Part shown: piece by piece, positions 1 through 64,000 of the stretch | Position numbering within the stretch: the stretch's first letter is position 1 | Layout of the letters: each line of letters opens with the position of its first letter | DNA from: Flavobacterium nitratireducens | GTDB lineage: Bacteria > Bacteroidota > Bacteroidia > Flavobacteriales > Flavobacteriaceae | DNA length: 64,000 nt | Reading direction: 5' to 3' | Assembly (NCBI RefSeq): GCF_029625335.1 | Contig: NZ_CP121111.1 | Span: 1,550,001-1,614,000, forward strand | Notes under the pieces: generated by a model | Databases searched by the model: none | Told to the model about the DNA's origin: nothing | Seen by the model: only the letters and a program-made list of their open reading frames with translations | Made by a program: the position numbers and the translations under genes

Positions 1-241
1 CGGCATCTTTGAGTCTTTTCTCTAGTTCGTGAATTTTTTCTTGCTCGGGAGTGAGTTTTAAATTTCCTTTCCCAGGAAAACTTCCTTCTCCAAATTCCTC
101 GAACTCTTTACGCCATTTATACAACTGTGGTGCTGTGATTCCCAACTCTCTGGCGAGTTCTGATACATTTGTTCTCTCATAACTCAATTGAACGGCTTTT
201 TCTTTAAAAGCTTTGTCATAAATTTTGCGGACTTGTTTCAT
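1..241 (-). CDS. IS3-family transposase orfA (5' part)
   Basis: The 80 visible residues begin MKQVRKIYDKAFKEKAVQL and contain the HTH_Tnp_1 DNA-binding helix-turn-helix. The recognition segment SELARELGITAPQLYKWRKE is typical of orfA proteins of the IS3 group. A charged segment with PEQEKIHELEKRLKDA follows and should start the leucine-zipper region used for dimerisation with OrfAB. In this family OrfA is fused to OrfB by -1 frameshifting, but that site lies beyond the window. The start is the ATG at 241-239. The family assignment is secure, but completeness of the element cannot be judged. Confidence 0.85.
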   Translation of the reverse strand, partial: MKQVRKIYDKAFKEKAVQLSYERTNVSELARELGITAPQLYKWRKEFEEFGEGSFPGKGNLKLTPEQEKIHELEKRLKDA

Positions 242-297
242 AGGTTAAAATTAAGATTATTTCTTAACTTTATGTGATGGCTAAGTTAGCACGTCCA
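1..297 (-). mobile_element. End of an IS3-family insertion sequence (partial)
   Basis: The 5' end of an IS3-type transposase orfA lies here, reading out of the window's left edge. Upstream of its start codon there is about 55 bp of non-coding sequence. Read on the minus strand, that stretch ends in TGGACGTGCTAAC at position 297, and the 5'-TG terminus is typical of IS3-family terminal inverted repeats. The other end of the element is outside the window, so the inverted repeat and target duplication cannot be confirmed. The element abuts the stop codon of the neighbouring histidine kinase gene within about 12 bp. Confidence 0.7.
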
Positions 298-309
298 TAG
301 CTATAATTT

Positions 310-1365
310 CTACTTATTGAAAGGCAAAGTAAAAGTAAATTTAGTTCCAATTTGCAATTTACTTTTAACTTTAATTTCTCCATTAAGTAAATCGACAACT
401 TTTTTACAAATAGCTAAAACTAAAATAGAACTTCCATTATCATTTAATAAATCCCCATCTTGTTGTGCAAAACCTTGCAAAATAACTTTCAATTTATCAT
501 CAGAAATTCCAACTCCCGAATCTATAACAATAAATCGTAACACATATTCTTCATCACTTTCAAATTCTAGTTGAATTTTCAATCTGATTTTTCCTCCTAC
601 TGGGGTATATTTAACTGCATTACTTATACTATTCCACAATACTTGAGAAACTCTAATACAATCACCGTTTAAAATATTAGGTAATTCGCTATCTATAGTT
701 ACTTTAAAATCAATTTCTTTTTGAATACATTTCTCCGAAAATGAAATATTTAAAAAGTTAATCAATTGATCTAAACCAAATGGTTTGTTTGCAGCGATAA
801 AATGGCTCGATTTTACTTTAGCTAAATCTAACAAATCATTTATAGTTATGAGTAAAACATCAGTCACTAACTTACTATATTCTAATTGATTAACACTGTT
901 ATGATCTAATGTGTTTTTTGATATAGAATTTGTAACCTTGGATATCGTTAGAAGTGATTCTCGTATTTCACGCCCAATATAGGTTAAAAAATGATCTCTA
1001 TTAAGAATTAACTGTTCTGAGCGGTCTTTTTCTACAACTAATTTCTCTTGTAAATTTTCTAATAATTTCTGAGAAACCATCGCTGCTTTTAACTCCTCTA
1101 TATAGGTATTAAATCCCATACAGAATACATCTAATTCGTCATGAGCATAAGAAATAGGTAAATAATTAAAAAAATCACCAGCAAAACAATTGGAAATCTG
1201 TTCTACAATAACTGCCGTTCGCTGTTTTTTAGATTCGATTTTTTTAGACAAAAACAACAATTCTTCGTAAACATCATCTAAACTATCCCCATAAGTAATT
1301 TGCTCCTGAAACTCATCTTGGTTTATGGAGCGCACTAGGGCTAATATGTTTTCTAGTTTAGACAT
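310..1365 (-). CDS. Degenerate cytoplasmic sensor histidine kinase (H-box His missing)
   Basis: This is a 351-residue protein with no membrane segment. Residues 76-95 (DELDVFCMGFNTYIEELKA) resemble the HAMP-like linker common in Bacteroidota kinases. A coiled coil follows at about 96-122, then a HisKA-like helix pair (123-190) and an HATPase_c domain (230-350). In the H-box the usual SHEIRTPL is GREIRESL, so Arg132 replaces the phospho-accepting His. The N-box Asn (SNAVKYTP, 249) and the G1 motif DSGVGI (282-287) remain. The G2 motif, normally GTGLGL, is GSSILVL. The protein probably cannot autophosphorylate and may be a pseudokinase or a decaying gene. Its stop codon is about 12 bp from the end of the adjacent IS, so a lost C-terminal receiver domain is possible. 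Confidence 0.75.
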   Translation of the reverse strand: MSKLENILALVRSINQDEFQEQITYGDSLDDVYEELLFLSKKIESKKQRTAVIVEQISNCFAGDFFNYLPISYAHDELDVFCMGFNTYIEELKAAMVSQKLLENLQEKLVVEKDRSEQLILNRDHFLTYIGREIRESLLTISKVTNSISKNTLDHNSVNQLEYSKLVTDVLLITINDLLDLAKVKSSHFIAANKPFGLDQLINFLNISFSEKCIQKEIDFKVTIDSELPNILNGDCIRVSQVLWNSISNAVKYTPVGGKIRLKIQLEFESDEEYVLRFIVIDSGVGISDDKLKVILQGFAQQDGDLLNDNGSSILVLAICKKVVDLLNGEIKVKSKLQIGTKFTFTLPFNK

Positions 1366-1556
1366 GAATACAACAGATTGAATATCTTGGTATTATTTAT
1401 TTCTAAAAACATCTAACGATTTATAAATATAAGAAATATCTTTAAAACAACAATACCAAAATTGAAAATTTAAAAAAATTAATAAAAGCTAAGTAAAGGT
1501 TACAAATAACTAATCTATCTTTAATTAACTAAATCATTTCTTTTCTTTCAATTCGT

Positions 1557-2324
1557 TCAACCAACACATCCAAACCCTTTAGCCAAAGTGGATATGATTA
1601 CGATTCGCTCGCTAACTCCTAATCGATCATAAATATAACCAGCACCGTTTTTACCACTCCAACTCATTCCATGAGCATCATCAAAATACAAATAGAATTT
1701 AGGATACTTGCATAATAAGCTTTTTAAAACATCGGTATCTGGTAAATCGCCATGCATCGAATAGACACCATCTGCCATATACCAAATACGATTGAATTTA
1801 TTGTAATTTTCTCGTATCATCTCCTCTAACATTCGATAATCAGAGTGCCTAACCATTTTCACTTCAGTGCCTTGTAATTTAGTGTTTTTACATGGAAATT
1901 GAACACTAAAATGCACCTGTTGATCCAGTATTACCAAATCATTTGATTTAATTATTGTTGCGATAACTGAGATATGAGCATTGGAAGTCGAAGTATAGCA
2001 AATTACTTTATTGCCATCAAATATTTGAGACATGAGTTCTTCTAACTCTTGAATATAGATTGGACGAATATAAGCCCTAGACATGGATAATTAAGTACCA
2101 AATTTCTTAGTCAAGACAATTGAATTTGCAATCAATTCAGGATGTGTTTCCAATCCTAAATAGCCACATGTGCCAAAATTAATTAATTCTTTGCCCTGAA
2201 TAGTAAACTTTTCACCATTAAAAGATTTTTCCTCAGAGTTGATATGCATAATCCCATCTGATTTAGCAGAAGACCAAACACTATCAACTACGTCTAAATA
2301 ATTACTGTGATTAATTTTTGCCAA
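1557..2324 (-). pseudogene. AONS-fold PLP enzyme (class I/II aminotransferase fold), nonsense-broken and 3' truncated
   Basis: Two open pieces, 2324-2091 and 2084-1557, lie in one reading frame. They are separated only by a TAA at 2093-2091 and two sense codons. The junction reads FGT-stop-LSMSRAYI where alpha-oxoamine-synthase relatives usually have FGTQ followed by a similar segment, so a CAA to TAA change explains the break. The first piece carries the N-terminal motif FGTCGYLGLETHPEL. The second has the PLP-site segments WYMADGVYSMHGD and YFDDAHGMSW. It ends at the expected catalytic Lys segment (STLAKGFGCVG), and the remaining C-terminal half is absent. Family substrates include Ala, Gly or Ser with acyl-CoA, and the exact reaction is unknown. 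The gene reads towards the degenerate histidine kinase. Confidence 0.8.
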
Positions 2325-2339
2325 AATATATTGTTTTAA

Positions 2340-2457
2340 ATTATCCTAAGTATTGCAACTTTTGCAGCATGCTCTACCTGTAAAAAAACACAAAACTATT
2401 TTGGGGCAAAAACAGTATTGAATGAATATACCATTCTAAAAGTGATTTCTAATTTAA
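2340..2457 (+). pseudogene. Possible remnant of a lipoprotein gene
   Basis: In one plus-strand frame this stretch reads like the end of a lipoprotein signal peptide (SIATFAACSTCKKTQN, a plausible lipobox at FAAC) followed by about 30 residues. It has no start codon because a TAA lies just upstream, and it runs into the dtd terminator. No family can be assigned. It could equally be chance coding potential in AT-rich DNA. Confidence 0.2.
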
Positions 2458-2459
2458 CA

Positions 2460-2485
2460 AAAAAAGCTACTTTAGAAGCTTTTTT
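2460..2485 (-). terminator. Terminator after dtd
   Basis: A 9-bp inverted repeat (AAAAAAGCT / AGCTTTTTT) with an 8-nt loop lies 10 bp beyond the dtd stop codon. On the minus strand it is followed by a T tract, as expected for a Rho-independent terminator. Confidence 0.7.
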
Positions 2486-2495
2486 CGTTCAAATT

Positions 2496-2948
2496 TTATT
2501 CTTTAATTTTTGAATCAATCAAAATAGTAACGGGACCATCATTAATCAATGAGACTTTCATATCTGCTCCAAATTGTCCGGTTTGCACTTTTTTCCCAAG
2601 AGTATGTTCTAAAGCAGAAACAAATTTTTCATATAAGGGAATAGCTATTTCAGGTTTAGAAGACTTTATATAAGAAGGTCGATTTCCTTTTTTGGTTGCT
2701 GCGTGAAGTGTAAACTGACTTACCACAATTATATCTCCATCGATATCTTGGACTGATAAATTCATCACATTGTTTTCATCACCAAAAATGCGGAGTTTAA
2801 TAATTTTAGCCACTAACCAATCAATATCCTCTTGGCTATCGGCATCTTCAATACCTACTAAAACCAAAAGCCCTTTATTAATTGCAGCAACTTTACTATT
2901 TTCAATAGTCACAGATGCTTCAGATACTCTTTGAATTACTACCCTCAT
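2496..2948 (-). CDS. dtd: D-aminoacyl-tRNA deacylase
   Basis: This 150-residue protein is full length for DTD. It removes D-amino acids wrongly attached to tRNA in the cytosol, using the cross-dimer Gly-cisPro mechanism of the family. Visible family marks are the N-terminus MRVVIQRVSEASVTI, the SQFTLHA segment (SQxTL motif) and the C-terminal segment GPVTILIDS, which fits the NxGPVT motif (here NDGPVT). Its ATG overlaps the TAA of rsgA by one base, so the two genes are translationally coupled in one minus-strand transcript, closed by the hairpin at 2460-2485. Confidence 0.95.
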   Translation of the reverse strand: MRVVIQRVSEASVTIENSKVAAINKGLLVLVGIEDADSQEDIDWLVAKIIKLRIFGDENNVMNLSVQDIDGDIIVVSQFTLHAATKKGNRPSYIKSSKPEIAIPLYEKFVSALEHTLGKKVQTGQFGADMKVSLINDGPVTILIDSKIKE

Positions 2949-3925
2949 TAACCTCTCGATTTATCGCTATTTTTTCGGTCTTCATCGTAAATGTCAGTGC
3001 GGTAATTTTCATCATCTCCTTCTAACAATTTCAAATAGCTATTATAGCGTGACCAAGATATTACTTCATTCTCTAAAGCTTCCTTAACAGCACATTTTGG
3101 TTCTTCTTTGTGCAAACAATTATTAAACTTACATTGGTTTTTCAATTTGAAGAACTCAGGAAAATAATCACTGATTTCTTCTTTTTCCATATCTACAACT
3201 CCAAATCCACGGATACCTGGAGTATCAATAATTTTGGCACCAAAAGACAAATCAAACATTTCAGCAAAAGTAGTAGTATGTTGTCCTTGCGAATGTGAAT
3301 CAGAAATTTGTTTGGTTTTTAAATTTAAAGTCGGCTCAATAGCATTCACCAAAGTTGATTTTCCAACCCCGGAATGTCCTGAGAACATACTCACCCTGTC
3401 TTTCATTAATTCAATGAGTTTGTCTAATCCTTTGCGTTCCTGAGCAGAAACACGTAAACATTTGTATCCTATTTTTTCGTAAGTATATTGTAAAAACAAT
3501 TGTTCGTCAAGGGCTGCTTCGTCAAACGTATCTATTTTATTAAAAACTAAAATCGCCTCAATACCATAAGCTTCAGCAGTAACCAGAAAACGGTCTATAA
3601 AACTTGTTGTAGTTGGCGGATTATTAATGGTAACCAACAAGAAAACGATATCTATATTTGACGCAATAATATGCGTTTGTTTAGAAAGATTTACCGATTT
3701 CCTTACAATGTAATTCTTTCTATCCTGAATCGTATTAATAACTCCAGTTACTTGATTATTGGATTCTTCTAATTCATATTCGACATAGTCGCCCACAGCA
3801 ATAGGATTGGTACTTTTTATACCTTTCATCCTAAACTTTCCTTTAATTCTACAATCCACAAAATTTCCTTCTTCGGATTTTACGGTGTACCAGCTCCCTG
3901 TTGATTTATAAACGATTCCTGTCAT
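2948..3925 (-). CDS. rsgA: Ribosome small subunit-dependent GTPase A
   Basis: This 325-residue circularly permuted GTPase helps late maturation of the 30S ribosomal subunit. An N-terminal OB-fold (about 1-70) is followed by the permuted G domain with G4 NKID, G1 GHSGVGKSTL and G3 DTPG. A C-terminal zinc knuckle shows C-x-F-N-N-C-L-H and the later KCAVKEAL, fitting the CxxxxCxH(x)C metal site of RsgA. The start is the ATG at 3925-3923. A promoter -7 box ends only 4 nt upstream of it, so the mRNA is probably leaderless. It is followed by dtd with a one-base overlap. Confidence 0.95.
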   Translation of the reverse strand: MTGIVYKSTGSWYTVKSEEGNFVDCRIKGKFRMKGIKSTNPIAVGDYVEYELEESNNQVTGVINTIQDRKNYIVRKSVNLSKQTHIIASNIDIVFLLVTINNPPTTTSFIDRFLVTAEAYGIEAILVFNKIDTFDEAALDEQLFLQYTYEKIGYKCLRVSAQERKGLDKLIELMKDRVSMFSGHSGVGKSTLVNAIEPTLNLKTKQISDSHSQGQHTTTFAEMFDLSFGAKIIDTPGIRGFGVVDMEKEEISDYFPEFFKLKNQCKFNNCLHKEEPKCAVKEALENEVISWSRYNSYLKLLEGDDENYRTDIYDEDRKNSDKSRG

Positions 3926-3929
3926 GGGA

Positions 3930-3957
3930 CAAAGATAAAATTTTGTTTCAAGTTCAA
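3930..3957 (-). promoter_or_regulatory. Flavobacterial promoter of rsgA (leaderless)
   Basis: On the minus strand TTG (3957-3955), a 17-bp spacer and TATCTTTG (3937-3930) match the Bacteroidota -33/-7 consensus TTG...TAnnTTTG. With transcription starting 5-8 bp after the -7 box, the start would fall on or next to the ATG at 3925. Confidence 0.7.
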
Positions 3958-3993
3958 AGTCTAAAGTTTAAGGTTTTTAACATTTGCCAGAAA

Positions 3994-4033
3994 TAAAAAA
4001 TCCCTTTAACTCTTGCAAAGTCAAAGGGATTTC
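3994..4033 (-). terminator. Terminator after DAHP synthase/chorismate mutase
   Basis: A 13-bp stem (AAATCCCTTTGAC / GTTAAAGGGATTT on the minus strand, one G-T pair) is followed by a T tract. It lies 20 bp after the stop codon of the aromatic operon's last gene and separates it from rsgA. Confidence 0.8.
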
Positions 4034-4053
4034 TATTGTGTATTTCAAGCTAA

Positions 4054-5133
4054 TTATCCGTTGATAATTTTTTCTTGGTGTTCGATACTTTCTTGGTGAA
4101 TCGACTTGAATAGTTTAGTAATAAACTCTTCCGATAATCCTTTTTTAGCACCTTCAGCAACCATTTTTTCTTGGATTTCATTCCAACGAGTATTTTGTAA
4201 AACAGCTACGTTATTGTCTTTTTTCACTTGACCAATTTCGTCAGCTACTTTCATTCTTTTACCTAAAAGGTCTAACAAATTAGCGTCTAATACATCGATA
4301 TTAGCTCTTAATTTTGTCATTTTAGCCTCAAAATCGCTATCTCCGCTTACTTTTCTAATTTTCAAATCTTTCAAGATTTGTTTCAAAGCATCAGGAGTAA
4401 CTTGTTGTGCAGCATCAGACCAAGCATTATCTGGATCAATATGCGTTTCGATAATCATACCATCGTAGTTTAAATCTAAAGCTTCTTGTGTTACTTCAAG
4501 AATCATGTTACGATTACCTGTAATATGAGATGGATCGATAATTAATGGCAAATCAGGGAATTTATTTTGCAATTCGATAGCAATTTGCCATTCAGGAATG
4601 TTTCTGTATTTTGTTTTCTCATAAGTAGAGAAACCTCTATGAATAACTCCTAAATTTTTGATTCCAGCCATGTGTAAACGCTCAACACCACCTAACCATA
4701 AAGCCATATCTGGGTTTACAGGGTTTTTAACTAATACAATTTTATCAGTTCCTGCTAATGTATCAGCAATTTCTTGAACTGCAAAAGGGTTCGCTGTTGT
4801 ACGAGCACCTACCCATAATACATCAATATCATATTCTAAAGCTAATTTACAGTGAGCAGCAGTAGCTACTTCAGTCCCCATTAAAAGTCCTGTTTCTTCT
4901 TTAGCTTTCTTCAACCATTTCAATCCAATTTCTCCAATTCCTTCAAATCCTCCTGGACGTGTTCTTGGTTTCCAAATTCCTGCTCTAAATACGCTTACAT
5001 CAGAATTTTTTAATTCGTGAGCAATTTTCAATACTTGCTCTTCTGTTTCAGCACTACAAGGTCCTGCGATCACAAATGGATGAGACAAATTGAATGCGTT
5101 CAACCAATTTCTCATTTCTTTCTTGTTTTCCAT
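4054..5133 (-). CDS. Bifunctional 3-deoxy-7-phosphoheptulonate synthase / chorismate mutase
   Basis: This 359-residue fusion catalyses the first step of the shikimate pathway (PEP + erythrose 4-phosphate to DAHP) and the step from chorismate to prephenate. Residues 1 to about 265 are a type I-beta DAHP synthase without an N-terminal regulatory domain. Visible motifs are GPCSAET, GIWKPRTRPGGFEG, the KNPVNPD segment and IIDPSHITGNR. Residues from about 270 are an AroQ-type chorismate mutase helical bundle (R-A-N-I-D-V-L-D, LLGKRMKVADEIGQVK). Such synthase-mutase fusions are known in Bacteroidota, where the mutase domain also mediates feedback inhibition. Neither the neighbouring tyrA nor pheA carries a mutase domain, so this fusion presumably supplies prephenate to both. 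It is the last gene of the aromatic operon. Confidence 0.95.
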   Translation of the reverse strand: MENKKEMRNWLNAFNLSHPFVIAGPCSAETEEQVLKIAHELKNSDVSVFRAGIWKPRTRPGGFEGIGEIGLKWLKKAKEETGLLMGTEVATAAHCKLALEYDIDVLWVGARTTANPFAVQEIADTLAGTDKIVLVKNPVNPDMALWLGGVERLHMAGIKNLGVIHRGFSTYEKTKYRNIPEWQIAIELQNKFPDLPLIIDPSHITGNRNMILEVTQEALDLNYDGMIIETHIDPDNAWSDAAQQVTPDALKQILKDLKIRKVSGDSDFEAKMTKLRANIDVLDANLLDLLGKRMKVADEIGQVKKDNNVAVLQNTRWNEIQEKMVAEGAKKGLSEEFITKLFKSIHQESIEHQEKIING

Positions 5134-5182
5134 TTTCTTAGTTATTTGTTGTTTGTTTTTTTATATTAAAAATCTTTTTACT

Positions 5183-6040
5183 CTATTTTTTAACGCTTAT
5201 GCCGTTTAATATTTCCTTTATTTTATTCACACTCGCCATCTCATCATATATCGACTGATAATTATCCTGAACTAACAAATCTTTGAATTTTGTCAAATTA
5301 GAAATATACTCTTCTAATGATTCCAAAACTTGAGCCTTATTTTGTTCAAAAATAGGCGTCCACATGGCTGGCGAACTTTTAGCTAAACGCACCGTGCTTT
5401 CAAAACCGGAACCTGCCATATCAAAAATATCTTGTTCATCTTTCTCCTTATCAATTACCGTTTTACCTAACATAAAAGAACTAATATGCGACAGATGCGA
5501 AACATAAGCTATATGCTTATCATGCGACTTAGGATCCATATAACGAATACGCATTCCTAAGGTTTTAAAAACTTCCAACGCTTTTTCTTGCAATTTGAAA
5601 GCTGTTTTTTCTACTTCACAAATGATATTTGTTTTTCCTTTAAACAAATCCCTCAATGCTGCCGAAGGTCCAGAAAATTCGGTTCCGGCTATTGGGTGAG
5701 TCGCAATAAAATTTCTTCTTCTTGAATGTGTAGCTACCACTTCACAAATAGGATTTTTAGTCGAACCCACTTCTAATACAATCGCATTATCATTGATCAA
5801 ATCAAGCACTTTAGGTAATAAGCCAAGAGCCACATTTACTGGAACCGAGACAATGACAAAATCAGCAATTGCTAAATCATCCATTGTAGCAGCCTTATCA
5901 ATAACACCTAACTCTAATGCTTGTTGCAAATGCTTCTCGTTTGTATCAATCCCGTAAATTGTAGCTTCTGGATAATGTGCTTTGATGTCTAAAACCATCG
6001 AACCTCCTATTAATCCAATTCCTATTACAAATACTTTCAT
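5183..6040 (-). CDS. tyrA: Prephenate dehydrogenase
   Basis: This 285-residue NAD-dependent enzyme oxidatively decarboxylates prephenate to 4-hydroxyphenylpyruvate, the tyrosine branch. The Rossmann dinucleotide motif GIGLIGGSM is at residues 7-15. The catalytic and substrate segment THPIAGTEFSGP and the later HDKHIAYVSHLSH match the TyrA family. There is no chorismate mutase or ACT domain. It lies 4 bp downstream of the aminotransferase gene and 49 bp upstream of the DAHP synthase fusion, which supports one transcript. Confidence 0.95.
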   Translation of the reverse strand: MKVFVIGIGLIGGSMVLDIKAHYPEATIYGIDTNEKHLQQALELGVIDKAATMDDLAIADFVIVSVPVNVALGLLPKVLDLINDNAIVLEVGSTKNPICEVVATHSRRRNFIATHPIAGTEFSGPSAALRDLFKGKTNIICEVEKTAFKLQEKALEVFKTLGMRIRYMDPKSHDKHIAYVSHLSHISSFMLGKTVIDKEKDEQDIFDMAGSGFESTVRLAKSSPAMWTPIFEQNKAQVLESLEEYISNLTKFKDLLVQDNYQSIYDEMASVNKIKEILNGISVKK

Positions 6041-6044
6041 TTTA

Positions 6045-7190
6045 TTAAAATCTATCTATTGCTTCTTGTACTTTTTCTTCTTTCACACATAATGCAAATC
6101 GAATATATCCTTCTCCATTAGAACCAAAAATAGTTCCCGGTGCGATAAAAATATATTTCTCATGTAAAATCGTATCGATGAACTCCTCTGCCGATTGGAT
6201 TCCTTCCGGTAATTTTGCCCAAACAAACAATCCAACTCCTTCTTTATACACTTTACATCCTAATTTTTCAGCCAATTGTTCGGTTAAAACTCGGCGTTTT
6301 TTATAAATTTCATTCATGGAATCAAACCATGATTTATCACTTTTTAAAGCTTCGATAGCACCTTTTTGGATTCCATAGAACATTCCACTATCCATATTAC
6401 TTTTAACTCTTAAAACCGCATCAATCAATTCGGCATTTCCAGAAACCATTCCAACTCTCCATCCTGCCATGTTAAAAGTCTTGCTTAAGGAATTTAACTC
6501 CAAAGCTACTTCTTTAGCACCTTCAACCTGTAGCAAACTCATCGGACTATCGTTCAAAACAAAACTATACGGATTGTCATTCACTAATAGTATGTTGTTT
6601 TTCTTAGCAAAAGCTACTAACTTTTCAAACAAGGATAAACTTCCTCTGGCGCCTGTAGGCATATGCGGATAACCTATCCACATTAATTTCACTTTAGACA
6701 GATCTAATTTTTCTAATGCTTCAAAATCAGGCTCCCAATTATTACTTTCTTTCAAATCATAATACACAGCTTCTGCTCCTACTAAATTCGTAACCGAAGT
6801 ATAGGTAGGATATCCGGGATTAGGAATCAAAACCTGATCTCCTTCGTTTAAGAAAGCCAATGAAATATGCATAATACCTTCTTTAGACCCCATTAAAGGT
6901 AAAATCTCCGTATTCGAATTTAAGCTCACCTGAAAATTATTCATGTAAAAATCAGCTATGCTTTTACGCAACTCAGGTAATCCTTGATAACTTTGATACC
7001 CATGAGCATTTTCCTCTTGAATTGCCAAAGTTACAGCATCAATAACCGCCTGAGAAGGTGCTAAGTCAGGACTTCCAATTCCCATATTGATAATTGGTTT
7101 TCCCTCTGAAGCTAATTGTCTCACTTCTCTTAACTTCGATGAAAAGTAGTATTCCTCAACGGTATTTAATCTATTGGCTGTTGTAATCAT
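6045..7190 (-). CDS. Class I PLP-dependent aminotransferase of the aromatic operon
   Basis: This 381-residue fold-type I aminotransferase has the PLP-binding segment SLSKTFNMAGWRVG, with Lys237 as the Schiff-base residue. It also has NPGYPTY (124-130) and a C-terminal arginine segment (EGYIRFALCV) that would bind the substrate carboxylate. The usual YPNNPTG loop reads YPHMPTG. From its place between pheA and tyrA it most likely transaminates phenylpyruvate and 4-hydroxyphenylpyruvate. Related flavobacterial proteins are often annotated only as aspartate/aromatic-type aminotransferases, so the substrate is inferred from context. Confidence 0.88.
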   Translation of the reverse strand: MITTANRLNTVEEYYFSSKLREVRQLASEGKPIINMGIGSPDLAPSQAVIDAVTLAIQEENAHGYQSYQGLPELRKSIADFYMNNFQVSLNSNTEILPLMGSKEGIMHISLAFLNEGDQVLIPNPGYPTYTSVTNLVGAEAVYYDLKESNNWEPDFEALEKLDLSKVKLMWIGYPHMPTGARGSLSLFEKLVAFAKKNNILLVNDNPYSFVLNDSPMSLLQVEGAKEVALELNSLSKTFNMAGWRVGMVSGNAELIDAVLRVKSNMDSGMFYGIQKGAIEALKSDKSWFDSMNEIYKKRRVLTEQLAEKLGCKVYKEGVGLFVWAKLPEGIQSAEEFIDTILHEKYIFIAPGTIFGSNGEGYIRFALCVKEEKVQEAIDRF

Positions 7191-7266
7191 TTTTATTTTG
7201 GCTTTTTGAACGATTCTCGGTTTCCGAGTATTAACAATCTGCTTATATTTTCTTTTCTAATAGTAA

Positions 7267-8103
7267 TTATTTCAACAAAGGCTTTGTATTTCGATACTCA
7301 CCTAAGATTTTAAAATATTCTGCCATAATGGCTAACAAGGATTTTGCTTTAGCAAAATCTTCATAATTCTCAAAAGTGACATCCACAAAAAAGGAATATT
7401 TCCAAGGAGTTTCAATTTTGGGCAATGATTGAATTTTGGTCAAATTCATTTTACAATCACTCATTACATTCAAAACCGCAGCTAAACTTCCTCTTTTATG
7501 ATCTAATTCAAATTTCATTGAAGCTCTGTTGATTTCATTTTCCGGAACAAACGAATTTTCTTTGTTAATAATCACAAAACGTGTCATATTATTTTTTATC
7601 GTTTGAATTTCTGGAGCTAAAATTTCTAAACCATACATCTCAGCGGCAACTTTACTCGCAATGGCAGCAACTCCTTTTAATTGGTTTTGCTGAATTCTTC
7701 TAGCCGTTTCAGCCGTATCCTTATCTTCAACTAGCTTAATATGGGGATATTGTTTTAAATAATCCATACATTGTAACAATGCCATCGGATGTGAATACAC
7801 TTCTTTAATGTCCTCAATTGTTTGACCTTTCAAAGCCATTAAATTTTGATGAATACTCAAATAATGTTCACCAATAATGTGCAAGTTATTTTTATCGATT
7901 AAGGCATAATTAGGAATAATGGGACCAGCGATAGAATTTTCAATTGCCATTACTGCTTGATTTGACTTTCCTGTCAACAAACTATCTACTAATTCATCAA
8001 AAGAAAGACACTCATCTACTACTACATCTTGTCCATAATACTCCTGAGCCACCTGATGATGAAAAGACCCTAAAATACCTTGTATCGCAATTTTTGTTTC
8101 CAT
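7267..8103 (-). CDS. pheA: Prephenate dehydratase with ACT domain
   Basis: This 278-residue enzyme converts prephenate to phenylpyruvate. The dehydratase part (about 1-180) has IAIQGILGSFHHQVA, the AIENSIAGPI segment and ASKVAAEMYGLEIL, with the family TRF motif in NNMTRFVII. The ACT domain from about 195 (HKRGSLAAVLNVMSDCKMNLTKIQSLP) has the GALA-like (GSLA) and ESLP-like (QSLP) sites through which Phe inhibits the enzyme. There is no chorismate mutase domain. It is the first gene of the aromatic operon, and a leader-peptide attenuator sits immediately upstream, its terminator ending about 6 bp from the ATG. Confidence 0.96.
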   Translation of the reverse strand: METKIAIQGILGSFHHQVAQEYYGQDVVVDECLSFDELVDSLLTGKSNQAVMAIENSIAGPIIPNYALIDKNNLHIIGEHYLSIHQNLMALKGQTIEDIKEVYSHPMALLQCMDYLKQYPHIKLVEDKDTAETARRIQQNQLKGVAAIASKVAAEMYGLEILAPEIQTIKNNMTRFVIINKENSFVPENEINRASMKFELDHKRGSLAAVLNVMSDCKMNLTKIQSLPKIETPWKYSFFVDVTFENYEDFAKAKSLLAIMAEYFKILGEYRNTKPLLK

Positions 8104-8109
8104 TTATTC

Positions 8110-8138
8110 AAAAAAAAATCCTGATTTTCATCAGGATT
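8110..8138 (-). terminator. Attenuator terminator in front of pheA
   Basis: On the minus strand AATCCTGAT, loop GAAA and ATCAGGATT form a perfect 9-bp stem followed by nine T residues. It ends just before the pheA ATG at 8103, so it terminates the leader transcript rather than a gene. Its left arm overlaps ACAATCCT (8140-8133), which can pair instead with AGGATTGT at 8192-8185. Confidence 0.9.
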
Positions 8139-8184
8139 GTATACTAGTTTTATTTGTTTATTTTAATTTTCAAATTACCATAGC

Positions 8185-8192
8185 ACAATCCT
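8185..8192 (-). promoter_or_regulatory. Antiterminator arm of the pheA attenuator
   Basis: AGGATTGT starts on the last base of the leader peptide's stop codon. It is perfectly complementary to ACAATCCT at 8140-8133. That pairing would use up the left arm of the terminator and allow read-through into pheA when the ribosome stalls at the Phe/Tyr codons upstream. Confidence 0.8.
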
Positions 8193-8248
8193 TATCTCTC
8201 GCTAAAGAAATAAAATGAATTGCTAAAATAAAAACGGTTATTTGACAT
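8192..8248 (-). CDS. Phe/Tyr-rich leader peptide of the pheA operon
   Basis: This 18-codon ORF reads MSNNRFYFSNSFYFFSER. Seven of its 18 residues are Phe or Tyr, in two clusters (FYF and FYFF), matching the two end products of the downstream operon. It lies about 43 bp after a consensus flavobacterial -7 box and is followed by an antiterminator arm and a terminator next to pheA. This is the layout of ribosome-mediated attenuation as in enterobacterial pheL. The peptide itself probably has no function; its translation senses charged tRNA-Phe and tRNA-Tyr. The ORF, its codons and the two exclusive hairpins are seen directly. The mechanism is inferred. Confidence 0.85.
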   Translation of the reverse strand: MSNNRFYFSNSFYFFSER

Positions 8249-8290
8249 CTTAAAGTATAAATTATCTTGAATTACTTTTTTTAACGCTGG

Positions 8291-8320
8291 CAAATTTATG
8301 ACAAAAATCCAATTACGCAA
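8291..8320 (-). promoter_or_regulatory. Promoter of the pheA leader transcript
   Basis: On the minus strand TTG (8320-8318), a 19-bp spacer and TAAATTTG (8298-8291) match the Flavobacterium consensus TTG-N19-TAnnTTTG. The leader RNA would be about 180 nt long. Confidence 0.8.
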
Positions 8321-8348
8321 AAAATATTTAAGTTTTTTTTATAAAAAA

Positions 8349-9272
8349 TTATCTTTTTACTCTCGTAGGAGTACTAACACCATTAATAATGCTATTTGAA
8401 CTTATAGCAATTGCTTTGATAATTTCTGACATATTATCCAAATCTAGCGTACTTACCTCATCAGACAACTTATGATAATTAGGTTCGATATCCATTTTTG
8501 AAGTAGAAATGGTATGCGCTGGAACCCCTAGAGCCGCCAGAGTTGCATTATCCGAACGATAAAATAAATTTTCAGCTGGATATGGGTCTGGATAGAACTT
8601 AAAATTAGATTGTGCTAAGTTTTGTTGCAAAATTGTTCCAAAACTAGATTTATCAAAACCGGTTATATAAGCCGAATTTTTACCCCACTTACTTTCAGTT
8701 CCAATCATTTCAATATTAAACATTGCCACTACCTTACTAGCATCGATACTTTTTGAAAATTCTTTCGAACCATATCCACCCACTTCTTCAGCAGTAAATA
8801 CAACAAAAACAATCGTTCTTTCATTTAATTTATTTTCCTTAAAATACTTTGCTAATGCAATTACAGCCGTTGTTCCGGAAGCATCATCATTAGCTCCATT
8901 GTATACCTTATCTTCTCCACTTTCAACCAAACCTAAATGATCATAATGAGCTGAAAATACCACATACTCATCGGCCTTACTTTTTCCAGGAAGTACTCCT
9001 ACCACATTATTCGCAGCTTTTCCTTTTATTTTAAACTCCTGACGGTAATTTTTTAAATCAGCATAAAATGAAAGACCAATATTCTTGAATTAATTTTCAA
9101 TAAAAGCGGAAGATTTTTCGATTCCAGCTGAAAACATCGCTCTTCCTTCCATCGCATCCTAAGCCAAAGCCTCTTCAATTCTTACGATATTATTCTTTTC
9201 AATTCCCGGAACATTCTGTGCCTGAGTAAGACAACCCAAAAAAGCAAATAGCAAAACACTTATTTTTCTCAT
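8349..9272 (-). pseudogene. M28-family metallopeptidase, broken by two in-frame stop codons
   Basis: The frame beginning at the ATG at 9272 encodes a Sec signal peptide (MRKISVLLFAFLGCLTQAQ) and then a full M28 aminopeptidase-like protein of about 307 codons. It is interrupted by TAG at 9161-9159 and TAA at 9092-9090, with no frame change. The first stop falls in the segment stop-DAMEGR, where relatives have LASDxMEGR. The intact remainder has the zinc ligands of the family: SAHYDHLG (His, Asp), NGANDDASGT, FTAEEVGGYGS (catalytic Glu pair) and a final NYHKLSDE. Without the N-terminus the product cannot be exported, so this is probably a dead gene. It lies divergently from gldA. Confidence 0.88.
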
Positions 9273-9353
9273 CGTTTATTTATTAGATATTTTAATTTTT
9301 CCAAATATATAAATCCAAAGCCTATGTTTTTAAAATACAAACAATTTTCTAAT

Positions 9354-9361
9354 TACTTTTG
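9354..9361 (+). promoter_or_regulatory. -7 box upstream of gldA
   Basis: TACTTTTG fits TAnnTTTG and lies 17 bp before the gldA ATG. No clear TTG is seen at the -33 position. Confidence 0.5.
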
Positions 9362-9378
9362 CAGACAAATAACTAGCT

Positions 9379-10275
9379 ATGTCAATAGAAGTAAAAAATA
9401 TTTCGAAAAGTTATGGCACTCAAAAAGCCTTAGATAATATTTCATTTTCAATTCAAAAAGGAGAAATAGTGGGGTTTCTAGGACCTAATGGAGCTGGAAA
9501 ATCGACCTTAATGAAAATATTGACCACTTATTTGACTCCAGACGAAGGCACTGCAATGGTAAATGAAAACGATATTCTTAGCAATCCAAAAGAAGTTCAA
9601 CTTTCCATAGGTTATTTGCCAGAACACAACCCTTTGTATCTGGATTTATACGTTAGAGAATATCTTGGTTTTAATGCCGATGTTTACAAAGTAGCCAAAT
9701 CTAGAATTGATGAAGTCATTGAATTGACTGGCTTAAACACAGAAAGTCACAAAAAAATAGGCGGACTCTCTAAAGGATATCGCCAGCGTGTAGGCTTAGC
9801 CAATGCTTTACTACACAATCCTGATGTTTTAATTTTAGACGAACCAACAACTGGATTAGATCCTAATCAATTATTAGAAATTAGAAATGTGATTAGAGAT
9901 GCTGGCAAAGACAAAACGGTTTTTCTTTCTACTCACATCATGCAAGAAGTAGAAGCTATTTGCGACCGCGTAATAATCATTAACAAAGGACAAATTGTAA
10001 CAGACAAAAAACTAAACACCTTGATTACTGCCGATAAAGAACAGATTATTGAAGTGGAATTTGATTACCAAATCGAAGCGCAGGCAATTGCCAAAATACC
10101 TCATCTAAAATCCTATGTAAACACTCATGATTTTTCTTGGGAACTCACTTTTGTTGCCGATAAAGATATGCGCCCAGCTGTTTTTGACTTTGCCCATGAC
10201 AACGGATTAAAAACGTTGCAACTCAATCAGAAAAATAAAAATCTTGAAGCGGTATTTAGAGAAATTACAAAATAA
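9379..10275 (+). CDS. gldA: Gliding motility-associated ABC transporter ATP-binding protein GldA
   Basis: This 298-residue ABC ATPase is the nucleotide-binding subunit that in Flavobacterium works with the membrane proteins GldF and GldG in gliding. Those partners are not in this window. The Walker A (GPNGAGKST, about 34-42), signature (LSKGYRQR), Walker B (VLILDEPTTGLD) and switch His (LSTHIMQEVE) are all present. A C-terminal region of about 80 residues follows, matching the length and sequence style of GldA rather than generic ABC subunits. It is preceded by a TACTTTTG -7 box and closed by a strong bidirectional terminator shared with metF. Confidence 0.9.
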   Translation: MSIEVKNISKSYGTQKALDNISFSIQKGEIVGFLGPNGAGKSTLMKILTTYLTPDEGTAMVNENDILSNPKEVQLSIGYLPEHNPLYLDLYVREYLGFNADVYKVAKSRIDEVIELTGLNTESHKKIGGLSKGYRQRVGLANALLHNPDVLILDEPTTGLDPNQLLEIRNVIRDAGKDKTVFLSTHIMQEVEAICDRVIIINKGQIVTDKKLNTLITADKEQIIEVEFDYQIEAQAIAKIPHLKSYVNTHDFSWELTFVADKDMRPAVFDFAHDNGLKTLQLNQKNKNLEAVFREITK

Positions 10276-10313
10276 TTCTCCTCCAAACTTTTAGGCACAG
10301 TTAGCCACATATA

Positions 10314-10355
10314 AATAAGCCTCGTTTAATCCATTTAAACGAGGCTTATTTTATT
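10314..10355. terminator. Bidirectional terminator between gldA and metF
   Basis: A long perfect stem (AATAAGCCTCGTTTAA / TTTAAACGAGGCTTATT) has A/T runs on both sides. It sits between the convergent stop codons of gldA and metF. Confidence 0.9.
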
Positions 10356-10368
10356 GTTTTAGTATTGA

Positions 10369-11322
10369 CTAAAAAACTTGTTTTGCTATCTGCTGAATAT
10401 TATCTGATTTACCCATTGAATAATAATGTACGCAAGGAGCACCAAAGTCAATCAATTCTTTTGATTGTTGTACTGCAAAATCAATTCCTATCTGACGAAC
10501 AGCCGCATTATCTTTTGCCTGCTCAATAGCAGAAATCAAGTCTTGCGGCATATCCAACCAGAAAACCTGAGGCAATAATTGCAAATGACGTTTTACCGAT
10601 ACCGGCTTAATACCCGGAATAATAGGTACATTGATACCAATAGCGCGGGCAGCTTCAACAAATTTGAAATAACGTTGGTTATCAAAAAACATCTGAGTGA
10701 CAATATAATCGGCACCAGCGTCTACCTTTTCTTTTAGACGTTTCAAATCAGCCTCTAAGCTAGGTGCTTCGATATGTTTTTCTGGATACCCAGCAACCCC
10801 TACGCAAAAATCAGGTGCGTTTTCAAGAGGCAATTCTCCGTGTAAAAACTTACCATTATTCATCGCCTTGATTTGTCTAACCAAATCTACAGCATAAGCA
10901 TTTCCTCCTACTGTTGGTTCAAAATATTTCTCCCCTTTTATCGGGTCACCACGCAGCGCCACTAAATTATCAATTCCTAAATAGTGACAATCAACCAATA
11001 AATATTCGGTTTCTTCTTTAGTGAAACCACCACACAAAACGTGAGGTATAGCATCTACACCATATTTATGTTGGATAGAAGCACATATACCAACTGTCCC
11101 CGGACGCATACGAGTAATGCGACGATCAAAAAGCCCGTCTTTTTCAATATAAACGTATTCTTCTCTGGAAGTAGTTACATCAATAAATGGTGGCTTAAAT
11201 TCCATTAACGGATCTATATTGGCATATAAGTCTTTGATATTACTTCCTTTTTGAGGTGGTACAATTTCGAAGGAAAACAACGCTTTTCCTTTGGCTGCTT
11301 CTAAATGTTCTGTTACTTTCAT
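10369..11322 (-). CDS. metF: 5,10-methylenetetrahydrofolate reductase
   Basis: This roughly 317-residue FAD enzyme reduces methylene-THF to methyl-THF, the methyl donor for MetH. Family marks are FSFEIVPPQKG near the N-terminus, VDVTTSREE, the LRGDP segment (VALRGDPIKGE), GVAGYPEKH and DYIVTQMFFD. The open frame extends to 11337, but its first codon is GTG inside a GC-rich repeat. The ATG at 11322 (MKVTEHLEAAKGKALFSFE) is the better start. It lies downstream of metH on the same strand with a palindromic repeat between, so the methyl-supply and methyl-transfer genes are neighbours. Confidence 0.95.
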   Translation of the reverse strand: MKVTEHLEAAKGKALFSFEIVPPQKGSNIKDLYANIDPLMEFKPPFIDVTTSREEYVYIEKDGLFDRRITRMRPGTVGICASIQHKYGVDAIPHVLCGGFTKEETEYLLVDCHYLGIDNLVALRGDPIKGEKYFEPTVGGNAYAVDLVRQIKAMNNGKFLHGELPLENAPDFCVGVAGYPEKHIEAPSLEADLKRLKEKVDAGADYIVTQMFFDNQRYFKFVEAARAIGINVPIIPGIKPVSVKRHLQLLPQVFWLDMPQDLISAIEQAKDNAAVRQIGIDFAVQQSKELIDFGAPCVHYYSMGKSDNIQQIAKQVF

Positions 11323-11327
11323 TTTTC

Positions 11328-11426
11328 CTCCCCCCACCCCTCCTAAAGGAGGGGAGATTGGGTATATTTAATTAAACAATTGTTTTTTTTATTCTCTCCT
11401 CCCCTTTAGGGGAGGTTGGGTGGGGA
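11328..11426. repeat. Paired GC-rich palindromic repeats between metH and metF
   Basis: Two short GC-rich hairpins face each other: CCCCTCCTAAAGGAGGGG (11337-11354) and CTCCTCCCCTTTAGGGGAGG (from about 11396). The flanks CCCCACCC and GGGTGGGG make the whole block a larger inverted repeat around an AT-rich centre. This contrasts sharply with the AT-rich surroundings and resembles REP-like or MITE-like elements of Flavobacterium genomes. Confidence 0.75.
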
Positions 11427-14111
11427 TTAATCTGCAATATTAGGACTCAACCATTTTGTGGCTTTGTCAGTTGAAATACTTCTTCTTTTTGCGTAATCCA
11501 CAACCTGATCTTCTTTTATTTTTCCAAGACCGAAATACTTACTTTGAGGATTTCCAAAATAATATCCCGAAACAGATGAAGCAGGCCACATAGCCATACT
11601 TTCTGTCAAAGTCACACCAATTTTCTCTTCTACATTTAACAATTTCCAAATGGTAGGTTTTTCTAAATGGTCTGGACAAGCCGGATAACCTGGAGCAGGA
11701 CGGATTCCCTTATAACTTTCTTTGATTAATTCTTCATTCGTCAAAGATTCTTCGGCATCATACCCCCAGAAGTCTTTACGCACTTTTTCGTGTAAATATT
11801 CAGCGAAAGCTTCTGCAAAACGATCGGCTAAGGCTTTCACCATAATCGAATTATAATCGTCTAATTTATCACGATATTCATCAGCCCATTCATCAACTCC
11901 AAAACCGGTAGTCACACAGAAAGCTCCCATATAATCGGTTACTCCGTTATCTTTTGGCGCAATAAAATCGGCCAAGGCAATATTTGGAGCTCCTTTTGTT
12001 TTTTGTGATTGCTGACGTAAGGTTAAAAATTTTTCCAATTCTTTTCCATTTTCGTCGTACAATTGGATATCATCATCATTCACCTGATTTGCAGGAAATA
12101 ATCCGTAAACCCCTTTAGCTTGTAATTTCTTTTCTTTCAAAATTACTTCTAACATTGCCTGAGCATCTTTAAACACTGCCGAAGCCTGTTCCCCAACCAC
12201 TTCATCGGTTAGGATTGCTGGATATTTACCATGTAATTCCCATGTTTGAAAAAATGGTATCCAATCGATATAAGGAACTAAAACATCCAAATCTATTTCA
12301 ATAGTTTGTACCCCAATCTGCTTTGGTTTTACTGGTGAATATTGCTCCCAATCCAATTGTAATTTATTTTTACGGGCATCTTCAATACTTAAGAAATTTT
12401 TATCTCTCGAACGATTTAAGAACTGCTCCCTTAAATTATCATATTCTTCGCGAATTGCAACCGTGTAGGATTCTTTATTATCGTCTAATAAATTTCCTGC
12501 TACTGTTACCGCTCTAGAAGCATCGTTTACATGAACTACCGTTGCCTTGTACTGAGGTGCAATTTTCACGGCTGTATGCGCACGCGAAGTAGTTGCTCCA
12601 CCAATCATAACTGGGATTTTCATATTGCGTTTGTCTAATTCTTTCGCTAAGAAAACCATTTCATCCAGAGAAGGTGTAATCAAACCACTTAAACCGATGA
12701 TATCTACCTCATGCTCTAAAGCAGCTGCAATAATTTTTTCTGGAGGAACCATCACCCCAAGGTCGATGATTTCATAATTATTACATGCCAATACCACCGA
12801 AACAATATTTTTACCAATATCATGCACATCCCCTTTTACGGTTGCCATCAATATTTTTCCATTCCCTTCTTTATCTCCTACTTGTTTCGAAGCTTCTATA
12901 AATGGTAATAAATAAGCCACCGCTTTTTTCATTACACGAGCCGATTTTACTACCTGTGGCAAGAACATTTTCCCTGAACCAAACAAATCCCCAACGACAT
13001 TCATCCCTGCCATTAAATTGATTTCGATTACTTCAATCGGTTTTGTTGCTGCCAAACGAGCTTCCTCCACATCTTGCTCAATAAAAGCGTCAATTCCTTT
13101 TACCAAAGAGTGTGTAATTCTATCCTGAACCGATCCTGAACGCCATTCCTGCACTTCCGCTTCGGTATTTTTAGAACCAGTCCCTTTTACGCTTTCCGCA
13201 AAATCCAATAAACGTTCCGTTGCATCGTCTCTTCTGTCTAGAATTACATCTTCAACGTGCTCTAATAAATCTTTTGGAATGTCATCATAAATGGTCAACA
13301 TTTCAGGATTGACAATTCCCATTGTCATACCCGCTTTGATAGCATGGTATAAGAAAACCGAGTGCATCGCTTCACGAACCACATCGTTTCCTCTGAACGA
13401 GAACGAAACGTTACTCACCCCACCACTAATGTGTGCGTGTGGTAAATTCTCGCGAACCCATTTGGTTCCTCTAAAGAAATCCAAGGCATTCAATCGGTGC
13501 TCTTCCATTCCGGTTGCAACAGGGAATATATTCAAATCGAAAATAATATCCTGCGGTGGAAAGTTTACTTTATTCACCAAGATATCATATGAACGTTGAC
13601 AAATTTCAATACGACGCTCGTAATTATCAGCCTGACCTACTTCGTCAAAAGCCATCACAATTACCGCAGCTCCGTAACGCTTGATTAATTGGGCATGATG
13701 AATGAAAGCTTCTTCTCCTTCTTTCAACGAAATCGAGTTTACCACACATTTCCCCTGTACCACTTTCAATCCGGCTTCGATGATATGCCATTTCGAACTA
13801 TCGATCATGATAGGCACACGGGCAATATCTGGTTCGGCAGCAATAAGGTTTAGGAATTTTACCATTGCATATTCACCGTCAAGCATTCCCTCATCCATAT
13901 TGATATCGATAATTTGTGCTCCACCTTCTACCTGCTGTCTGGCGATATCCAATGCTTCATCGTATTTTTCTTCTTTGATTAATCGAAGAAATTTACGCGA
14001 ACCCGTTACGTTAGTACGCTCACCCACGTTTACAAAAACACTTTTCGGCGTAATAATCAACGGTTCTAATCCCGATAAAACTAAATTTCTTCTTGCTTCT
14101 TCTGCTGCCAT
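11427..14111 (-). CDS. metH: Methionine synthase, pterin/cobalamin/reactivation part
   Basis: This 894-residue protein corresponds to the C-terminal three modules of cobalamin-dependent methionine synthase. The pterin-binding domain (about 25-290) has [11 protein letters not shown] and [13 protein letters not shown]. The cobalamin cap and binding domains (about 325-560) include DVHDIGKN with His430 as the lower cobalt ligand. The AdoMet reactivation domain (about 570-894) has the [12 protein letters not shown] motif. The homocysteine-binding module is encoded separately at 14895-15896. Such a split MetH is usual in Bacteroidota. It transfers the methyl group of methyl-THF to homocysteine through the shared cobalamin. 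The start [10 protein letters not shown] is supported by immediate homology into the pterin domain. Confidence 0.95.
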
Positions 14112-14138
14112 TTTTTTATTTTATTTTTATTCGTCCAA

Positions 14139-14230
14139 GTCATTGCGAGGAACGATTTGTCCGCCGTGGCGGAAGCAATCTCACTCTGTTATATCCGTTA
14201 TGTGATTCCTTCGTTCCTCGGAATGACACA
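14139..14230. repeat. REP-like element (GTCATTGCGAGGAACGA type)
   Basis: The block begins GTCATTGCGAGGAACGA and ends in an imperfect inverted copy, TTCGTTCCTCGGAATGACA. Inside is a GC-rich hairpin (CCGCCGTGGCGG). This sequence type recurs as interspersed repeats in many Bacteroidota genomes. Degenerate pieces of the same type can be seen near 26820-26870 and 53817-53850. Confidence 0.75.
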
Positions 14231-14251
14231 AACTGGGCTTTTATATTTTTT

Positions 14252-14313
14252 TCACGCAGATTTTGCAGATACAGCAGATTTATTATCTGCTAAAATCAGC
14301 GAAATCTGCGTGA
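14252..14313. repeat. Inverted repeat (TCACGCAGATTT... / ...AAATCTGCGTGA)
   Basis: A long hairpin-forming repeat has arms TCACGCAGATTTTGCAGAT and a nearly matching reverse copy ending GCGAAATCTGCGTGA. It could also act as a transcription barrier between the upstream gene and metH. Confidence 0.65.
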
Positions 14314-14332
14314 TTTTTTATTCTCTTTGTGG

Positions 14333-14353
14333 GCACGGATTACAAATCCGTGC
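14333..14353. repeat. Short perfect inverted repeat overlapping a gene end
   Basis: GCACGGATT-ACA-AATCCGTGC is a perfect 9-bp inverted repeat. The last codons and the stop codon of the hypothetical gene at 14340-14873 lie inside it, so the repeat supplies the protein's C-terminus. Confidence 0.6.
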
Positions 14354-14873
14354 TATCGGGACTAAACTTACTCAAACCTTTTAAAAGTTTTTTCCAATCA
14401 ACAAACATTGAAATTTTTTCCAACTTACTAGTATCAATAATTTTCCCTACAAAAGGTTTCTCCTTTGTCAAATTATTAATTTGATTAATTATTTTTAAGT
14501 AAATTTTATCCGAAATATCATCATAAATAGAACATTCAAAAGCTTTTCCTATCAATTCGAATTGCTTTTTTCTTATACATTTATCAAACCTTTTTTTAAT
14601 TTTTCTTTTATCATACGGATTTACTTCAAAAAAATATTTACCCCTTATTTGATTTCCTAAAACATATAGTTGAATCCATCCAATAACTTCATTATATGCA
14701 TATCCATGTGAAAAACGATAAAACAAATCTGTTTTAATTACTTCAGTTTCTTTCTCTTGCCCTTTTAAATATGGAACTTGTAAATCAATTCTTTTTTGAA
14801 GTTTATCCAATTCTTTGGAATATATCACTTCAGAACATCTATAAACAGGTAATTCAAAAAAATGATTTTCCAT
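14340..14873 (-). CDS. Hypothetical protein between the two metH parts
   Basis: This 177-residue soluble protein is rich in Lys, Ile and Phe, has no signal peptide or membrane segment, and belongs to no family I recognise. Its central part (DLFYRFSHGYAYNEVIGWIQLYVLG) has an aromatic-rich hydrophobic patch. The last residues (SPDSTDL) come from an interspersed repeat, so the original C-terminus may have been replaced. Its position between the two halves of metH suggests a later insertion rather than a role in methionine synthesis. It lies 21 bp after metH's N-terminal part and may be cotranscribed with it. Confidence 0.6.
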   Translation of the reverse strand: MENHFFELPVYRCSEVIYSKELDKLQKRIDLQVPYLKGQEKETEVIKTDLFYRFSHGYAYNEVIGWIQLYVLGNQIRGKYFFEVNPYDKRKIKKRFDKCIRKKQFELIGKAFECSIYDDISDKIYLKIINQINNLTKEKPFVGKIIDTSKLEKISMFVDWKKLLKGLSKFSPDSTDL

Positions 14874-14894
14874 AAATAATTATTTTCAAAAATT

Positions 14895-15896
14895 CTACAA
14901 ACTAGCCGTTGAAACTCTTGGTTTATAATCCTTAGCGATTTCCGCAATTAATCGGATATGGTCTGGAGTTGTACCACAACAACCTCCAATGATATTGATT
15001 AAATTATCATCCAGATAACTCTTGATTTGTGCCTGCATTTCTGCTGGTGTTTCGTCATATTCTCCAAAGGCATTTGGCAATCCTGCATTAGGATGCGCCG
15101 ACACATTGAATGAAGTATGCGAAGACAAGGTTTGCAAATACGGTTTCAATAAATCGGCTCCTAAAGCACAATTGAATCCAACGCTCAACAATGGAATATG
15201 CGAAACCGAAATCAAGAAAGCTTCTACCGTTTGTCCGGAAAGTGTTCTTCCCGAAGCATCGGTAATGGTTCCTGAAACCATGATTGGAATATCAATTCCT
15301 CTTTCTTCTTTTACTTCTTCGATAGCAAAAAGTGCTGCTTTAGCATTCAAAGTATCGAAAATTGTTTCTACCAACAACAAATCGCATCCACCATCCATCA
15401 AAGCTTCAACCTGTTGTTTGTAAGCAATGCGCAAATCATCAAAAGTTACCGCTCTGTATCCCGGATCATTCACATCCGGTGACATCGATGCTGTACGGTT
15501 TGTTGGCCCGATTGAACCCGCAACAAAACGAGGTTTCTCCGGATTCTTAACCGTAAACTCATCAGCTACCTGACGGGCAATTTTAGCCGACTCGTAGTTT
15601 AACTCATACACCAAGTCTTCCATGTGATAATCGGCCATACCGATGGTTGTTCCTGAGAACGTATTGGTTTCCACAATATCGGCTCCTGCCTCAAAATAAG
15701 CGGCATGCACTTCGGCAATGGCTTTAGGCTGGGTAAGTGACAACAAATCGTTATTTCCTTTTAGAGAATGTGGAAAATCCTTGAAGCGTTCGCCTCGAAA
15801 ATCTTCTTCCGAAAAATTGTAGCGTTGCAACATGGTTCCCATAGCTCCATCGAGAACGAGTATTCTTTTTTTGATTTCTTCTTGAATGCTTGGCAT
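14895..15896 (-). CDS. metH: Methionine synthase, homocysteine S-methyltransferase part
   Basis: This 333-residue protein is a stand-alone homocysteine-binding barrel, the N-terminal module of MetH. It shows [18 protein letters not shown] at the start, the [13 protein letters not shown] segment, SVGFNCALG and the double-Cys [12 protein letters not shown]. The three Cys residues in the last two segments are the zinc ligands that activate homocysteine. It should work with the 894-residue cobalamin protein downstream. Its own upstream region (15897-16245) holds only repeats and a terminator, and I see no riboswitch there. Confidence 0.94.
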
Positions 15897-15910
15897 AACT
15901 TATTTTTTTT

Positions 15911-15987
15911 GCCGCTAAGGCACTAAGGCACTAAGCTTTTTTTATACTTTTTTGTTTGATCTGCCGCTAAGACACAAAGGCGCTAGG
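15911..15987. repeat. Direct repeats of the GCCGCTAAGGCACTAAGG type
   Basis: Two copies (15911-15935 and 15963-15987) share GCCGCTAAG-CAC-AAGGC. Within the first, the unit AAGGCACT is itself tandemly repeated. Similar short tandem units are scattered in Bacteroidota intergenic regions. No gene is seen in 15897-16245. Confidence 0.55.
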
Positions 15988-16019
15988 TTTTTTATTTTCT
16001 CAAGAAAATACTACTATTA

Positions 16020-16130
16020 CTCTCTAGCCCCGATAGAGCCGATATCTCCCGATTTAGAAAAACAAGGCTTTTTAGCCGTAGTTTTTATTTATCGGGAATA
16101 AAGGTGAAAGCGGGAATCCCTATTAACTGG
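16020..16130. repeat. Structured interspersed repeat, possible non-coding RNA
   Basis: This stretch has nested complementarity. ATCTCCCGAT near 16050 pairs with TTATCGGGAAT near 16098, enclosing a small hairpin around AAGGCTTTTTAGCC. It is flanked by AGCCCCGATAGAGCC and GAAAGCGGGAATCCC. The layout resembles a multi-stem element I have seen repeated between genes in Flavobacterium. Whether it matches a named RNA family such as Flavo-1 cannot be decided here. Confidence 0.4.
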
Positions 16131-16187
16131 TAATCCAGTTGTTTCGCTCCAAAAAATTTTTAAAAATTTGGAAATGCAAAGTAAAGC

Positions 16188-16222
16188 AATAGCCTTACCA
16201 CTTGCAAGTAGTAAGGCTATTT
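16188..16222 (-). terminator. Terminator after ferredoxin-NADP reductase
   Basis: The inverted repeat AATAGCCTTAC / GTAAGGCTATT has an A/T flank and lies about 24 bp beyond the stop codon at 16246. It closes the minus-strand cys gene series. Confidence 0.75.
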
Positions 16223-16245
16223 ATAATTGTAAACAACTGTGTGTT

Positions 16246-17298
16246 TTAGTTTATCGCTTTTACGACTGCTTTTGGTGCTTCTTTACGAGTACCATCAAAT
16301 CCATCAACTCCTGATACAGTAGTATATTTCAATACATAACGTTTTCCTGGATTGATAATTTGGTAAGCCGCCTGACACATTAAAGTTGCTTCATGGAAAC
16401 CACAAAGAATTAACTTTAATTTCCCTGGATACGTATTGATATCTCCGATAGCGAAGATTCCTGGAATGTTCGTTTGGTAATCCAAAGCATTGTTTACTTT
16501 GATCGCATTTTTTTCGATTTCTAACCCCCAGTTTCCGATAGGTCCTAATTTAGGCGTCAATCCGAAAAGTGGAATGAAATAATCACAAGGAATATTACGG
16601 TGTGCTCCGTTTTCGTCTAAATCTACTGACTCTACGTGCTCCGCTCCGTTGATTCCCACAACCTCAGCAGGAGTAATCAAGTGGATTTTACCCGCATTTT
16701 TTAATTCCTGTACTTTTTCAACAGAATCTAAAGCACCACGGAATTCGTTACGACGGTGAACCAAAGTTACTTCAGAAGCAACATCAGCTAAGAAGATACT
16801 CCAGTCTAAAGCTGAGTCTCCTCCTCCGGCGATAACTACACGCTTGTCTCTGAATTCTTCCGGATTTTTAATGAAGTATTTTACTCCTTTGTTTTCGTAG
16901 AATTCAATATCCTCGATTAAAGGTTTACGTGGTTCAAAACTTCCTAAACCACCTGCAATAGCAATTACTTTAGCATGAAATTCAGTTCCTTCGTTAGAAG
17001 TTACAATAAATGAACCATCTTCTTGCTTAACGATAGTTTCAGCACGTTCTCCCAAAGTAAATCCTGGCTCAAATTGCTTAATTTGCTCCATCAAGTTATC
17101 AACTAAATCTCCTGCTAAAACTTCAGGAAATCCTGGAATATCATAAATAGGTTTTTTTGGATACAATTCAGCTAATTGTCCACCTGGTTGTGGCAAAGCA
17201 TCTAAGATGTGACATTTTAACTTCAATAAACCTGCTTCAAAAACGGCAAATAAACCAGTTGGACCGGCTCCTATTATAAGGATATCTGTTTCTATCAT
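16246..17298 (-). CDS. Ferredoxin--NADP(+) reductase, thioredoxin reductase-like type
   Basis: This 350-residue flavoprotein has two dinucleotide-binding folds: an FAD motif GAGPTGLFA (9-17) and an NADPH motif AGGGDSALDW. The C-terminal FAD segment IFAIGDINTYPGKLKLI is present. It lacks the CxxC pair of true thioredoxin reductases, placing it with the YumC/TrxR-like ferredoxin reductases. Its position after the sulfite reductase and siroheme genes suggests it supplies reduced ferredoxin for sulfite reduction. Spacing to the next gene upstream is 151 bp, so it may have its own promoter. Confidence 0.88.
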   Translation of the reverse strand: MIETDILIIGAGPTGLFAVFEAGLLKLKCHILDALPQPGGQLAELYPKKPIYDIPGFPEVLAGDLVDNLMEQIKQFEPGFTLGERAETIVKQEDGSFIVTSNEGTEFHAKVIAIAGGLGSFEPRKPLIEDIEFYENKGVKYFIKNPEEFRDKRVVIAGGGDSALDWSIFLADVASEVTLVHRRNEFRGALDSVEKVQELKNAGKIHLITPAEVVGINGAEHVESVDLDENGAHRNIPCDYFIPLFGLTPKLGPIGNWGLEIEKNAIKVNNALDYQTNIPGIFAIGDINTYPGKLKLILCGFHEATLMCQAAYQIINPGKRYVLKYTTVSGVDGFDGTRKEAPKAVVKAIN

Positions 17299-17449
17299 TT
17301 TTATTATTAATTATTCTTCTATTTGGCTCCTCCTATTCAGAAGAGGAAAACTAAACAGAAAGCTTGTGTTATACTTATTTTATTTTCTGCAAAGAAACGA
17401 AAGCTCTATTTTGTTTTTAATGACAAATATCAGCTGTGTATTCTTTGTC

Positions 17450-18079
17450 TTATTCTTTATTTTTTAATGAAGCGGTGATTTCATTCATTTTTTGAACTTT
17501 TTCTTCAAAATCACCCTTCAATGTTTTGCGATAATCATTAAGATTCTGTACCATTTGATTAATGTCTTCTGGTATTACTTCCTCAAAAAATTCCCTCAAT
17601 CGTTTAGCCGTTGTGGGTGATTTTCCGTTAGTCGAAATAGCAATTTTGACATTTCCTTTGGTTACAATTCCTCCTAAATAATAATCACATAAATCAGGCG
17701 TATCAGCGATATTACAAATCAAATATCTTTTTCTAGACAACTCATAAACGCGCTTATTTACCTTTAAATCATCCGTACAAGCTATGACCATATGGCGTTT
17801 TTTCAACATTTTTTTCCTGAACTTTTTCTGTGTCAGTTTTACTGAAGGATGTGTTTCAGCAAGTGTAACTAATTCAGGCAAAAAACGTGGTGCAACCACT
17901 TCAACATTAGCATTTGGACTGGATTTAAGCAAGAAAGATAACTTTTCTAAACCTACATTACCTCCACCCACAATGAGTACACTAAGGTTGTGCAACTTTA
18001 AAAACACTGGATACAACTCATTACGTTCTAGCGCTGCCGACTGTGATCCATTTTCAATATTATCTTTATTCTCACTCAT
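17450..18079 (-). CDS. Precorrin-2 dehydrogenase / sirohydrochlorin ferrochelatase-type protein
   Basis: This 209-residue NAD-dependent protein is equivalent to the N-terminal CysG domain (Met8p/SirC type). After a short polar leader it has PVFLKLHNLSVLIVGGGNVGLEK with the GGGNVG nucleotide site, then ACTDDLKVN and ISTNGKSPTTAKRLREFFE. It makes siroheme, the prosthetic group of the sulfite reductase encoded 10 bp upstream on the same strand. No methyltransferase half is present, so uroporphyrinogen methylation must be encoded elsewhere. Confidence 0.9.
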   Translation of the reverse strand: MSENKDNIENGSQSAALERNELYPVFLKLHNLSVLIVGGGNVGLEKLSFLLKSSPNANVEVVAPRFLPELVTLAETHPSVKLTQKKFRKKMLKKRHMVIACTDDLKVNKRVYELSRKRYLICNIADTPDLCDYYLGGIVTKGNVKIAISTNGKSPTTAKRLREFFEEVIPEDINQMVQNLNDYRKTLKGDFEEKVQKMNEITASLKNKE

Positions 18080-18089
18080 AATTTATTAA

Positions 18090-20180
18090 TTATGCTTTAA
18101 CTAAATCTTCTGTTCTGTAAGCTTCTAATTTGTCGAAAAACGAAATAGACTCTTGAATGTATTGCTTAGCGAAAGCTTCTGTAGGTTCATTTTTATTGAT
18201 TTGGTAAACCAATTCTCTAAAAGATGTCTCTAAGTTAATTTTGTTCGAAGCTACAAAAACCGTATCAAATGAATCAATAATTCCAGCATGAGTATTTGTT
18301 TTTTCTTTTTCAGCAAGCAATAATGCTTTAGCTCCGTTTACAAATCCTGCATAAGCTAAGTAAATAGCATCAGACCATTTTTGTTCCTTCAAAGCTTCAT
18401 TAGCCGAATCGATTTTTTCTTTAGCTTCGAATAATAAAGTAGCTACTAAGTCGATTACTACACCGGCACATTCTCCAACTCCCACTGCTTTCACATAGTT
18501 ATCAGCATTACCCCAGTCTACAAAATCAGCTTCGGTAAGGTTCGTAACATCAGCTAATGGTTTTAAGAATTCGTAGAAATACTTTTCTCCTTTTGCATCA
18601 TAATACTCTAAGAACTTAGCTCCATTAGCATTGGTTTCAAAATCATTTAAAATTAAACGCAAAGCTTCAGGACCACGACGGCTAGGAATTTTGATAACTT
18701 TATCAGAAAAACGTCCGTTTCCGTTTTCTAAATTTCCTCCACCTAACAATACTTGTAAAGCTGGCGCTACTAATTTTCCTGCATTGATTGACATTCCTTG
18801 GAAACCAATTGGCGCCATATTATGTTGCCCACAAGCATTCATACATCCACTAATTTTGATAGCAATTTCAGTATTATTAAGATATTGTGGGTATTCTGTT
18901 TTAATTACTCTTTCTAATTCATCAGCAATACCAGTACTACTAGCGATACCTAAATTACAAGTATCAGTACCCGGGCAAGCCGTGATATCTCCGATAGTAT
19001 TGTAACCTAAATTAACCATATTTAATTTGGCTAATTCCTGGTAGAAGAACGGTAAATTTTCTTCTTTAATATTACGGATTACAATGTTTTGACGTAATGA
19101 AAAACGCAGTTCATTTGCTCCGTAGTTTTTAACCAAATCAGCTAATAATCTTGCTTTGTCAATGTAAAAATCTCCTAAAAGTACTTTTACACCAATCGCA
19201 ACATATCCCGCTTGTTTTTGAGCAATCACATTTGATTTTTTCCAAGCTTCGTAAGCAGCAACATCATCAATTGTTACTGTTGGCACTTCTAATAAAGGCT
19301 CAGCAATTGGACCTTCAAAAGCAGTAGTATCAATTTCGTAACTATGGAATGGCAAAGCTTTTTTCTCTTCTTCTACCAAACGTAAAAATTCATCACGACC
19401 TAAATCTTTGATTAAGAATTTCAAACGTGCTTTAAGACGTTTAGCTCTTTCCCCATAACGGTCAAAAATACGAATAACCCCTTCAGCAGTTGGAATAATT
19501 TGGTTTACAGGAACGAATTCAGAAAGTAATTCAGCATGAGATGGTTGAGAACCTAATCCTCCACCTAACATAATTTTGAATCCTTTTTGTCCATCTACAA
19601 TTTTAGGAATAAATCCTAAATCGTGTAAATAACTTAAAGCAGTATCTTTTTCTGAAGATGAGAACGAAATTTTAAATTTACGTCCCATTTCCTGACAGAT
19701 TGGGTTACGCAACAAATATTGAAACAAACCATGTGCATAAGGAGTCACATCAAATGGCTCATCTACATCTACACCTGCTAATTCACTCGCTGTAATATTA
19801 CGAACAGTGTTTCCACAAGCCTCTCTTAAAGTAATATCATCTTTAGCCAAATCAGCCCATAATTCAGGCGTTCTGTCTAAACTCACATAGTGAATTTGAA
19901 TATCCTGACGAGTCGTAATGTGTAAACGACCTGTAGAATATTTCTCTGAAACATCAGTAATTCTTCTTAATTGCTCACTAGTAACTTTTCCGTAAGGCAA
20001 TTTGATACGAATCATCTGAACACCTTCCTGACGTTGTCCGTAAATACCACGAGCTAAACGAAGACTACGAAAACGCTCATCGTCAATTTTCCCACCACGG
20101 AATGCGTGAATTTTTTTCTCTAAATCGATAATCTCTTTTTGGACAATCGGATTTTCTATTTCTGTTCTAAAACTTTCCAT
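18090..20180 (-). CDS. Ferredoxin-type sulfite reductase with a C-terminal HEPN-like domain
   Basis: This 696-residue hemoprotein reduces sulfite to sulfide. Two repeated ferredoxin-like halves and two siroheme domains occupy about 1-560. The [4Fe-4S]-siroheme ligands are Cys402, Cys408, Cys446 and Cys450, in CPGTDTC and CMNAC. From about residue 583 a helical extension follows (AIYLAYAGFVNGAKALLLAEKE, then THAGIIDSFDTVFV). It closely resembles HEPN-type helical bundles rather than anything in canonical CysI. The neighbours (siroheme synthesis, cysN, cysD, cysH, ferredoxin reductase) fix the role as assimilatory sulfite reduction rather than nitrite reduction. Confidence 0.9.
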   Translation of the reverse strand: MESFRTEIENPIVQKEIIDLEKKIHAFRGGKIDDERFRSLRLARGIYGQRQEGVQMIRIKLPYGKVTSEQLRRITDVSEKYSTGRLHITTRQDIQIHYVSLDRTPELWADLAKDDITLREACGNTVRNITASELAGVDVDEPFDVTPYAHGLFQYLLRNPICQEMGRKFKISFSSSEKDTALSYLHDLGFIPKIVDGQKGFKIMLGGGLGSQPSHAELLSEFVPVNQIIPTAEGVIRIFDRYGERAKRLKARLKFLIKDLGRDEFLRLVEEEKKALPFHSYEIDTTAFEGPIAEPLLEVPTVTIDDVAAYEAWKKSNVIAQKQAGYVAIGVKVLLGDFYIDKARLLADLVKNYGANELRFSLRQNIVIRNIKEENLPFFYQELAKLNMVNLGYNTIGDITACPGTDTCNLGIASSTGIADELERVIKTEYPQYLNNTEIAIKISGCMNACGQHNMAPIGFQGMSINAGKLVAPALQVLLGGGNLENGNGRFSDKVIKIPSRRGPEALRLILNDFETNANGAKFLEYYDAKGEKYFYEFLKPLADVTNLTEADFVDWGNADNYVKAVGVGECAGVVIDLVATLLFEAKEKIDSANEALKEQKWSDAIYLAYAGFVNGAKALLLAEKEKTNTHAGIIDSFDTVFVASNKINLETSFRELVYQINKNEPTEAFAKQYIQESISFFDKLEAYRTEDLVKA

Positions 20181-20257
20181 TTCTTTTTCTTTATTGTTTG
20201 GAGTTTATTGTTTAGAGTTGACAGCAAAACTATCAACTAAAAACTACAAACTATAAA

Positions 20258-21502
20258 CTATTTGATAAACCCTACTCCTGCAGTTGTGTTCGTGTTTGGA
20301 TCTATTAAGATAAAAGCTCCATTTGATTTATTATCTACATAAGAATCAAAATACAAGGCCTTACTTAATTTAATAGAAACTTCACCAATCTCATTAATCC
20401 CTAATTGAGATGCTGGTGTAGCCCCTGAATAATCAGTAGCAATTACATTTTTAATGCTATCTACTTTTGCCAAAACTCTGTTTGTATTGTGTTGTACCAA
20501 ATATTTTGTTCCAGGAACTAATTTTTTGCTATCCATCCAACAAACCGTTGTTGTAATATCTTTTTCAATTTTTGGTAATTCGTCTGATTTTACAATCATA
20601 TCACCTCTTGTTACATTGATATCATTTTCCAATTCAATAGTGATAGATGAACCAGCTACAGCTTCGTCATATTGTTGATCAAAGAAATGGATTTTAGACA
20701 CTTTTGACTCCGTTAAAGAAGGCAATACAGTAACAGCATCTCCAACTTTAATATTGTTTCCGTATAATTTTCCTGCATATCCTCTGAAATCGTGGTACTC
20801 TTCTGTTTTAGGACGGATAACAGTCTGAACAGGGAAACGTGTTTTTCCTGTATCGTAAATATCTTTAGACTCTAACGCTTCTAAATGTTGTAGGATAGTT
20901 TGTCCTGTGTACCAAGGCATTTTCCCTAATGAATCTACTACATTGTCTCCTGTTAAAGCACTTAAAGGAATGTAGCTTACATTTTGCTCTTTATAATCAC
21001 TTTTTGCATTCAATGCTTGGAAATCAGCTTTAATTTTGTTGAATACTTCTTCAGAATAGTCAACCAAATCCATTTTGTTTACCGCAACAATTACATCTTT
21101 TACTCTCAATAAATTATTGATAAAAAAGTGACGGTAGGTTTGCTCAATTACTCCTTTACGAGCATCAATCAAAATGATAGATACTTGCGAAGTTGAAGCT
21201 CCGGTAACCATGTTACGCGTATATTCTACGTGTCCTGGAGTGTCTGCGATAATATAACTTTTCTTAGCTGTAGAAAAATAAATATGTGCTACGTCAATTG
21301 TAATTCCTTGTTCTCTTTCTGCAACTAATCCGTCAGTAGCCAAAGAAAAATCTAAATAATCATATCCTTTTTGCTTACTACTTCTTTCAATTGCTTCTAA
21401 TTTATCTGTTGTTAACGATTGTGTATCGTACAATAATCTTCCGATTAATGTACTCTTTCCGTCATCTACACTTCCTGCTGTTGCTATTTTTAAAACTTCC
21501 AT
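20258..21502 (-). CDS. cysN: Sulfate adenylyltransferase, GTPase subunit
   Basis: This 414-residue elongation-factor-like GTPase couples GTP hydrolysis to adenosine 5'-phosphosulfate formation by CysD. The G1 motif GSVDDGKSTLIGRLLYD, G2 region REQGITIDVAH, G3 DTPGHVEYTRNM and G4 NKMDLV are all present, followed by two beta-barrel domains. There is no fused APS kinase domain, which agrees with the APS-type reductase encoded nearby. It forms a minus-strand series cysH-cysD-cysN-sulfite reductase. Confidence 0.96.
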   Translation of the reverse strand: MEVLKIATAGSVDDGKSTLIGRLLYDTQSLTTDKLEAIERSSKQKGYDYLDFSLATDGLVAEREQGITIDVAHIYFSTAKKSYIIADTPGHVEYTRNMVTGASTSQVSIILIDARKGVIEQTYRHFFINNLLRVKDVIVAVNKMDLVDYSEEVFNKIKADFQALNAKSDYKEQNVSYIPLSALTGDNVVDSLGKMPWYTGQTILQHLEALESKDIYDTGKTRFPVQTVIRPKTEEYHDFRGYAGKLYGNNIKVGDAVTVLPSLTESKVSKIHFFDQQYDEAVAGSSITIELENDINVTRGDMIVKSDELPKIEKDITTTVCWMDSKKLVPGTKYLVQHNTNRVLAKVDSIKNVIATDYSGATPASQLGINEIGEVSIKLSKALYFDSYVDNKSNGAFILIDPNTNTTAGVGFIK

Positions 21503-21604
21503 TCTAACTATTTTGTTTCAGGCTTAAAGTTCCAACTTCATTCGAAACTTAAATCTGTATGTTTTTTTGATTCTTCTAACTTCTAACTCTTAACTTCTAA
21601 CTTA

Positions 21605-22504
21605 TTAAAAGTAACCTTGTTGTTTTCTTTTCTCCATCGCTGCTTCTGAACGTTTGTCGTCAATACGCGCTCCACGCTCCGAAATAGTTGACTGTCTAAT
21701 TTCACCAACAACTTCGGCAATAGTACCAGCATAAGATTCAACAGCAGCAGTACAACTCATATCTCCCACAGTTCTAAAACGAACTACTCTTTCTTCTACT
21801 ACCTCATCTTCGTCTTGATAAACAAATGGTGAGTGTGACCAAATCATTCCGTCTCTTACGAATACTTTACGTTTGTGTGAAAAATAAATAGATGGAATTT
21901 CAATTTGTTCTTGTTCGATGTAGCTCCAAACATCTAATTCTGTCCAGTTTGAAATTGGGAAAACACGAACATTTTGTCCTAATTCAATTTTACCATTCAA
22001 TAAATCAAACAACTCAGGACGTTGGTTTTTCTCATCCCATTGACCAAAATCATCACGAACAGAAAAAATACGTTCTTTAGCTCTTGCTTTTTCTTCATCA
22101 CGACGAGCCCCACCAATACAAGCATCAAATTTAAATTCTTCGATAGCATCCAGAAGAGTTGTTGTTTGCAAACTATTTCTACTTGCATAACGTCCTGTTT
22201 CTTCTACAACTTTACCTTGATCGATAGCATCCTGAACATTACGAACGATTAACTCTAATCCTAATTCTTTCACTAATTTATCTCTAAATTCGATAGTCTC
22301 AGGAAAGTTGTGTCCTGTATCAACGTGTAACAATGGAAAAGGAATTTTTGCAGGAAAGAACGCTTTTTGAGCTAATCTCACTAATGTAATTGAATCTTTT
22401 CCCCCTGAAAAAAGCAATACAGGTTTCTCAAATTGAGAAACAACTTCTCTAAATATGTAAATCGCTTCGCTTTCTAAAGCATTTGTTTTTAAAACTGAAC
22501 TCAT
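21605..22504 (-). CDS. cysD: Sulfate adenylyltransferase, ATP-pyrophosphatase subunit
   Basis: This 299-residue subunit adenylates sulfate with ATP. The PP-loop SGGKDSITL, the segment HVDTGHNFPETIEFRD and the GARRDEEKARAKERIFS motif are characteristic. The C-terminus ends in MEKRKQQGYF, the standard CysD ending. It is placed between cysH (88 bp upstream) and cysN (about 100 bp downstream). The downstream spacer is a low-complexity run of TAACTTCTAAC-type repeats. Confidence 0.96.
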   Translation of the reverse strand: MSSVLKTNALESEAIYIFREVVSQFEKPVLLFSGGKDSITLVRLAQKAFFPAKIPFPLLHVDTGHNFPETIEFRDKLVKELGLELIVRNVQDAIDQGKVVEETGRYASRNSLQTTTLLDAIEEFKFDACIGGARRDEEKARAKERIFSVRDDFGQWDEKNQRPELFDLLNGKIELGQNVRVFPISNWTELDVWSYIEQEQIEIPSIYFSHKRKVFVRDGMIWSHSPFVYQDEDEVVEERVVRFRTVGDMSCTAAVESYAGTIAEVVGEIRQSTISERGARIDDKRSEAAMEKRKQQGYF

Positions 22505-22591
22505 TTTTTTAATTTAAAAATTAAAAGATTTAATGATTGTAAAATTCTTCGAATTATAAAATCTATCTTCTTTATTCTATTATCTTGTCTC

Positions 22592-23305
22592 TTACTCTTT
22601 TTTTGCTCCGTGTAAACCGCATTCTTTGTGACTTTGTTCCCAGTACCATCTTCCGGCTCTAATATCTTCACCCTCTACAATGGCTCTGGTACATGGGGCA
22701 CAACCAATACTTACGAATCCTTTTTTGTGCAAACTATTTTGTGGCACATTATGATCGTCAATATATTTTTGTACTTCTTCCAATGTCCATTTCAACAACG
22801 GATTGAATTTTACGATGTCAAAATTAGCATCATATTCAAACAAATGCAAATTGCTTCTGTTCTCTGATTGCTCAGCTCTTAAACCTGTTATCCAAAGCTT
22901 ATTCCCGGCCAATGCCTTCTTTAAAGGAACCACCTTACGGATAAAACAACATTCCTTTCTGTTCTCAACCGACTCAAAGAAACTATTAGGTCCTTTTTTC
23001 TCCAATAATTCTTCTACAGCCTTAGCCTCAGGAAAATAAACCTTAATAGCTGTTTTATATTTTTTTTGTGTTCTATGAAAAACATCATAGGTCTCCTGAA
23101 ACAAACGCCCAGTATCTAATGTGAAAATAGTAATTGCAGCACCACTTTTATCAATCAAATCAGTGATTACTTGATCTTCCTGACCAAAAGAAGTTGAAAA
23201 AACCACTTTGTCACCATATTCATTTGCTAAAAACGCAAAAGTTTCTTCTATTGAGAACCCTTGTGTTTTTTCTAATAATATTTGAACTACTGCTTCGCTC
23301 ATCAC
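22592..23305 (-). CDS. cysH: Adenylyl-sulfate (APS/PAPS) reductase
   Basis: This 237-residue reductase converts activated sulfate to sulfite. The PP-loop-like SFGQEDQVITD precedes the iron-sulfur ligands Cys119-Cys120 (KECCFIRK) and Cys202/Cys205 (GCAPCTRA). This CC...CxxC pattern marks the [4Fe-4S] type that usually accepts APS directly. The catalytic Cys229 sits in ECGLH at the C-terminus. With no APS kinase in the window, APS is the likely substrate. The gene heads the cys series. A -7 box and a dyad shared with tauE lie just upstream. Confidence 0.93.
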   Translation of the reverse strand: MMSEAVVQILLEKTQGFSIEETFAFLANEYGDKVVFSTSFGQEDQVITDLIDKSGAAITIFTLDTGRLFQETYDVFHRTQKKYKTAIKVYFPEAKAVEELLEKKGPNSFFESVENRKECCFIRKVVPLKKALAGNKLWITGLRAEQSENRSNLHLFEYDANFDIVKFNPLLKWTLEEVQKYIDDHNVPQNSLHKKGFVSIGCAPCTRAIVEGEDIRAGRWYWEQSHKECGLHGAKKE

Positions 23306-23320
23306 CTTTTTTTATTAAAA

Positions 23321-23343
23321 CTATTACCCTATCGGTTTAGTAG
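23321..23343 (-). promoter_or_regulatory. Candidate operator upstream of cysH
   Basis: The dyad core ACCGATAGGGT, preceded by CTACTAA, lies between the cysH -7 box and its start codon, a typical repressor position. About 17 of 23 positions match the site at 23577-23599 in front of tauE. The arm bases that differ do so in a way that keeps the dyad (ACC/GGT here, ATCC/GGAT there). It may be a site for the Rrf2-family protein encoded at 24492-24902. Confidence 0.5.
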
Positions 23344-23352
23344 ATTACTCGG

Positions 23353-23360
23353 CAAAAATA
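23353..23360 (-). promoter_or_regulatory. -7 box of cysH
   Basis: TATTTTTG on the minus strand fits TAnnTTTG and lies about 48 bp upstream of the cysH start. Confidence 0.55.
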
Positions 23361-23576
23361 ATATTTATTTCTAACATACAAAAACATATTGCATCTTTTT
23401 TAGACAACAAACACAAGGAATAAAGTAATTTGGAATTTTTAACAATAACAAGCAAGAATAAACAACCTAAAAAAAGCTAAAAATTGGAACTTTTTTCTAT
23501 TATAAACCTCAAAAACAAACCCTGTATTATCGATTACAAGTAACCTTTATTGACAAAAACATAAAATTTTAAAATT
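23361..23576. other. AT-rich divergent intergenic region, nothing further seen
   Basis: This is the middle of the 330-bp gap between cysH and tauE. Apart from the two promoters and candidate operators at its ends, I see no ORF, hairpin or repeat of note. Confidence 0.5.
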
Positions 23577-23599
23577 CTACTAAATCCATAGGATTATTA
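23577..23599 (+). promoter_or_regulatory. Candidate operator upstream of tauE
   Basis: The dyad core ATCCATAGGAT is preceded by CTACTAA exactly as at the cysH site. It lies just upstream of the tauE -7 box (23611-23618), in the spacer, where binding would block RNA polymerase. Confidence 0.5.
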
Positions 23600-23610
23600 T
23601 AAAATAATTG

Positions 23611-23618
23611 TATTTTTG
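23611..23618 (+). promoter_or_regulatory. -7 box of tauE
   Basis: TATTTTTG fits TAnnTTTG and lies 17 bp before the tauE ATG. Confidence 0.5.
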
Positions 23619-23635
23619 CAACAAATATTTTTATA

Positions 23636-24417
23636 ATGGACATTGAAATAGGATTAGTAGTTGCAGGTTTAGCAGTAGGTTTTATTGTTGGTATGACTGG
23701 TGTGGGTGGTGGATCATTAATGACACCCATATTATTATATTTTGGAATTCCCCCAACAACAGCCGTAGGTACCGACTTACTATATGCAGCTTTTACAAAG
23801 ATAGGTGGAGTTTTTGTACATCACAAGAAAAAAACATTAGTTGGACTATCACAGGATGGCTTTCCCTAGGAAGTGTTCCAGCTGCACTCTTAACTTTATG
23901 GATATTAGATAGCATAAAAACAGATATCACGCACATCAATTCGGTCATAAAGTATAGTCTCGGCTGGGCGTTATTATTTACTTCGGTAGCGATTATATTT
24001 AAAAAGAAATTATTAGTTCTTTCTCAAAAACATGCTGGTGACAAATTCCACAGTGAGAGTAAAACACAAAATCTCTTAACAGTCGCAATTGGAGTTTTAT
24101 TAGGAGCTACAGTTACACTTACTTCTATTGGAGCAGGTGCTTTAGGAACCGTAACCTTGTTCTTCTTATACCCATTATTACCAACTCCAAGATTAGTTGG
24201 CACTGAAATCGCACACGCTGTACCATTAACTTTAGTGGCTGGATTGGGTCACGCTTCGATGGGAAATTTAGATTTAACCTTATTAACTCAATTATTAATG
24301 GGTTCACTTCCGGGAATTTTTATCGGTAGTATGCTTAGTGGTAAGGTTCCAGACTTATTACTTAGAAATGCAATAGCAGTGATGCTTTTCTTCGTTGGAT
24401 ACAAATTAGTATTTTAA
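23636..24417 (+). pseudogene. TauE/SafE sulfite exporter-type permease, one-base frameshift
   Basis: The N-terminal frame (to 23869) and the frame that takes over near 23835 together give one continuous permease of about 260 residues. The TauE glycine-rich motif GMTGVGGGSLMTP is at 19-31, and the second repeat shows the related SIGAGALGTV. The frame changes at an A7 run (23828-23834). One more A would restore HHKKKNISWTITGWLSLGSVPAALL. Several membrane helices follow in each half. The position beside cysH and the shared operator-like site suggest export of sulfite or another sulfur oxyanion. The break may be a sequencing error rather than real inactivation. Confidence 0.85.
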
Positions 24418-24435
24418 TCTTATATTATTTCAAAC

Positions 24436-24476
24436 AAAAGCCTTTCAAATTCAAAACTTGAAAGGCATTTTTGTTT
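24436..24476. terminator. Terminator between tauE and the Rrf2 gene
   Basis: AAAAGCCTTTCAA and TTGAAAGGCATTTTT form a stem between two convergent genes, with T-rich flanks. Confidence 0.75.
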
Positions 24477-24491
24477 TGTATAGTTTTCACT

Positions 24492-24902
24492 TTAAAAAGC
24501 AATATCGGCTAAGGAATTATTTTCCAAAATCTTTAAAGTATTATCTCTAACCTCCATCATCAATTTACGTACTGCACAAGTCGCTTCGTCTGTACAATCA
24601 TCACAAGGTTCGTAGAAATTATGACTAGCACAAGGTAGCAAAGCAATAGGTCCTTCTAGAATACGATACACTTTTGCCATATTGATATCTTTTGGCTCTT
24701 TGATTAAATAATAACCACCACCTTTTCCTTTTTTAGCTCCTAAAAAACCCGAATGACGTAATAACAACAAAATACTTTCCAAAAACTTAATCGAAATGTG
24801 TTCGGATTTTGCAATATCAGCTATAGCAACAGGTGTCTGATCTTCCTGACGCGCCAGAAAAGTCAAAGCTTTAATTCCGTATTTTGTTTTCTTAGATAGC
24901 AT
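24492..24902 (-). CDS. Rrf2-family transcriptional regulator
   Basis: This 136-residue protein has an N-terminal winged helix (MLSKKTKYGIKALTFLAR, then the recognition helix HISIKFLESILLLLRHSG and the wing GKGGGYYL). The C-terminal part carries Cys91, Cys100, Cys103 and Cys109, a spacing that could bind an iron-sulfur cluster. Relatives such as CymR and IscR control cysteine or Fe-S supply. Its place between sulfate assimilation and trans-sulfuration genes suggests it governs sulfur assimilation here, with the dyads near cysH and tauE as candidate sites. It has its own TACTTTTG -7 box about 75 bp upstream and a terminator separating it from the gene behind. Confidence 0.88.
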   Translation of the reverse strand: MLSKKTKYGIKALTFLARQEDQTPVAIADIAKSEHISIKFLESILLLLRHSGFLGAKKGKGGGYYLIKEPKDINMAKVYRILEGPIALLPCASHNFYEPCDDCTDEATCAVRKLMMEVRDNTLKILENNSLADIAF

Positions 24903-24997
24903 TCAATAAGATATTAGAAATTAGATTTATGATTAAAGTTTAACGATTTTTGTTTTTAGGAATTCAACAAAAGTAATTTTTTTGATTAAATAAACAT

Positions 24998-25044
24998 AAA
25001 AAAACGATTTTTGATTTACAGAAAATCTGCAATCAAAAATCGTT
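24998..25044 (-). terminator. Terminator after the trans-sulfuration enzyme gene
   Basis: On the minus strand AACGATTTTTGATT and AATCAAAAATCGTT form a 14-bp perfect stem followed by a T run, 20 bp past the stop codon at 25064. Confidence 0.85.
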
Positions 25045-25063
25045 AATCTATAATCTGAAATTT

Positions 25064-26236
25064 TTAAGAAAGTGCTTGCTCCAAATCAGCGATCACATCT
25101 TTTACTGTTTCTAAACCTACAGAAACACGTACTAATCCTTCTGTAATACCTACTGCTAATTTCTCTTCAGTAGATAATTTACTATGTGTTGTAGAAGCCG
25201 GATGTGTTACAATTGTTTTTGCATCTCCAATATTGGCAGAAAGCGAACATAATTTTATTTTATCTAAGAAAGCTCTTCCAGCTTCTAATCCACCTTTGAT
25301 TTCAAAAGCAATAATATTCCCACCTAAAAGCATTTGTTTCTTAGCAATTTCATACTTTGGATGTGATTTCAAGAAAGGATATTTCACACTATTTACTTTA
25401 GGATGCGCCTCTAAAAACTCAGCCACTTTCACTGCATTTTCACAATGTCTATCCACACGAAGTGCTAAAGTCTCCATACTTTTAGACAATACCCAAGCAT
25501 TAAATGGTGACATTGCTGGACCTGTATTTCTTGAGAAAAGGTAAATTTGACGAATCAAATCGGCATTACCTACTGCCACTCCTCCTAAAACGCGCCCTTG
25601 ACCATCCATTAATTTGGTAGCCGAGTGAATCACAATATGCGCCCCGTACTTAATTGGCTGTTGTATATAAGGCGTTGCAAAACAGTTATCGATTATTAAA
25701 ATCAAATTGTGTTTTTTAGCAATCTGACCTAACAATTCTAAATCTACTACATCAACACCAGGATTTGTAGGCGTTTCAGCGTATAAAATCTTCGTGTTTG
25801 GTTGAATGAAACTCTCAATTGTTTCTGGCTTATTGATATCAAAATAAGAAGTGGTAATATTCCATTTTGGGAAATAAGTCATAAACAAAGCATGCGTAGA
25901 ACCAAAAACGCTTCCCGCCGATACAATATGATCTCCTGAACTTAACAAAGCAGCAAAAGAGGAATATATAGCAGCCATTCCAGTTGCAAAAGCATAACCT
26001 GCCTCAGCTCCTTCCATTGCACAAACCTTATCTACAAACTCCGTTGTGTTTGGGTTAGAAAAACGACTATAAATATTACGTACTTTTTCTTCTGTAAAGG
26101 AAGCTCTCATGTCCTCAGCATCTTCAAACACAAAGCTCGAAGAAATATACAAAGGGGTTGAATGTTCTTGATATTGTGATCTATCGATATGTGTACGTAT
26201 GGCTTGGGTTTCAAAACCAAATTCTTGTTCGTCCAT
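25064..26236 (-). CDS. Trans-sulfuration enzyme (O-acylhomoserine sulfhydrylase / cystathionine gamma-synthase family)
   Basis: This 390-residue PLP enzyme belongs to the Cys/Met metabolism family. Visible motifs are SRFSNPNTTEFVDKVCAMEGAE, AETPTNPGVDVVDLE, the PLP Lys segment HSATKLMDGQGRVLGG and the C-terminal VRVSVGLE. With metX (O-acetylhomoserine) upstream and sulfide produced by the cys genes, the likely reaction is O-acetylhomoserine + sulfide to homocysteine (MetZ/MetY-like). Cystathionine gamma-synthase activity cannot be excluded from sequence alone. It is the last gene of the minus-strand metX-thrA-osmC series, about 110 bp behind the OsmC gene. Confidence 0.9.
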   Translation of the reverse strand: MDEQEFGFETQAIRTHIDRSQYQEHSTPLYISSSFVFEDAEDMRASFTEEKVRNIYSRFSNPNTTEFVDKVCAMEGAEAGYAFATGMAAIYSSFAALLSSGDHIVSAGSVFGSTHALFMTYFPKWNITTSYFDINKPETIESFIQPNTKILYAETPTNPGVDVVDLELLGQIAKKHNLILIIDNCFATPYIQQPIKYGAHIVIHSATKLMDGQGRVLGGVAVGNADLIRQIYLFSRNTGPAMSPFNAWVLSKSMETLALRVDRHCENAVKVAEFLEAHPKVNSVKYPFLKSHPKYEIAKKQMLLGGNIIAFEIKGGLEAGRAFLDKIKLCSLSANIGDAKTIVTHPASTTHSKLSTEEKLAVGITEGLVRVSVGLETVKDVIADLEQALS

Positions 26237-26346
26237 TTTTTTTTATTTTTTACACGAATTGTACAGATTTGCACAAATTCTTATTGTTATAAATTTTACT
26301 AAAAAAATCCTTCCAAAAAGATTAGTTCAGTCTATTTCAATTTTAA

Positions 26347-26784
26347 TTATTCTTTAGCTAATTCTACTCCGTTCAAAATTACTTTGTAATGAATCGTTGC
26401 CGTAGGTTCTACCGTCTTAGAAACTGAACAATATTTCTCAAAGGATAATTGTGCAGCCTTAGCAGCCTTATCTTCTTTGATATTTCCTTCCAAAGAAAAA
26501 ACTACAAAAATATTTTTAAACGGTTTTGCTTCACCCACTTGAACACGCTCTCCTTCTACATCGGCTTTGAAAGAAGTGATTTCTTGGCGTTGTTTTTTCA
26601 GAATCGAAATCATATCAATTCCGCTACAACCAGCCACTCCCATTAGTACCAATTCCATTGGACTTGGGCCCATATCATTACCTCCAAATTCTGGACGTGC
26701 ATCTACATTTACTATATGTCCTCTTTCATTTTTTAATTGAAAGTGGAAGTTTTCGTTTACTCTATCTAATGTTATTTTCATCAC
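26347..26784 (-). CDS. OsmC-family protein
   Basis: This 145-residue OsmC/Ohr-fold protein has the two conserved cysteines of the family, in VAGCSGIDMISIL and EKYCSVSKT. OsmC proteins reduce organic peroxides in several bacteria, and members in sulfur operons may act on reactive sulfur species. Here it lies between thrA and the trans-sulfuration enzyme, all on the minus strand downstream of a SAM-I riboswitch. That suggests a link to sulfide handling, but the substrate is unknown. The second of two Met codons (at 26781) could also be the start. Confidence 0.9.
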   Translation of the reverse strand: MMKITLDRVNENFHFQLKNERGHIVNVDARPEFGGNDMGPSPMELVLMGVAGCSGIDMISILKKQRQEITSFKADVEGERVQVGEAKPFKNIFVVFSLEGNIKEDKAAKAAQLSFEKYCSVSKTVEPTATIHYKVILNGVELAKE

Positions 26785-26911
26785 GTTGTTATTTTAAAAT
26801 ACTATTTTTATTCTTGATGAGATTGCTACGCCAGTTCGCTATCACTCGTGTTCTCCTTCGTCGAAATGACAAGTTCGCCTAAAAAAATTCTAAAATCTGC
26901 AATCTTAAATC

Positions 26912-29323
26912 TTATCCTTTATCAGATAATCTTAAAATATCTCCAAAAACTCCTCTTGCCGTTACTGCCGAACCAGCACCTGCCCCTTGAATTACAACTG
27001 GTCGGTCTCCGTAAGATTCGGTATAAATTTCGAAAAAGGAATCCGAACCTTTTAATCCTCCTAATGCGGTATCAGATGGAACAGAAACTAATTTTACTTC
27101 AAGATTTCCTTTGTCATTTTGCAAATCACCTGACAATTCACCTATGTAACGCAATACATGATTTGGCTCTTGCTCCTCTTTAATTTTACTATAAATTGGA
27201 TCAAATTCTTTTAACTTCGTTAAAAAATCAGCCGCACTACCTTCCCTTAAATGCTCCGGAATTAAGTTTTGAATTGCAACTTCTTCAAATTCATTTTGCA
27301 AATCCAATTCTCTGGCTAAAATCAATAATTTTCTACCTACATCATTTCCACATAAATCTTCACGTGGATCTGGTTCCGTATATCCATTATCAATAGCTTC
27401 TTTCAAAATATCACTAAACGGAACATCTTTTGCAGAGAAATTATTAAACAAATAACTCAATGTTCCTGAAAACACTCCTTTAATTTTAGTGATATTCTCT
27501 CCAGATAGATGTAATAATTTAATGGTATCAATTAATGGTAATCCCGCACCCACATTGGTTTCGTACAAATAATTCTTTTGGTTTTCAGCCAATACTTTTC
27601 GCAATTCTTTATAAAAACCATAACTCAAAGTATTTGCTACTTTATTAGATGAAATCAAGTCAAAACCATTTTCAACTAAAGTAATATAATTCTCTACGAA
27701 TGCAGCACTAGCCGTATTATCAACTGCAATTAAATTGGCCAAATGGTGCTCATTAGCATATTCAATTACATCTTTAATAGTGTATGAAAAACCATTCGTT
27801 TGGATTTCGTTTACCCAATTAGGCGTCACTCCGTCTTTATTTAGTAACACACTTTTAGAATTAGCAATCGCAAAAATATTCAGTTTAATATCTTTTCTTT
27901 TCTCAATAGCCTTAGCCGATTCTAAAATTTGATCAATTAAAGTTCCTCCAACTAATCCGTGACCAAAAACAGCAATATTGATTTTTTTTGAAACTCCAAA
28001 AATCTCTCCATGTATCACATTTAACGCTTTATTTAGTTCGTTTTTCTTAACTACTAAACTCACGTTTTTCCCTGTAACAGTGTTATTAAACAATATTGGG
28101 ATAATTTTATTGCGAATCAAAGCGGTATAAGGCTTATGAAACGTACTCAAATCCTGCCCGATAATCGAAATGACAGACACATCATCTGTTACTGAAATCT
28201 TATTGACATCCTTAGAATAAAAATCATTTTCAAATTCTTTTTCCAATTCTATCATCGCTTTAGTAGCCTGAGAAGCAGCAACCACTAATCCAATTCCTCT
28301 TTCCGAAGAACCTTGAGAAATAATACTTACACTAATATTATTATCTCCCATTACTTTAAAAATTCGAGCATCTACTCCCGTTTTACCTAATAAACCTCTC
28401 CCTTCAAGATTTACCAAGGCGAGATCTTCAAGAACTGAAAGAGTCTTAATCCCACCCGCTTTTGATGTAGCAGTGATTAAAGTTCCTTCATTTTCATGAT
28501 TAAACGTATTTAATATACGTAAAGGAATATTTTTCTCCAATAAAGGGATAATCGTTTTTGCATGTAAAATAGTCGCACCAAAATTAGCCAACTCATTCGC
28601 TTCATTAAAAGTTAAATGGTCAATTTTCTTAGCATCAGCAACTAAATCAGGATTAGCCGTATAAATTCCATCTACATGGGTATAATTTTGAAGCTCTTGT
28701 GCATTCAAATAATTAGCTAACAATGAAGCTGTATAATTACTTCCGTTACGCCCCAAAGTAGTTGTTACGTTATTAATATTAGAACCAATAAAACCAGTTA
28801 CAATATTGATAAACTCACTATTATCTTTAAAATATTGAACAACATTTTTCTTAGAAACTTGTTCCAAAGGTTGCGCATCACCAAATTTCGAATCAGTTTT
28901 TAAGAAAATTCTAGAATCGGCAAACTTCGCATTGATTCCCTTTTCGATTAAAATAGCCGTTAGCAATTTAGCCGATAATACCTCTCCAATTGACAAAACC
29001 TGATCTTTAATTTTAGAACTATAATCACCGATTAAGCTTACTCCTTCGAATAATTTATCTAAAACTGAAAATTCCTCTGATAGATTTACAGCCAAATAAT
29101 TATCTTGTTGGTATTGTTTAAATTTATCCAACAATGTTTTATAATCACCATTTTTAGTTGCAACAGCTAAGATTTCTTCTAATTCATCTGTTGCATTACC
29201 ACGAGCTGAAACTACCACCGTAATTTGCTCACCTTGATTTACTTTATCTGTTATTATAGAAACAACTTTATTGATTCCTTCACCATTCGATAAAGATTTA
29301 CCTCCAAATTTTAATATTTTCAT
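26912..29323 (-). CDS. thrA: Bifunctional aspartate kinase / homoserine dehydrogenase
   Basis: This 803-residue fusion begins the aspartate-family pathway and forms homoserine. The kinase (about 1-290) starts MKILKFGGKSLSNGEGI and has the TTLGRNGSNYTA segment. Tandem ACT domains (about 300-450) show the VISIIGQDLS segment. The dehydrogenase (about 460-803) opens with the dinucleotide site VFGHGLVGGTLI and has ISSNKVAN and TEPDPREDLCGNDVGRK. It lies 23 bp after metX, so homoserine is made and acetylated by genes on one SAM-controlled transcript. Confidence 0.96.
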   Translation of the reverse strand: MKILKFGGKSLSNGEGINKVVSIITDKVNQGEQITVVVSARGNATDELEEILAVATKNGDYKTLLDKFKQYQQDNYLAVNLSEEFSVLDKLFEGVSLIGDYSSKIKDQVLSIGEVLSAKLLTAILIEKGINAKFADSRIFLKTDSKFGDAQPLEQVSKKNVVQYFKDNSEFINIVTGFIGSNINNVTTTLGRNGSNYTASLLANYLNAQELQNYTHVDGIYTANPDLVADAKKIDHLTFNEANELANFGATILHAKTIIPLLEKNIPLRILNTFNHENEGTLITATSKAGGIKTLSVLEDLALVNLEGRGLLGKTGVDARIFKVMGDNNISVSIISQGSSERGIGLVVAASQATKAMIELEKEFENDFYSKDVNKISVTDDVSVISIIGQDLSTFHKPYTALIRNKIIPILFNNTVTGKNVSLVVKKNELNKALNVIHGEIFGVSKKINIAVFGHGLVGGTLIDQILESAKAIEKRKDIKLNIFAIANSKSVLLNKDGVTPNWVNEIQTNGFSYTIKDVIEYANEHHLANLIAVDNTASAAFVENYITLVENGFDLISSNKVANTLSYGFYKELRKVLAENQKNYLYETNVGAGLPLIDTIKLLHLSGENITKIKGVFSGTLSYLFNNFSAKDVPFSDILKEAIDNGYTEPDPREDLCGNDVGRKLLILARELDLQNEFEEVAIQNLIPEHLREGSAADFLTKLKEFDPIYSKIKEEQEPNHVLRYIGELSGDLQNDKGNLEVKLVSVPSDTALGGLKGSDSFFEIYTESYGDRPVVIQGAGAGSAVTARGVFGDILRLSDKG

Positions 29324-29346
29324 TTCAATTGTATTTTGTATTGCTA

Positions 29347-30315
29347 CTAAAAAATAGGAGCAAGTAAGTTGTTTAATTGTTCAAACTCAATCAAGAATGC
29401 ATCATGTCCATGGATGGATTCTATTTCTTTATAAAACACCTTAACATTATGCTTTTTTAACTCCTGATACGTTTCTTTATTTTCTTTTGCGGTAAAAAAC
29501 AAATCTGAATTTATACCTATGATATGAATTGTCGCTTCAATTTTAGAAGCAAACACTTCAAAAGAATCACTATTTCTGGTGATATCTATTGTTTTTAATA
29601 ATTGGTTCATCATTTTATAGGAAGCCAACTGAAAACGCTTTTGTAATTTTTTACCATGATGAAGTAGCCAACTTTCGATATTAAATATCGCTAATTCTTC
29701 ATTTATGGTTCTATCAAATTTCAGTTTAAAAGATTCTGGAGTTCTGTAACACAACATAGCATGAACTCGGGCATCCTGTATTGGATTTGATGAATTTTTT
29801 AAAATTTGCTCTTGCAAAAAACAATTAGCAATCAACCAATCAGTAGATTTCCAATCGGTCGCAATAGGAATAACGTGTAAAGCCAATTTTGGCTTTAATG
29901 CAATCATTTCCCAAGCAATTCCTCCTCCTACTGAACCACCAATAATAGCGTACAATTGCTGAACATTTAAGTAGTTAATGCCTTCTATAAAAAGTCGGGC
30001 AATATCTCTAGCTGTAAAGTCGGCATAATTTTCAATAATTGAACCATCGTACCCATTTCCAGGGACATTAAATGCCAAAATACTGTATTTATGCGTATCA
30101 ATAGTTTTATTTTCTCCTATTAAATCATTCCACCAACCATTCTCACCAATTACTTGAGAGTTACCAGTCAAAGCATGATTCACAACAATAACTGGTGCTG
30201 TATTAAGTGCAGGGCCAAAGACTTGGTAACTTAAATGAACAACAGGATATAAAGCACCACATTCAGTAGTGAAATTTTTAATTATAATAGGATTGGGTTT
30301 ATTTTCCAATTTCAA
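29347..30315 (-). CDS. metX: Homoserine O-acetyltransferase
   Basis: This 322-residue alpha/beta-hydrolase-fold enzyme transfers acetyl to homoserine. The nucleophile Ser lies in IIGGSVGGGIAWE. The catalytic Asp and His fit GINSDLFF and IHGHDAFL, and the early segment VVNHALTGNSQV is typical of MetX. The protein is slightly short for the family. An in-frame TAA sits two codons upstream, so translation must start at the TTG at 30315 (MKLENKPNPI) or later, which is an unusual start codon. A SAM-I riboswitch lies 61 bp upstream. Confidence 0.93.
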   Translation of the reverse strand: MKLENKPNPIIIKNFTTECGALYPVVHLSYQVFGPALNTAPVIVVNHALTGNSQVIGENGWWNDLIGENKTIDTHKYSILAFNVPGNGYDGSIIENYADFTARDIARLFIEGINYLNVQQLYAIIGGSVGGGIAWEMIALKPKLALHVIPIATDWKSTDWLIANCFLQEQILKNSSNPIQDARVHAMLCYRTPESFKLKFDRTINEELAIFNIESWLLHHGKKLQKRFQLASYKMMNQLLKTIDITRNSDSFEVFASKIEATIHIIGINSDLFFTAKENKETYQELKKHNVKVFYKEIESIHGHDAFLIEFEQLNNLLAPIF

Positions 30316-30375
30316 ATCTTATTTGATGATGGAAACATTATAAAGAAAGCTCAATAAACTAGAAGAATTTGCATT

Positions 30376-30478
30376 GTTATCTTTTCCGCCATAGCAGATA
30401 GAATGTAGCACCTTCTTCGATGAATCGAAGGGTTGCTAAGGCATCATCGGGTCTATTCCCTCGTCCTTTCTTTATAAC
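30376..30478 (-). promoter_or_regulatory. SAM-I riboswitch (S-box) controlling metX-thrA
   Basis: Read on the minus strand, the 103-nt element opens with GTTAT and closes with ATAAC, forming P1. Between them are the S-box landmarks in order: GAGGGAATAGACCCGATGAT, GCCTTAGCAACC, AAGGTGCTACATTC and GGCGGAAAAGAT. The CTTCGATTCATCGAAG stem forms the P3 hairpin. It binds S-adenosylmethionine and lowers expression of the downstream genes. No strong terminator is visible between it and metX, so control may act on translation start or through a weak hairpin. A TTACTTTG -7-like box lies upstream near 30510. Confidence 0.92.
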
Positions 30479-30652
30479 ATTTCAATACGTTTATGAACTT
30501 AAAGGCACAAAGTAACTACTATTTTTTCAAACAAACAAATTTTGCTGATTTAGTTTTAAACCAACAGTAATACAACAAACAAACGCAAGCCATCACTGAA
30601 CACAAAATCCAGAAATCACCTGCGTTTGAAATCTATATTTACGAAATTACAA

Positions 30653-30859
30653 TTAGATAAACAGTGCTTCATTTTCTTTAGAATACATCAAAAAGGTTAA
30701 TGAATTAGATACTTTTTTTTGACTTTTAGCATCCATCTCTAAATTGACACCAAATCTTGTAGTGGTCAATTCTATTCTATTTCTATTTTCTTCACTATTA
30801 TTTGGCCTTATTCCTCTTATAAAGTCCAATGCTCTTGTAATCATTCTTCTTGTGTTCAT
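30653..30859 (-). CDS. Small basic protein of unknown function (third ORF of a small-ORF series)
   Basis: This 68-residue ORF begins MNTRRMITRALDFIRGIRP. It has a basic amphipathic N-terminus, a charged middle and no Cys. I recognise no family. It lies downstream of two even smaller ORFs, each followed by a hairpin terminator, on the same minus-strand transcript path. It could be reached only by read-through of both terminators or from an unseen promoter. Confidence 0.4.
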   Translation of the reverse strand: MNTRRMITRALDFIRGIRPNNSEENRNRIELTTTRFGVNLEMDAKSQKKVSNSLTFLMYSKENEALFI

Positions 30860-30913
30860 AATGTTTAAATTTAATGTGACTTGTTGTTTGTATTTTGAAT
30901 TCTATTTGTTGTA

Positions 30914-30948
30914 TAAAAAAACCCTTTTGATAGCGACCAAAAGGGTTT
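30914..30948 (-). terminator. Hairpin terminator between small ORFs 2 and 3
   Basis: On the minus strand AAACCCTTTTG and CAAAAGGGTTT form a stem followed by a T7 run. Confidence 0.85.
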
Positions 30949-30980
30949 ATATATTTAATTATAAACGATACTTTTGGCCA

Positions 30981-31055
30981 TCAACAGACTAGCTTCTGTA
31001 CGCAAAGTACAGCTGCCGAAGATTGTTTTTTCATCTTATTGTTGATAGTAATCAT
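30981..31055 (-). CDS. Putative 24-residue peptide (second small ORF)
   Basis: The ORF encodes 24 residues, ending SSAAVLCVQKLVC, with Cys at 18 and 24. An internal Met at residue 8 gives the alternative MKKQSSAAVLCVQKLVC. A short perfect palindrome (CTGTAC-TTTGC-GTACAG) lies within the coding part. It sits between two terminators. No homologue is known to me, and it may not be translated. Confidence 0.3.
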   Translation of the reverse strand: MITINNKMKKQSSAAVLCVQKLVC

Positions 31056-31091
31056 TATTGTTTTTTCCTTAATTTATCTATTATTTGTTTT

Positions 31092-31125
31092 AAAAAAAAG
31101 CCTCCTAATTTCTTAGGAGGCTTTT
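31092..31125 (-). terminator. Hairpin terminator between small ORFs 1 and 2
   Basis: On the minus strand AAAAGCCTCCTAA and TTAGGAGGCTTTT form a near-perfect 13-bp stem with a long T run. Confidence 0.9.
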
Positions 31126-31155
31126 GCTATATTTTATTTATTTAATAAAAAAACA

Positions 31156-31224
31156 TTAAGCAATTGCACTCCTGCAAATCCCTTTAGACTGAACCATAGC
31201 TTTTTTACAAATAATAAGTTTCAT
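31156..31224 (-). CDS. Putative 22-residue peptide (first small ORF)
   Basis: The ORF begins MKLIICKKAMVQSKG and has Cys at 6 and 17. It starts 24 bp after a consensus flavobacterial -7 box and is preceded by AAAAAAGGAGAAATG, an unusually SD-like start for this group. A strong terminator follows 31 bp after its stop codon. Promoter, start region, ORF and terminator form a complete small transcription unit. There is no codon run that would make it an amino-acid attenuator. The function is unknown. Confidence 0.45.
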   Translation of the reverse strand: MKLIICKKAMVQSKGICRSAIA

Positions 31225-31247
31225 TTCTCCTTTTTTGTTTTGTGTTA

Positions 31248-31276
31248 CAAAGATATAAAAAAAACTTTACCACCAA
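31248..31276 (-). promoter_or_regulatory. Promoter of the small-ORF unit
   Basis: TTG (31276-31274), an 18-bp spacer and TATCTTTG (31255-31248) on the minus strand match the TTG...TAnnTTTG consensus. Confidence 0.75.
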
Positions 31277-31607
31277 CTACATTTTTAAAATTTTAAACTC
31301 AAAAAAAGCTAATTAACAGTTAATTATGAGTTTTTATATCTATTTTAAGAGATTGAATGTAAAAACAAATCAAAAAAGAGCTTTTTCGCTCGGAAAATTC
31401 ACTAAATTAACCTTATTCCACCCTTTTGATTTGATATTCAAATATACTACCAAAAACAGAAACACATGTTAATTGATTTTTAAATTAAAGTTATCTTAAA
31501 CCAACCTAAAACCATCTATTTGTAGTTACATTTTCCCAAACAATCTCAATTCTCTTAAATATTTAAAATTTTAGTTCAGTTTCATTTACAAATCAAAAAT
31601 GGTTTCA

Positions 31608-31615
31608 TACCTTTG
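31608..31615 (+). promoter_or_regulatory. -7 box of metK
   Basis: TACCTTTG fits TAnnTTTG and lies 13 bp before the first stem of the SAM-II-like element, so the aptamer would be at the very 5' end of the transcript. Confidence 0.6.
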
Positions 31616-31628
31616 CACCTCAAAATAC

Positions 31629-31723
31629 AAGAGGAAAAATTTGAACTGATTGCAACCTCTTCATAATGAACCTAGTTGATTATGAATACTGAAGATTTTC
31701 AGTAGAAAAAAATGCTAAAGCAG
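31629..31723 (+). promoter_or_regulatory. SAM-II-like (long-loop) riboswitch upstream of metK
   Basis: A 6-bp stem AAGAGG / CCTCTT encloses a loop with CTGATTGCAACC. About 50 nt further on comes AATGCTAAAGCAG, whose GC and CAG can pair back into that loop as an H-type pseudoknot. CTGATT-GCAACC and GCTAAAG are the landmark segments of SAM-II aptamers. The inserted part carries two extra hairpins (CATAAT/ATTATG and CTGAA/TTCAG), as in the long-loop variant. GAGGAAAAA at 31631 is complementary to TTTTTCCTC near 31752, which could be the alternative structure before the metK start at 31786. Assignment rests on motif recognition, not on a covariance search. Confidence 0.65.
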
Positions 31724-31785
31724 AAACCCTCCTTTAGTCCTTTTTGCAATTATTTTTTCCTCGCTTAATATTAAAAAAATAATTT

Positions 31786-33036
31786 ATGGCCTATTTATTT
31801 ACGTCAGAATCTGTAAGCGAAGGACATCCAGACAAAATTGCAGATCAAATTTCAGACGCATTAATTGATAACTTCCTAGCATTTGACGCCGATTCAAAAG
31901 TAGCTTGTGAAACTTTAGTAACTACCGGTCAAGTAATCTTAGCTGGAGAGGTAAAATCAAATACCTACTTAGATGTTCAACAAATTGCGCGTGATGTAAT
32001 CCGTAAAATTGGTTACACTAAAAGTGAATATATGTTTGAAGCTAATTCTTGTGGAATTCTTTCGGCAATTCATGAACAATCTGCAGACATTAATCAAGGT
32101 GTTGACAGAAAAAACCCAGAAGAACAAGGTGCAGGAGATCAAGGTATGATGTTTGGTTATGCAACTAATGAAACTGAAAACTACATGCCTTTAGCATTAG
32201 ACCTTTCACATAACCTATTGAAAGAATTAGCTGAATTAAGACGTGAGAATAATGAAATTACCTATTTACGTCCAGACGCAAAAGCTCAAGTAACATTAGA
32301 ATATAGTGATGACAATACACCAATTCGTATTGATGCGATTGTTATCTCTACACAACACGATGATTTTGATGAAGAAGCAGCAATGCTTACTAAAATTAAA
32401 AAAGACATCATCGAAATTTTGATTCCTAGAATCATCGCTAAATATCCTGTTTACGCTCACTTATTTAACGATAAAATCAACTACCACATCAACCCAACAG
32501 GAAAATTCGTTATTGGAGGACCTCACGGAGATACTGGTTTAACAGGAAGAAAAATTATCGTTGATACTTACGGCGGTAAAGGAGCTCACGGTGGTGGTGC
32601 TTTTTCTGGAAAAGACCCTAGTAAAGTAGACCGTAGTGCCGCTTATGCTACACGCCATATTGCTAAAAATCTAGTTGCCGCTGGAGTTGCAGATGAAATC
32701 TTAGTTCAGGTTTCTTATGCTATTGGTGTTGCTGAGCCAATGGGAATCTTTATCGATACTTATGGAACTTCAAAAGTTAATTTAACCAATGGAGAAATTG
32801 CTAAGAAAGTAGAAGCCATTTTTGACATGCGTCCTTACTTTATCGAGCAACGTTTAAAATTAAGAAACCCTATCTACAGTGAAACTGCTGCTTACGGACA
32901 CATGGGACGTACACCAGAAGTAGTTACTAAAACATTCTCTGCTCCTGGAGGAGAAGAAAAAACAGTAACTGTTGAATTATTTACTTGGGAAAAATTAGAC
33001 TATGTTGACCAAATAAAAACAGCATTCGGATTGTAA
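31786..33036 (+). CDS. metK: S-adenosylmethionine synthetase
   Basis: This 416-residue enzyme makes SAM from methionine and ATP. The N-terminus [21 protein letters not shown] includes the ATP-binding His. The [12 protein letters not shown] hexapeptide region, the P-loop-like [21 protein letters not shown] and the [19 protein letters not shown] segment are all intact. A SAM-II-like aptamer in the 5' UTR suggests product feedback on expression. It closes with its own terminator at 33060-33091. Confidence 0.98.
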
Positions 33037-33059
33037 ACAATCATTATAAAGCATCTTTT

Positions 33060-33091
33060 AAGCCATTCCCTAAAACGAATGGCTTTTTTTT
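33060..33091 (+). terminator. Terminator after metK
   Basis: AAGCCATTC / GAATGGCTT stem followed by a T8 run, 24 bp after the metK stop. Confidence 0.85.
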
Positions 33092-33206
33092 ATACACTTG
33101 GGCATTAATAAAATTCAAAATCAATCCTATTTAACTTACCGTAGACTGTTTTTTTTCTATTTTTACATCCAAAGACAAATACAAATCATAAAACGCTAAC
33201 AATATA

Positions 33207-33820
33207 ATGCACATAGCAGTAGCAGGAAATATAGGTTCAGGCAAAACAACATTAACCGCTTTACTATCCAAACAATTCAAATGGGAACCTCATTACGAGG
33301 ACGTAGTAGACAACCCTTATCTGGATGATTTTTACCACCAGATGGAACGCTGGTCTTTTAATCTACAAATTTATTTCTTGAATAGTCGTTTTCGTCAAGT
33401 GATGCAAATTCGCGAAAGCGGAAAAAAGTAATCCAAGACCGAACCATCTATGAAGACGCCCATATTTTTGCTCCTAATCTTTATGCAATGGGACTAATGA
33501 CTACTCGTGATTTCCAAAACTATTCTTCTCTTTTCGAATTAATGGAATCTACAGTTAAAGCTCCCGATTTATTGATATACCTAAGAAGTTCTATTCCAAA
33601 TTTAGTAGGACAAATCCACAAACGTGGACGCGAATACGAAAACTCTATTTCAATTGACTATCTAAGCCGTTTGAACGAGCGCTATGAAGCTTGGATTCAA
33701 ACGTACAACAGAGGAAAACTATTAATAATAGATGTAGACAAAATAAACTTTGTGGACAACCCTGAAGACTTAGGAAACATCATCGAAAGAATCAATGCCG
33801 AATTAAACGGATTGTTTTAA
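33207..33820 (+). pseudogene. Deoxynucleoside kinase, one-base frameshift
   Basis: The two frames together encode one deoxynucleoside kinase of about 204 residues. The P-loop GNIGSGKTT (7-15) is at the N-terminus, with HYEDVVDNPYLDDF. After the shift come the DRTIYED (DRS-type) motif and the lid arginines in HKRGREYENSI. The first frame ends at a TAA after GESGKK-type sequence (33429). A single extra A in the A6 run at 33422-33427 restores IRESGKKVIQDRTIYEDAH. Such kinases salvage deoxynucleosides. The loss lies in a homopolymer, so sequencing error is a serious alternative to inactivation. Confidence 0.85.
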
Positions 33821-33840
33821 TCCTATAATATACAGACAAA

Positions 33841-33870
33841 AAATGCCTCGCAATTGCGAGGCATTTTTTA
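33841..33870. terminator. Bidirectional terminator between the kinase and hppA
   Basis: AAATGCCTCGC and GCGAGGCATTT form a perfect stem with flanking A/T runs between convergent genes. Confidence 0.9.
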
Positions 33871-33883
33871 TTATTAACATAAT

Positions 33884-36324
33884 TTATTTTTTGTGAGCAC
33901 AACATTCTTTTTTTACAGAATTAGATGGAGCAACAAACTTTCCGTTGCTGTCATAATGTGATAAACAAGCCTTTTTTTCTTCTGGCGTACATCCCTTTTC
34001 ATCACAGATTTTTGCACATTCGTCTTTAGTCATTTTTGCACATATTGACATATCACATTTTCCCATCAACATATGATTCCCACCATGAATACCCATATGA
34101 CAAGAATTCATTTCCATGATATGCCTATTTTTCCCAGTATGCGTTGTACTTCCATTTCCTAATATTGGCGCAATTACCAAACCAATTAAACAAGTTAGCT
34201 TGATTAAAATATTCATCGAAGGTCCAGAAGTATCTTTAAATGGATCACCCACGGTATCACCTGTCACTGCCGCTTTATGCGCATCTGAACCTTTATAAGT
34301 CATCTCGCCATTAATCATTACACCCGCTTCAAATGACTTTTTCGCATTATCCCAAGCACCTCCAGCATTGTTTTGAAAAACAGCCCAAAGCACACCTGAA
34401 ACCGTTACACCCGCCATGTAACCTCCAAGCATTTCAGCAATCAACTGATTATTATCAGTATAAACTAATTTTCCAAGTAAAACAATTGCAATAGGAAAAC
34501 CAATGGTTAAAACTCCCGGCAACATCATTTCGCGCAAAGCCGCTTTGGTTGAAATATCAACGCATTTCGCATACTCCGGTTTTGCTGTTCCTTCCATGAT
34601 ACCTGGTATTTCTTTAAACTGACGACGCACTTCATACACCATATCCATGGCTGCTTTACCAACAGAATTCATCGCCAATGCAGAAAAAACTACAGGAATC
34701 ATTCCGCCAACAAACAACATGGCTAAAACAGGTGCTTTAAAAATATTAATCCCATCAATTCCTGTAAAAGTCACATAAGCAGCAAACAGTGCCAAAGATG
34801 TTAATGCAGCCGAAGCAATCGCAAATCCTTTTCCCGTAGCTGCAGTTGTATTTCCTACTGAATCTAAGATATCTGTTCTAGTACGAACTTCTTTTGGTAA
34901 TTCGCTCATTTCAGCAATTCCTCCAGCATTATCTGAAATTGGTCCAAATGCATCAATTGCCAATTGCATAGCTGTAGTAGCCATCATTGCTGAGGCCGCT
35001 AAAGCAACTCCATAAAAACCAGCCAAAGCATAGGTTGACCATATCGCCGCACCAAACAATAAAACGGTTGGAAAGGTCGAAATCATTCCTGTTGCTAAAC
35101 CTGCAATCACATTAGTCCCTGCTCCTGTAGATGATTTTTGAACAATTGCTAGAACGGGCTTCGTCCCCAATCCCGTATAATATTCTGTGACAGAAGAGAT
35201 TGCTCCACCAACAAACAAACCAATTATAGTAGCATAAAAAACACGCATTGATGAAATTTCTTGAGCACCTTCACCAAAATACTCCATAGTCATAACTTCA
35301 GGAAGCATATATTGAACCAAGAAAAAACAAGAAACAGCTGTAAGAACAATTGAAACCCAATTTCCAATATTCAAAGCTTTTTGCACTTGAGATTCTTTTG
35401 CATCATCACTTGAGATTTTAACCAACATCGTTCCTATGATTGAAAACAATATTCCAAAACCAGCTATAGCCATAGGTAACAAAATTGGACCTATACCACC
35501 AAATGCATCTTGAATAATTCCACCCATGTCTTTAATAACATAATTTCCCAAAACCATTGCTGCCAGTACTGTAGCCACATAAGAACCAAATAAATCAGCT
35601 CCCATTCCGGCCACATCGCCCACATTATCCCCTACATTATCAGCAATTGTTGCAGGATTACGTGGATCATCCTCTGGAATTCCCGCTTCTACTTTACCTA
35701 CTAAATCAGCACCTACATCGGCAGCTTTAGTATAAATTCCCCCACCTACTCTAGCGAACAAAGCAATCGATTCGGCTCCTAATGAAAAACCTGCCAGTGT
35801 TTCAAGAACTACCGTCATATCTTCGGTAGAAGTCCATGAGCCATCCATGAAAAAATGAAAAAAGAAAATAAAAAAGAAGTCAAACCTAATACTGCCAATC
35901 CAGCAACACCTAACCCCATTACGGTTCCTCCTCCAAAAGAAACCTTTAACGCCTGAGGCAAACTACTACGAGCCGCCTGAGTAGTCCTTACGTTCGTTTT
36001 TGTTGCTATCTTCATTCCCATATTTCCAGCTAAAGCAGAAAAGAATGCACCAACAACGAAGGCGATTACAATTAATAAATGCGTTTTAACACCTGGCAAA
36101 AAAGTAATAGCTGCTAAAACAATACTGGCTAATAAAACAAAAACAGAGAGCAACCTGTACTCTGCTTTGAGAAAGGCTAAGGCTCCTTCGTAAATATAAT
36201 CCGAAATAGCCGCCATTTTACCATCTCCGGCATCTTGTTTTAAAACCCAAGCTCTTTTGTAAAACATAAAAGCCAATCCAACTAATGCCATAATCACTGG
36301 CATCCAAATCATAATTGTATTCAT
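33884..36324 (-). pseudogene. hppA: Membrane-bound ion-pumping pyrophosphatase with Cys/His/Met-rich tail, one-base frameshift
   Basis: The frames at 36324-35851 and about 35848-33884 join to one pump of roughly 815 residues. It couples PPi hydrolysis to H+ or Na+ export through about 16 helices. The PPi site [23 protein letters not shown] and [21 protein letters not shown] are present. [12 protein letters not shown] has Ala where K+-independent pumps have Lys, so it should be K+-dependent. The C-terminal 90 residues are unusual: hydrophilic and rich in Cys, His and Met, ending KKECCAHKK. The frame shifts at T6 on the minus strand (35850-35855) where T7 would give [13 protein letters not shown]. 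The start is at 36324 (MNTIMIWMPVIMAL). Sequencing error is likely. Confidence 0.88.
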
Positions 36325-36376
36325 AAATTCGTTTTGGTTAAGGTTAATAATCAATACTATACAAACGAATTTAAAC

Positions 36377-36413
36377 AAAAAAAGCAATATTCTGACCGAA
36401 TATTGCTTTTTTT
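36377..36413 (-). terminator. Terminator after ppa
   Basis: On the minus strand AAAGCAATATTC and GAATATTGCTTT form a perfect stem with a T run. It lies between ppa and hppA, so the two pyrophosphatase genes have separate transcription ends. Confidence 0.85.
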
Positions 36414-36432
36414 ACATTTTTATAAACTTAAA

Positions 36433-36963
36433 TTATTTAATACTAAATAATCCTTCTGGTTTGTTTTCAATTGCATTGAAACGATCTGTACATTCTTTGA
36501 TGATTGTTTTTGCTTCACTTAAATCTCCCCAACCTTCAACATCTACTTGTTTATTTTCAAGATCCTTGTATACTTGGAAGAAGTGCTCGATTTCTTTTAA
36601 TAAGTGAGGATTAACATCTGACAAATCATTTAATTTATTCCAAATTGGGTCAGAAACAGGTACACAAACAATTTTCTCATCTGGTCCTTTATCATCAGCC
36701 ATATGGAAAACACCGATAGGTTTCACTTCCATAACACAACCAGGAAAAGTAGGCTCATTAACTAAAACCAAAACATCTAATGGATCTCCATCTAAAGCTA
36801 AAGTTTCAGGAATAAATCCGTAATCAGCAGGGTACATCATTGAAGAGAATAACATTCTATCAAAACGCATTCTTTTGATTTCAAAATCATACTCGTACTT
36901 ATTTCTACTTCCTCTTGGTATTTCGATAAGTACATCGAAAGTGTTTATTTTGTCTGCAGTCAT
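36433..36963 (-). CDS. ppa: Soluble inorganic pyrophosphatase, family I
   Basis: This 176-residue cytosolic enzyme hydrolyses PPi. Family motifs are IEIPRGSRNKYEYD, the YPADYGFIP segment and the catalytic DGDPLDVLVL with three Asp ligands. The open frame extends upstream to 36996, but the promoter -7 box (36996-37003) lies in that extension. The start MTADKINTFDV at 36963 is therefore chosen. It sits next to the membrane pyrophosphatase gene, giving the cell two different ways to remove PPi. Confidence 0.96.
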   Translation of the reverse strand: MTADKINTFDVLIEIPRGSRNKYEYDFEIKRMRFDRMLFSSMMYPADYGFIPETLALDGDPLDVLVLVNEPTFPGCVMEVKPIGVFHMADDKGPDEKIVCVPVSDPIWNKLNDLSDVNPHLLKEIEHFFQVYKDLENKQVDVEGWGDLSEAKTIIKECTDRFNAIENKPEGLFSIK

Positions 36964-36995
36964 TTTAATTATCTTAAGTTGATTTAATTTGGGCA

Positions 36996-37003
36996 CAAAA
37001 GTA
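36996..37003 (-). promoter_or_regulatory. -7 box of ppa
   Basis: TACTTTTG on the minus strand fits TAnnTTTG, 32 bp before the ppa ATG at 36963. It decides against the longer upstream start. Confidence 0.6.
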
Positions 37004-37075
37004 ATTTAAATAGTCTTTTATAACAAAATATTTCTATCTAAAAGATACTCAAAACTTTTAATCCTATTTATTAGT

Positions 37076-39565
37076 TTAGAAATAAAAACCAAAGGCGCCT
37101 TTTACAGAAAAACGTTGCGCATCGGGTGCATTCAAATAATTACCTCTCCAAGTAAAATCAATTCGGAAAACCTTGAAAATATTCCCAATACCAGCACTAT
37201 ATTCCCAATACACATTTTCCGGTGCTGTATAATTCAATCCCGAAGCATTAATGGCACGATTAGCATCGGTAATAGTTCCATACACTCCTCTGGCACCAAT
37301 AATCTCTCTCCAATTTAATTTTCGCATAAAAGGAATTCGAGCAAATAATCTTCCTTGTAAATTGTGTTCCCACTGCATCGTAGCATATTGATCCGAGATA
37401 AATTCGTAAAAATTAAGATTACTAAATGTATTTTCTATCGTAAAATAAGATTGATTTCCTGGTATCACACTCATTAAACCTAAAGGAATTGTTCCAAAGG
37501 TTTTACCTAATTCTAAAGTAATATTGGTTCGTCCTAATGGACCAATAATTATTGGTTGTTTATAATACAATTGCAATTTATCATAGTCAAAATCACTATC
37601 TAATAAACCTTTAAATCCATGACTATAATTCACATAAAATCGACTGAACGGACTATCAACTACATTTCTTTCTACCCCGAAACCAATCATTTTTCGATTT
37701 GGGCTAAATTCAACCTGTACATTAGCTTCTGATTGTTTTACATCCTTTCTTGTTGTAGTATAAGTAGCATCTGTATAATAATCCAAGCTAAATGTATTAG
37801 ACGCTGATTCTAATGTTCTATAAGAAAACCCTAATTGAAAGGTCAGGTTTTTTACGGGTTCCATTTCAACAGCAAAATTAGACAAGTTGATATTGGTCAA
37901 TTTTCCATTACTACTTGTATTAAACAAAGAGGAAGAAGCAAAACTTCGCCCCAAAACATCATTGGTAGTAGTCAAGCTCGCCCCAATTTGCTCGACATCA
38001 CGTCGATTACCTCCTGAAAGAATGATTCTGTTTTTCTTATCAACCATCCATTTTCCTGACAAACCATATTTGAATTTATTATCATCAAATCCATAAGCCG
38101 TATAGCCTTGAAGTCTCCAAGTGTCGTTTGGGCCAAAATAGGTTCGACCTCCTGTTCGAATACGAACACCTTCAACTTCATTGTATCCAAAAGTTGAAAA
38201 AATAGGCCCATAATCAAAATGTCCAAATTGGATATAACCACTTCCTAAAATGGAAACCAAATTATACAACTTCTTAAATTTCTTGACCGTTTGCAAGGTT
38301 TCTAACATTTTGTATATACCTTTTTCATCTTTATTTAGATTTTCAAATCGATTCTCCTCCCAGTATTTTTCATCTCGATTATAGACTTCATTATCGATGT
38401 AATTGACTTCTTCTTTATAAAAAGCTACTGGTTTCTCTACATTAAATTGATGATTTTGATACAATGTGGTACGTTTACCATAAACCCCTTTAGACTCTTC
38501 TTTTTTATTCAAGGCAAAATCCGACATCATGTGGTCACGTGTCAATAAAAAAACCGAATCGTTTTGAACTTCAAATTCTTGTTCGATATAAATATCTTTT
38601 ACCCAGTTAATATTGGCACTTTTAGTTACAGCCATATTAATTTTCTTGATGGCAAAAGTGGTGTCATTAACCCAAAAATCCCCTTTAAAAGTAAGTTCGT
38701 TTTTACGACGAGGATAAAACAAAATATTGTAACACCATTTCTTATTGATGAAAGCACTATCACGCAAGACATAATTATAGGTATCAATACCTGTTTTTGA
38801 CAAAGGACTCGTAAAACTCTTATCAAAAAAAGTCATGTGATTATTGTAAATATCATAATTAGAATACAAGTCTTTTACAAAAGATAATATTTGTTGATTA
38901 TCGCTAAATCCAGAATTTTTATTGGCTTTCAATTTCTCTTTTACCTTTCCCAACTTATTATTACCATATACATCCGATAATGATTCGTTAATAAAAATAG
39001 GGAGATAGGTCTTCCCAGTTACCCTTGAAGTATCAACATGCTTAAAAACAAACTCCATTCCTTTGAAAAGCTTGCTTTTCATAAAAGCACTATCAATGGT
39101 ATTCATATCAAATTCAACCTTCTCATATTTTTCCATTTGATATTGATCAAACAGATACAAGCCATTTTTACGTTTTCTTTCCCAAATTTTCCTAAGAATA
39201 TCAAGAGCGGGATTGTTTTTTTTAGAAGTTTTACCTGTAAAAACCACTACCTCCTTTAACGCCTCTGCATCTTTCAGAACAACCGTAAAATTATAATTTA
39301 CTGCTTTTTCCAAAGTAATTTCTTTATCTGAAAAGCCTACAGATGTAATCAACAAAACATCATAAGTTTGAGGAGATTCGATATAAAAACGCCCGTCTTC
39401 ATTAGACATAACCCCTTGATTTGAACCTTTAAACACAATATTTGCATAAGGGACAGGCTGATTTGATTTATCTAGAACCATTCCGCTCACTTTTGTTTGA
39501 GCAAAAAGTGTAGAAAACAAAGACACAATAAAAATAATTACTAAAAAAAGATATTTTTTACTCAT
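37076..39565 (-). CDS. Outer-membrane DUF5686 / CarboxypepD_reg-like protein
   Basis: This protein of about 829 residues has a Sec signal peptide (MSKKYLFLVIIFIVSLFSTLFAQ). A carboxypeptidase regulatory-like beta-sandwich (about 25-115: VSGMVLDKSNQPVPYANIVFKG, SNEDGRFYI) follows, as in the N-terminal extension of many Bacteroidota TonB-linked receptors. The rest is the DUF5686 region, ending in a beta-rich stretch whose last residue is Phe (VKGAFGFYF), typical of outer-membrane barrels. There is no TonB plug, so it is not a SusC protein. Function is unknown. The longer frame (from 39595) adds a second hydrophobic stretch, and the ATG at 39565 gives the better signal peptide. Confidence 0.85.
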   Translation of the reverse strand: MSKKYLFLVIIFIVSLFSTLFAQTKVSGMVLDKSNQPVPYANIVFKGSNQGVMSNEDGRFYIESPQTYDVLLITSVGFSDKEITLEKAVNYNFTVVLKDAEALKEVVVFTGKTSKKNNPALDILRKIWERKRKNGLYLFDQYQMEKYEKVEFDMNTIDSAFMKSKLFKGMEFVFKHVDTSRVTGKTYLPIFINESLSDVYGNNKLGKVKEKLKANKNSGFSDNQQILSFVKDLYSNYDIYNNHMTFFDKSFTSPLSKTGIDTYNYVLRDSAFINKKWCYNILFYPRRKNELTFKGDFWVNDTTFAIKKINMAVTKSANINWVKDIYIEQEFEVQNDSVFLLTRDHMMSDFALNKKEESKGVYGKRTTLYQNHQFNVEKPVAFYKEEVNYIDNEVYNRDEKYWEENRFENLNKDEKGIYKMLETLQTVKKFKKLYNLVSILGSGYIQFGHFDYGPIFSTFGYNEVEGVRIRTGGRTYFGPNDTWRLQGYTAYGFDDNKFKYGLSGKWMVDKKNRIILSGGNRRDVEQIGASLTTTNDVLGRSFASSSLFNTSSNGKLTNINLSNFAVEMEPVKNLTFQLGFSYRTLESASNTFSLDYYTDATYTTTRKDVKQSEANVQVEFSPNRKMIGFGVERNVVDSPFSRFYVNYSHGFKGLLDSDFDYDKLQLYYKQPIIIGPLGRTNITLELGKTFGTIPLGLMSVIPGNQSYFTIENTFSNLNFYEFISDQYATMQWEHNLQGRLFARIPFMRKLNWREIIGARGVYGTITDANRAINASGLNYTAPENVYWEYSAGIGNIFKVFRIDFTWRGNYLNAPDAQRFSVKGAFGFYF

Positions 39566-39578
39566 ACAGTAAATTTTA

Positions 39579-39618
39579 AAAAAAAGCTTCATCAAACTAA
39601 ACGTAAGATGAAGCCTTA
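39579..39618 (-). terminator. Terminator after pdhB
   Basis: On the minus strand AAGGCTTCATCTT and GATGAAGCTTTTTTTT form a stem with a T run, 18 bp after the pdhB stop. Confidence 0.75.
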
Positions 39619-39635
39619 ATAGTGTTTGTTATGTA

Positions 39636-40613
39636 TTATTTATACATTACTTTTTTAACAGCTTTGATTACATCAGATGCATTTGGCAACCATTCTTTCA
39701 ACAACACTGGTGAATATGGTGCTGGAGTATCAGCTGTAGTGATTCTTTGAATTGGCGCGTCTAAGAAATCGAATGCTTGTTCTTGAACGATATAAGTAAT
39801 CTCAGAAGAAATACTAGCCACTGGCCAAGCTTCTTCAAGAATTACCAAACGATTCGTTTTTTTAACCGATTTCAAAATAGCGTCTTTATCCATAGGACGA
39901 ACTGTTCTTAAGTCGATAATTTCACATGAAATACCTTCTTTAGCTAATTCATCAGCTGCAATAAATGCTTCTTTAATGATTTTTCCAAAAGAAACAATTG
40001 TTACATCTGTTCCTTCTCTTTTGATATCAGCAACTCCAATAGGAATTACATATTCTCCATCTGGCACTTCTCCTTTATCACCATACATTTGCTCAGATTC
40101 CATGAAAATTACTGGGTCATTATCACGAATAGCCGCTTTCAATAAACCTTTAGCATCATAAGGAGTTGACGGAACAATAACTTTTAAACCTGGAGTATTT
40201 GCAAACCAGTTCTCTAAAGCTTGAGAGTGTGTAGCTCCTAATTGACCTGCAGAAGCAGTTGGTCCACGAAAAACGATTGGCACATTAAATTGTCCCCCTG
40301 TCATTTGACGCATTTTAGCAGCATTATTAATAATTTGATCAATACCAACTAAACAGAAGTTGAAAGTCATATATTCTACAATTGGTCGGCAACCATTCAT
40401 TGCTGAACCTACAGCAATTCCCGAAAAACCTAACTCTGCAATTGGAGTATCAATAACTCTTTTTTCTCCAAATTCAGCAAGCATTCCTTTAGATGCTTTA
40501 TAAGCTCCATTGTACTCAGCAACTTCCTCACCCATTAAATAAATGGACTCATCACGACGCATTTCTTCACTCATCGCTTCGCAAATGGCCTCTCTAAATT
40601 GTATCGTTCTCAT
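39636..40613 (-). CDS. pdhB: Pyruvate dehydrogenase E1 component, beta subunit
   Basis: This 325-residue subunit of the E1 heterotetramer decarboxylates pyruvate with thiamine diphosphate. It has the family N-terminus MRTIQFREAICEAMSEEMRRDESIYLMGEEVAEYNGAYK, with the cofactor-contacting Glu in GEEV, then DTPIAELGFSGIAVG and FRGPTASAGQLGATHSQ. The alpha subunit is not adjacent, although Bacteroidota often place E2 nearby. A TATTTTTG -7 box lies about 35 bp upstream. A branched-chain 2-oxoacid enzyme is the main alternative, but similarity to PdhB is stronger. Confidence 0.92.
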   Translation of the reverse strand: MRTIQFREAICEAMSEEMRRDESIYLMGEEVAEYNGAYKASKGMLAEFGEKRVIDTPIAELGFSGIAVGSAMNGCRPIVEYMTFNFCLVGIDQIINNAAKMRQMTGGQFNVPIVFRGPTASAGQLGATHSQALENWFANTPGLKVIVPSTPYDAKGLLKAAIRDNDPVIFMESEQMYGDKGEVPDGEYVIPIGVADIKREGTDVTIVSFGKIIKEAFIAADELAKEGISCEIIDLRTVRPMDKDAILKSVKKTNRLVILEEAWPVASISSEITYIVQEQAFDFLDAPIQRITTADTPAPYSPVLLKEWLPNASDVIKAVKKVMYK

Positions 40614-40647
40614 ATTAGATATAGTATGTATATAATTTTCAAAAGAG

Positions 40648-40655
40648 CAAAAATA
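40648..40655 (-). promoter_or_regulatory. -7 box of pdhB
   Basis: TATTTTTG on the minus strand, about 35 bp upstream of the pdhB ATG, fits TAnnTTTG. Confidence 0.5.
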
Positions 40656-40836
40656 AATATTTTAAACCATTTAAAACACAATTTAACCTAAATAATCCAC
40701 CTTAAATTCTAACATCTTAGGATTCGTATGTGAATATCTTGCAATTTAACTTCCTATATTCCTAACAAAAAGACTAAATTATTATACGAATCTCCTTAAG
40801 TACCTATTCAATGCCAAAATATTCGAAATATTGTTC

Positions 40837-40844
40837 TAATTTTG
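40837..40844 (+). promoter_or_regulatory. -7 box of etfB
   Basis: TAATTTTG fits TAnnTTTG and lies 38 bp before the etfB ATG. Confidence 0.5.
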
Positions 40845-40882
40845 TAACTCAATCTTCAAAAAACACATAAAATCTTCAAAAC

Positions 40883-41629
40883 ATGAAAATACTAGTTTGC
40901 ATCAGTCATGTTCCTGATACTACCTCTAAAATTAATTTTACAAACGGTGATACTGAATTTGACACTAACGGTGTTCAATATGTAATCAATCCTAATGACG
41001 AATTTGGATTGACACGTGCTATTTGGTTCCAAGAACAACAAGGCGCTACTGTAACAGTAGTAAATGTTGGAGGTCCGGAAACCGAACCTACATTAAGAAA
41101 AGCACTTGCTATTGGAGCCAATGATGCCATCCGTATCAACGCGACTCCTACTGATGGTTTTTTTGTAGCGAAACAATTAGCTCAAGTAATACAATCAGGA
41201 GGATACGACTTAGTTATTGCTGGAAAAGAATCATTAGATTATAACGGAGGGATGGTTCCTGGAATGACAGCTGGTATTTTAGGATACAATTTTTTAAACT
41301 CCTGTATTGATGTTAAAGTTGACGGAACAAATGTAACTGCTGTACGTGAAATCGACGGCGGAAAAGAAACCGTTAGCACTTCTTTACCTTTAATTATTGG
41401 TGGTCAAAAAGGAATCGTTGAAGAAAAAGACTTACGAATTCCTAACATGAGAGGAATTATGACTGCGAGAACTAAACCGCTAAATGTAATTGAAGCAACT
41501 GAAGCATCTACAAATACTAAAGCAATTAAATTTGAAAAACCAGCTCCAAAATCGGCTGTAAAAATGATTTCAGCTGACAATTTAGATGAATTAATTAACT
41601 TATTACACAACGAGGCCAAAGTGATTTAA
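40883..41629 (+). CDS. etfB: Electron transfer flavoprotein, beta subunit
   Basis: This 248-residue subunit of the EtfAB heterodimer passes electrons from acyl-CoA dehydrogenases to the quinone pool. It opens with MKILVCISHVPDTTSKINF and contains VINPNDEFGLTRA, the AMP-binding segment AGKESLDYNGGMVPGMTAGILG and the C-terminal recognition-loop region IPNMRGIMTARTKPL. etfA follows about 110 bp downstream on the same strand. The gap is filled with low-complexity AAATCTAAAATC-type repeats. Confidence 0.95.
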   Translation: MKILVCISHVPDTTSKINFTNGDTEFDTNGVQYVINPNDEFGLTRAIWFQEQQGATVTVVNVGGPETEPTLRKALAIGANDAIRINATPTDGFFVAKQLAQVIQSGGYDLVIAGKESLDYNGGMVPGMTAGILGYNFLNSCIDVKVDGTNVTAVREIDGGKETVSTSLPLIIGGQKGIVEEKDLRIPNMRGIMTARTKPLNVIEATEASTNTKAIKFEKPAPKSAVKMISADNLDELINLLHNEAKVI

Positions 41630-41737
41630 GATTACTGAATGAAGATTTTTGACTGCAGATATGCAAAACAAAATCCAATTCAACACTTTAATTAAAATCT
41701 AAAATCACAAATCGTTAATCTAAAATCATAAATCATC

Positions 41738-42706
41738 ATGTCAATATTAATATATGCCGAATCGGCCGAAGGAAAATTTAAAAAAGTAGCTTTTGAAATC
41801 GCATCTTATGCTAAAAAAGTAGCCGAATCATTAGGAACAACTGTAACTGCTTTGACCATTAATAACGATAACAATTCGGAATTAGCAAAATACGGAGTTG
41901 ACAAAGTTTTAAAAGTAGCTAATAACAAACTGAATCAATTTAACGCAAAAGCTTACGCAGATGTTATCAAACAAGCTGCTCAACAGGAAAACACTAAACT
42001 GGTAATTCTATCATCAAGCACCGATAGTATTTATCTTTCTCCATTGGTAGCTGTAAACTTAGATGCAGGTTACGCTTCTAATGTAGTTGCATTACCGGTT
42101 AGTACCGCTCCTTTTCAAGTAAAAAGAAATGCATTTTCAAACAAAGCATTCAATATAACTGAAATCAATACTGATGTAAAAGTGATTGGTTTAGCAAAAA
42201 ACTCATTCGGTATTTTTGAAAACGAATCCACATTAACCGAAGAAATTTTCAATCCGATAATTGGCGATAATGACTTTGGTATTAAAGTAGAATCTGTTGA
42301 AAAATCATCTGGAAAAGTTTCTATTGCAGATGCTGAAATTGTAGTATCAGGAGGACGCGGATTAAAGGGGCCTGAAAACTGGGGATTAATTGAAGATTTA
42401 GCTGCAGTTCTTGGTGCGGCGACTGCTTGTTCTAAACCTGTATCCGATTTAGGTTGGAGACCACACGCTGAACACGTAGGACAAACAGGAAAACCAGTTG
42501 CTACTAATTTATATATTGCGATTGGAATTTCTGGAGCGATTCAACATATTGCCGGAATCAATGCTTCTAAAGTAAAAGTAGTAATCAATACCGATGCCGA
42601 AGCGCCTTTCTTTAAGGTTGCAGATTACGGAATCGTGGGTGATGCTTTTGATGTTGTACCAAGATTAATTGAAAAATTAAAAACGTATAAGTCACAAAAC
42701 AATTAA
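41738..42706 (+). CDS. etfA: Electron transfer flavoprotein, alpha subunit
   Basis: This 322-residue FAD-carrying subunit pairs with EtfB. The C-terminal FAD domain is clear: VSGGRGLKGPENWGLIEDLA, GATACSKPVSDLGWRPHAEHVGQTG, the GISGAIQHIAGI motif and NTDAEAPFFKVADYGIVGDA. The N-terminal domain (1 to about 200) matches EtfB-like folds. The gene ends before a hairpin whose loop contains the promoter of the next gene. Confidence 0.96.
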   Translation: MSILIYAESAEGKFKKVAFEIASYAKKVAESLGTTVTALTINNDNNSELAKYGVDKVLKVANNKLNQFNAKAYADVIKQAAQQENTKLVILSSSTDSIYLSPLVAVNLDAGYASNVVALPVSTAPFQVKRNAFSNKAFNITEINTDVKVIGLAKNSFGIFENESTLTEEIFNPIIGDNDFGIKVESVEKSSGKVSIADAEIVVSGGRGLKGPENWGLIEDLAAVLGAATACSKPVSDLGWRPHAEHVGQTGKPVATNLYIAIGISGAIQHIAGINASKVKVVINTDAEAPFFKVADYGIVGDAFDVVPRLIEKLKTYKSQNN

Positions 42707-42729
42707 GCTTACAAGCTAAACAATAATAT

Positions 42730-42783
42730 AATTCTGCCTAATAAAATAAGATAATCGTATCTTTGCTTATTGGCAGAATTTTT
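42730..42783 (+). terminator. Hairpin after etfA with a promoter inside its loop
   Basis: AATTCTGCC and GGCAGAATT are perfect complements followed by TTTTTAATT, a likely terminator for etfA. The loop contains TATCTTTG (42758-42765), the -7 box of the next gene. Confidence 0.6.
42758..42765 (+). promoter_or_regulatory. -7 box of the bifunctional nuclease gene
   Basis: TATCTTTG fits TAnnTTTG, 75 bp before the ATG at 42841, within the etfA hairpin loop. Confidence 0.5.
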
Positions 42784-42840
42784 AATTAATATTGCAACCT
42801 AAAACTAAAAACCAAAACTACATTTTTCATTTCAACAATT

Positions 42841-43461
42841 ATGAGCTTAGTAAAATTATCCATAAAAGGAATTTCATACAGCCAAACACAAAATGGGGCC
42901 TACGCTTTGATTTTGAATGAAGTAGACGGCGAGAGAAAACTACCTATAGTAATAGGTGCTTTTGAAGCTCAATCTATTGCAATTGCTTTAGAAAAAGAAA
43001 TAAAACCGCCACGTCCACTAACTCATGATTTATTCAAAAATTTTGCTGAGCGATTTGATATCGTAGTTAAACAAGTAATCATACACAAATTAGTAGATGG
43101 TGTTTTTTACTCTAGTATTATTTGCGAAAGAGATAAAATCGAAGAAATAATCGATGCCAGAACTTCTGATGCAATTGCTTTAGCTTTACGATTCAATGCG
43201 CCAATTTTTACATATAAAAACATTTTAGATAAAGCAGGTATTTATTTAAAAACAAGCCCAACTGATTCAGACAAAGAAAACCAACCAATGGAAGATGTCA
43301 TTTCTAATCCGGAATCTTTTTCGGCTGAAGCAGAAAGCGGCAGAACTTATATAAAATATAGCTTACAAGAATTAAATGACTTATTAATTCAAGCTGTTGA
43401 ACAAGAAGATTACGAAAAAGCAGCAAAAATAAGAGACGAAATTTCAAAAAGAGAATCCTAA
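42841..43461 (+). CDS. Bifunctional nuclease (BFN) family protein with UVR motif
   Basis: This 206-residue protein has an N-terminal DUF151 domain (about 1-140; [42 protein letters not shown]). Founding members of this family show RNase and DNase activity. The C-terminal segment [22 protein letters not shown] is a UvrB/UvrC-type interaction motif. The biological role in Bacteroidota is unclear. It is expressed from its own promoter and followed closely by thyA. Confidence 0.9.
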
Positions 43462-43519
43462 TTTAAGTGCTATTTTTGAGTGCTATAGTATAACAATTTG
43501 CATAAATCAACATATCCCA

Positions 43520-44344
43520 ATGAAGCAATATCTAGATTTAGTAAAACATGTAATGGAAAATGGTTGCCAAAAAGGCGATCGAACAGGAACGGGAACCAAA
43601 AGTGTTTTTGGTTACCAAATGCGTTTTGATTTAAGCGAAGGTTTCCCTATGGTAACTACTAAAAAACTTCATCTTAAATCAATCATTTACGAATTGCTTT
43701 GGTTTCTAAAAGGCGACACTAACATAGCCTACCTTAAAGAACACAATGTAAAAATTTGGGATGCTTGGGCAGATAAAAATGGAGATTTGGGTCCAGTATA
43801 CGGACATCAATGGCGTAATTGGAACAGTGAAGAAATTGATCAAATTTCCGATCTAATACAAGAATTAAAAACCAATCCCAACAGCCGAAGAATGCTTGTT
43901 TCGGCTTGGAACCCATCAGTATTACCAGACACATCCAAATCATTCGAAGAAAATGTAGCTAACAACAAAGCCGCTTTGCCGCCTTGTCATGCTTTCTTCC
44001 AATTTTATGTAGCTAACGGAAAATTATCCTGCCAATTATACCAAAGAAGTGCCGACATTTTCTTAGGTGTTCCGTTTAATATTGCTTCTTACGCTTTGCT
44101 AACGATGATGATAGCACAAGTATGCGACTTAGAACCAGGAGAATTCATCCATACGTTCGGTGACGCACACATATACAACAATCACTTTGATCAAATCGAA
44201 CTACAATTATCACGTAAGCCTAGGCCATTACCAAAAATGATTTTAAATCCTGAGATAAAAAACATTTTTGATTTTGACTATGACGACTTCACTCTCGTAG
44301 GCTATGAACCTCACGAGACCATTAAAGGCAACGTGGCAGTATAA
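43520..44344 (+). CDS. thyA: Thymidylate synthase
   Basis: This 274-residue enzyme methylates dUMP to dTMP with methylene-THF. The catalytic Cys is in [13 protein letters not shown], preceded by phosphate-binding [15 protein letters not shown]. The segments [38 protein letters not shown] and [10 protein letters not shown] complete the active site. It lies near folA, with two genes between, reuniting the dTMP and THF cycle genes. The N-terminus and start match the family exactly. Confidence 0.98.
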
Positions 44345-44349
44345 ACAAA

Positions 44350-44386
44350 AAAAAAGCGTTTTAGATTAAACCTCTAAAACGCTATT
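44350..44386. terminator. Bidirectional terminator between thyA and the glycogen-binding gene
   Basis: AGCGTTTTAGA and TCTAAAACGCT form a perfect stem with an A run before and T-rich sequence after. It overlaps the stop codon of the minus-strand gene. Confidence 0.8.
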
Positions 44387-44662
44387 TTCAGCCCCTGCAA
44401 ATTCATTCCACTTAAATGAGTCTGCTTCTGTTTCGTTTATATATTCTCCGTCAATCAGATATTTGAATTCATAAGTTGCATCTTTATCCAAATCAAAAAC
44501 ACCTTTAAAAGTACCGTTTTTCAATTTACTTAAAGCACCTTCTTCAGGATTCCAATTGTTAAAATCACCTACTACAGCAGCACTTGTAGCTTCCTTAGCC
44601 TCTATTGAAAACGTAACTTTACAAACTGGTTTTGACTTTACAAACTGTTTTTTAATCGACAT
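44366..44662 (-). CDS. Small carbohydrate-binding (CBM48 / isoamylase early-set type) protein
   Basis: This roughly 98-residue single-domain protein matches the glycogen-binding early-set domain of AMPK-beta and isoamylases. It shows VTFSIEAKEATSAAVVGDFNNWNP, then YEFKYLIDGEYINETEADSF. Stand-alone versions are common in Bacteroidota, and their role is not established. The frame extends to 44692, but MSIKKQFVKSKPVCKVTF at 44662 is the likely start. Confidence 0.88.
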   Translation of the reverse strand: MSIKKQFVKSKPVCKVTFSIEAKEATSAAVVGDFNNWNPEEGALSKLKNGTFKGVFDLDKDATYEFKYLIDGEYINETEADSFKWNEFAGAENSVLEV

Positions 44663-44902
44663 AACTGTTTCATTTTTAGATTTCTGTAACAAAGTAAGTC
44701 ATTTTATTTTGAAGTTTAAACACCTTGAATGAACTTTTAAGACAAAACATAATAAAGTGTTAAAAACAAATCAATTTTATAATTTATCTTTGGTATTTTT
44801 CCTAATTAACAAAAAAAGAAAGAATGAAATACAAATAATTTCCCACACAAATCAACATTTAGAAATTAAATTTTATCTTTATAAACAAAAAAACAGCTCC
44901 CT

Positions 44903-45238
44903 ATGAAAACCGAACAACATGAATTATACGAGTACGCTAGAAAACGTATAAAACAGAAAAAAAGAGTTTATTTTCATTTTGTTTTATTGTTTTTAGCTAG
45001 CCTATTTTTATTTGTAGCCACAACCGTTTTTCACTTCAACGAAAACGCAAGTTGGCACATTTGGCTTATTACAGCTTGGTTGTTTTTATTTATTTTGCAT
45101 TTCATAAAAGTATTTATCACTGATCGATTCATGGATAAAAACTGGGAAAGAGAACAAATTGACCGCTTAGTCGATTTACAAAAAAAGAAAATTGAAGAAT
45201 TGAGCAACAACCTAAACGAAGAAAACCCTACTAATTAA
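44903..45238 (+). CDS. 2TM domain-containing membrane protein
   Basis: This 111-residue protein has two transmembrane helices (about 24-42, FHFVLLFLASLFLFVATTV, and 52-70, WLITAWLFLFILHFIKVF). They are flanked by conserved polar segments, YEYARKRIKQKKR before the first and FMDKNWEREQIDRLV after the second. This is the 2TM domain that in other proteins is fused to LytTR or kinase domains. It precedes folA by 6 bp, so they are cotranscribed. Function is unknown. Confidence 0.88.
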   Translation: MKTEQHELYEYARKRIKQKKRVYFHFVLLFLASLFLFVATTVFHFNENASWHIWLITAWLFLFILHFIKVFITDRFMDKNWEREQIDRLVDLQKKKIEELSNNLNEENPTN

Positions 45239-45244
45239 AAACGA

Positions 45245-45742
45245 ATGATTACAATGATCGCTGCTGCTGCCGAAAACAGGGCACTTGGAAAAGACAACCA
45301 GCTAGTTTGGCATTTACCAAACGATTTTAAACGATTTAAAAGCCTCACAACAGGACACTACATTATAATGGGTAGAAAAACATTTGAAAGTTTCCCTAAA
45401 CCCCTACCAAATAGAACCCATGTTATTATTACAAGACAAAAGGGATATGAAGCAGAGGGCTGTATCGTTGTAAACAGTATCGAAAAAGCTATTGAAATTT
45501 GCCCTAAAAACGAAGAATCATTTATCATAGGAGGTGGCGAAATTTACAATTTAAGCCTACCATTTGCCGATAAAATTGAATTGACTGTTGTACACCACAC
45601 TTTTGAAGCAGATGCTTTTTTTCCTGAAATAAATAAAAATGAATGGGAACTAACTAATAGCGAATTTCAAACTAAAGATGAAAAACATTTGTACGATTTC
45701 ACATTTGAAACCTATATTAAAAAAGAAAAAACACCTCAGTAG
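45245..45742 (+). CDS. folA: Dihydrofolate reductase
   Basis: This 165-residue enzyme reduces dihydrofolate to THF with NADPH, recycling the dihydrofolate made by ThyA. The N-terminal active-site segment NRALGKDNQLVWHLPNDFKRFK, the NADPH loop MGRKTFESFPKPLPNR and FIIGGGEIYNLSLPFADKIELT are all present. The stop codon lies inside its own terminator hairpin. It sits 6 bp behind the 2TM gene. Confidence 0.96.
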   Translation: MITMIAAAAENRALGKDNQLVWHLPNDFKRFKSLTTGHYIIMGRKTFESFPKPLPNRTHVIITRQKGYEAEGCIVVNSIEKAIEICPKNEESFIIGGGEIYNLSLPFADKIELTVVHHTFEADAFFPEINKNEWELTNSEFQTKDEKHLYDFTFETYIKKEKTPQ

Positions 45743-45754
45743 AGGTGTTTTTTT
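45729..45754 (+). terminator. Terminator overlapping the folA stop codon
   Basis: AAAACACCTC and GAGGTGTTTT form a perfect stem with a T7 run. The TAG stop is in the loop. Confidence 0.85.
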
Positions 45755-45789
45755 ACTTTGAATCACTTTAAAATTAATTTGAAACTATT

Positions 45790-46110
45790 CTAGTCTTGAA
45801 AAACAATTTGACATAACAACAATAAATTGACAAATAATAAACTCATACCCGAAATAAGAATAATATTATTTGCAATTTTTCGAGAAAAAATCTCGAAAAC
45901 CCCTTTAATACCAAATACCACAAAGATACTAAAGGAGGTGAAAATTAAAATTTCCAAAAACAAATTTAATCCTAAGAACGTATTTTGCGTTTCAATAAAG
46001 TCTCTACCTCTTATTAAAGAAGAGCCGTCAAAATAAATAACAAGAACAAATGAAATTGCCAACGCAAAAAACAGCCATCCGAGTTGAATAAGTAATTCTC
46101 TATTAATCAT
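45790..46110 (-). CDS. Small hydrophobic membrane protein, unknown
   Basis: This 106-residue protein has three predicted membrane helices: about 8-27 (LGWLFFALAISFVLVIYF), 47-70 (LNLFLEILIFTSFSIFVVFGI) and 82-102 (IILISGMSLLFVNLLLLCQI). A polar loop (DGSSLIRGRDFIETQN) lies between the first two. No family is recognised. It stands alone between folA and ubiE. Confidence 0.65.
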   Translation of the reverse strand: MINRELLIQLGWLFFALAISFVLVIYFDGSSLIRGRDFIETQNTFLGLNLFLEILIFTSFSIFVVFGIKGVFEIFSRKIANNIILISGMSLLFVNLLLLCQIVFQD

Positions 46111-46248
46111 GATAAGTAATTCAGGTTGTAAATTTCAATATAAAAAAATTGTCATACAATACCCACTTTTGGTGATTTTTCAAAAAATAAAAAAAACCAA
46201 ACCAAAATTGAATTTCAAAATACCAGAACATTTTAAAAGGCATTATAG

Positions 46249-46256
46249 TATATTTG
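46249..46256 (+). promoter_or_regulatory. -7 box of ubiE-porT
   Basis: TATATTTG fits TAnnTTTG, 14 bp before the ubiE ATG. Confidence 0.5.
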
Positions 46257-46270
46257 CTAAAATTTAAAAA

Positions 46271-47001
46271 ATGGACAAAAATATCACCCCATATAAAGAT
46301 TCTACCTTAGGCAAAAAAGAACAAGTCGCCAAAATGTTTGATACCATTTCTGGCAACTACGATAATTTAAATCGAGTTATCTCATTTGGAATTGATGTTA
46401 AATGGAGAAAAAAAGTACTCAAAATCATCAATAAAAATAAACCAGAAACTATTTTAGACATTGCAACTGGCACAGGAGACTTAGCTATTTTAATGGCACA
46501 AACCAATGCCAAAAAAATAACAGGATTAGACATTTCGGAAGGAATGTTAGACGTGGGAATAAAAAAATTGCGCAAAAAAATCTTTCTGAACGTATCGAAA
46601 TGATTTTGGGAGATTCCGAAAGTATTCCTTTTGAAGACAATTACTTTGATGCCATTACTGTTGCTTTTGGTGTACGTAACTTTGAAAACTTAGAAAAAGG
46701 TTTAGCAGAAATATTAAGAGTTTTAAAGCCTAACGGAACTTTTGTTATTCTAGAAACCTCAGTTCCTGAAAAAACACCTTACAAACAAGGTTACAATTTT
46801 TACAGCAAAAACATTTTACCAATCATCGGGAAATTATTTTCTAAAGACAACGTTGCCTATGGATACCTATCCGAATCGGCGGCTGCTTTTCCTTATGGTG
46901 AAGCTTTAAACAATATTTTAAGAAAAACAGGGTTTATAGATGTAAAAGCAATGCCACAAACTTTTGGGGTTGCCACCATTTATGTTGCATCCAAAAAATA
47001 A
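46271..47001 (+). pseudogene. ubiE: Demethylmenaquinone methyltransferase, one-base frameshift
   Basis: The two frames together encode one UbiE/MenG methyltransferase of about 243 residues, the last step of menaquinone synthesis. The first frame has [21 protein letters not shown] and the SAM-binding [11 protein letters not shown]. The second has [25 protein letters not shown] and the C-terminal [13 protein letters not shown]. Restoring one A in the A7 run at 46561-46567 gives [20 protein letters not shown] across the break. Menaquinone is essential for respiration in this group, so an assembly or sequencing error is the likelier explanation. porT follows 12 bp downstream. Confidence 0.88.
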
Positions 47002-47013
47002 ACTTTCCCGGTC

Positions 47014-47715
47014 ATGAAAAAGATAATTGCCTTTACTTTCTTATTAATATTCACTTTAGGACAGTCGCAAACTAAAGGAATGTTTAGTAAAGATCCTATT
47101 ATCAATTTAGAAAATTTTCAAAAACAACGACTGTATTTTGGCTATTATTTAGGGTTTAGTTCTTTTGATTTTAAGTTCGATTACAAAACGGTAAGTCCAG
47201 ACATCCAAGTAAAAAAAAGCACCGGTTTCAATGTAGGAGTTGTAGCTGATTTAAAACTTCAAGAACACGTAAACCTTCGTTTTGAACCCGGATTATATTA
47301 CACTAAAAGAACCTTATATTTTCCAGATTTTGAAAGAGAAATTGACGCAGTACGCGACGTAAACAGTACTTATATTCATTTTCCTTTATTACTCAAATTT
47401 TCCTCTGTAAGAACTGGGAACATTCGTCCCTATATTGTAGGTGGATTGTCTACTACTCTAAATTTATCTTCCAACTCAAAATCCAAAGACGATAATCTCC
47501 AACAAAAATTCAGAGTAAAACCATGGAGTACGAATTACGAGTTGGGTTTTGGAATCGACATCTTCTCTGAATACTTTATCTTTTCCCCTTCTATTCGTGG
47601 CTGTTTCAGCCTTAAAGACGAACTTATCCGTGATAATGACCCTAATAGCCCTTGGACAGGAAATATCGAATCATTAAAAACAAGAGCCGTCTTTATTAAT
47701 TTTACTTTCCATTAA
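47014..47715 (+). CDS. porT: Type IX secretion system outer-membrane protein PorT
   Basis: This 233-residue protein has a Sec signal peptide (MKKIIAFTFLLIFTLGQSQ) and a predicted 8-strand outer-membrane barrel. The strand pattern (FGYYLGFSSFDFKFDY, GFNVGVVADLKLQEHVNLRFEPGLYY, ending VFINFTFH with terminal aromatic/His) fits the porin-like fold. Its placement directly behind ubiE is the arrangement of porT/sprT in other Flavobacteria. PorT is required for type IX secretion and, in gliding species, for surface delivery of adhesins. Identification combines sequence style with synteny. Confidence 0.8.
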   Translation: MKKIIAFTFLLIFTLGQSQTKGMFSKDPIINLENFQKQRLYFGYYLGFSSFDFKFDYKTVSPDIQVKKSTGFNVGVVADLKLQEHVNLRFEPGLYYTKRTLYFPDFEREIDAVRDVNSTYIHFPLLLKFSSVRTGNIRPYIVGGLSTTLNLSSNSKSKDDNLQQKFRVKPWSTNYELGFGIDIFSEYFIFSPSIRGCFSLKDELIRDNDPNSPWTGNIESLKTRAVFINFTFH

Positions 47716-47722
47716 AAAAAAT

Positions 47723-48454
47723 TTAAGCCAGATTTCGCTTAAATTCACTCAAAATTATACCCGTTGCAGTGGCAACATTTAAACTTTCTGCCTTTTGTAA
47801 TTTCCCAAAACGAGGAATAGTAATACGGTTTTTTATTAAAGCTTCAATTTCTTCTGAAATACCATTAGCTTCATTTCCCATAACAATAATTCCTTCTTGA
47901 GGAAGGGAAGATTTATATATATTTTCTCCCTCCATAAAAGTGCCGTAAACTTTTAAATTCGTTTGAGAAATGTATGCTTCTAAATCCACATAAGTTACAT
48001 TTACCCTACTTATAGATCCCATTGTTGCCTGAACTACTTTTGGATTGTAAATATCAACCGACTCCTTAGAACAAATTACTTGTTCTACTCCGTACCAATC
48101 ACATAGACGTAATATAGTCCCTAAGTTACCTGGGTCTCTCACATCATCCAACGCAATTATTAAACCGGATTCGATAATTGTTTTTTCTTCTGGAATTTTA
48201 AACAATGCCAAACAGCTATTAGGTGTAGCTAAAGCACTGATTTTTTTCAAATCGGTTTCGTGTATTAAGGATTTTTTTTTACCTAAAACGTCCTCAAAAT
48301 CATACTGGGTAGTATACAAATGTTCTAATTCGAAATTAGAATTCAAAAGTTCTTGAATCACTTTTACACCTTCTGCAAAAAACATTTGATTGATAATCCT
48401 ATACTTTTTTTGCTGTAAACTAGTTATTAGTTTTATTTGGTTTTTACTAACCAT
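47723..48454 (-). CDS. SpoU/TrmH-family RNA 2'-O-methyltransferase
   Basis: This 243-residue protein has an N-terminal RNA-binding substrate domain (about 1-85) and a C-terminal SPOUT knot. SPOUT motifs are LDDVRDPGNLGTILRLCDWYG (motif 1), the IVMGNEANGIS segment (motif 2) and ITIPRFGKLQKAESLNVATATGIILSEF (motif 3). The target is probably rRNA or tRNA ribose, and the exact nucleotide cannot be told. It is convergent with porT and divergent from tamL. Confidence 0.92.
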   Translation of the reverse strand: MVSKNQIKLITSLQQKKYRIINQMFFAEGVKVIQELLNSNFELEHLYTTQYDFEDVLGKKKSLIHETDLKKISALATPNSCLALFKIPEEKTIIESGLIIALDDVRDPGNLGTILRLCDWYGVEQVICSKESVDIYNPKVVQATMGSISRVNVTYVDLEAYISQTNLKVYGTFMEGENIYKSSLPQEGIIVMGNEANGISEEIEALIKNRITIPRFGKLQKAESLNVATATGIILSEFKRNLA

Positions 48455-48463
48455 AAAAATATG

Positions 48464-48471
48464 TACTTTTG
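48464..48471 (+). promoter_or_regulatory. -7 box of tamL
   Basis: TACTTTTG fits TAnnTTTG. It lies 20 bp before the TTG start at 48492 and inside the longer open frame, so it supports the short start. Confidence 0.55.
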
Positions 48472-48491
48472 AATTAAATATTTTAGACGTC

Positions 48492-51047
48492 TTGAAAAAA
48501 ATTTCAGCAAAAATATCATTATTTATTCTAATAGGAATAATTATAGCTGCTTGTAACGCAGAAAAAAGAGTTCCAAAAGGAAAACAACTTCTTGCAAGTA
48601 CTCAAATTGCAGTAAATGGCAAGAAAACCAACAACGAAGATATTCACGAACAATTATACCAAAAACCTAACAGCACCTTATTAGGCTTTCGCTTACGATT
48701 AAATCTCTATAATTTAGCTAATCTAAATCCTGACTCGACATACCAAGCAAAATTCACTAACAATCCTGGTAAATACGAAAGAAAATCCAAATGGCTATCA
48801 GCCAAACAAGTGGATCGCCTTGGCAAATCCTTTTGGTATCACGGTATTCATGATTTTTTAAAAAAAACGGGGGAACCACCTGTCATTATTGATTCTACAA
48901 AAACAAAGAAATCGGTAGCGAGACTTAAATATTATTATTTCAATAATGGTTATTTTGATGTGGTAGTCAATTCTAAACACGATACCATAAAACCTAAAAG
49001 AGGAAAAATTGAATACGAAATCACAACTAACAACGCCTATTTGTTGGATACAATAACGGCTACTATTAGTTCGCCACAACTAGATTCCTTATACAAAACA
49101 GCAAAAGAAAATCCATTAATTAAACCTGGGAACCAATTTAAAACGATCGATTTTTCGGATGAAAAAAACCGTCTTTCTAACTATTTCAGAAATCACGGAG
49201 CTTATTATTTTCAACCAACCTCTATTGTATACGACATAGATACTATTGGCAAAAAAAACAAAGCCAATGTGAATATTAAAATAGGAAATAACAGTTACCA
49301 AGACAAAGATTCGACCAAAACGGAACCTTATAAACTTTATAAAATAAGTGATGTTGCCATTTACACCGACTTTAAACCCAACACAAATAAGCAAAACATA
49401 ACCGATAGTATTAGCTACGAGAATTTCAAATTATACGGAATTGAAAAAATTAAATACCGCCCTAAAGCAATTACAGATGCCATTTTTATAAACAAAGGAA
49501 ATCTATTTGCCGATTACAGAACCGTACTTACATCAAGATACTTGAGCAATTTAAAAATTTTTAATGCTCCAAGTATCCAATACGAAATTGTCAAAAAAGA
49601 CACATTAAACAATTCTTTAATAGCAAAAATATATCTTACTCCTAGAAAGAAATACAGCTTTCAAGCTTCTTCTGATTTTACCCATTCGAACATACAAGAT
49701 TTTGGTATCTCATTTACCCCAGCATTAACCATTAGAAATATTTTTAATGGTGCTGAAACTTTAGAAATATCGGCCAGAGCCAATGTAGGTTCCTCAAAAG
49801 ACTTAGCCAACCCCAATAACCAATTCTTCAATGTTTCTGAATATGGTGTGGATATGAAATTAAATTTTCCTAGAATATTTTTCCCTTTTTCTACCGAAAA
49901 AATCATCCCTAAAAGCATGATTCCTTCCACACAAATAGGAATTGGTTATACTTCGCAAAAAAATATTGGACTTGATAAAGAAAATTTCACTGGAATTTTT
50001 ACGTATAACTGGAATCCAAAACAAAACAACACCTCTAGATTTGATTTGTTCAATATCCAATATGTTCGTAATCTGAATCCATTAAATTACTTTAACGTAT
50101 ATAGTTCTTCGTACAATGCCTTAAATGAAATTGCAAAAACCTACAATATCAATCCAAATTATGTAGATGCTAACAACAATTTAATTATTGACAAAGGTAC
50201 AATTGGATTCACAAACGATGCCTTGACTCTGAATACTAATTTAACTCCCCAAGACCCCGCTTACAAAGAAGTTTTAAGTATTACTGAAAGAAGAGAACGA
50301 CTAAGCGAAGATAATTTTATATTGGCTTCAAGTTTTACATTTTCAAAAACGACCAAAAAAGATCTAAAAGACAACAATTTTTATCAGTTTAAGGCCAAAA
50401 TAGAATCGGCAGGTTCTTTACTTTCCTTGATTTCAAAAACAATTGGATTAAATAAAAACAATGCTGGAAATTATAAAATTTTCAACTTAGAATATTCAGA
50501 ATATGGAAAAGCCGAATTTGATTACATCAAACATTGGGATTTATCCAGACAAAATGTGTTTGCCTTTCGAAGCTTTTTTGGAATTGCTGTCCCTTTTGGA
50601 AATTCAGATTACATTCCCTTCTCAAGAAGTTATTTTGCAGGAGGATCAAATGACAACAGAGCTTGGCAACCCTATAGTTTAGGACCTGGAAAAACAGAAT
50701 CCTTATTGGATTTCAATGAAGCAAACATGAAAATTGCGCTTAGTGCTGAATATCGATTTAAAATTCTTGGAGACTTAAAAGGAGCTTTATTTGCCGATGC
50801 AGGAAACATCTGGAATGTATTTGATAATGTAACTGACGAAAAAGCAACTTTTAACAATTTGTCCAGTTTAAAAGATCTGGCATTAGGCTCTGGATTTGGA
50901 CTTAGATACGATTTAAATTTCTTTGTTGTCCGATTTGATTTTGGATTTAAAACCTTCAATCCTGCGGATGAATCTGGAAAAAAATGGTTTAGAGATTATA
51001 ATTTCGCACATTCAGTTTTAAATTTTGGAATAAATTATCCTTTCTAA
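48492..51047 (+). CDS. tamL: Translocation and assembly module lipoprotein TamL (BamA/Omp85 family)
   Basis: The open frame runs from 48390. Starting at the TTG at 48492 gives a clean lipoprotein signal (MKKISAKISLFILIGIIIAACNAEKR, lipobox IAAC) and about 851 residues. POTRA-like repeats occupy roughly 30-370, followed by an Omp85 barrel with the conserved FFVVRFDFGFKTFNP and a C-terminal aromatic (NFGINYPF). A lipidated Omp85 protein of this length is the Bacteroidota TamL, which acts in outer-membrane protein assembly. A -7 box at 48464-48471 lies inside the upstream extension, which rules out the longer start. TamB is not adjacent. Confidence 0.87.
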   Translation: MKKISAKISLFILIGIIIAACNAEKRVPKGKQLLASTQIAVNGKKTNNEDIHEQLYQKPNSTLLGFRLRLNLYNLANLNPDSTYQAKFTNNPGKYERKSKWLSAKQVDRLGKSFWYHGIHDFLKKTGEPPVIIDSTKTKKSVARLKYYYFNNGYFDVVVNSKHDTIKPKRGKIEYEITTNNAYLLDTITATISSPQLDSLYKTAKENPLIKPGNQFKTIDFSDEKNRLSNYFRNHGAYYFQPTSIVYDIDTIGKKNKANVNIKIGNNSYQDKDSTKTEPYKLYKISDVAIYTDFKPNTNKQNITDSISYENFKLYGIEKIKYRPKAITDAIFINKGNLFADYRTVLTSRYLSNLKIFNAPSIQYEIVKKDTLNNSLIAKIYLTPRKKYSFQASSDFTHSNIQDFGISFTPALTIRNIFNGAETLEISARANVGSSKDLANPNNQFFNVSEYGVDMKLNFPRIFFPFSTEKIIPKSMIPSTQIGIGYTSQKNIGLDKENFTGIFTYNWNPKQNNTSRFDLFNIQYVRNLNPLNYFNVYSSSYNALNEIAKTYNINPNYVDANNNLIIDKGTIGFTNDALTLNTNLTPQDPAYKEVLSITERRERLSEDNFILASSFTFSKTTKKDLKDNNFYQFKAKIESAGSLLSLISKTIGLNKNNAGNYKIFNLEYSEYGKAEFDYIKHWDLSRQNVFAFRSFFGIAVPFGNSDYIPFSRSYFAGGSNDNRAWQPYSLGPGKTESLLDFNEANMKIALSAEYRFKILGDLKGALFADAGNIWNVFDNVTDEKATFNNLSSLKDLALGSGFGLRYDLNFFVVRFDFGFKTFNPADESGKKWFRDYNFAHSVLNFGINYPF

Positions 51048-51061
51048 TGCTAATTAATTCT

Positions 51062-51069
51062 TATTTTTG
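51062..51069 (+). promoter_or_regulatory. -7 box of fbaA
   Basis: TATTTTTG fits TAnnTTTG, 47 bp before the fbaA ATG. Confidence 0.5.
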
Positions 51070-51116
51070 CGAACTTAAACAAAAAATCTAAAATCTAACA
51101 CAAAAACAAAAACAAA

Positions 51117-52184
51117 ATGGCACACAACATAAAAGCAGGTGTAGCAACTGGTGATCAGGTTCAAGAAATCTTTAATTATGCAAAAGAAAAAGGTTTTGCA
51201 CTTCCAGCTGTAAATGTTACAGGATCAAATACAATTAATGGTGTACTTGAAACAGCTGCAAAATTAAATGCACCAGTTATTATCCAATTTTCAAATGGTG
51301 GAGCTCAATTTAATGCAGGTAAAGGACTTTCTAATGCAGGTGAAAAAGCAGCTATTGCAGGTGCAATTGCAGGTGCAAAAAGTATCCATACCTTAGCAGA
51401 AGCATACGGAGCTACTGTAATTTTACATACTGACCACTGTGCAAAAAAATTATTACCTTGGATCGATGGTTTATTAGATGCATCTGAAGAGCACTTTGCT
51501 GCTACAGGAAAATCTTTATTCAGTTCTCACATGATTGACTTATCAGAAGAGCCAATCGAAGAAAATATCGAAATTTGCAAAACATACCTAGAAAGAATGA
51601 GCAAAATTGGTATGACATTAGAAATCGAACTAGGAATCACTGGAGGTGAGGAAGATGGTGTAGACAACTCTGATGTTGACAGCTCAAAATTATACACACA
51701 ACCAGAAGAAGTAGCTTATGCTTACGAAGAACTTTCTAAGGTAAGTCCTAGATTTACAATCGCTGCAGCTTTTGGAAACGTACACGGTGTTTACAAACCA
51801 GGAAACGTAAAATTAACTCCAAAAATCTTAAAAAACTCTCAAGATTACGTTCAACAAAAATTCAATACTGGACACAATCCTGTTGATTTCGTATTCCACG
51901 GAGGTTCTGGTTCTACATTAGAAGAAATCAGAGAAGGAATTAGCTACGGAGTAGTTAAAATGAACATTGACACTGATTTACAATTTGCTTTCACTGAAGG
52001 AATTCGTGATTTCATGGTAAACAATATTGATTATTTAAAAACACAAATTGGTAACCCAACTGGTCCTGATGCTCCAAACAAAAAGTATTATGACCCAAGA
52101 AAATGGATACGTGAAGGTGAAGTAACATTCAATACAAGACTTGAGCAAGCTTTTGCTGACTTGAACAACGTTAACACGTTATAA
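51117..52184 (+). CDS. fbaA: Fructose-bisphosphate aldolase, class II
   Basis: This 355-residue zinc-dependent aldolase has the metal-binding HTDHCAKK, the class IIA segments LEIELGITGGEEDGVDN and FVFHGGSGSTLEEI, and the C-terminal substrate loop KKYYDPRKWIREGE. The lysine/arginine and cation sites of the long (type A) class II aldolases are present. It catalyses reversible cleavage of fructose 1,6-bisphosphate in glycolysis and gluconeogenesis. Confidence 0.97.
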   Translation: MAHNIKAGVATGDQVQEIFNYAKEKGFALPAVNVTGSNTINGVLETAAKLNAPVIIQFSNGGAQFNAGKGLSNAGEKAAIAGAIAGAKSIHTLAEAYGATVILHTDHCAKKLLPWIDGLLDASEEHFAATGKSLFSSHMIDLSEEPIEENIEICKTYLERMSKIGMTLEIELGITGGEEDGVDNSDVDSSKLYTQPEEVAYAYEELSKVSPRFTIAAAFGNVHGVYKPGNVKLTPKILKNSQDYVQQKFNTGHNPVDFVFHGGSGSTLEEIREGISYGVVKMNIDTDLQFAFTEGIRDFMVNNIDYLKTQIGNPTGPDAPNKKYYDPRKWIREGEVTFNTRLEQAFADLNNVNTL

Positions 52185-52256
52185 TTAACAATTAACAATT
52201 AACAATTGATAATTGTAGAAGTTATCAATTGTTAATTATCAATTATCAATTGAAAT
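52185..52256. repeat. AT-rich tandem and inverted repeat between fbaA and accD
   Basis: Repeated units AATTAAC and AACAATTG on the left face TCAATTGTTAATTATC units on the right, forming an imperfect inverted repeat of about 70 bp. It may act as a partial terminator or be neutral low-complexity DNA. Confidence 0.55.
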
Positions 52257-53111
52257 ATGGCTTGGTTTAAAAGACAAGAAAAAGGAATCACAACTCCTAC
52301 CGAACAAAAAATGGATGTTCCAAAGGGACTTTGGTACAAATCTCCTACTGGAAAAATTATTGATGCAGAAGAACTGGAACGCAATCTATTTGTAAGTCCA
52401 GAAGATGGTTTCCACGTGAGAATAGGTAGTGCTACTTATTTCGAAATCTTATTCGACAACAATGAATTTACTGAATTAGATCCTAACATCACTTCAAAAG
52501 ATCCTTTGAACTTTGTAGATACAAAGAAATATGCTGATCGTTTGAAAGATGTTATGGAAAAAACAAAGCTTAAAGACGCTGTTCGTACCGCGGTTGGAAA
52601 ATCAAAAGGAAAAGACTTAGTAGTTTGCGCTATGGATTTTGCTTTTATTGGCGGTTCTATGGGAGCTGTTGTAGGAGAAAAAATTGCCAGAGGAATTGAT
52701 TACGCGATCAAACACAAATTACCATTTGTAATGATCTCTAAGTCTGGTGGTGCACGTATGATGGAAGCGGCTTATTCTTTAATGCAATTAGCTAAAACAT
52801 CGGTAAAACTAGCCCAACTTTCTGAAGCTAAATTACCGTACATCTCTTTATGCACTGACCCAACTACTGGAGGAACAACTGCATCTTACGCTATGTTAGG
52901 AGACATCAACATTGCTGAGCCGGGCGCCTTAATTGGGTTTGCTGGACCACGTGTTGTTAAAGACACAACTGGTAAAGATTTACCAGAAGGTTTCCAAACT
53001 GCCGAATTCCTTTTAGAGCACGGTTTCTTAGATTTTATCACAGCCAGAAAAGAATTAAAAGACAAAATCAACTTGTTTATTGATTTGATTCAAAACAACG
53101 AAATTCGATAA
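52257..53111 (+). CDS. accD: Acetyl-CoA carboxylase carboxyltransferase, beta subunit
   Basis: This 284-residue subunit of the carboxyltransferase makes malonyl-CoA for fatty-acid synthesis. It contains [38 protein letters not shown] and the oxyanion-hole segment [20 protein letters not shown] with [15 protein letters not shown]. The N-terminal zinc-finger cysteines of classical AccD are not visible in [18 protein letters not shown], where Cys would be expected; such Cys-less AccD proteins occur in this phylum. It ends with a strong terminator. Confidence 0.95.
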
Positions 53112-53132
53112 TTTTAGAATTTCTATAAATAC

Positions 53133-53172
53133 AAAATCCCATTTGCTAAAATAATTGCAAATGGGATTTTTT
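53133..53172 (+). terminator. Terminator after accD
   Basis: AAAATCCCATTTGC and GCAAATGGGATTTT form a perfect 14-bp stem with a T7 run. Confidence 0.9.
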
Positions 53173-53193
53173 TATATCTTTATCTTAAATCAT

Positions 53194-53754
53194 TTGAATA
53201 CGAAAAGAATAGTTATAGGAATTTTTATTTGTTTACTTTTTGCAAATTGCAATAAAAAGACAGAAAATATCACACCAAAAAGAGATTCTTATATTATTTC
53301 TTTTGAAGATAAAAAACTCCAAAATTACTATGATTCAATAGACAAAAAAAGCAAAATAAAACCACCACCTCCACCCCACAAAGGATTTTACGCAGAACAT
53401 CAACTTATCATTGATAAAAACAACAATCTATTTTTCTATCAAAACAAATATTTTATAAACTTTTGCAGCTTTGGACAAGAATACGACACACTTCCACATT
53501 TTAAGGATTTACACCCTAAGGATTTCATCAAAATTCCTCAAAAAAGTTTAAATGATTTTTTAACTGAAAACATTTTGTCTAAAGAAAAAAACAGACAAAT
53601 TTTAATCATTGCATCTCAAAAATACACCATAAAAAATAGTGCGTTCTTGAAATTTTTAAAAAACAACAAAACACCTACTTCCCTTATCAGAAGAACTACT
53701 CAAGAAGAAGACACTGTTCTTTATTATAAAAATAATGAGAAATATTACTTTTAA
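53194..53754 (+). CDS. Hypothetical lipoprotein with a proline run
   Basis: The open frame begins at 53155 inside the accD terminator. The TTG at 53194 gives a better protein: MNTKRIVIGIFICLLFANCNKK, a lipoprotein signal with lipobox FANC, and about 186 residues in all. The mature part has a run of five prolines (IKPPPPPHKG) followed by a mixed alpha/beta stretch with no motif I recognise. It is rich in Lys, Asn and Phe. The gene stands alone, and no function can be assigned. Confidence 0.6.
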   Translation: MNTKRIVIGIFICLLFANCNKKTENITPKRDSYIISFEDKKLQNYYDSIDKKSKIKPPPPPHKGFYAEHQLIIDKNNNLFFYQNKYFINFCSFGQEYDTLPHFKDLHPKDFIKIPQKSLNDFLTENILSKEKNRQILIIASQKYTIKNSAFLKFLKNNKTPTSLIRRTTQEEDTVLYYKNNEKYYF

Positions 53755-54013
53755 ATGAAATTAAATGGGACACCTTAAGAATTAAACTTCCACATAAAAC
53801 TAATTAAACTTATTTGAGATTCCTCCTCCGTCGGAAAGACAACTTTGTGGAAAATTCTAAATTCTGAAATCTACATTCTAGAATCTATTTTATGTGATAG
53901 CTTAGTTTCTCAGAATAACACTGCGAACTGTACCTGAAAACTAAAAACTGATACTGCTCACTAAAACTAACATTACAACACTTAACTTCTAACCTCTAAC
54001 TTCTAACTTCAAA

Positions 54014-55264
54014 TTACATCCCAGTTCTAATAGCCTCAACAGGATCCAATCGCGAAGCAGAAATCGCAGGCAAAATCCCAGAAATCAGACCGATAATCCC
54101 CGCTAATCCGGTTCCTAGAAGAATGTTATCTAAGCCAAGTACAAATTCGAAATCTAAGGCTTTGGTTAAACCAACAGCGATTCCCCAGACTAATAACAAG
54201 CCAATTAAACCACCAATCACTGATAAAATAATAGCTTCGAATAGAAACTGAAACAAAATAAATCGGTTTTTAGCCCCTAATGATTTTTGGATTCCTATTA
54301 AGTGCGTGCGTTCTTTAACTGAAACAAACATGATATTTGCAATCCCGAAACCACCTACTAACAGCGAAAATCCACTAATCACCCAACCTCCTATTTTCAT
54401 ACTTCCTATAATTCCATCAATAAAATCAGTAAAACCAGAAAAAACATTAATGAAAAAATCATCAATTTCACCTGCTTTTATTCCGCGATAAGCTCTTAAT
54501 TTTTGCGAAATTTCGGCCTTATAAGCTTCCATATCTACTCCATCAACCGGTTTAAAAATAATTACATTGGTCAAAGATGTATTGTTATCACCAAAACTTT
54601 GTCGCACAAAATTAACAGGAATAAAAACGGCCGTATCATTACTCTGCCCAAAAATACTAGCCCCTATTTTCTTCAAAACCCCAATAACTTTAAAACGTTG
54701 TCCATACAAGCGCACTTCTTTACCTATTGGGTCCAAATCGTCAAATAAATTAGTCGCTATATCCTTTCCTAACACAATGACTTTAGCTCCTGAACTAGAT
54801 TCAGACTCATTATAAAAACGTCCTCTTTCAAATTCCAAGCCCTGAATATCTATAAATTCATGCGAAACTGGTACAATATTTACATCACTTACTATTTTAG
54901 AATCGTATTTAATATTTTCTGATTTGGTAAAAATTTGATAGCCTAACTCTGCCGTATTCGTCATAGCCCCTTTCATATAAATATACTCATCGTATTTTAC
55001 ATTAGGAAATTGCTCGCGCTTCCAACTGGGAATATCAGATGGTCCAAAAGAAAATTTCATCAAATAAATGGTGTTTTTATCCAAGCCACTCAAATCGCTC
55101 GTGATTTTCTTATCCAGAGAATCGACAGCTGCTAATACTGCTATAATGGAAAAGATACCAATTGTAACTCCAAGTAAGGAAAGCAAGGTGCGTAATTTGT
55201 TATTTCGCAGTGCATTGATAGCAAAAGCAAAACTCTCTTTCAATAATCGAAGATATAGCAACAT
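54014..55264 (-). CDS. MacB/FtsX-type ABC transporter permease
   Basis: This 416-residue permease has the MacB topology. The first helix is at about 22-45 (RNNKLRTLLSLLGVTIGIFSIIAVLAAV), followed by a large periplasmic MacB-PCD domain (about 50-280) and three C-terminal helices (WVISGFSLLVGGFGIANIMFVSVKER, LFEAIILSVIGGLIGLLL, NILLGTGLAGIIGLISGILPA). It ends in the usual ASRLDPVEAIRTGM. No ATPase or membrane-fusion partner lies next to it. Substrates of this class include lipoproteins, peptides and drugs, and the one here is unknown. Confidence 0.9.
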   Translation of the reverse strand: MLLYLRLLKESFAFAINALRNNKLRTLLSLLGVTIGIFSIIAVLAAVDSLDKKITSDLSGLDKNTIYLMKFSFGPSDIPSWKREQFPNVKYDEYIYMKGAMTNTAELGYQIFTKSENIKYDSKIVSDVNIVPVSHEFIDIQGLEFERGRFYNESESSSGAKVIVLGKDIATNLFDDLDPIGKEVRLYGQRFKVIGVLKKIGASIFGQSNDTAVFIPVNFVRQSFGDNNTSLTNVIIFKPVDGVDMEAYKAEISQKLRAYRGIKAGEIDDFFINVFSGFTDFIDGIIGSMKIGGWVISGFSLLVGGFGIANIMFVSVKERTHLIGIQKSLGAKNRFILFQFLFEAIILSVIGGLIGLLLVWGIAVGLTKALDFEFVLGLDNILLGTGLAGIIGLISGILPAISASRLDPVEAIRTGM

Positions 55265-55429
55265 AAAAAATCCGTTTATAATATGGTAAAATTCTGTAAA
55301 TAATATTCAAAAACCTAATATAAAATTCTTTTAACACAATAAAAAACAGCGATTTCAACATGAAATAAAAAAAATGAGGCAATTGAAAATTATCTTATTT
55401 TTTGATAGCAAATTTTAACATTAAAAAAC

Positions 55430-55437
55430 TATTTTTG
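55430..55437 (+). promoter_or_regulatory. -7 box of purH
   Basis: TATTTTTG fits TAnnTTTG, 22 bp before the purH ATG. Confidence 0.5.
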
Positions 55438-55459
55438 CACTTTATAATTAAATCTATTC

Positions 55460-56986
55460 ATGAGCACATCTAAAACAATTCAATCTGCATTAATTTCGGT
55501 TTTTTCGAAAGAAGGTCTTGAGCCTATTGTTAAATTATTACACAGCCAAAATGTTACACTTTATTCAACTGGAGGAACTGAGGAATTTATCAAAAATCTA
55601 GGCATACCTGTTGTTGCTGTTGAAGATATTACTGCTTTTCCTGAAATTTTAGGAGGTCGTGTTAAAACACTACATCCAAAAATCTTTGGAGGAATATTAA
55701 ATCGTCAAGACAACGAAAGTGATGTTGCACAAATGAAACAACATGATATTCCACAGATTGACTTAGTTATTGTAGATTTATATCCATTTGAAAAAACAGT
55801 AGCTTCTGGAGCTAGTGAACAAGATATTATTGAAAAAATTGACATTGGAGGAATTTCATTGATTCGTGCTGCTGCAAAAAATTTCAAAGACACTGTAATT
55901 GTTCCATCGATGAACGAATATGCTTTGTTCTTAGATATGATTACAAAACAAAACGGAGCAACAACTCTTGAAGATAGAAAATTATTAGCTACTAAAGCTT
56001 TCCACGTATCATCACACTATGACGGAGCTATCTTTGGTTACTTCAACACAGATGAAACAATCTACAAAGCAAGCATCGACAATGGTCAAGTATTACGTTA
56101 CGGAGAAAACCCACATCAAAAAGGATTTTTCTTCGGTGATTTTGATGCCATGTTCAAAAAATTACACGGAAAAGAATTATCATACAACAACTTATTAGAT
56201 GTAGATGCTGCAGTGAATTTGATTGGAGAATTCAAAAACGACGGACCTACATTTGCTATCTTGAAGCACAACAACGCTTGTGGATTAGCTTCAAGAAACA
56301 CTATTTGCGAAGCGTATTTAGCTGCTTTAGCTTGTGATCCAACATCTGCTTTTGGTGGAGTACTAATTTCAAATACCACAATTGATGTTGCTACTGCTAA
56401 AGAAATCAACCAATTATTCTGCGAGGTTGTAATTGCTCCAGCTTATGAGGATGAAGCTGTGACTATTTTACAAGAAAAGAAAAACAGAATTATTTTAGTT
56501 CAAAACGATGTTGAATTACCACAAAGACAAGTTCGTACTTGTTTAAACGGACTTTTAATTCAAGATAGAAACAACATCACTGACAATAAAAACGATTTAA
56601 CTACCGTTACCATTACAAGTCCAACTGAACAAGAAATCGAAGATTTGATTTTTGCATCTAAAATTTGTAAAAACACAAAATCTAACACAATTGTTTTTGC
56701 TAAAAATGGAACTTTAATATCTTCTGGAACAGGTCAAACATCAAGAGTAGATGCTTTACAACAAGCAGTTGAAAAAGCAAAACACTTTGGATTTGATTTA
56801 ACAGGAGCTTCAATGGCAAGCGATGCTTTCTTCCCTTTCCCTGATTGTGTTGCTCTTGCAAAAGTAGCTGGAATTACAGCAGTAATCCAACCGGGAGGTT
56901 CTATTAAAGACCAATTAAGTATTGACTATTGTAACGAAAATAATTTGGCAATGGTATTTACAGGAACACGTCATTTCAAACATTAA
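55460..56986 (+). CDS. purH: Bifunctional AICAR formyltransferase / IMP cyclohydrolase
   Basis: This 508-residue enzyme catalyses the last two steps of IMP synthesis. The N-terminal cyclohydrolase part (1 to about 195) has SVFSKEGLEPIVKLL, LYSTGGTEEFI and GGRVKTLHPKIFGGIL. The C-terminal transformylase has LRYGENPHQKGFF, the catalytic Lys-His in ILKHNNACGLA and the ending MVFTGTRHFKH. mreB follows 54 bp downstream with its own -7 box. Confidence 0.97.
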   Translation: MSTSKTIQSALISVFSKEGLEPIVKLLHSQNVTLYSTGGTEEFIKNLGIPVVAVEDITAFPEILGGRVKTLHPKIFGGILNRQDNESDVAQMKQHDIPQIDLVIVDLYPFEKTVASGASEQDIIEKIDIGGISLIRAAAKNFKDTVIVPSMNEYALFLDMITKQNGATTLEDRKLLATKAFHVSSHYDGAIFGYFNTDETIYKASIDNGQVLRYGENPHQKGFFFGDFDAMFKKLHGKELSYNNLLDVDAAVNLIGEFKNDGPTFAILKHNNACGLASRNTICEAYLAALACDPTSAFGGVLISNTTIDVATAKEINQLFCEVVIAPAYEDEAVTILQEKKNRIILVQNDVELPQRQVRTCLNGLLIQDRNNITDNKNDLTTVTITSPTEQEIEDLIFASKICKNTKSNTIVFAKNGTLISSGTGQTSRVDALQQAVEKAKHFGFDLTGASMASDAFFPFPDCVALAKVAGITAVIQPGGSIKDQLSIDYCNENNLAMVFTGTRHFKH

Positions 56987-56992
56987 TTTGTT

Positions 56993-57000
56993 TAACTTTG
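56993..57000 (+). promoter_or_regulatory. -7 box of mreB
   Basis: TAACTTTG fits TAnnTTTG, 40 bp before the mreB ATG. The elongasome genes may thus be transcribed separately from purH. Confidence 0.5.
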
Positions 57001-57040
57001 TACGCTCCTAATTTTTAACTTTTAAACCCCTAAAAATCGT

Positions 57041-58069
57041 ATGGGATTTTTTGATTTCATGACCGAGGATATTGCAATTGACCTTGGTACCGCTAATACG
57101 CTAATCATACATAATGATAAAGTAGTCATTGACAGCCCGTCAATCGTTGCTAGAGATAGAATTTCTGGTAAAATTATAGCTGTTGGTAAAGAAGCCAATT
57201 TGATGCAAGGTAAAACGCATGAAAACATAAAAACCATTAGACCACTTAAAGATGGTGTAATTGCAGATTTTGATGCCTCTGAAAAAATGATTAGTATGTT
57301 TATCAAAAGCATACCAGCATTAAAAAAGAAAATGTTTACTCCAGCTTTACGAATGGTGGTTTGTATTCCATCTGGAATTACTGAAGTAGAGATGAGAGCT
57401 GTAAAAGAATCTTGTGAACGCGTAAACGGAAAAGAAGTTTATTTGATTCACGAACCAATGGCAGCAGCAATCGGTATTGGAATTGACATCATGCAACCAA
57501 AAGGAAACATGATTGTTGATATCGGAGGAGGTACTACTGAAATTGCTGTAATTGCATTAGGCGGAATTGTTTGCGATAAATCCGTAAAAATTGCTGGAGA
57601 CGTTTTTACAAATGATATCGTTTATTACATGCGTACACAACACAACTTATTTGTGGGTGAAAGTACTGCTGAAAAAATAAAAATTCAAATTGGAGCAGCT
57701 ATCGAAGATTTAGAAACTCCTCCAGAAGATATGTCTGTACAAGGTAGAGACTTATTAACGGGTAAACCTAAACAAGTAGATGTTTCCTATAGAGAAATCG
57801 CTAAAGCCTTAGACAAATCAATTCAACGAATTGAAGACGCTGTAATGGAAACCTTGTCTCAAACCCCACCAGAATTAGCTGCCGACATCTACAATACAGG
57901 TATTTACCTAGCAGGTGGAGGTTCTATGCTTAGAGGTTTAGACAAGCGTATTTCACAAAAAACAGATTTACCTGTTTATATCGCAGAAGATCCATTAAGA
58001 GCCGTTGTTAGAGGTACTGGAATGGCACTTAAAAATATTGGTAAATTTAAAAGCATCTTAATTAAATAA
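57041..58069 (+). CDS. mreB: Rod shape-determining protein MreB
   Basis: This 342-residue bacterial actin has the phosphate-1 motif DIAIDLGTANTLI, the connect motif in NMIVDIGGGTTEIAVIALGG, and the adenosine segment IYLAGGGSMLRGLD. It forms membrane-associated filaments that position the cell-wall synthesis machinery. It heads the series mreB-mreC-mreD-mrdA-rodA, which predicts a rod-shaped cell. Confidence 0.97.
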   Translation: MGFFDFMTEDIAIDLGTANTLIIHNDKVVIDSPSIVARDRISGKIIAVGKEANLMQGKTHENIKTIRPLKDGVIADFDASEKMISMFIKSIPALKKKMFTPALRMVVCIPSGITEVEMRAVKESCERVNGKEVYLIHEPMAAAIGIGIDIMQPKGNMIVDIGGGTTEIAVIALGGIVCDKSVKIAGDVFTNDIVYYMRTQHNLFVGESTAEKIKIQIGAAIEDLETPPEDMSVQGRDLLTGKPKQVDVSYREIAKALDKSIQRIEDAVMETLSQTPPELAADIYNTGIYLAGGGSMLRGLDKRISQKTDLPVYIAEDPLRAVVRGTGMALKNIGKFKSILIK

Positions 58070-58149
58070 ATCCATTTCTTAGAAAAGGAAATTGTATTAA
58101 GTTTATCTTTTATACTCAGCAAATCTGAAACTAATAACCAACTAAGAGA

Positions 58150-58977
58150 ATGCAGCAAATATTTAATTTTATATTCAAAAACAGTAACAAGTTACTGTTT
58201 TTGCTGTTATTAAGCCTTTCGCTTTTGCTCACCATACAGTCTCATTCTTATCACAAAAGCAGAGTTATCAGCTCTGCCAATTTTTTAACAGGTGGTGTTT
58301 ACGAAGAAATCAACAACATAACCGAATATCTAAACCTAAAGTCTGAAAATGAAGCTCTAGCACTTGAAAACGCCAGACTTAAAAGCATCATTTTCAACAC
58401 TAAGGACACCACTAAAGTACCAATTCCTCAAAACCTAAAAGGAACAGCACCAGATGACATCATTGTTTCTAAAGTAATCCACAACTCCTATAACCGACAC
58501 GAAAACTTCCTAACACTTAATTCAGGTGCCAAAGATGGTGTAAAAACAGATATGGGTGTGATTAATAGTTTAGGGATTGTTGGTATTATTGACAAGACAT
58601 CTCCTAAATATTCAACTGTAATTAGTATCTTAAATACCAAATCACAAATCAATGCTAAAATAAAGAAATCCAATCATTTTGGCTCTTTAGTATGGAACGG
58701 AAAAAACACGGGCTTTGTGCAACTTATCGATGTTCCTCGATTAGCTAATGTTAGAAAAGGTGATACCATTGTCACAGGTGGCCAATCTGTTATTTTCCCT
58801 GAAAATATCAATATTGGAACCGTTGACAAAGTATACAAAGAAGAAGAAACCAATTATTATGTTTTAAATATTAAGCTATTTAATGACATGACTAATTTAG
58901 GACATGTATACATCATTAAGAGTAAAGATAGAGATGAAGTTAATAATTTAGAAAAAGAAACCTTAAAAGATGAATAG
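58150..58977 (+). CDS. mreC: Rod shape-determining protein MreC
   Basis: This 275-residue bitopic protein has a short cytoplasmic start, one membrane helix (about 14-29, LLFLLLLSLSLLLTIQ), a coiled coil (about 55-75, ITEYLNLKSENEALALENARLK) and the periplasmic two-barrel domain with the typical NSLGIVGIID and NIGTVDKVY segments. It links MreB to PBP2. Its stop overlaps the mreD start by 8 bp, indicating coupled translation. Confidence 0.93.
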   Translation: MQQIFNFIFKNSNKLLFLLLLSLSLLLTIQSHSYHKSRVISSANFLTGGVYEEINNITEYLNLKSENEALALENARLKSIIFNTKDTTKVPIPQNLKGTAPDDIIVSKVIHNSYNRHENFLTLNSGAKDGVKTDMGVINSLGIVGIIDKTSPKYSTVISILNTKSQINAKIKKSNHFGSLVWNGKNTGFVQLIDVPRLANVRKGDTIVTGGQSVIFPENINIGTVDKVYKEEETNYYVLNIKLFNDMTNLGHVYIIKSKDRDEVNNLEKETLKDE

Positions 58978-59476
58978 CACTTTGTTACTCAATATACTAC
59001 GGTTTATTTTATTATTAACTGTACAAATTGTCATATTTAACAACATGACATTTTTAGGCTTTATATTGCCATTACCCTATATGCTATTCCTTATTTTATA
59101 TCCTGTAAACTCAAACAGAGCTGGTTTACTAGTAAGTAGCTTTCTTTTAGGCTTAATGATGGATTTATTTTCAAACTCGGGTGGTATTCATGCAACAGCC
59201 TGTGTAGTTTTAGCTTATTATCGCCCTTATATTTTTAAATTTGCCTTTGGTGTTAGTTACGAATACCAAACGATAAAATTAAATGAATCTTTAACTCCTG
59301 AAAGGTTTACCTTTATATTACTAGCTGTGGTATTGCATCATTTTACCCTATTTATCTTAGAAGCCTTTCAAGTAAGTTTCATTTTAGACATTTTACTCAG
59401 AACATTATTGAGTACCGTATTTACAATTATTAGCTGCATTATAATAATTTACCTTATTAAGCCAAACAAACGATGA
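58970..59476 (+). CDS. mreD: Rod shape-determining protein MreD
   Basis: This 168-residue integral membrane protein has about five hydrophobic helices and the family segment LGLMMDLFSNSGGIHATACVVLAYYRPYI (the DxFx-GxHa pattern). It overlaps mreC (8 bp) and mrdA (4 bp), a tightly packed arrangement. Confidence 0.9.
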   Translation: MNSTLLLNILRFILLLTVQIVIFNNMTFLGFILPLPYMLFLILYPVNSNRAGLLVSSFLLGLMMDLFSNSGGIHATACVVLAYYRPYIFKFAFGVSYEYQTIKLNESLTPERFTFILLAVVLHHFTLFILEAFQVSFILDILLRTLLSTVFTIISCIIIIYLIKPNKR

Positions 59477-61416
59477 GAAAACTACTGCTGCCTTCTATAA
59501 TTATTGTTGCAGCATCTTTGCTCCTAATTCGGATTTTTTATTTGCAAATTATCAACGATACTTTCAAATTAAAATCAGAGAATAATGCTATCAAAATAAA
59601 ATATGAATATCCAGAAAGAGGCTATATATACGATAGAAATGGCAAACTTTTAGTTGCCAATCAAGCTTCTTATGATATCATGGTCATTCCAAGAGAAATT
59701 AAAAATATAGACACCTTGGAACTTTGTCAATTATTAGACATCACCAAAGAAGATTTTTTAAAAAAGATAGAAAAAGCTAAAGTTTACAGCCCTAGATTAC
59801 CATCAGTATTTTTGCCTCAATTAAACAAAACCGAATACGCTGCCTTTCAGGAAAAAATCAGAAAATTTAATGGTTTTTATGTTCAAAAGCGTTCACTTCG
59901 TGACTACGAAGTTGATTTTGGGGCTAATATATTTGGTTCTATAGTAGAGGTAAATGAAAAAATCATCAAGGAAAATCCTTATTACAAAAGTGGTGATTTA
60001 ATTGGCAAACAAGGAGTTGAAGAATATTACGAAGAAATTTTACGCGGTGTAAAAGGGGTAAAATATTTCCTCAAAGACAAATACAATAGAGAAATTGGTT
60101 CTTATAAAGACGGAAAATACGATACCATTGCTGTACAAGGTGAAGATATCAACCTAACCATTGATGCCGATATCCAGCGTTACGGAGAACAATTAATGAT
60201 AAACAAAAGAGGTGGGATTGTTGCAATTGAACCTAAAACAGGAGAAATTTTAGCATTGGTAACAGCTCCTTCCTATGATCCATCAATTTTAGTGGGAAGA
60301 CAGCGTTCTAAAAACTATACACTTTTGTATCGTGATTCGATTGCAAAACCATTATACGATAGAGGATTACTTGCCGAATACCCTCCAGGGTCACCATTTA
60401 AAATCTTGACAGGTTTAGTGGCACTACAAGAAGGGGTAGTCAACGAACAATTCACTGTATTTTGCCACCATGGATTTAGCTATGCTAGAGGCCGTTTTAT
60501 GCGATGCCACTGTCATGGAGGTGCGCTACAATTGCATCGTGGTATTTATGAATCGTGCAATGCTTATTTTGGAACTGCATACATGAGAACCATTAACAAA
60601 TATGTAAAACCATCTTACGCCGTAGATGTCTGGAGTAATCACGTAAAAAGTTTTGGACTAGGAGATTATATGGGTTATGACTTACCTACAGGAAGAAGAG
60701 GAAGTATCCCTACATCTAAAACATACAAACGCATATATCCTAATGGTGGATGGCGAAGTACTGCGATTGTATCTAATGCTATTGGTCAGGGCGAAGTTTT
60801 AACAACACCTATCCAATTAGCCAATATGATGGCGACAATTGCAAACAGAGGCTATTACTACACTCCTCATATCATTAAGAAAATTAAAGGCGAAAAAATA
60901 GACCCTAAATTCAAAGTCAAACACGAAACGACAATTGACAAAAAACATTTTAATCCAATTATAAGCGGATTATTTGATGTATATAATTTAGGAACTGCTA
61001 GAGGACTTAGAGTAGATGGCATTGATATTTGCGGAAAAACAGGTACCGCAGAAAACTTTGCAAAGATTGATGGTAAAAGAGTACAGCTTGAGGACCATTC
61101 CATATTTGTTGCATTTGCTCCAAAAGATAATCCAAAAATTGCAATTGCTGTCATGGTAGAAAACGGAGGATTTGGTGCTACAATTGCAGGACCAATTGCC
61201 AGCTTAATGATTGAAAAATATTTAAGAAAGAAAATCACACGCACCGATTTAGAAAAAAGAGTACTTGAAAAGAGTTTAAGAAGTGAATATGCAAAATTAG
61301 GCGGAGTCAAAGAAGCTAGTGCTATAGAGACTACACCAAAAGATTCATCGGGTATAAAAACGAAAGAGATCAAAACAAATTTGGTAATAGATACTACCAA
61401 GAAAAAAATTAACTAA
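59473..61416 (+). CDS. mrdA: Penicillin-binding protein 2
   Basis: This 647-residue transpeptidase cross-links peptidoglycan during elongation. One N-terminal membrane anchor (5-27) is followed by the pedestal domain (ERGYIYDRNGKLL). The active-site motifs are complete: Ser307-x-x-Lys310 in PPGSPFK, Ser361-Cys-Asn363 and Lys522-Thr-Gly in GKTGTAEN. A Cys/His-rich loop (about 331-348, FCHHGF then MRCHCHGG) lies where E. coli PBP2 binds zinc. A 50-residue charged C-terminal tail is extra. It starts 4 bp inside mreD. Confidence 0.95.
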   Translation: MRKLLLPSIIIVAASLLLIRIFYLQIINDTFKLKSENNAIKIKYEYPERGYIYDRNGKLLVANQASYDIMVIPREIKNIDTLELCQLLDITKEDFLKKIEKAKVYSPRLPSVFLPQLNKTEYAAFQEKIRKFNGFYVQKRSLRDYEVDFGANIFGSIVEVNEKIIKENPYYKSGDLIGKQGVEEYYEEILRGVKGVKYFLKDKYNREIGSYKDGKYDTIAVQGEDINLTIDADIQRYGEQLMINKRGGIVAIEPKTGEILALVTAPSYDPSILVGRQRSKNYTLLYRDSIAKPLYDRGLLAEYPPGSPFKILTGLVALQEGVVNEQFTVFCHHGFSYARGRFMRCHCHGGALQLHRGIYESCNAYFGTAYMRTINKYVKPSYAVDVWSNHVKSFGLGDYMGYDLPTGRRGSIPTSKTYKRIYPNGGWRSTAIVSNAIGQGEVLTTPIQLANMMATIANRGYYYTPHIIKKIKGEKIDPKFKVKHETTIDKKHFNPIISGLFDVYNLGTARGLRVDGIDICGKTGTAENFAKIDGKRVQLEDHSIFVAFAPKDNPKIAIAVMVENGGFGATIAGPIASLMIEKYLRKKITRTDLEKRVLEKSLRSEYAKLGGVKEASAIETTPKDSSGIKTKEIKTNLVIDTTKKKIN

Positions 61417-61431
61417 GCGATTCATTCACAA

Positions 61432-62664
61432 ATGAAAAATCAAAGTGTAAAGAAAAATATTGATTGGATATGTGTTATTATTTATAGCACCTTAGTGATT
61501 TTAGGGTGGCTAAATATCTATTCATCTTCATTATCCTCCATTGAAGATACCTACATAAAGCAATTGATTTTCATTACTTTTACTATACCTTTAATTTTTA
61601 TAATTCTAGCTGTTGATGGTAAATTTTACGAAAAATATGCTAGTGTAATCTACATAATTGGATTACTCTCTCTTGCCGGATTATTTGTTTTTGGTAAAAC
61701 CATTAAAGGACAAACAAACTGGTATTCATTTGGTTCGTTTGGTCTTCAACCTTCCGAGTTTGTAAAAACGGCTACGGCTTTAGCAATTGCTAAATACATG
61801 AGTGATAGCCAAATCAATCTAAAAGACACCAATAGACAATTCCAAGTCCTTTCTATTTTAGGGTTACCAATACTTTTAATTGTTCCTCACGACCCTGGGA
61901 GTGCCTTAATTTATAGTATCTTCTTAGTTGTTTTATACCGTGAAGGATTACCTGCTTGGTACATTTGGACTGGATTTGTAGCTATACTTTTATTCGTTTT
62001 CACCTTGATTTTTGAAACACAATATGTCATTTTAATAGCACTTATTACTATTGTTATTGTGTATTTCAAATCCAGATTAGCCGATAGAAATATCGTTGCC
62101 AGTAGCATCATATTTGTTCTTATTTCAGGCTTTGTATTATCCGTTGATTATGTTTTTAACAATGTATTTAAACAACATCATAGAGACCGTTTTAATATTC
62201 TATTAGGCAAAACAGTCGATTTGAAAGGGATTGGATACAACACTAACCAATCGGAAATTGCAATAGGTTCCGGCGGTTGGTTTGGAAAAGGATTTTTGGA
62301 AGGCACACAAACCAAAGGAGGTTTCGTACCAGAGCAACACACCGATTATATTTTTACAACGGTTGGCGAAGAATGGGGATTCATAGGCTCATTAGTTGTT
62401 ATTGCCTTATTTGTAACCCTATTATTAAGAATTATATTCCTAGCTGAAAGACAAAAAACTAAATTCAGTCGAGTATATGGTTATTGTACCGCTGGTATTT
62501 TATTCATTCATTTCTTTGTAAATATCGCTATGGTCATTGGAATTTTCCCGACCATTGGAGTACCTCTACCTTTCTTTTCATACGGAGGATCCGGTTTATG
62601 GGGTTTTACCATTTTACTTTTTATCTTCCTTAAAATGGATGCTAATAAGGTGAATGAGTGGTAA
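61432..62664 (+). CDS. rodA: Rod shape-determining protein RodA (SEDS glycosyltransferase)
   Basis: This 410-residue SEDS polymerase has about ten membrane helices. Family segments are QTNWYSFGSFGLQPSEFVKTATALAIAKYM, IVPHDPGSALIY, the catalytic-loop region FVPEQHTDYIFTTVGEEWGFIG, and the ending IGVPLPFFSYGGSGLWGF. It polymerises glycan strands together with PBP2 and is the last gene of the elongasome cluster. Confidence 0.96.
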   Translation: MKNQSVKKNIDWICVIIYSTLVILGWLNIYSSSLSSIEDTYIKQLIFITFTIPLIFIILAVDGKFYEKYASVIYIIGLLSLAGLFVFGKTIKGQTNWYSFGSFGLQPSEFVKTATALAIAKYMSDSQINLKDTNRQFQVLSILGLPILLIVPHDPGSALIYSIFLVVLYREGLPAWYIWTGFVAILLFVFTLIFETQYVILIALITIVIVYFKSRLADRNIVASSIIFVLISGFVLSVDYVFNNVFKQHHRDRFNILLGKTVDLKGIGYNTNQSEIAIGSGGWFGKGFLEGTQTKGGFVPEQHTDYIFTTVGEEWGFIGSLVVIALFVTLLLRIIFLAERQKTKFSRVYGYCTAGILFIHFFVNIAMVIGIFPTIGVPLPFFSYGGSGLWGFTILLFIFLKMDANKVNEW

Positions 62665-62682
62665 AGAAATCGCTCTTCAAAG

Positions 62683-63510
62683 TTACTTTCTTAGCCACGA
62701 ATCAATAGCAACAATCTTTTCTAATCTGTTTTCTATCTGATCATCCAATTTAGGAAAGAAATCAATTCCTGTTAAAGATTCAATTTCATCAACAGAAACA
62801 ACATAATCGAAAATAGACCTAGTACTTTTTTCATTAGGCACTAAAAAAGCAATTAATTTATAATTTCCATTGCTATGATTTAAAGCAATTTTGTAGAAAT
62901 AATTAGGCACAACAACTTTTTCCGTACCAATTGTTCTTTTATTTCCTTTTAGTACTCCACCAGTGACGATAAAAAGTCCGTCGAATTTAACCGCCCAAAA
63001 CCTCATTTTTTGCTCTATTCGATTCCAGATACCGGAATTAAATTCAGGCTGCTGAGGACTAATATTTGAGGTATAAAAAGTATCATTATAAGCATCTAAA
63101 TCAAACTCCATATCGGCAGCAGGGCACAAATGTCCTTTGTCATAACCAGACTTTTTATAATTGCGCCAGTCAGCCGATTGCGTTTTTACTTTTGGGTCTT
63201 GAATAAAAAAAGGGCGCTTAAAATCACTTCTTTTAATATAATCCTTCTTTAGTTCATAGGCTACCCATTCGGCTTGTTCGGCTTTTTCATTATAAGACAA
63301 AGTAAAATAGTGGTGATACACTATTTGGGATTGAGTGGCTTTAGGCAAGTAGTCAATATCAGAATTAGTAGGTAAATGAGATTGGGTTTTAAAATCAACT
63401 TCAATTTTATTTGATTTACCAAAAAGTTCAATTTGTAAAACTTCGTTTTGTTTACAAGCTAAAAGCAACATTACAAAAGCTCCTAAAATAATTCCAAATT
63501 TTGTATTCAT
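62683..63510 (-). CDS. Secreted DNA/RNA non-specific endonuclease (lipoprotein)
   Basis: This 275-residue protein belongs to the beta-beta-alpha-metal (NUC1) nuclease family. It has a lipoprotein signal (MNTKFGIILGAFVMLLLACK, lipobox LLAC). The catalytic motif is DKGHLCPAADM with His127 (DRGH in many relatives), followed by the metal-binding Asn region FNSGIWNRIEQKMR (Asn163, Glu167). It probably acts at the cell surface or in the periplasm on nucleic acids for nutrition. It is convergent with rodA. Confidence 0.93.
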   Translation of the reverse strand: MNTKFGIILGAFVMLLLACKQNEVLQIELFGKSNKIEVDFKTQSHLPTNSDIDYLPKATQSQIVYHHYFTLSYNEKAEQAEWVAYELKKDYIKRSDFKRPFFIQDPKVKTQSADWRNYKKSGYDKGHLCPAADMEFDLDAYNDTFYTSNISPQQPEFNSGIWNRIEQKMRFWAVKFDGLFIVTGGVLKGNKRTIGTEKVVVPNYFYKIALNHSNGNYKLIAFLVPNEKSTRSIFDYVVSVDEIESLTGIDFFPKLDDQIENRLEKIVAIDSWLRK

Positions 63511-63530
63511 TTATATAACAGTAAAAGAAA

Positions 63531-63562
63531 AACGCTCTGAAATTAATGTTTTTCAGAGCGTT
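63531..63562 (-). terminator. Terminator after the tail-specific protease gene
   Basis: On the minus strand AACGCTCTGAAA and TTTCAGAGCGTT form a stem followed by TTTTCTTTT, 22 bp past the stop codon at 63584. Confidence 0.85.
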
Positions 63563-63583
63563 CTTTATATCATTTCAAATCGA

Positions 63584-64000
63584 TTAGGATTTAGCTAATT
63601 TTTCTTTTTTTAATTTATTAGCAGGGATAACATTTTTCTTCAAGTTAACTCTGGTTTGTAAGTCATCTAAAACATTTAAAGCTTCTTCTATATAAATATC
63701 TTTAGACAAACTTTCGTGCCAACGCTCTCTTTTTTCTTTTAAGATATTGTCTTTACTCATTTGTTCTAATTCATGAGGCAAAGATGTAAATTTTAAATTG
63801 TTTTTGTAATCAAAAATTGGTTTAAATTTTTTAGCTTTTTCTTCGATAGCAGCTTGTGCTTTTCTAAACTTATCAATGTTTAAGCTATACTCGTTTTCGT
63901 CACTACGAGCATCAATCCATTTTGCGTTTTCATCAATTAATTTGAATTGAGGATTTGCTGCAATACGCTCTTTACTATTTAAAACAGCCTTATTAAAATT
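63584..64000 (-). CDS. prc: Tail-specific (C-terminal-processing) protease Prc, 3' part
   Basis: The frame is open from the right edge of the window to the stop codon at 63584, giving 138 residues. It reads SKERIAANPQFKLIDENAKW, then a Lys/Glu-rich helical stretch, and ends KLKKEKLAKS. This fits the C-terminal DUF3340-type region of Prc/Tsp proteases (SxxRIAxNPxF). The PDZ and S41 catalytic domains lie outside the window. There is no start codon inside the window, so the gene begins beyond 64000. Confidence 0.8.
   Translation of the reverse strand, partial: NFNKAVLNSKERIAANPQFKLIDENAKWIDARSDENEYSLNIDKFRKAQAAIEEKAKKFKPIFDYKNNLKFTSLPHELEQMSKDNILKEKRERWHESLSKDIYIEEALNVLDDLQTRVNLKKNVIPANKLKKEKLAKS

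Follow-up and report, generated by a model that had tools for sequence, protein, structure and literature searches.

What sets the expression of the genes for aromatic amino acid supply in Flavobacterium nitratireducens? In the 64,000-nt stretch of DNA analysed here (the window), pheA is the first of four minus-strand genes, followed by an aminotransferase gene, tyrA and a gene for a DAHP synthase fused to chorismate mutase (Table 1). The gene 5′ of the leader and pheA, on the same strand, encodes an M28 peptidase according to Pfam. The window PheA scored under the cut-offs of the NCBIfam prephenate dehydratase models, and the fused protein scored under that of the NCBIfam bifunctional DAHP synthase/chorismate mutase model. 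Of 80 named loci, 74 had this gene order; for the remaining six, the first three genes were found within the fetched flank. The closest named record (L261, Flavobacterium sp. UBA6721) had a PheA and a leader identical to those of the window. An earlier note, made from the letters alone, had read the DNA in front of pheA as a leader-peptide attenuator, with a peptide whose Phe and Tyr codons would fit an operon that makes both amino acids, and the gene content does match Phe and Tyr supply. The mechanism of such attenuators is known from the enterobacterial pheL/pheA and trpL leaders.

Table 1. Features of the pheA leader and the aromatic gene cluster in the window
Feature	Position	Strand	Basis
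-33 element TTG, putative Bacteroidetes-type promoter	8318..8320	-	sequence; match to consensus
-7 element TAAATTTG, spacer of 19 nt after TTG	8291..8298	-	sequence
Leader ORF MSNNRFYFSNSFYFFSER + TAA (18 codons; ATG at 8248, TAA at 8194-8192)	8192..8248	-	sequence; score of at least 6 in 98/101 usable genus loci
First aromatic cluster FYF	8225-8233	-	sequence
Main control-codon cluster TTT TAT TTC TTT (FYFF)	8204..8215	-	sequence; aromatic columns kept in relatives
Region 2, antiterminator 5′ arm AGGATTGT	8185..8192	-	sequence; matches terminator arm across relatives
Region 3, antiterminator 3′ arm ACAATCCT	8133..8140	-	sequence; predicted fold with region 2
Terminator hairpin AATCCTGAT-GAAA-ATCAGGATT	8117..8138	-	sequence, genome-wide count, predicted fold, shuffle control
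Terminator sub-parts: AATCCTGAT; GAAA; ATCAGGATT	8138-8130; 8129-8126; 8125-8117	-	sequence
T-run, 7 T past the stem	8110..8116	-	sequence
pheA, prephenate dehydratase (ATG at 8103)	7267..8103	-	Pfam PF00800, 197.6 bits
Class I/II aminotransferase	6045..7190	-	Pfam PF00155, 215.8 bits
tyrA, prephenate dehydrogenase	5183..6040	-	Pfam PF02153 and PF20463; NCBIfam NF006307 above cut-off
DAHP synthase fused to chorismate mutase	4054..5133	-	Pfam PF00793 and PF01817

The elements that the earlier note had described were located on the minus strand: the putative promoter TTG-N19-TAAATTTG, the leader ORF with five Phe and two Tyr codons and no Trp codon, AGGATTGT, whose first base is also the final one of the stop codon, and its complement ACAATCCT, which overlaps the 5′ arm of the terminator. 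The hairpin also lies where it had been placed; its run of nine T has to be divided, with two T in the stem and seven after it. The gap from the T-run to the pheA ATG is 6 nt. The genome (2.99 Mb) has a single copy of the 22-mer that forms the terminator. Folding of the leader RNA was suggested together with the original reading; set against 200 dinucleotide shuffles, the predicted structure was more stable than 198 of them (z -3.36). TTG and TAAATTTG match the consensus of a Bacteroidetes-type promoter and are its putative elements. Promoter scores of 8-9 out of 9 were found for 65 of 98 genus leaders and scores of 7-9 for 88, counts that have no shuffled baseline. In 20 genus loci inspected by eye, TAnnTTTG/TTCG/TTAG-like variants lay about 18-42 nt 5′ of the leader ATG. 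A strict search for TAnnTTTG matched 43 of 98 genus loci and 49 of 490 mononucleotide shuffles; 22 of the 43 matches lie 100 nt from the ATG and are thus unlikely to be promoters.

Conservation of the leader ORF was scored as the number of aromatic residues within 14 codons, where the window itself scores 7, and loci were oriented by tblastn before the upstreams were read. A PheA match was found in 103 of 150 genomes of the genus, and one upstream was taken from each, in genome G069 that of the PheA fragment bearing the N-terminus; two were too short, leaving 101 usable. Among these, 97 scored at least 7 and 98 at least 6. The three misses (L101-L103) have a divergent PheA (41-46% identity), and no leader was found in their upstreams. 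The other 47 genomes had no match to the window PheA; some genomes are incomplete. In the family sample, 186 of 199 genomes matched, two of them belonging to the genus, and 88 loci of the remaining 184 were read. The 28 strongest matches were taken, along with 60 chosen by hand down the match list, so the weakest matches are under-sampled in the result that 87 of 88 scored at least 7. At the single miss, L189, a repeated stretch with GGCGGGAT hairpins was seen by eye at the expected leader site upstream of pheA. The aromatic codons whose conservation the earlier note had proposed to check are kept in most genus loci and in further genera of the family.

The class search matched 72 of 247 genomes, and 68 loci were read, six of them from the same family as the window; the other four were G000 and G060, which had been counted before, G463, a match without the N-terminus, and G295. 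Scores of at least 6 were reached in 46 of the 68 and of at least 7 in 39. When only other families of the class are considered, 40 of 62 loci scored at least 6, and 34 of 62 had a leader with a terminator (16 of 26 families). The 22 loci below 6 include all eight of family f13, which have no leader. At least family f17 is undercounted because its leaders (L146, L153, ...TYFWFYP...) score 5 and were tallied as misses. At L139, L140 and L142, ORFs rich in Trp (WPW) were considered as Trp leaders and rejected: judged by eye, the stretch directly 5′ of pheA appears to be aroA-like coding sequence, and these loci were therefore counted as misses. In the phylum search 172 of 198 genomes matched, and outside the class only the two best-matching loci were taken. 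Each has a leader, with a score of 10 at L362 and 8 at L364, and by eye a hairpin with a T-run comes next; as these loci were chosen by PheA similarity, two of two gives no rate. As judged by comparison, the putative leader device reaches far beyond the genus Flavobacterium. Among the 80 named loci, 79 scored at least 6, and the sole miss (L262) has just 37 nt upstream. The record named F. johnsoniae strain CI04 (L279) also has such a leader. Dinucleotide shuffles reached 7 in 25 of 505 genus, 13 of 440 family and 3 of 340 class-search upstreams, and 19 of the 340 class-search shuffles reached 6. In the antisense control, 7 was reached in 1 of 101, 1 of 88 and 1 of 68, respectively. Since 25 of 505 genus shuffles reach the score of the window, an aromatic-rich ORF alone says little in AT-rich DNA.

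A terminator follows the leader in 224 of the 231 leader loci: 98 of 98 in the genus, 86 of 87 in the family and 40 of 46 in the class search. The same finder placed one in 10 of 490, 22 of 435 and 12 of 230 shuffles, respectively, and it was blank at L129, L149, L155, L241, L244, L245 and L250. By sequence, the leader is accompanied by the putative intrinsic terminator that a leader-peptide attenuator calls for. In a rival reading, the hairpin or the ribosome on the leader would govern how accessible the pheA ATG is instead of ending transcription, and the 6 nt between T-run and ATG in the window would suit such translational control. We regard it as highly unlikely, however, because at the loci examined individually the distance from the hairpin end to the inferred gene start ranges from 7 to 100 nt while the hairpin and its T-run are kept, which fits termination.

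The earlier note had held that the antiterminator and the terminator share an arm and are mutually exclusive. Over 224 loci, the mean duplex energy between region 2 and the terminator arm was -13.36 for the locus's own pair, -9.05 for swapped pairs and -6.12 for shuffled ones. The exact five-base complement of a row's own arm class was present in 120 of 164 distinct rows, compared with 57 of 1312 for other classes, which bears the claim out; 44 rows lacked the exact complement, and 11 lacked even a wobble one. In the genus and family, the core of the first terminator arm falls into four main five-base classes. Class ATCCC is matched by GGGAT after the leader in 42 of 49 rows, GTCCC by GGGAC in 29 of 32 and ATCCT by AGGAT in 25 of 29, and class GTCTC has GAGAC in 23 of 41 rows and the wobble-capable GAGGC in 12. 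Small classes fared more poorly (GTCCT 1/6, GTTCC 0/3, GCCTC 0/2). Independent pairs drawn on the PheA tree of genus and family numbered 2, 1 and 1 on supported branches; they agreed in direction, but such small numbers do not allow a test. On this tree the covariation forms clumps, and few evolutionary events lie behind the class counts.

Outside Flavobacteriaceae, with one locus per family, native pairs averaged -15.0 kcal/mol and deranged pairs -10.5, and the native set beat the deranged pairings in 2000 of 2000 draws; 0 of 2000 derangements matched it. A locus's own pairing was favoured in 15 of 16 families, in f36 by just 0.1 kcal/mol, and f61 went the opposite way. An independent alignment gave 71.1% standard pairs for the own rows, compared with a mean of 66.5% and a best of 68.0% among 1000 row shuffles, and 61.0% Watson-Crick pairs compared with 54.8% for the best shuffle. 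This alignment understates the pairing because the GTCTC class lies one base out of register, and for that reason the register-free tests were used instead. The earlier note had tied its reading to conservation of the short ORF and of the alternative pairing, with covarying stems, in relatives; both are conserved, and the pairing covaries across families.

The position of the arm relative to the ORF is constrained as well. In all 120 exact-arm rows, the region 2 arm begins 7-14 nt past the last aromatic codon. The ORF runs on beyond the arm before its stop codon in 101 of these rows; in 17 the stop codon and the arm overlap, and in 2 the stop codon comes first. Under every one of these layouts, the arm would be covered by a ribosome at the stop codon or lie next to it. 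In the genus consensus, the bases after region 2, about TATGGTTATTTGA (window ~8170-8184), are conserved beyond the antiterminator core. This stretch is coding (RDCxMVI) in most genus leaders, and the ORF has already stopped before it in the window and its nearest kin, where its conservation is not accounted for by the attenuator model.

Unexplained conservation of this kind, together with a structured leader that ends in a terminator, could point to a riboswitch or a T-box-like RNA, in which binding of a small molecule or tRNA would control the terminator and the ORF would be incidental. We give this reading very little credence. At gathering thresholds Rfam has two matches in the window, neither of them at the leader, and a permissive scan of 8050-8400 gave ten matches, all far under the cut-offs and none of them a riboswitch or T-box; no T-box was among the gathering matches of the whole window. 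Moreover, the reading frame and the aromatic codons are kept, with an ATG start in 230 of 231 leaders (ties in the choice of ORF favoured ATG). Chance, meaning Phe/Tyr codons in AT-rich intergenic DNA beside the terminator of the upstream gene, has a probability close to nil, for although TTT and TAT are common in such DNA and shuffles do reach the window's score, the arrangement is conserved across families, its arms covary, and the ORF sits between promoter and terminator.

To follow how the leader peptide and the alternative hairpins could work together, the window leader was folded in stages, assuming that the ribosome covers 12 nt beyond the A-site codon. With the ribosome at FYFF, the antiterminator is predicted to form at -14.1 or -12.6 kcal/mol before the last arm of the terminator appears. 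With the ribosome at the stop codon, no structure (0.0) is predicted before the last arm, and then the terminator at -11.4. For the complete leader with no ribosome, a pairing with region 2 plus the terminator is predicted, and just before the last arm the predicted ribosome-free fold still holds the antiterminator. The putative protector (1:2) stem between the control codons and region 2 had an energy of -8.93 in its own context, -7.45 when swapped and -6.92 when codon-shuffled, a slight excess over the controls. Once the last arm is present, the terminator is favoured at equilibrium in all states tried, even with a stalled ribosome (-16.2). The switch must thus be kinetic, and according to these models the outcome must depend on when polymerase and ribosome reach their positions.

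Taken together, the cluster is very probably controlled by a ribosome-mediated transcription attenuator that sets its expression by the charging of tRNA-Phe and tRNA-Tyr, and in many relatives of tRNA-Trp. RNA polymerase would start about 35-40 nt 5′ of the leader ATG, as the promoter suggests, with a ribosome following. With an ample supply of aromatic amino acids, the ribosome would reach the stop codon and cover AGGATTGT, so that the arm around ACAATCCT would be free for the terminator and transcription would end ahead of pheA. Under a shortage of Phe or Tyr, the ribosome would wait in the FYFF cluster and leave AGGATTGT exposed; this would pair with ACAATCCT ahead of the terminator's second arm, and transcription would continue. 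The parts, their conservation and the cross-family covariation are established by comparing sequences, which in the conserved ORF, pairing and terminator favours the attenuator interpretation of the earlier note. From this anatomy we infer that the leader is translated, that ribosome and polymerase are coupled, and in which direction the switch responds.

In relatives, the control-codon columns remain aromatic, with variable third bases and frequent synonymous and F/Y/W swaps. Phe and Tyr are both present in all 231 leaders scoring at least 6, a score that itself favours them. Trp codons occur in 35 of the 98 leaders from the genus, in 58 of 87 from the family and in 16 of 46 from the class search, and in 34 of the 98 genus leaders Trp is the last codon of the cluster. 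The label Phe/Tyr that the earlier note had given holds for the window; with Trp codons in 58 of 87 leaders from other genera of the family, it is too narrow for the group. Synthesis of Phe, Tyr and Trp alike begins with DAHP synthase, and since the cluster encodes this enzyme, Trp sensing makes sense and may be a property of the relatives' leaders.

The leader resembles the enterobacterial attenuators in its short ORF rich in product codons, in the arm shared between antiterminator and terminator, and in the gene that comes right after. It differs from them in carrying Phe and Tyr codons, in many relatives also Trp, and in the placing of the antiterminator arm, which in 118 of the 120 exact-arm rows of relatives falls within the ORF or shares bases with its stop codon. 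The Rfam Phe_leader model (RF01859) reached only 20.7 bits (E 0.36; gathering 55 bits) and only over 8110-8163. The Bacteroid-trp RNA (RF01692), a Trp leader of another operon than that of pheA, had no match at gathering in the window, nor any with E up to 10 in 8050-8400. It was described as a likely cis-regulatory RNA of Bacteroidetes (PMC2864571), and short ORFs resembling leader peptides were reported within long 5′ UTRs of B. thetaiotaomicron (PMC7366714). Closest to the present finding is a 2021 study of F. psychrophilum (PMC9723704), in which 5′ elements of pheA and hisG were conserved in other genera of Flavobacteriaceae and Rfam-negative, and strong clues for leader-peptide attenuation were noted 5′ of amino acid operons. 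Its structured pheA element concerns the same gene and family as the window leader, and credit is due there. Its section on these elements gives neither peptide, codons and antiterminator nor a range beyond the family; relative to that section, the present analysis adds the leader peptide with the Trp codons of its relatives, the covariation of the antiterminator and the wider range. Searches limited to openly licensed PMC papers gave no further paper on this leader.

The same genome contains further candidate leaders. Near 513900 on contig C1 (L341), a His-rich leader MLSNQLHHHHLHYCSQAIC lies at -176 to -116 of hisG, with a terminator-like hairpin and T-run after it by eye. Near 549800 on C1 (L344), a GTG-started Ile/Val-rich leader MKNSIILVSVINVIVVTTSA precedes an ilvD-family gene, again followed by a terminator-like hairpin by eye. 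These leaders with hairpins count in favour of the attenuator reading at pheA. No leader was found in the upstream of a second ilvD-like gene (L345), and none could be made out with clarity ahead of thrA and trpE. As a separate observation, two classes of SAM riboswitch lie ~1.1 kb apart in the window. RF00162 (30374-30480, minus strand, 72.1 bits) precedes a gene that is acyltransferase-like by eye and one with a homoserine dehydrogenase domain, and the SAM-II riboswitch RF01726 (31625-31728, plus strand, 51.2 bits) lies before a gene that looks by eye like metK.

The pheA leader may serve to sense a shortage of aromatic amino acids, and it represents an RNA family with no match from Rfam release 15 in the window. 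We give even chances to a broader proposal, namely that all these attenuators are one ancient device of the Bacteroidota, responsive to Phe and Tyr and, across many lineages, to Trp, and that the upkeep of its pairing by covariation over deep divergence would mean tight coupling of ribosome and RNA polymerase in the leaders of this phylum. To our knowledge, the coupling of transcription and translation has hardly been examined in Bacteroidota, and a putative attenuator present in many families of the phylum would offer a concrete and easily mutated test of it.
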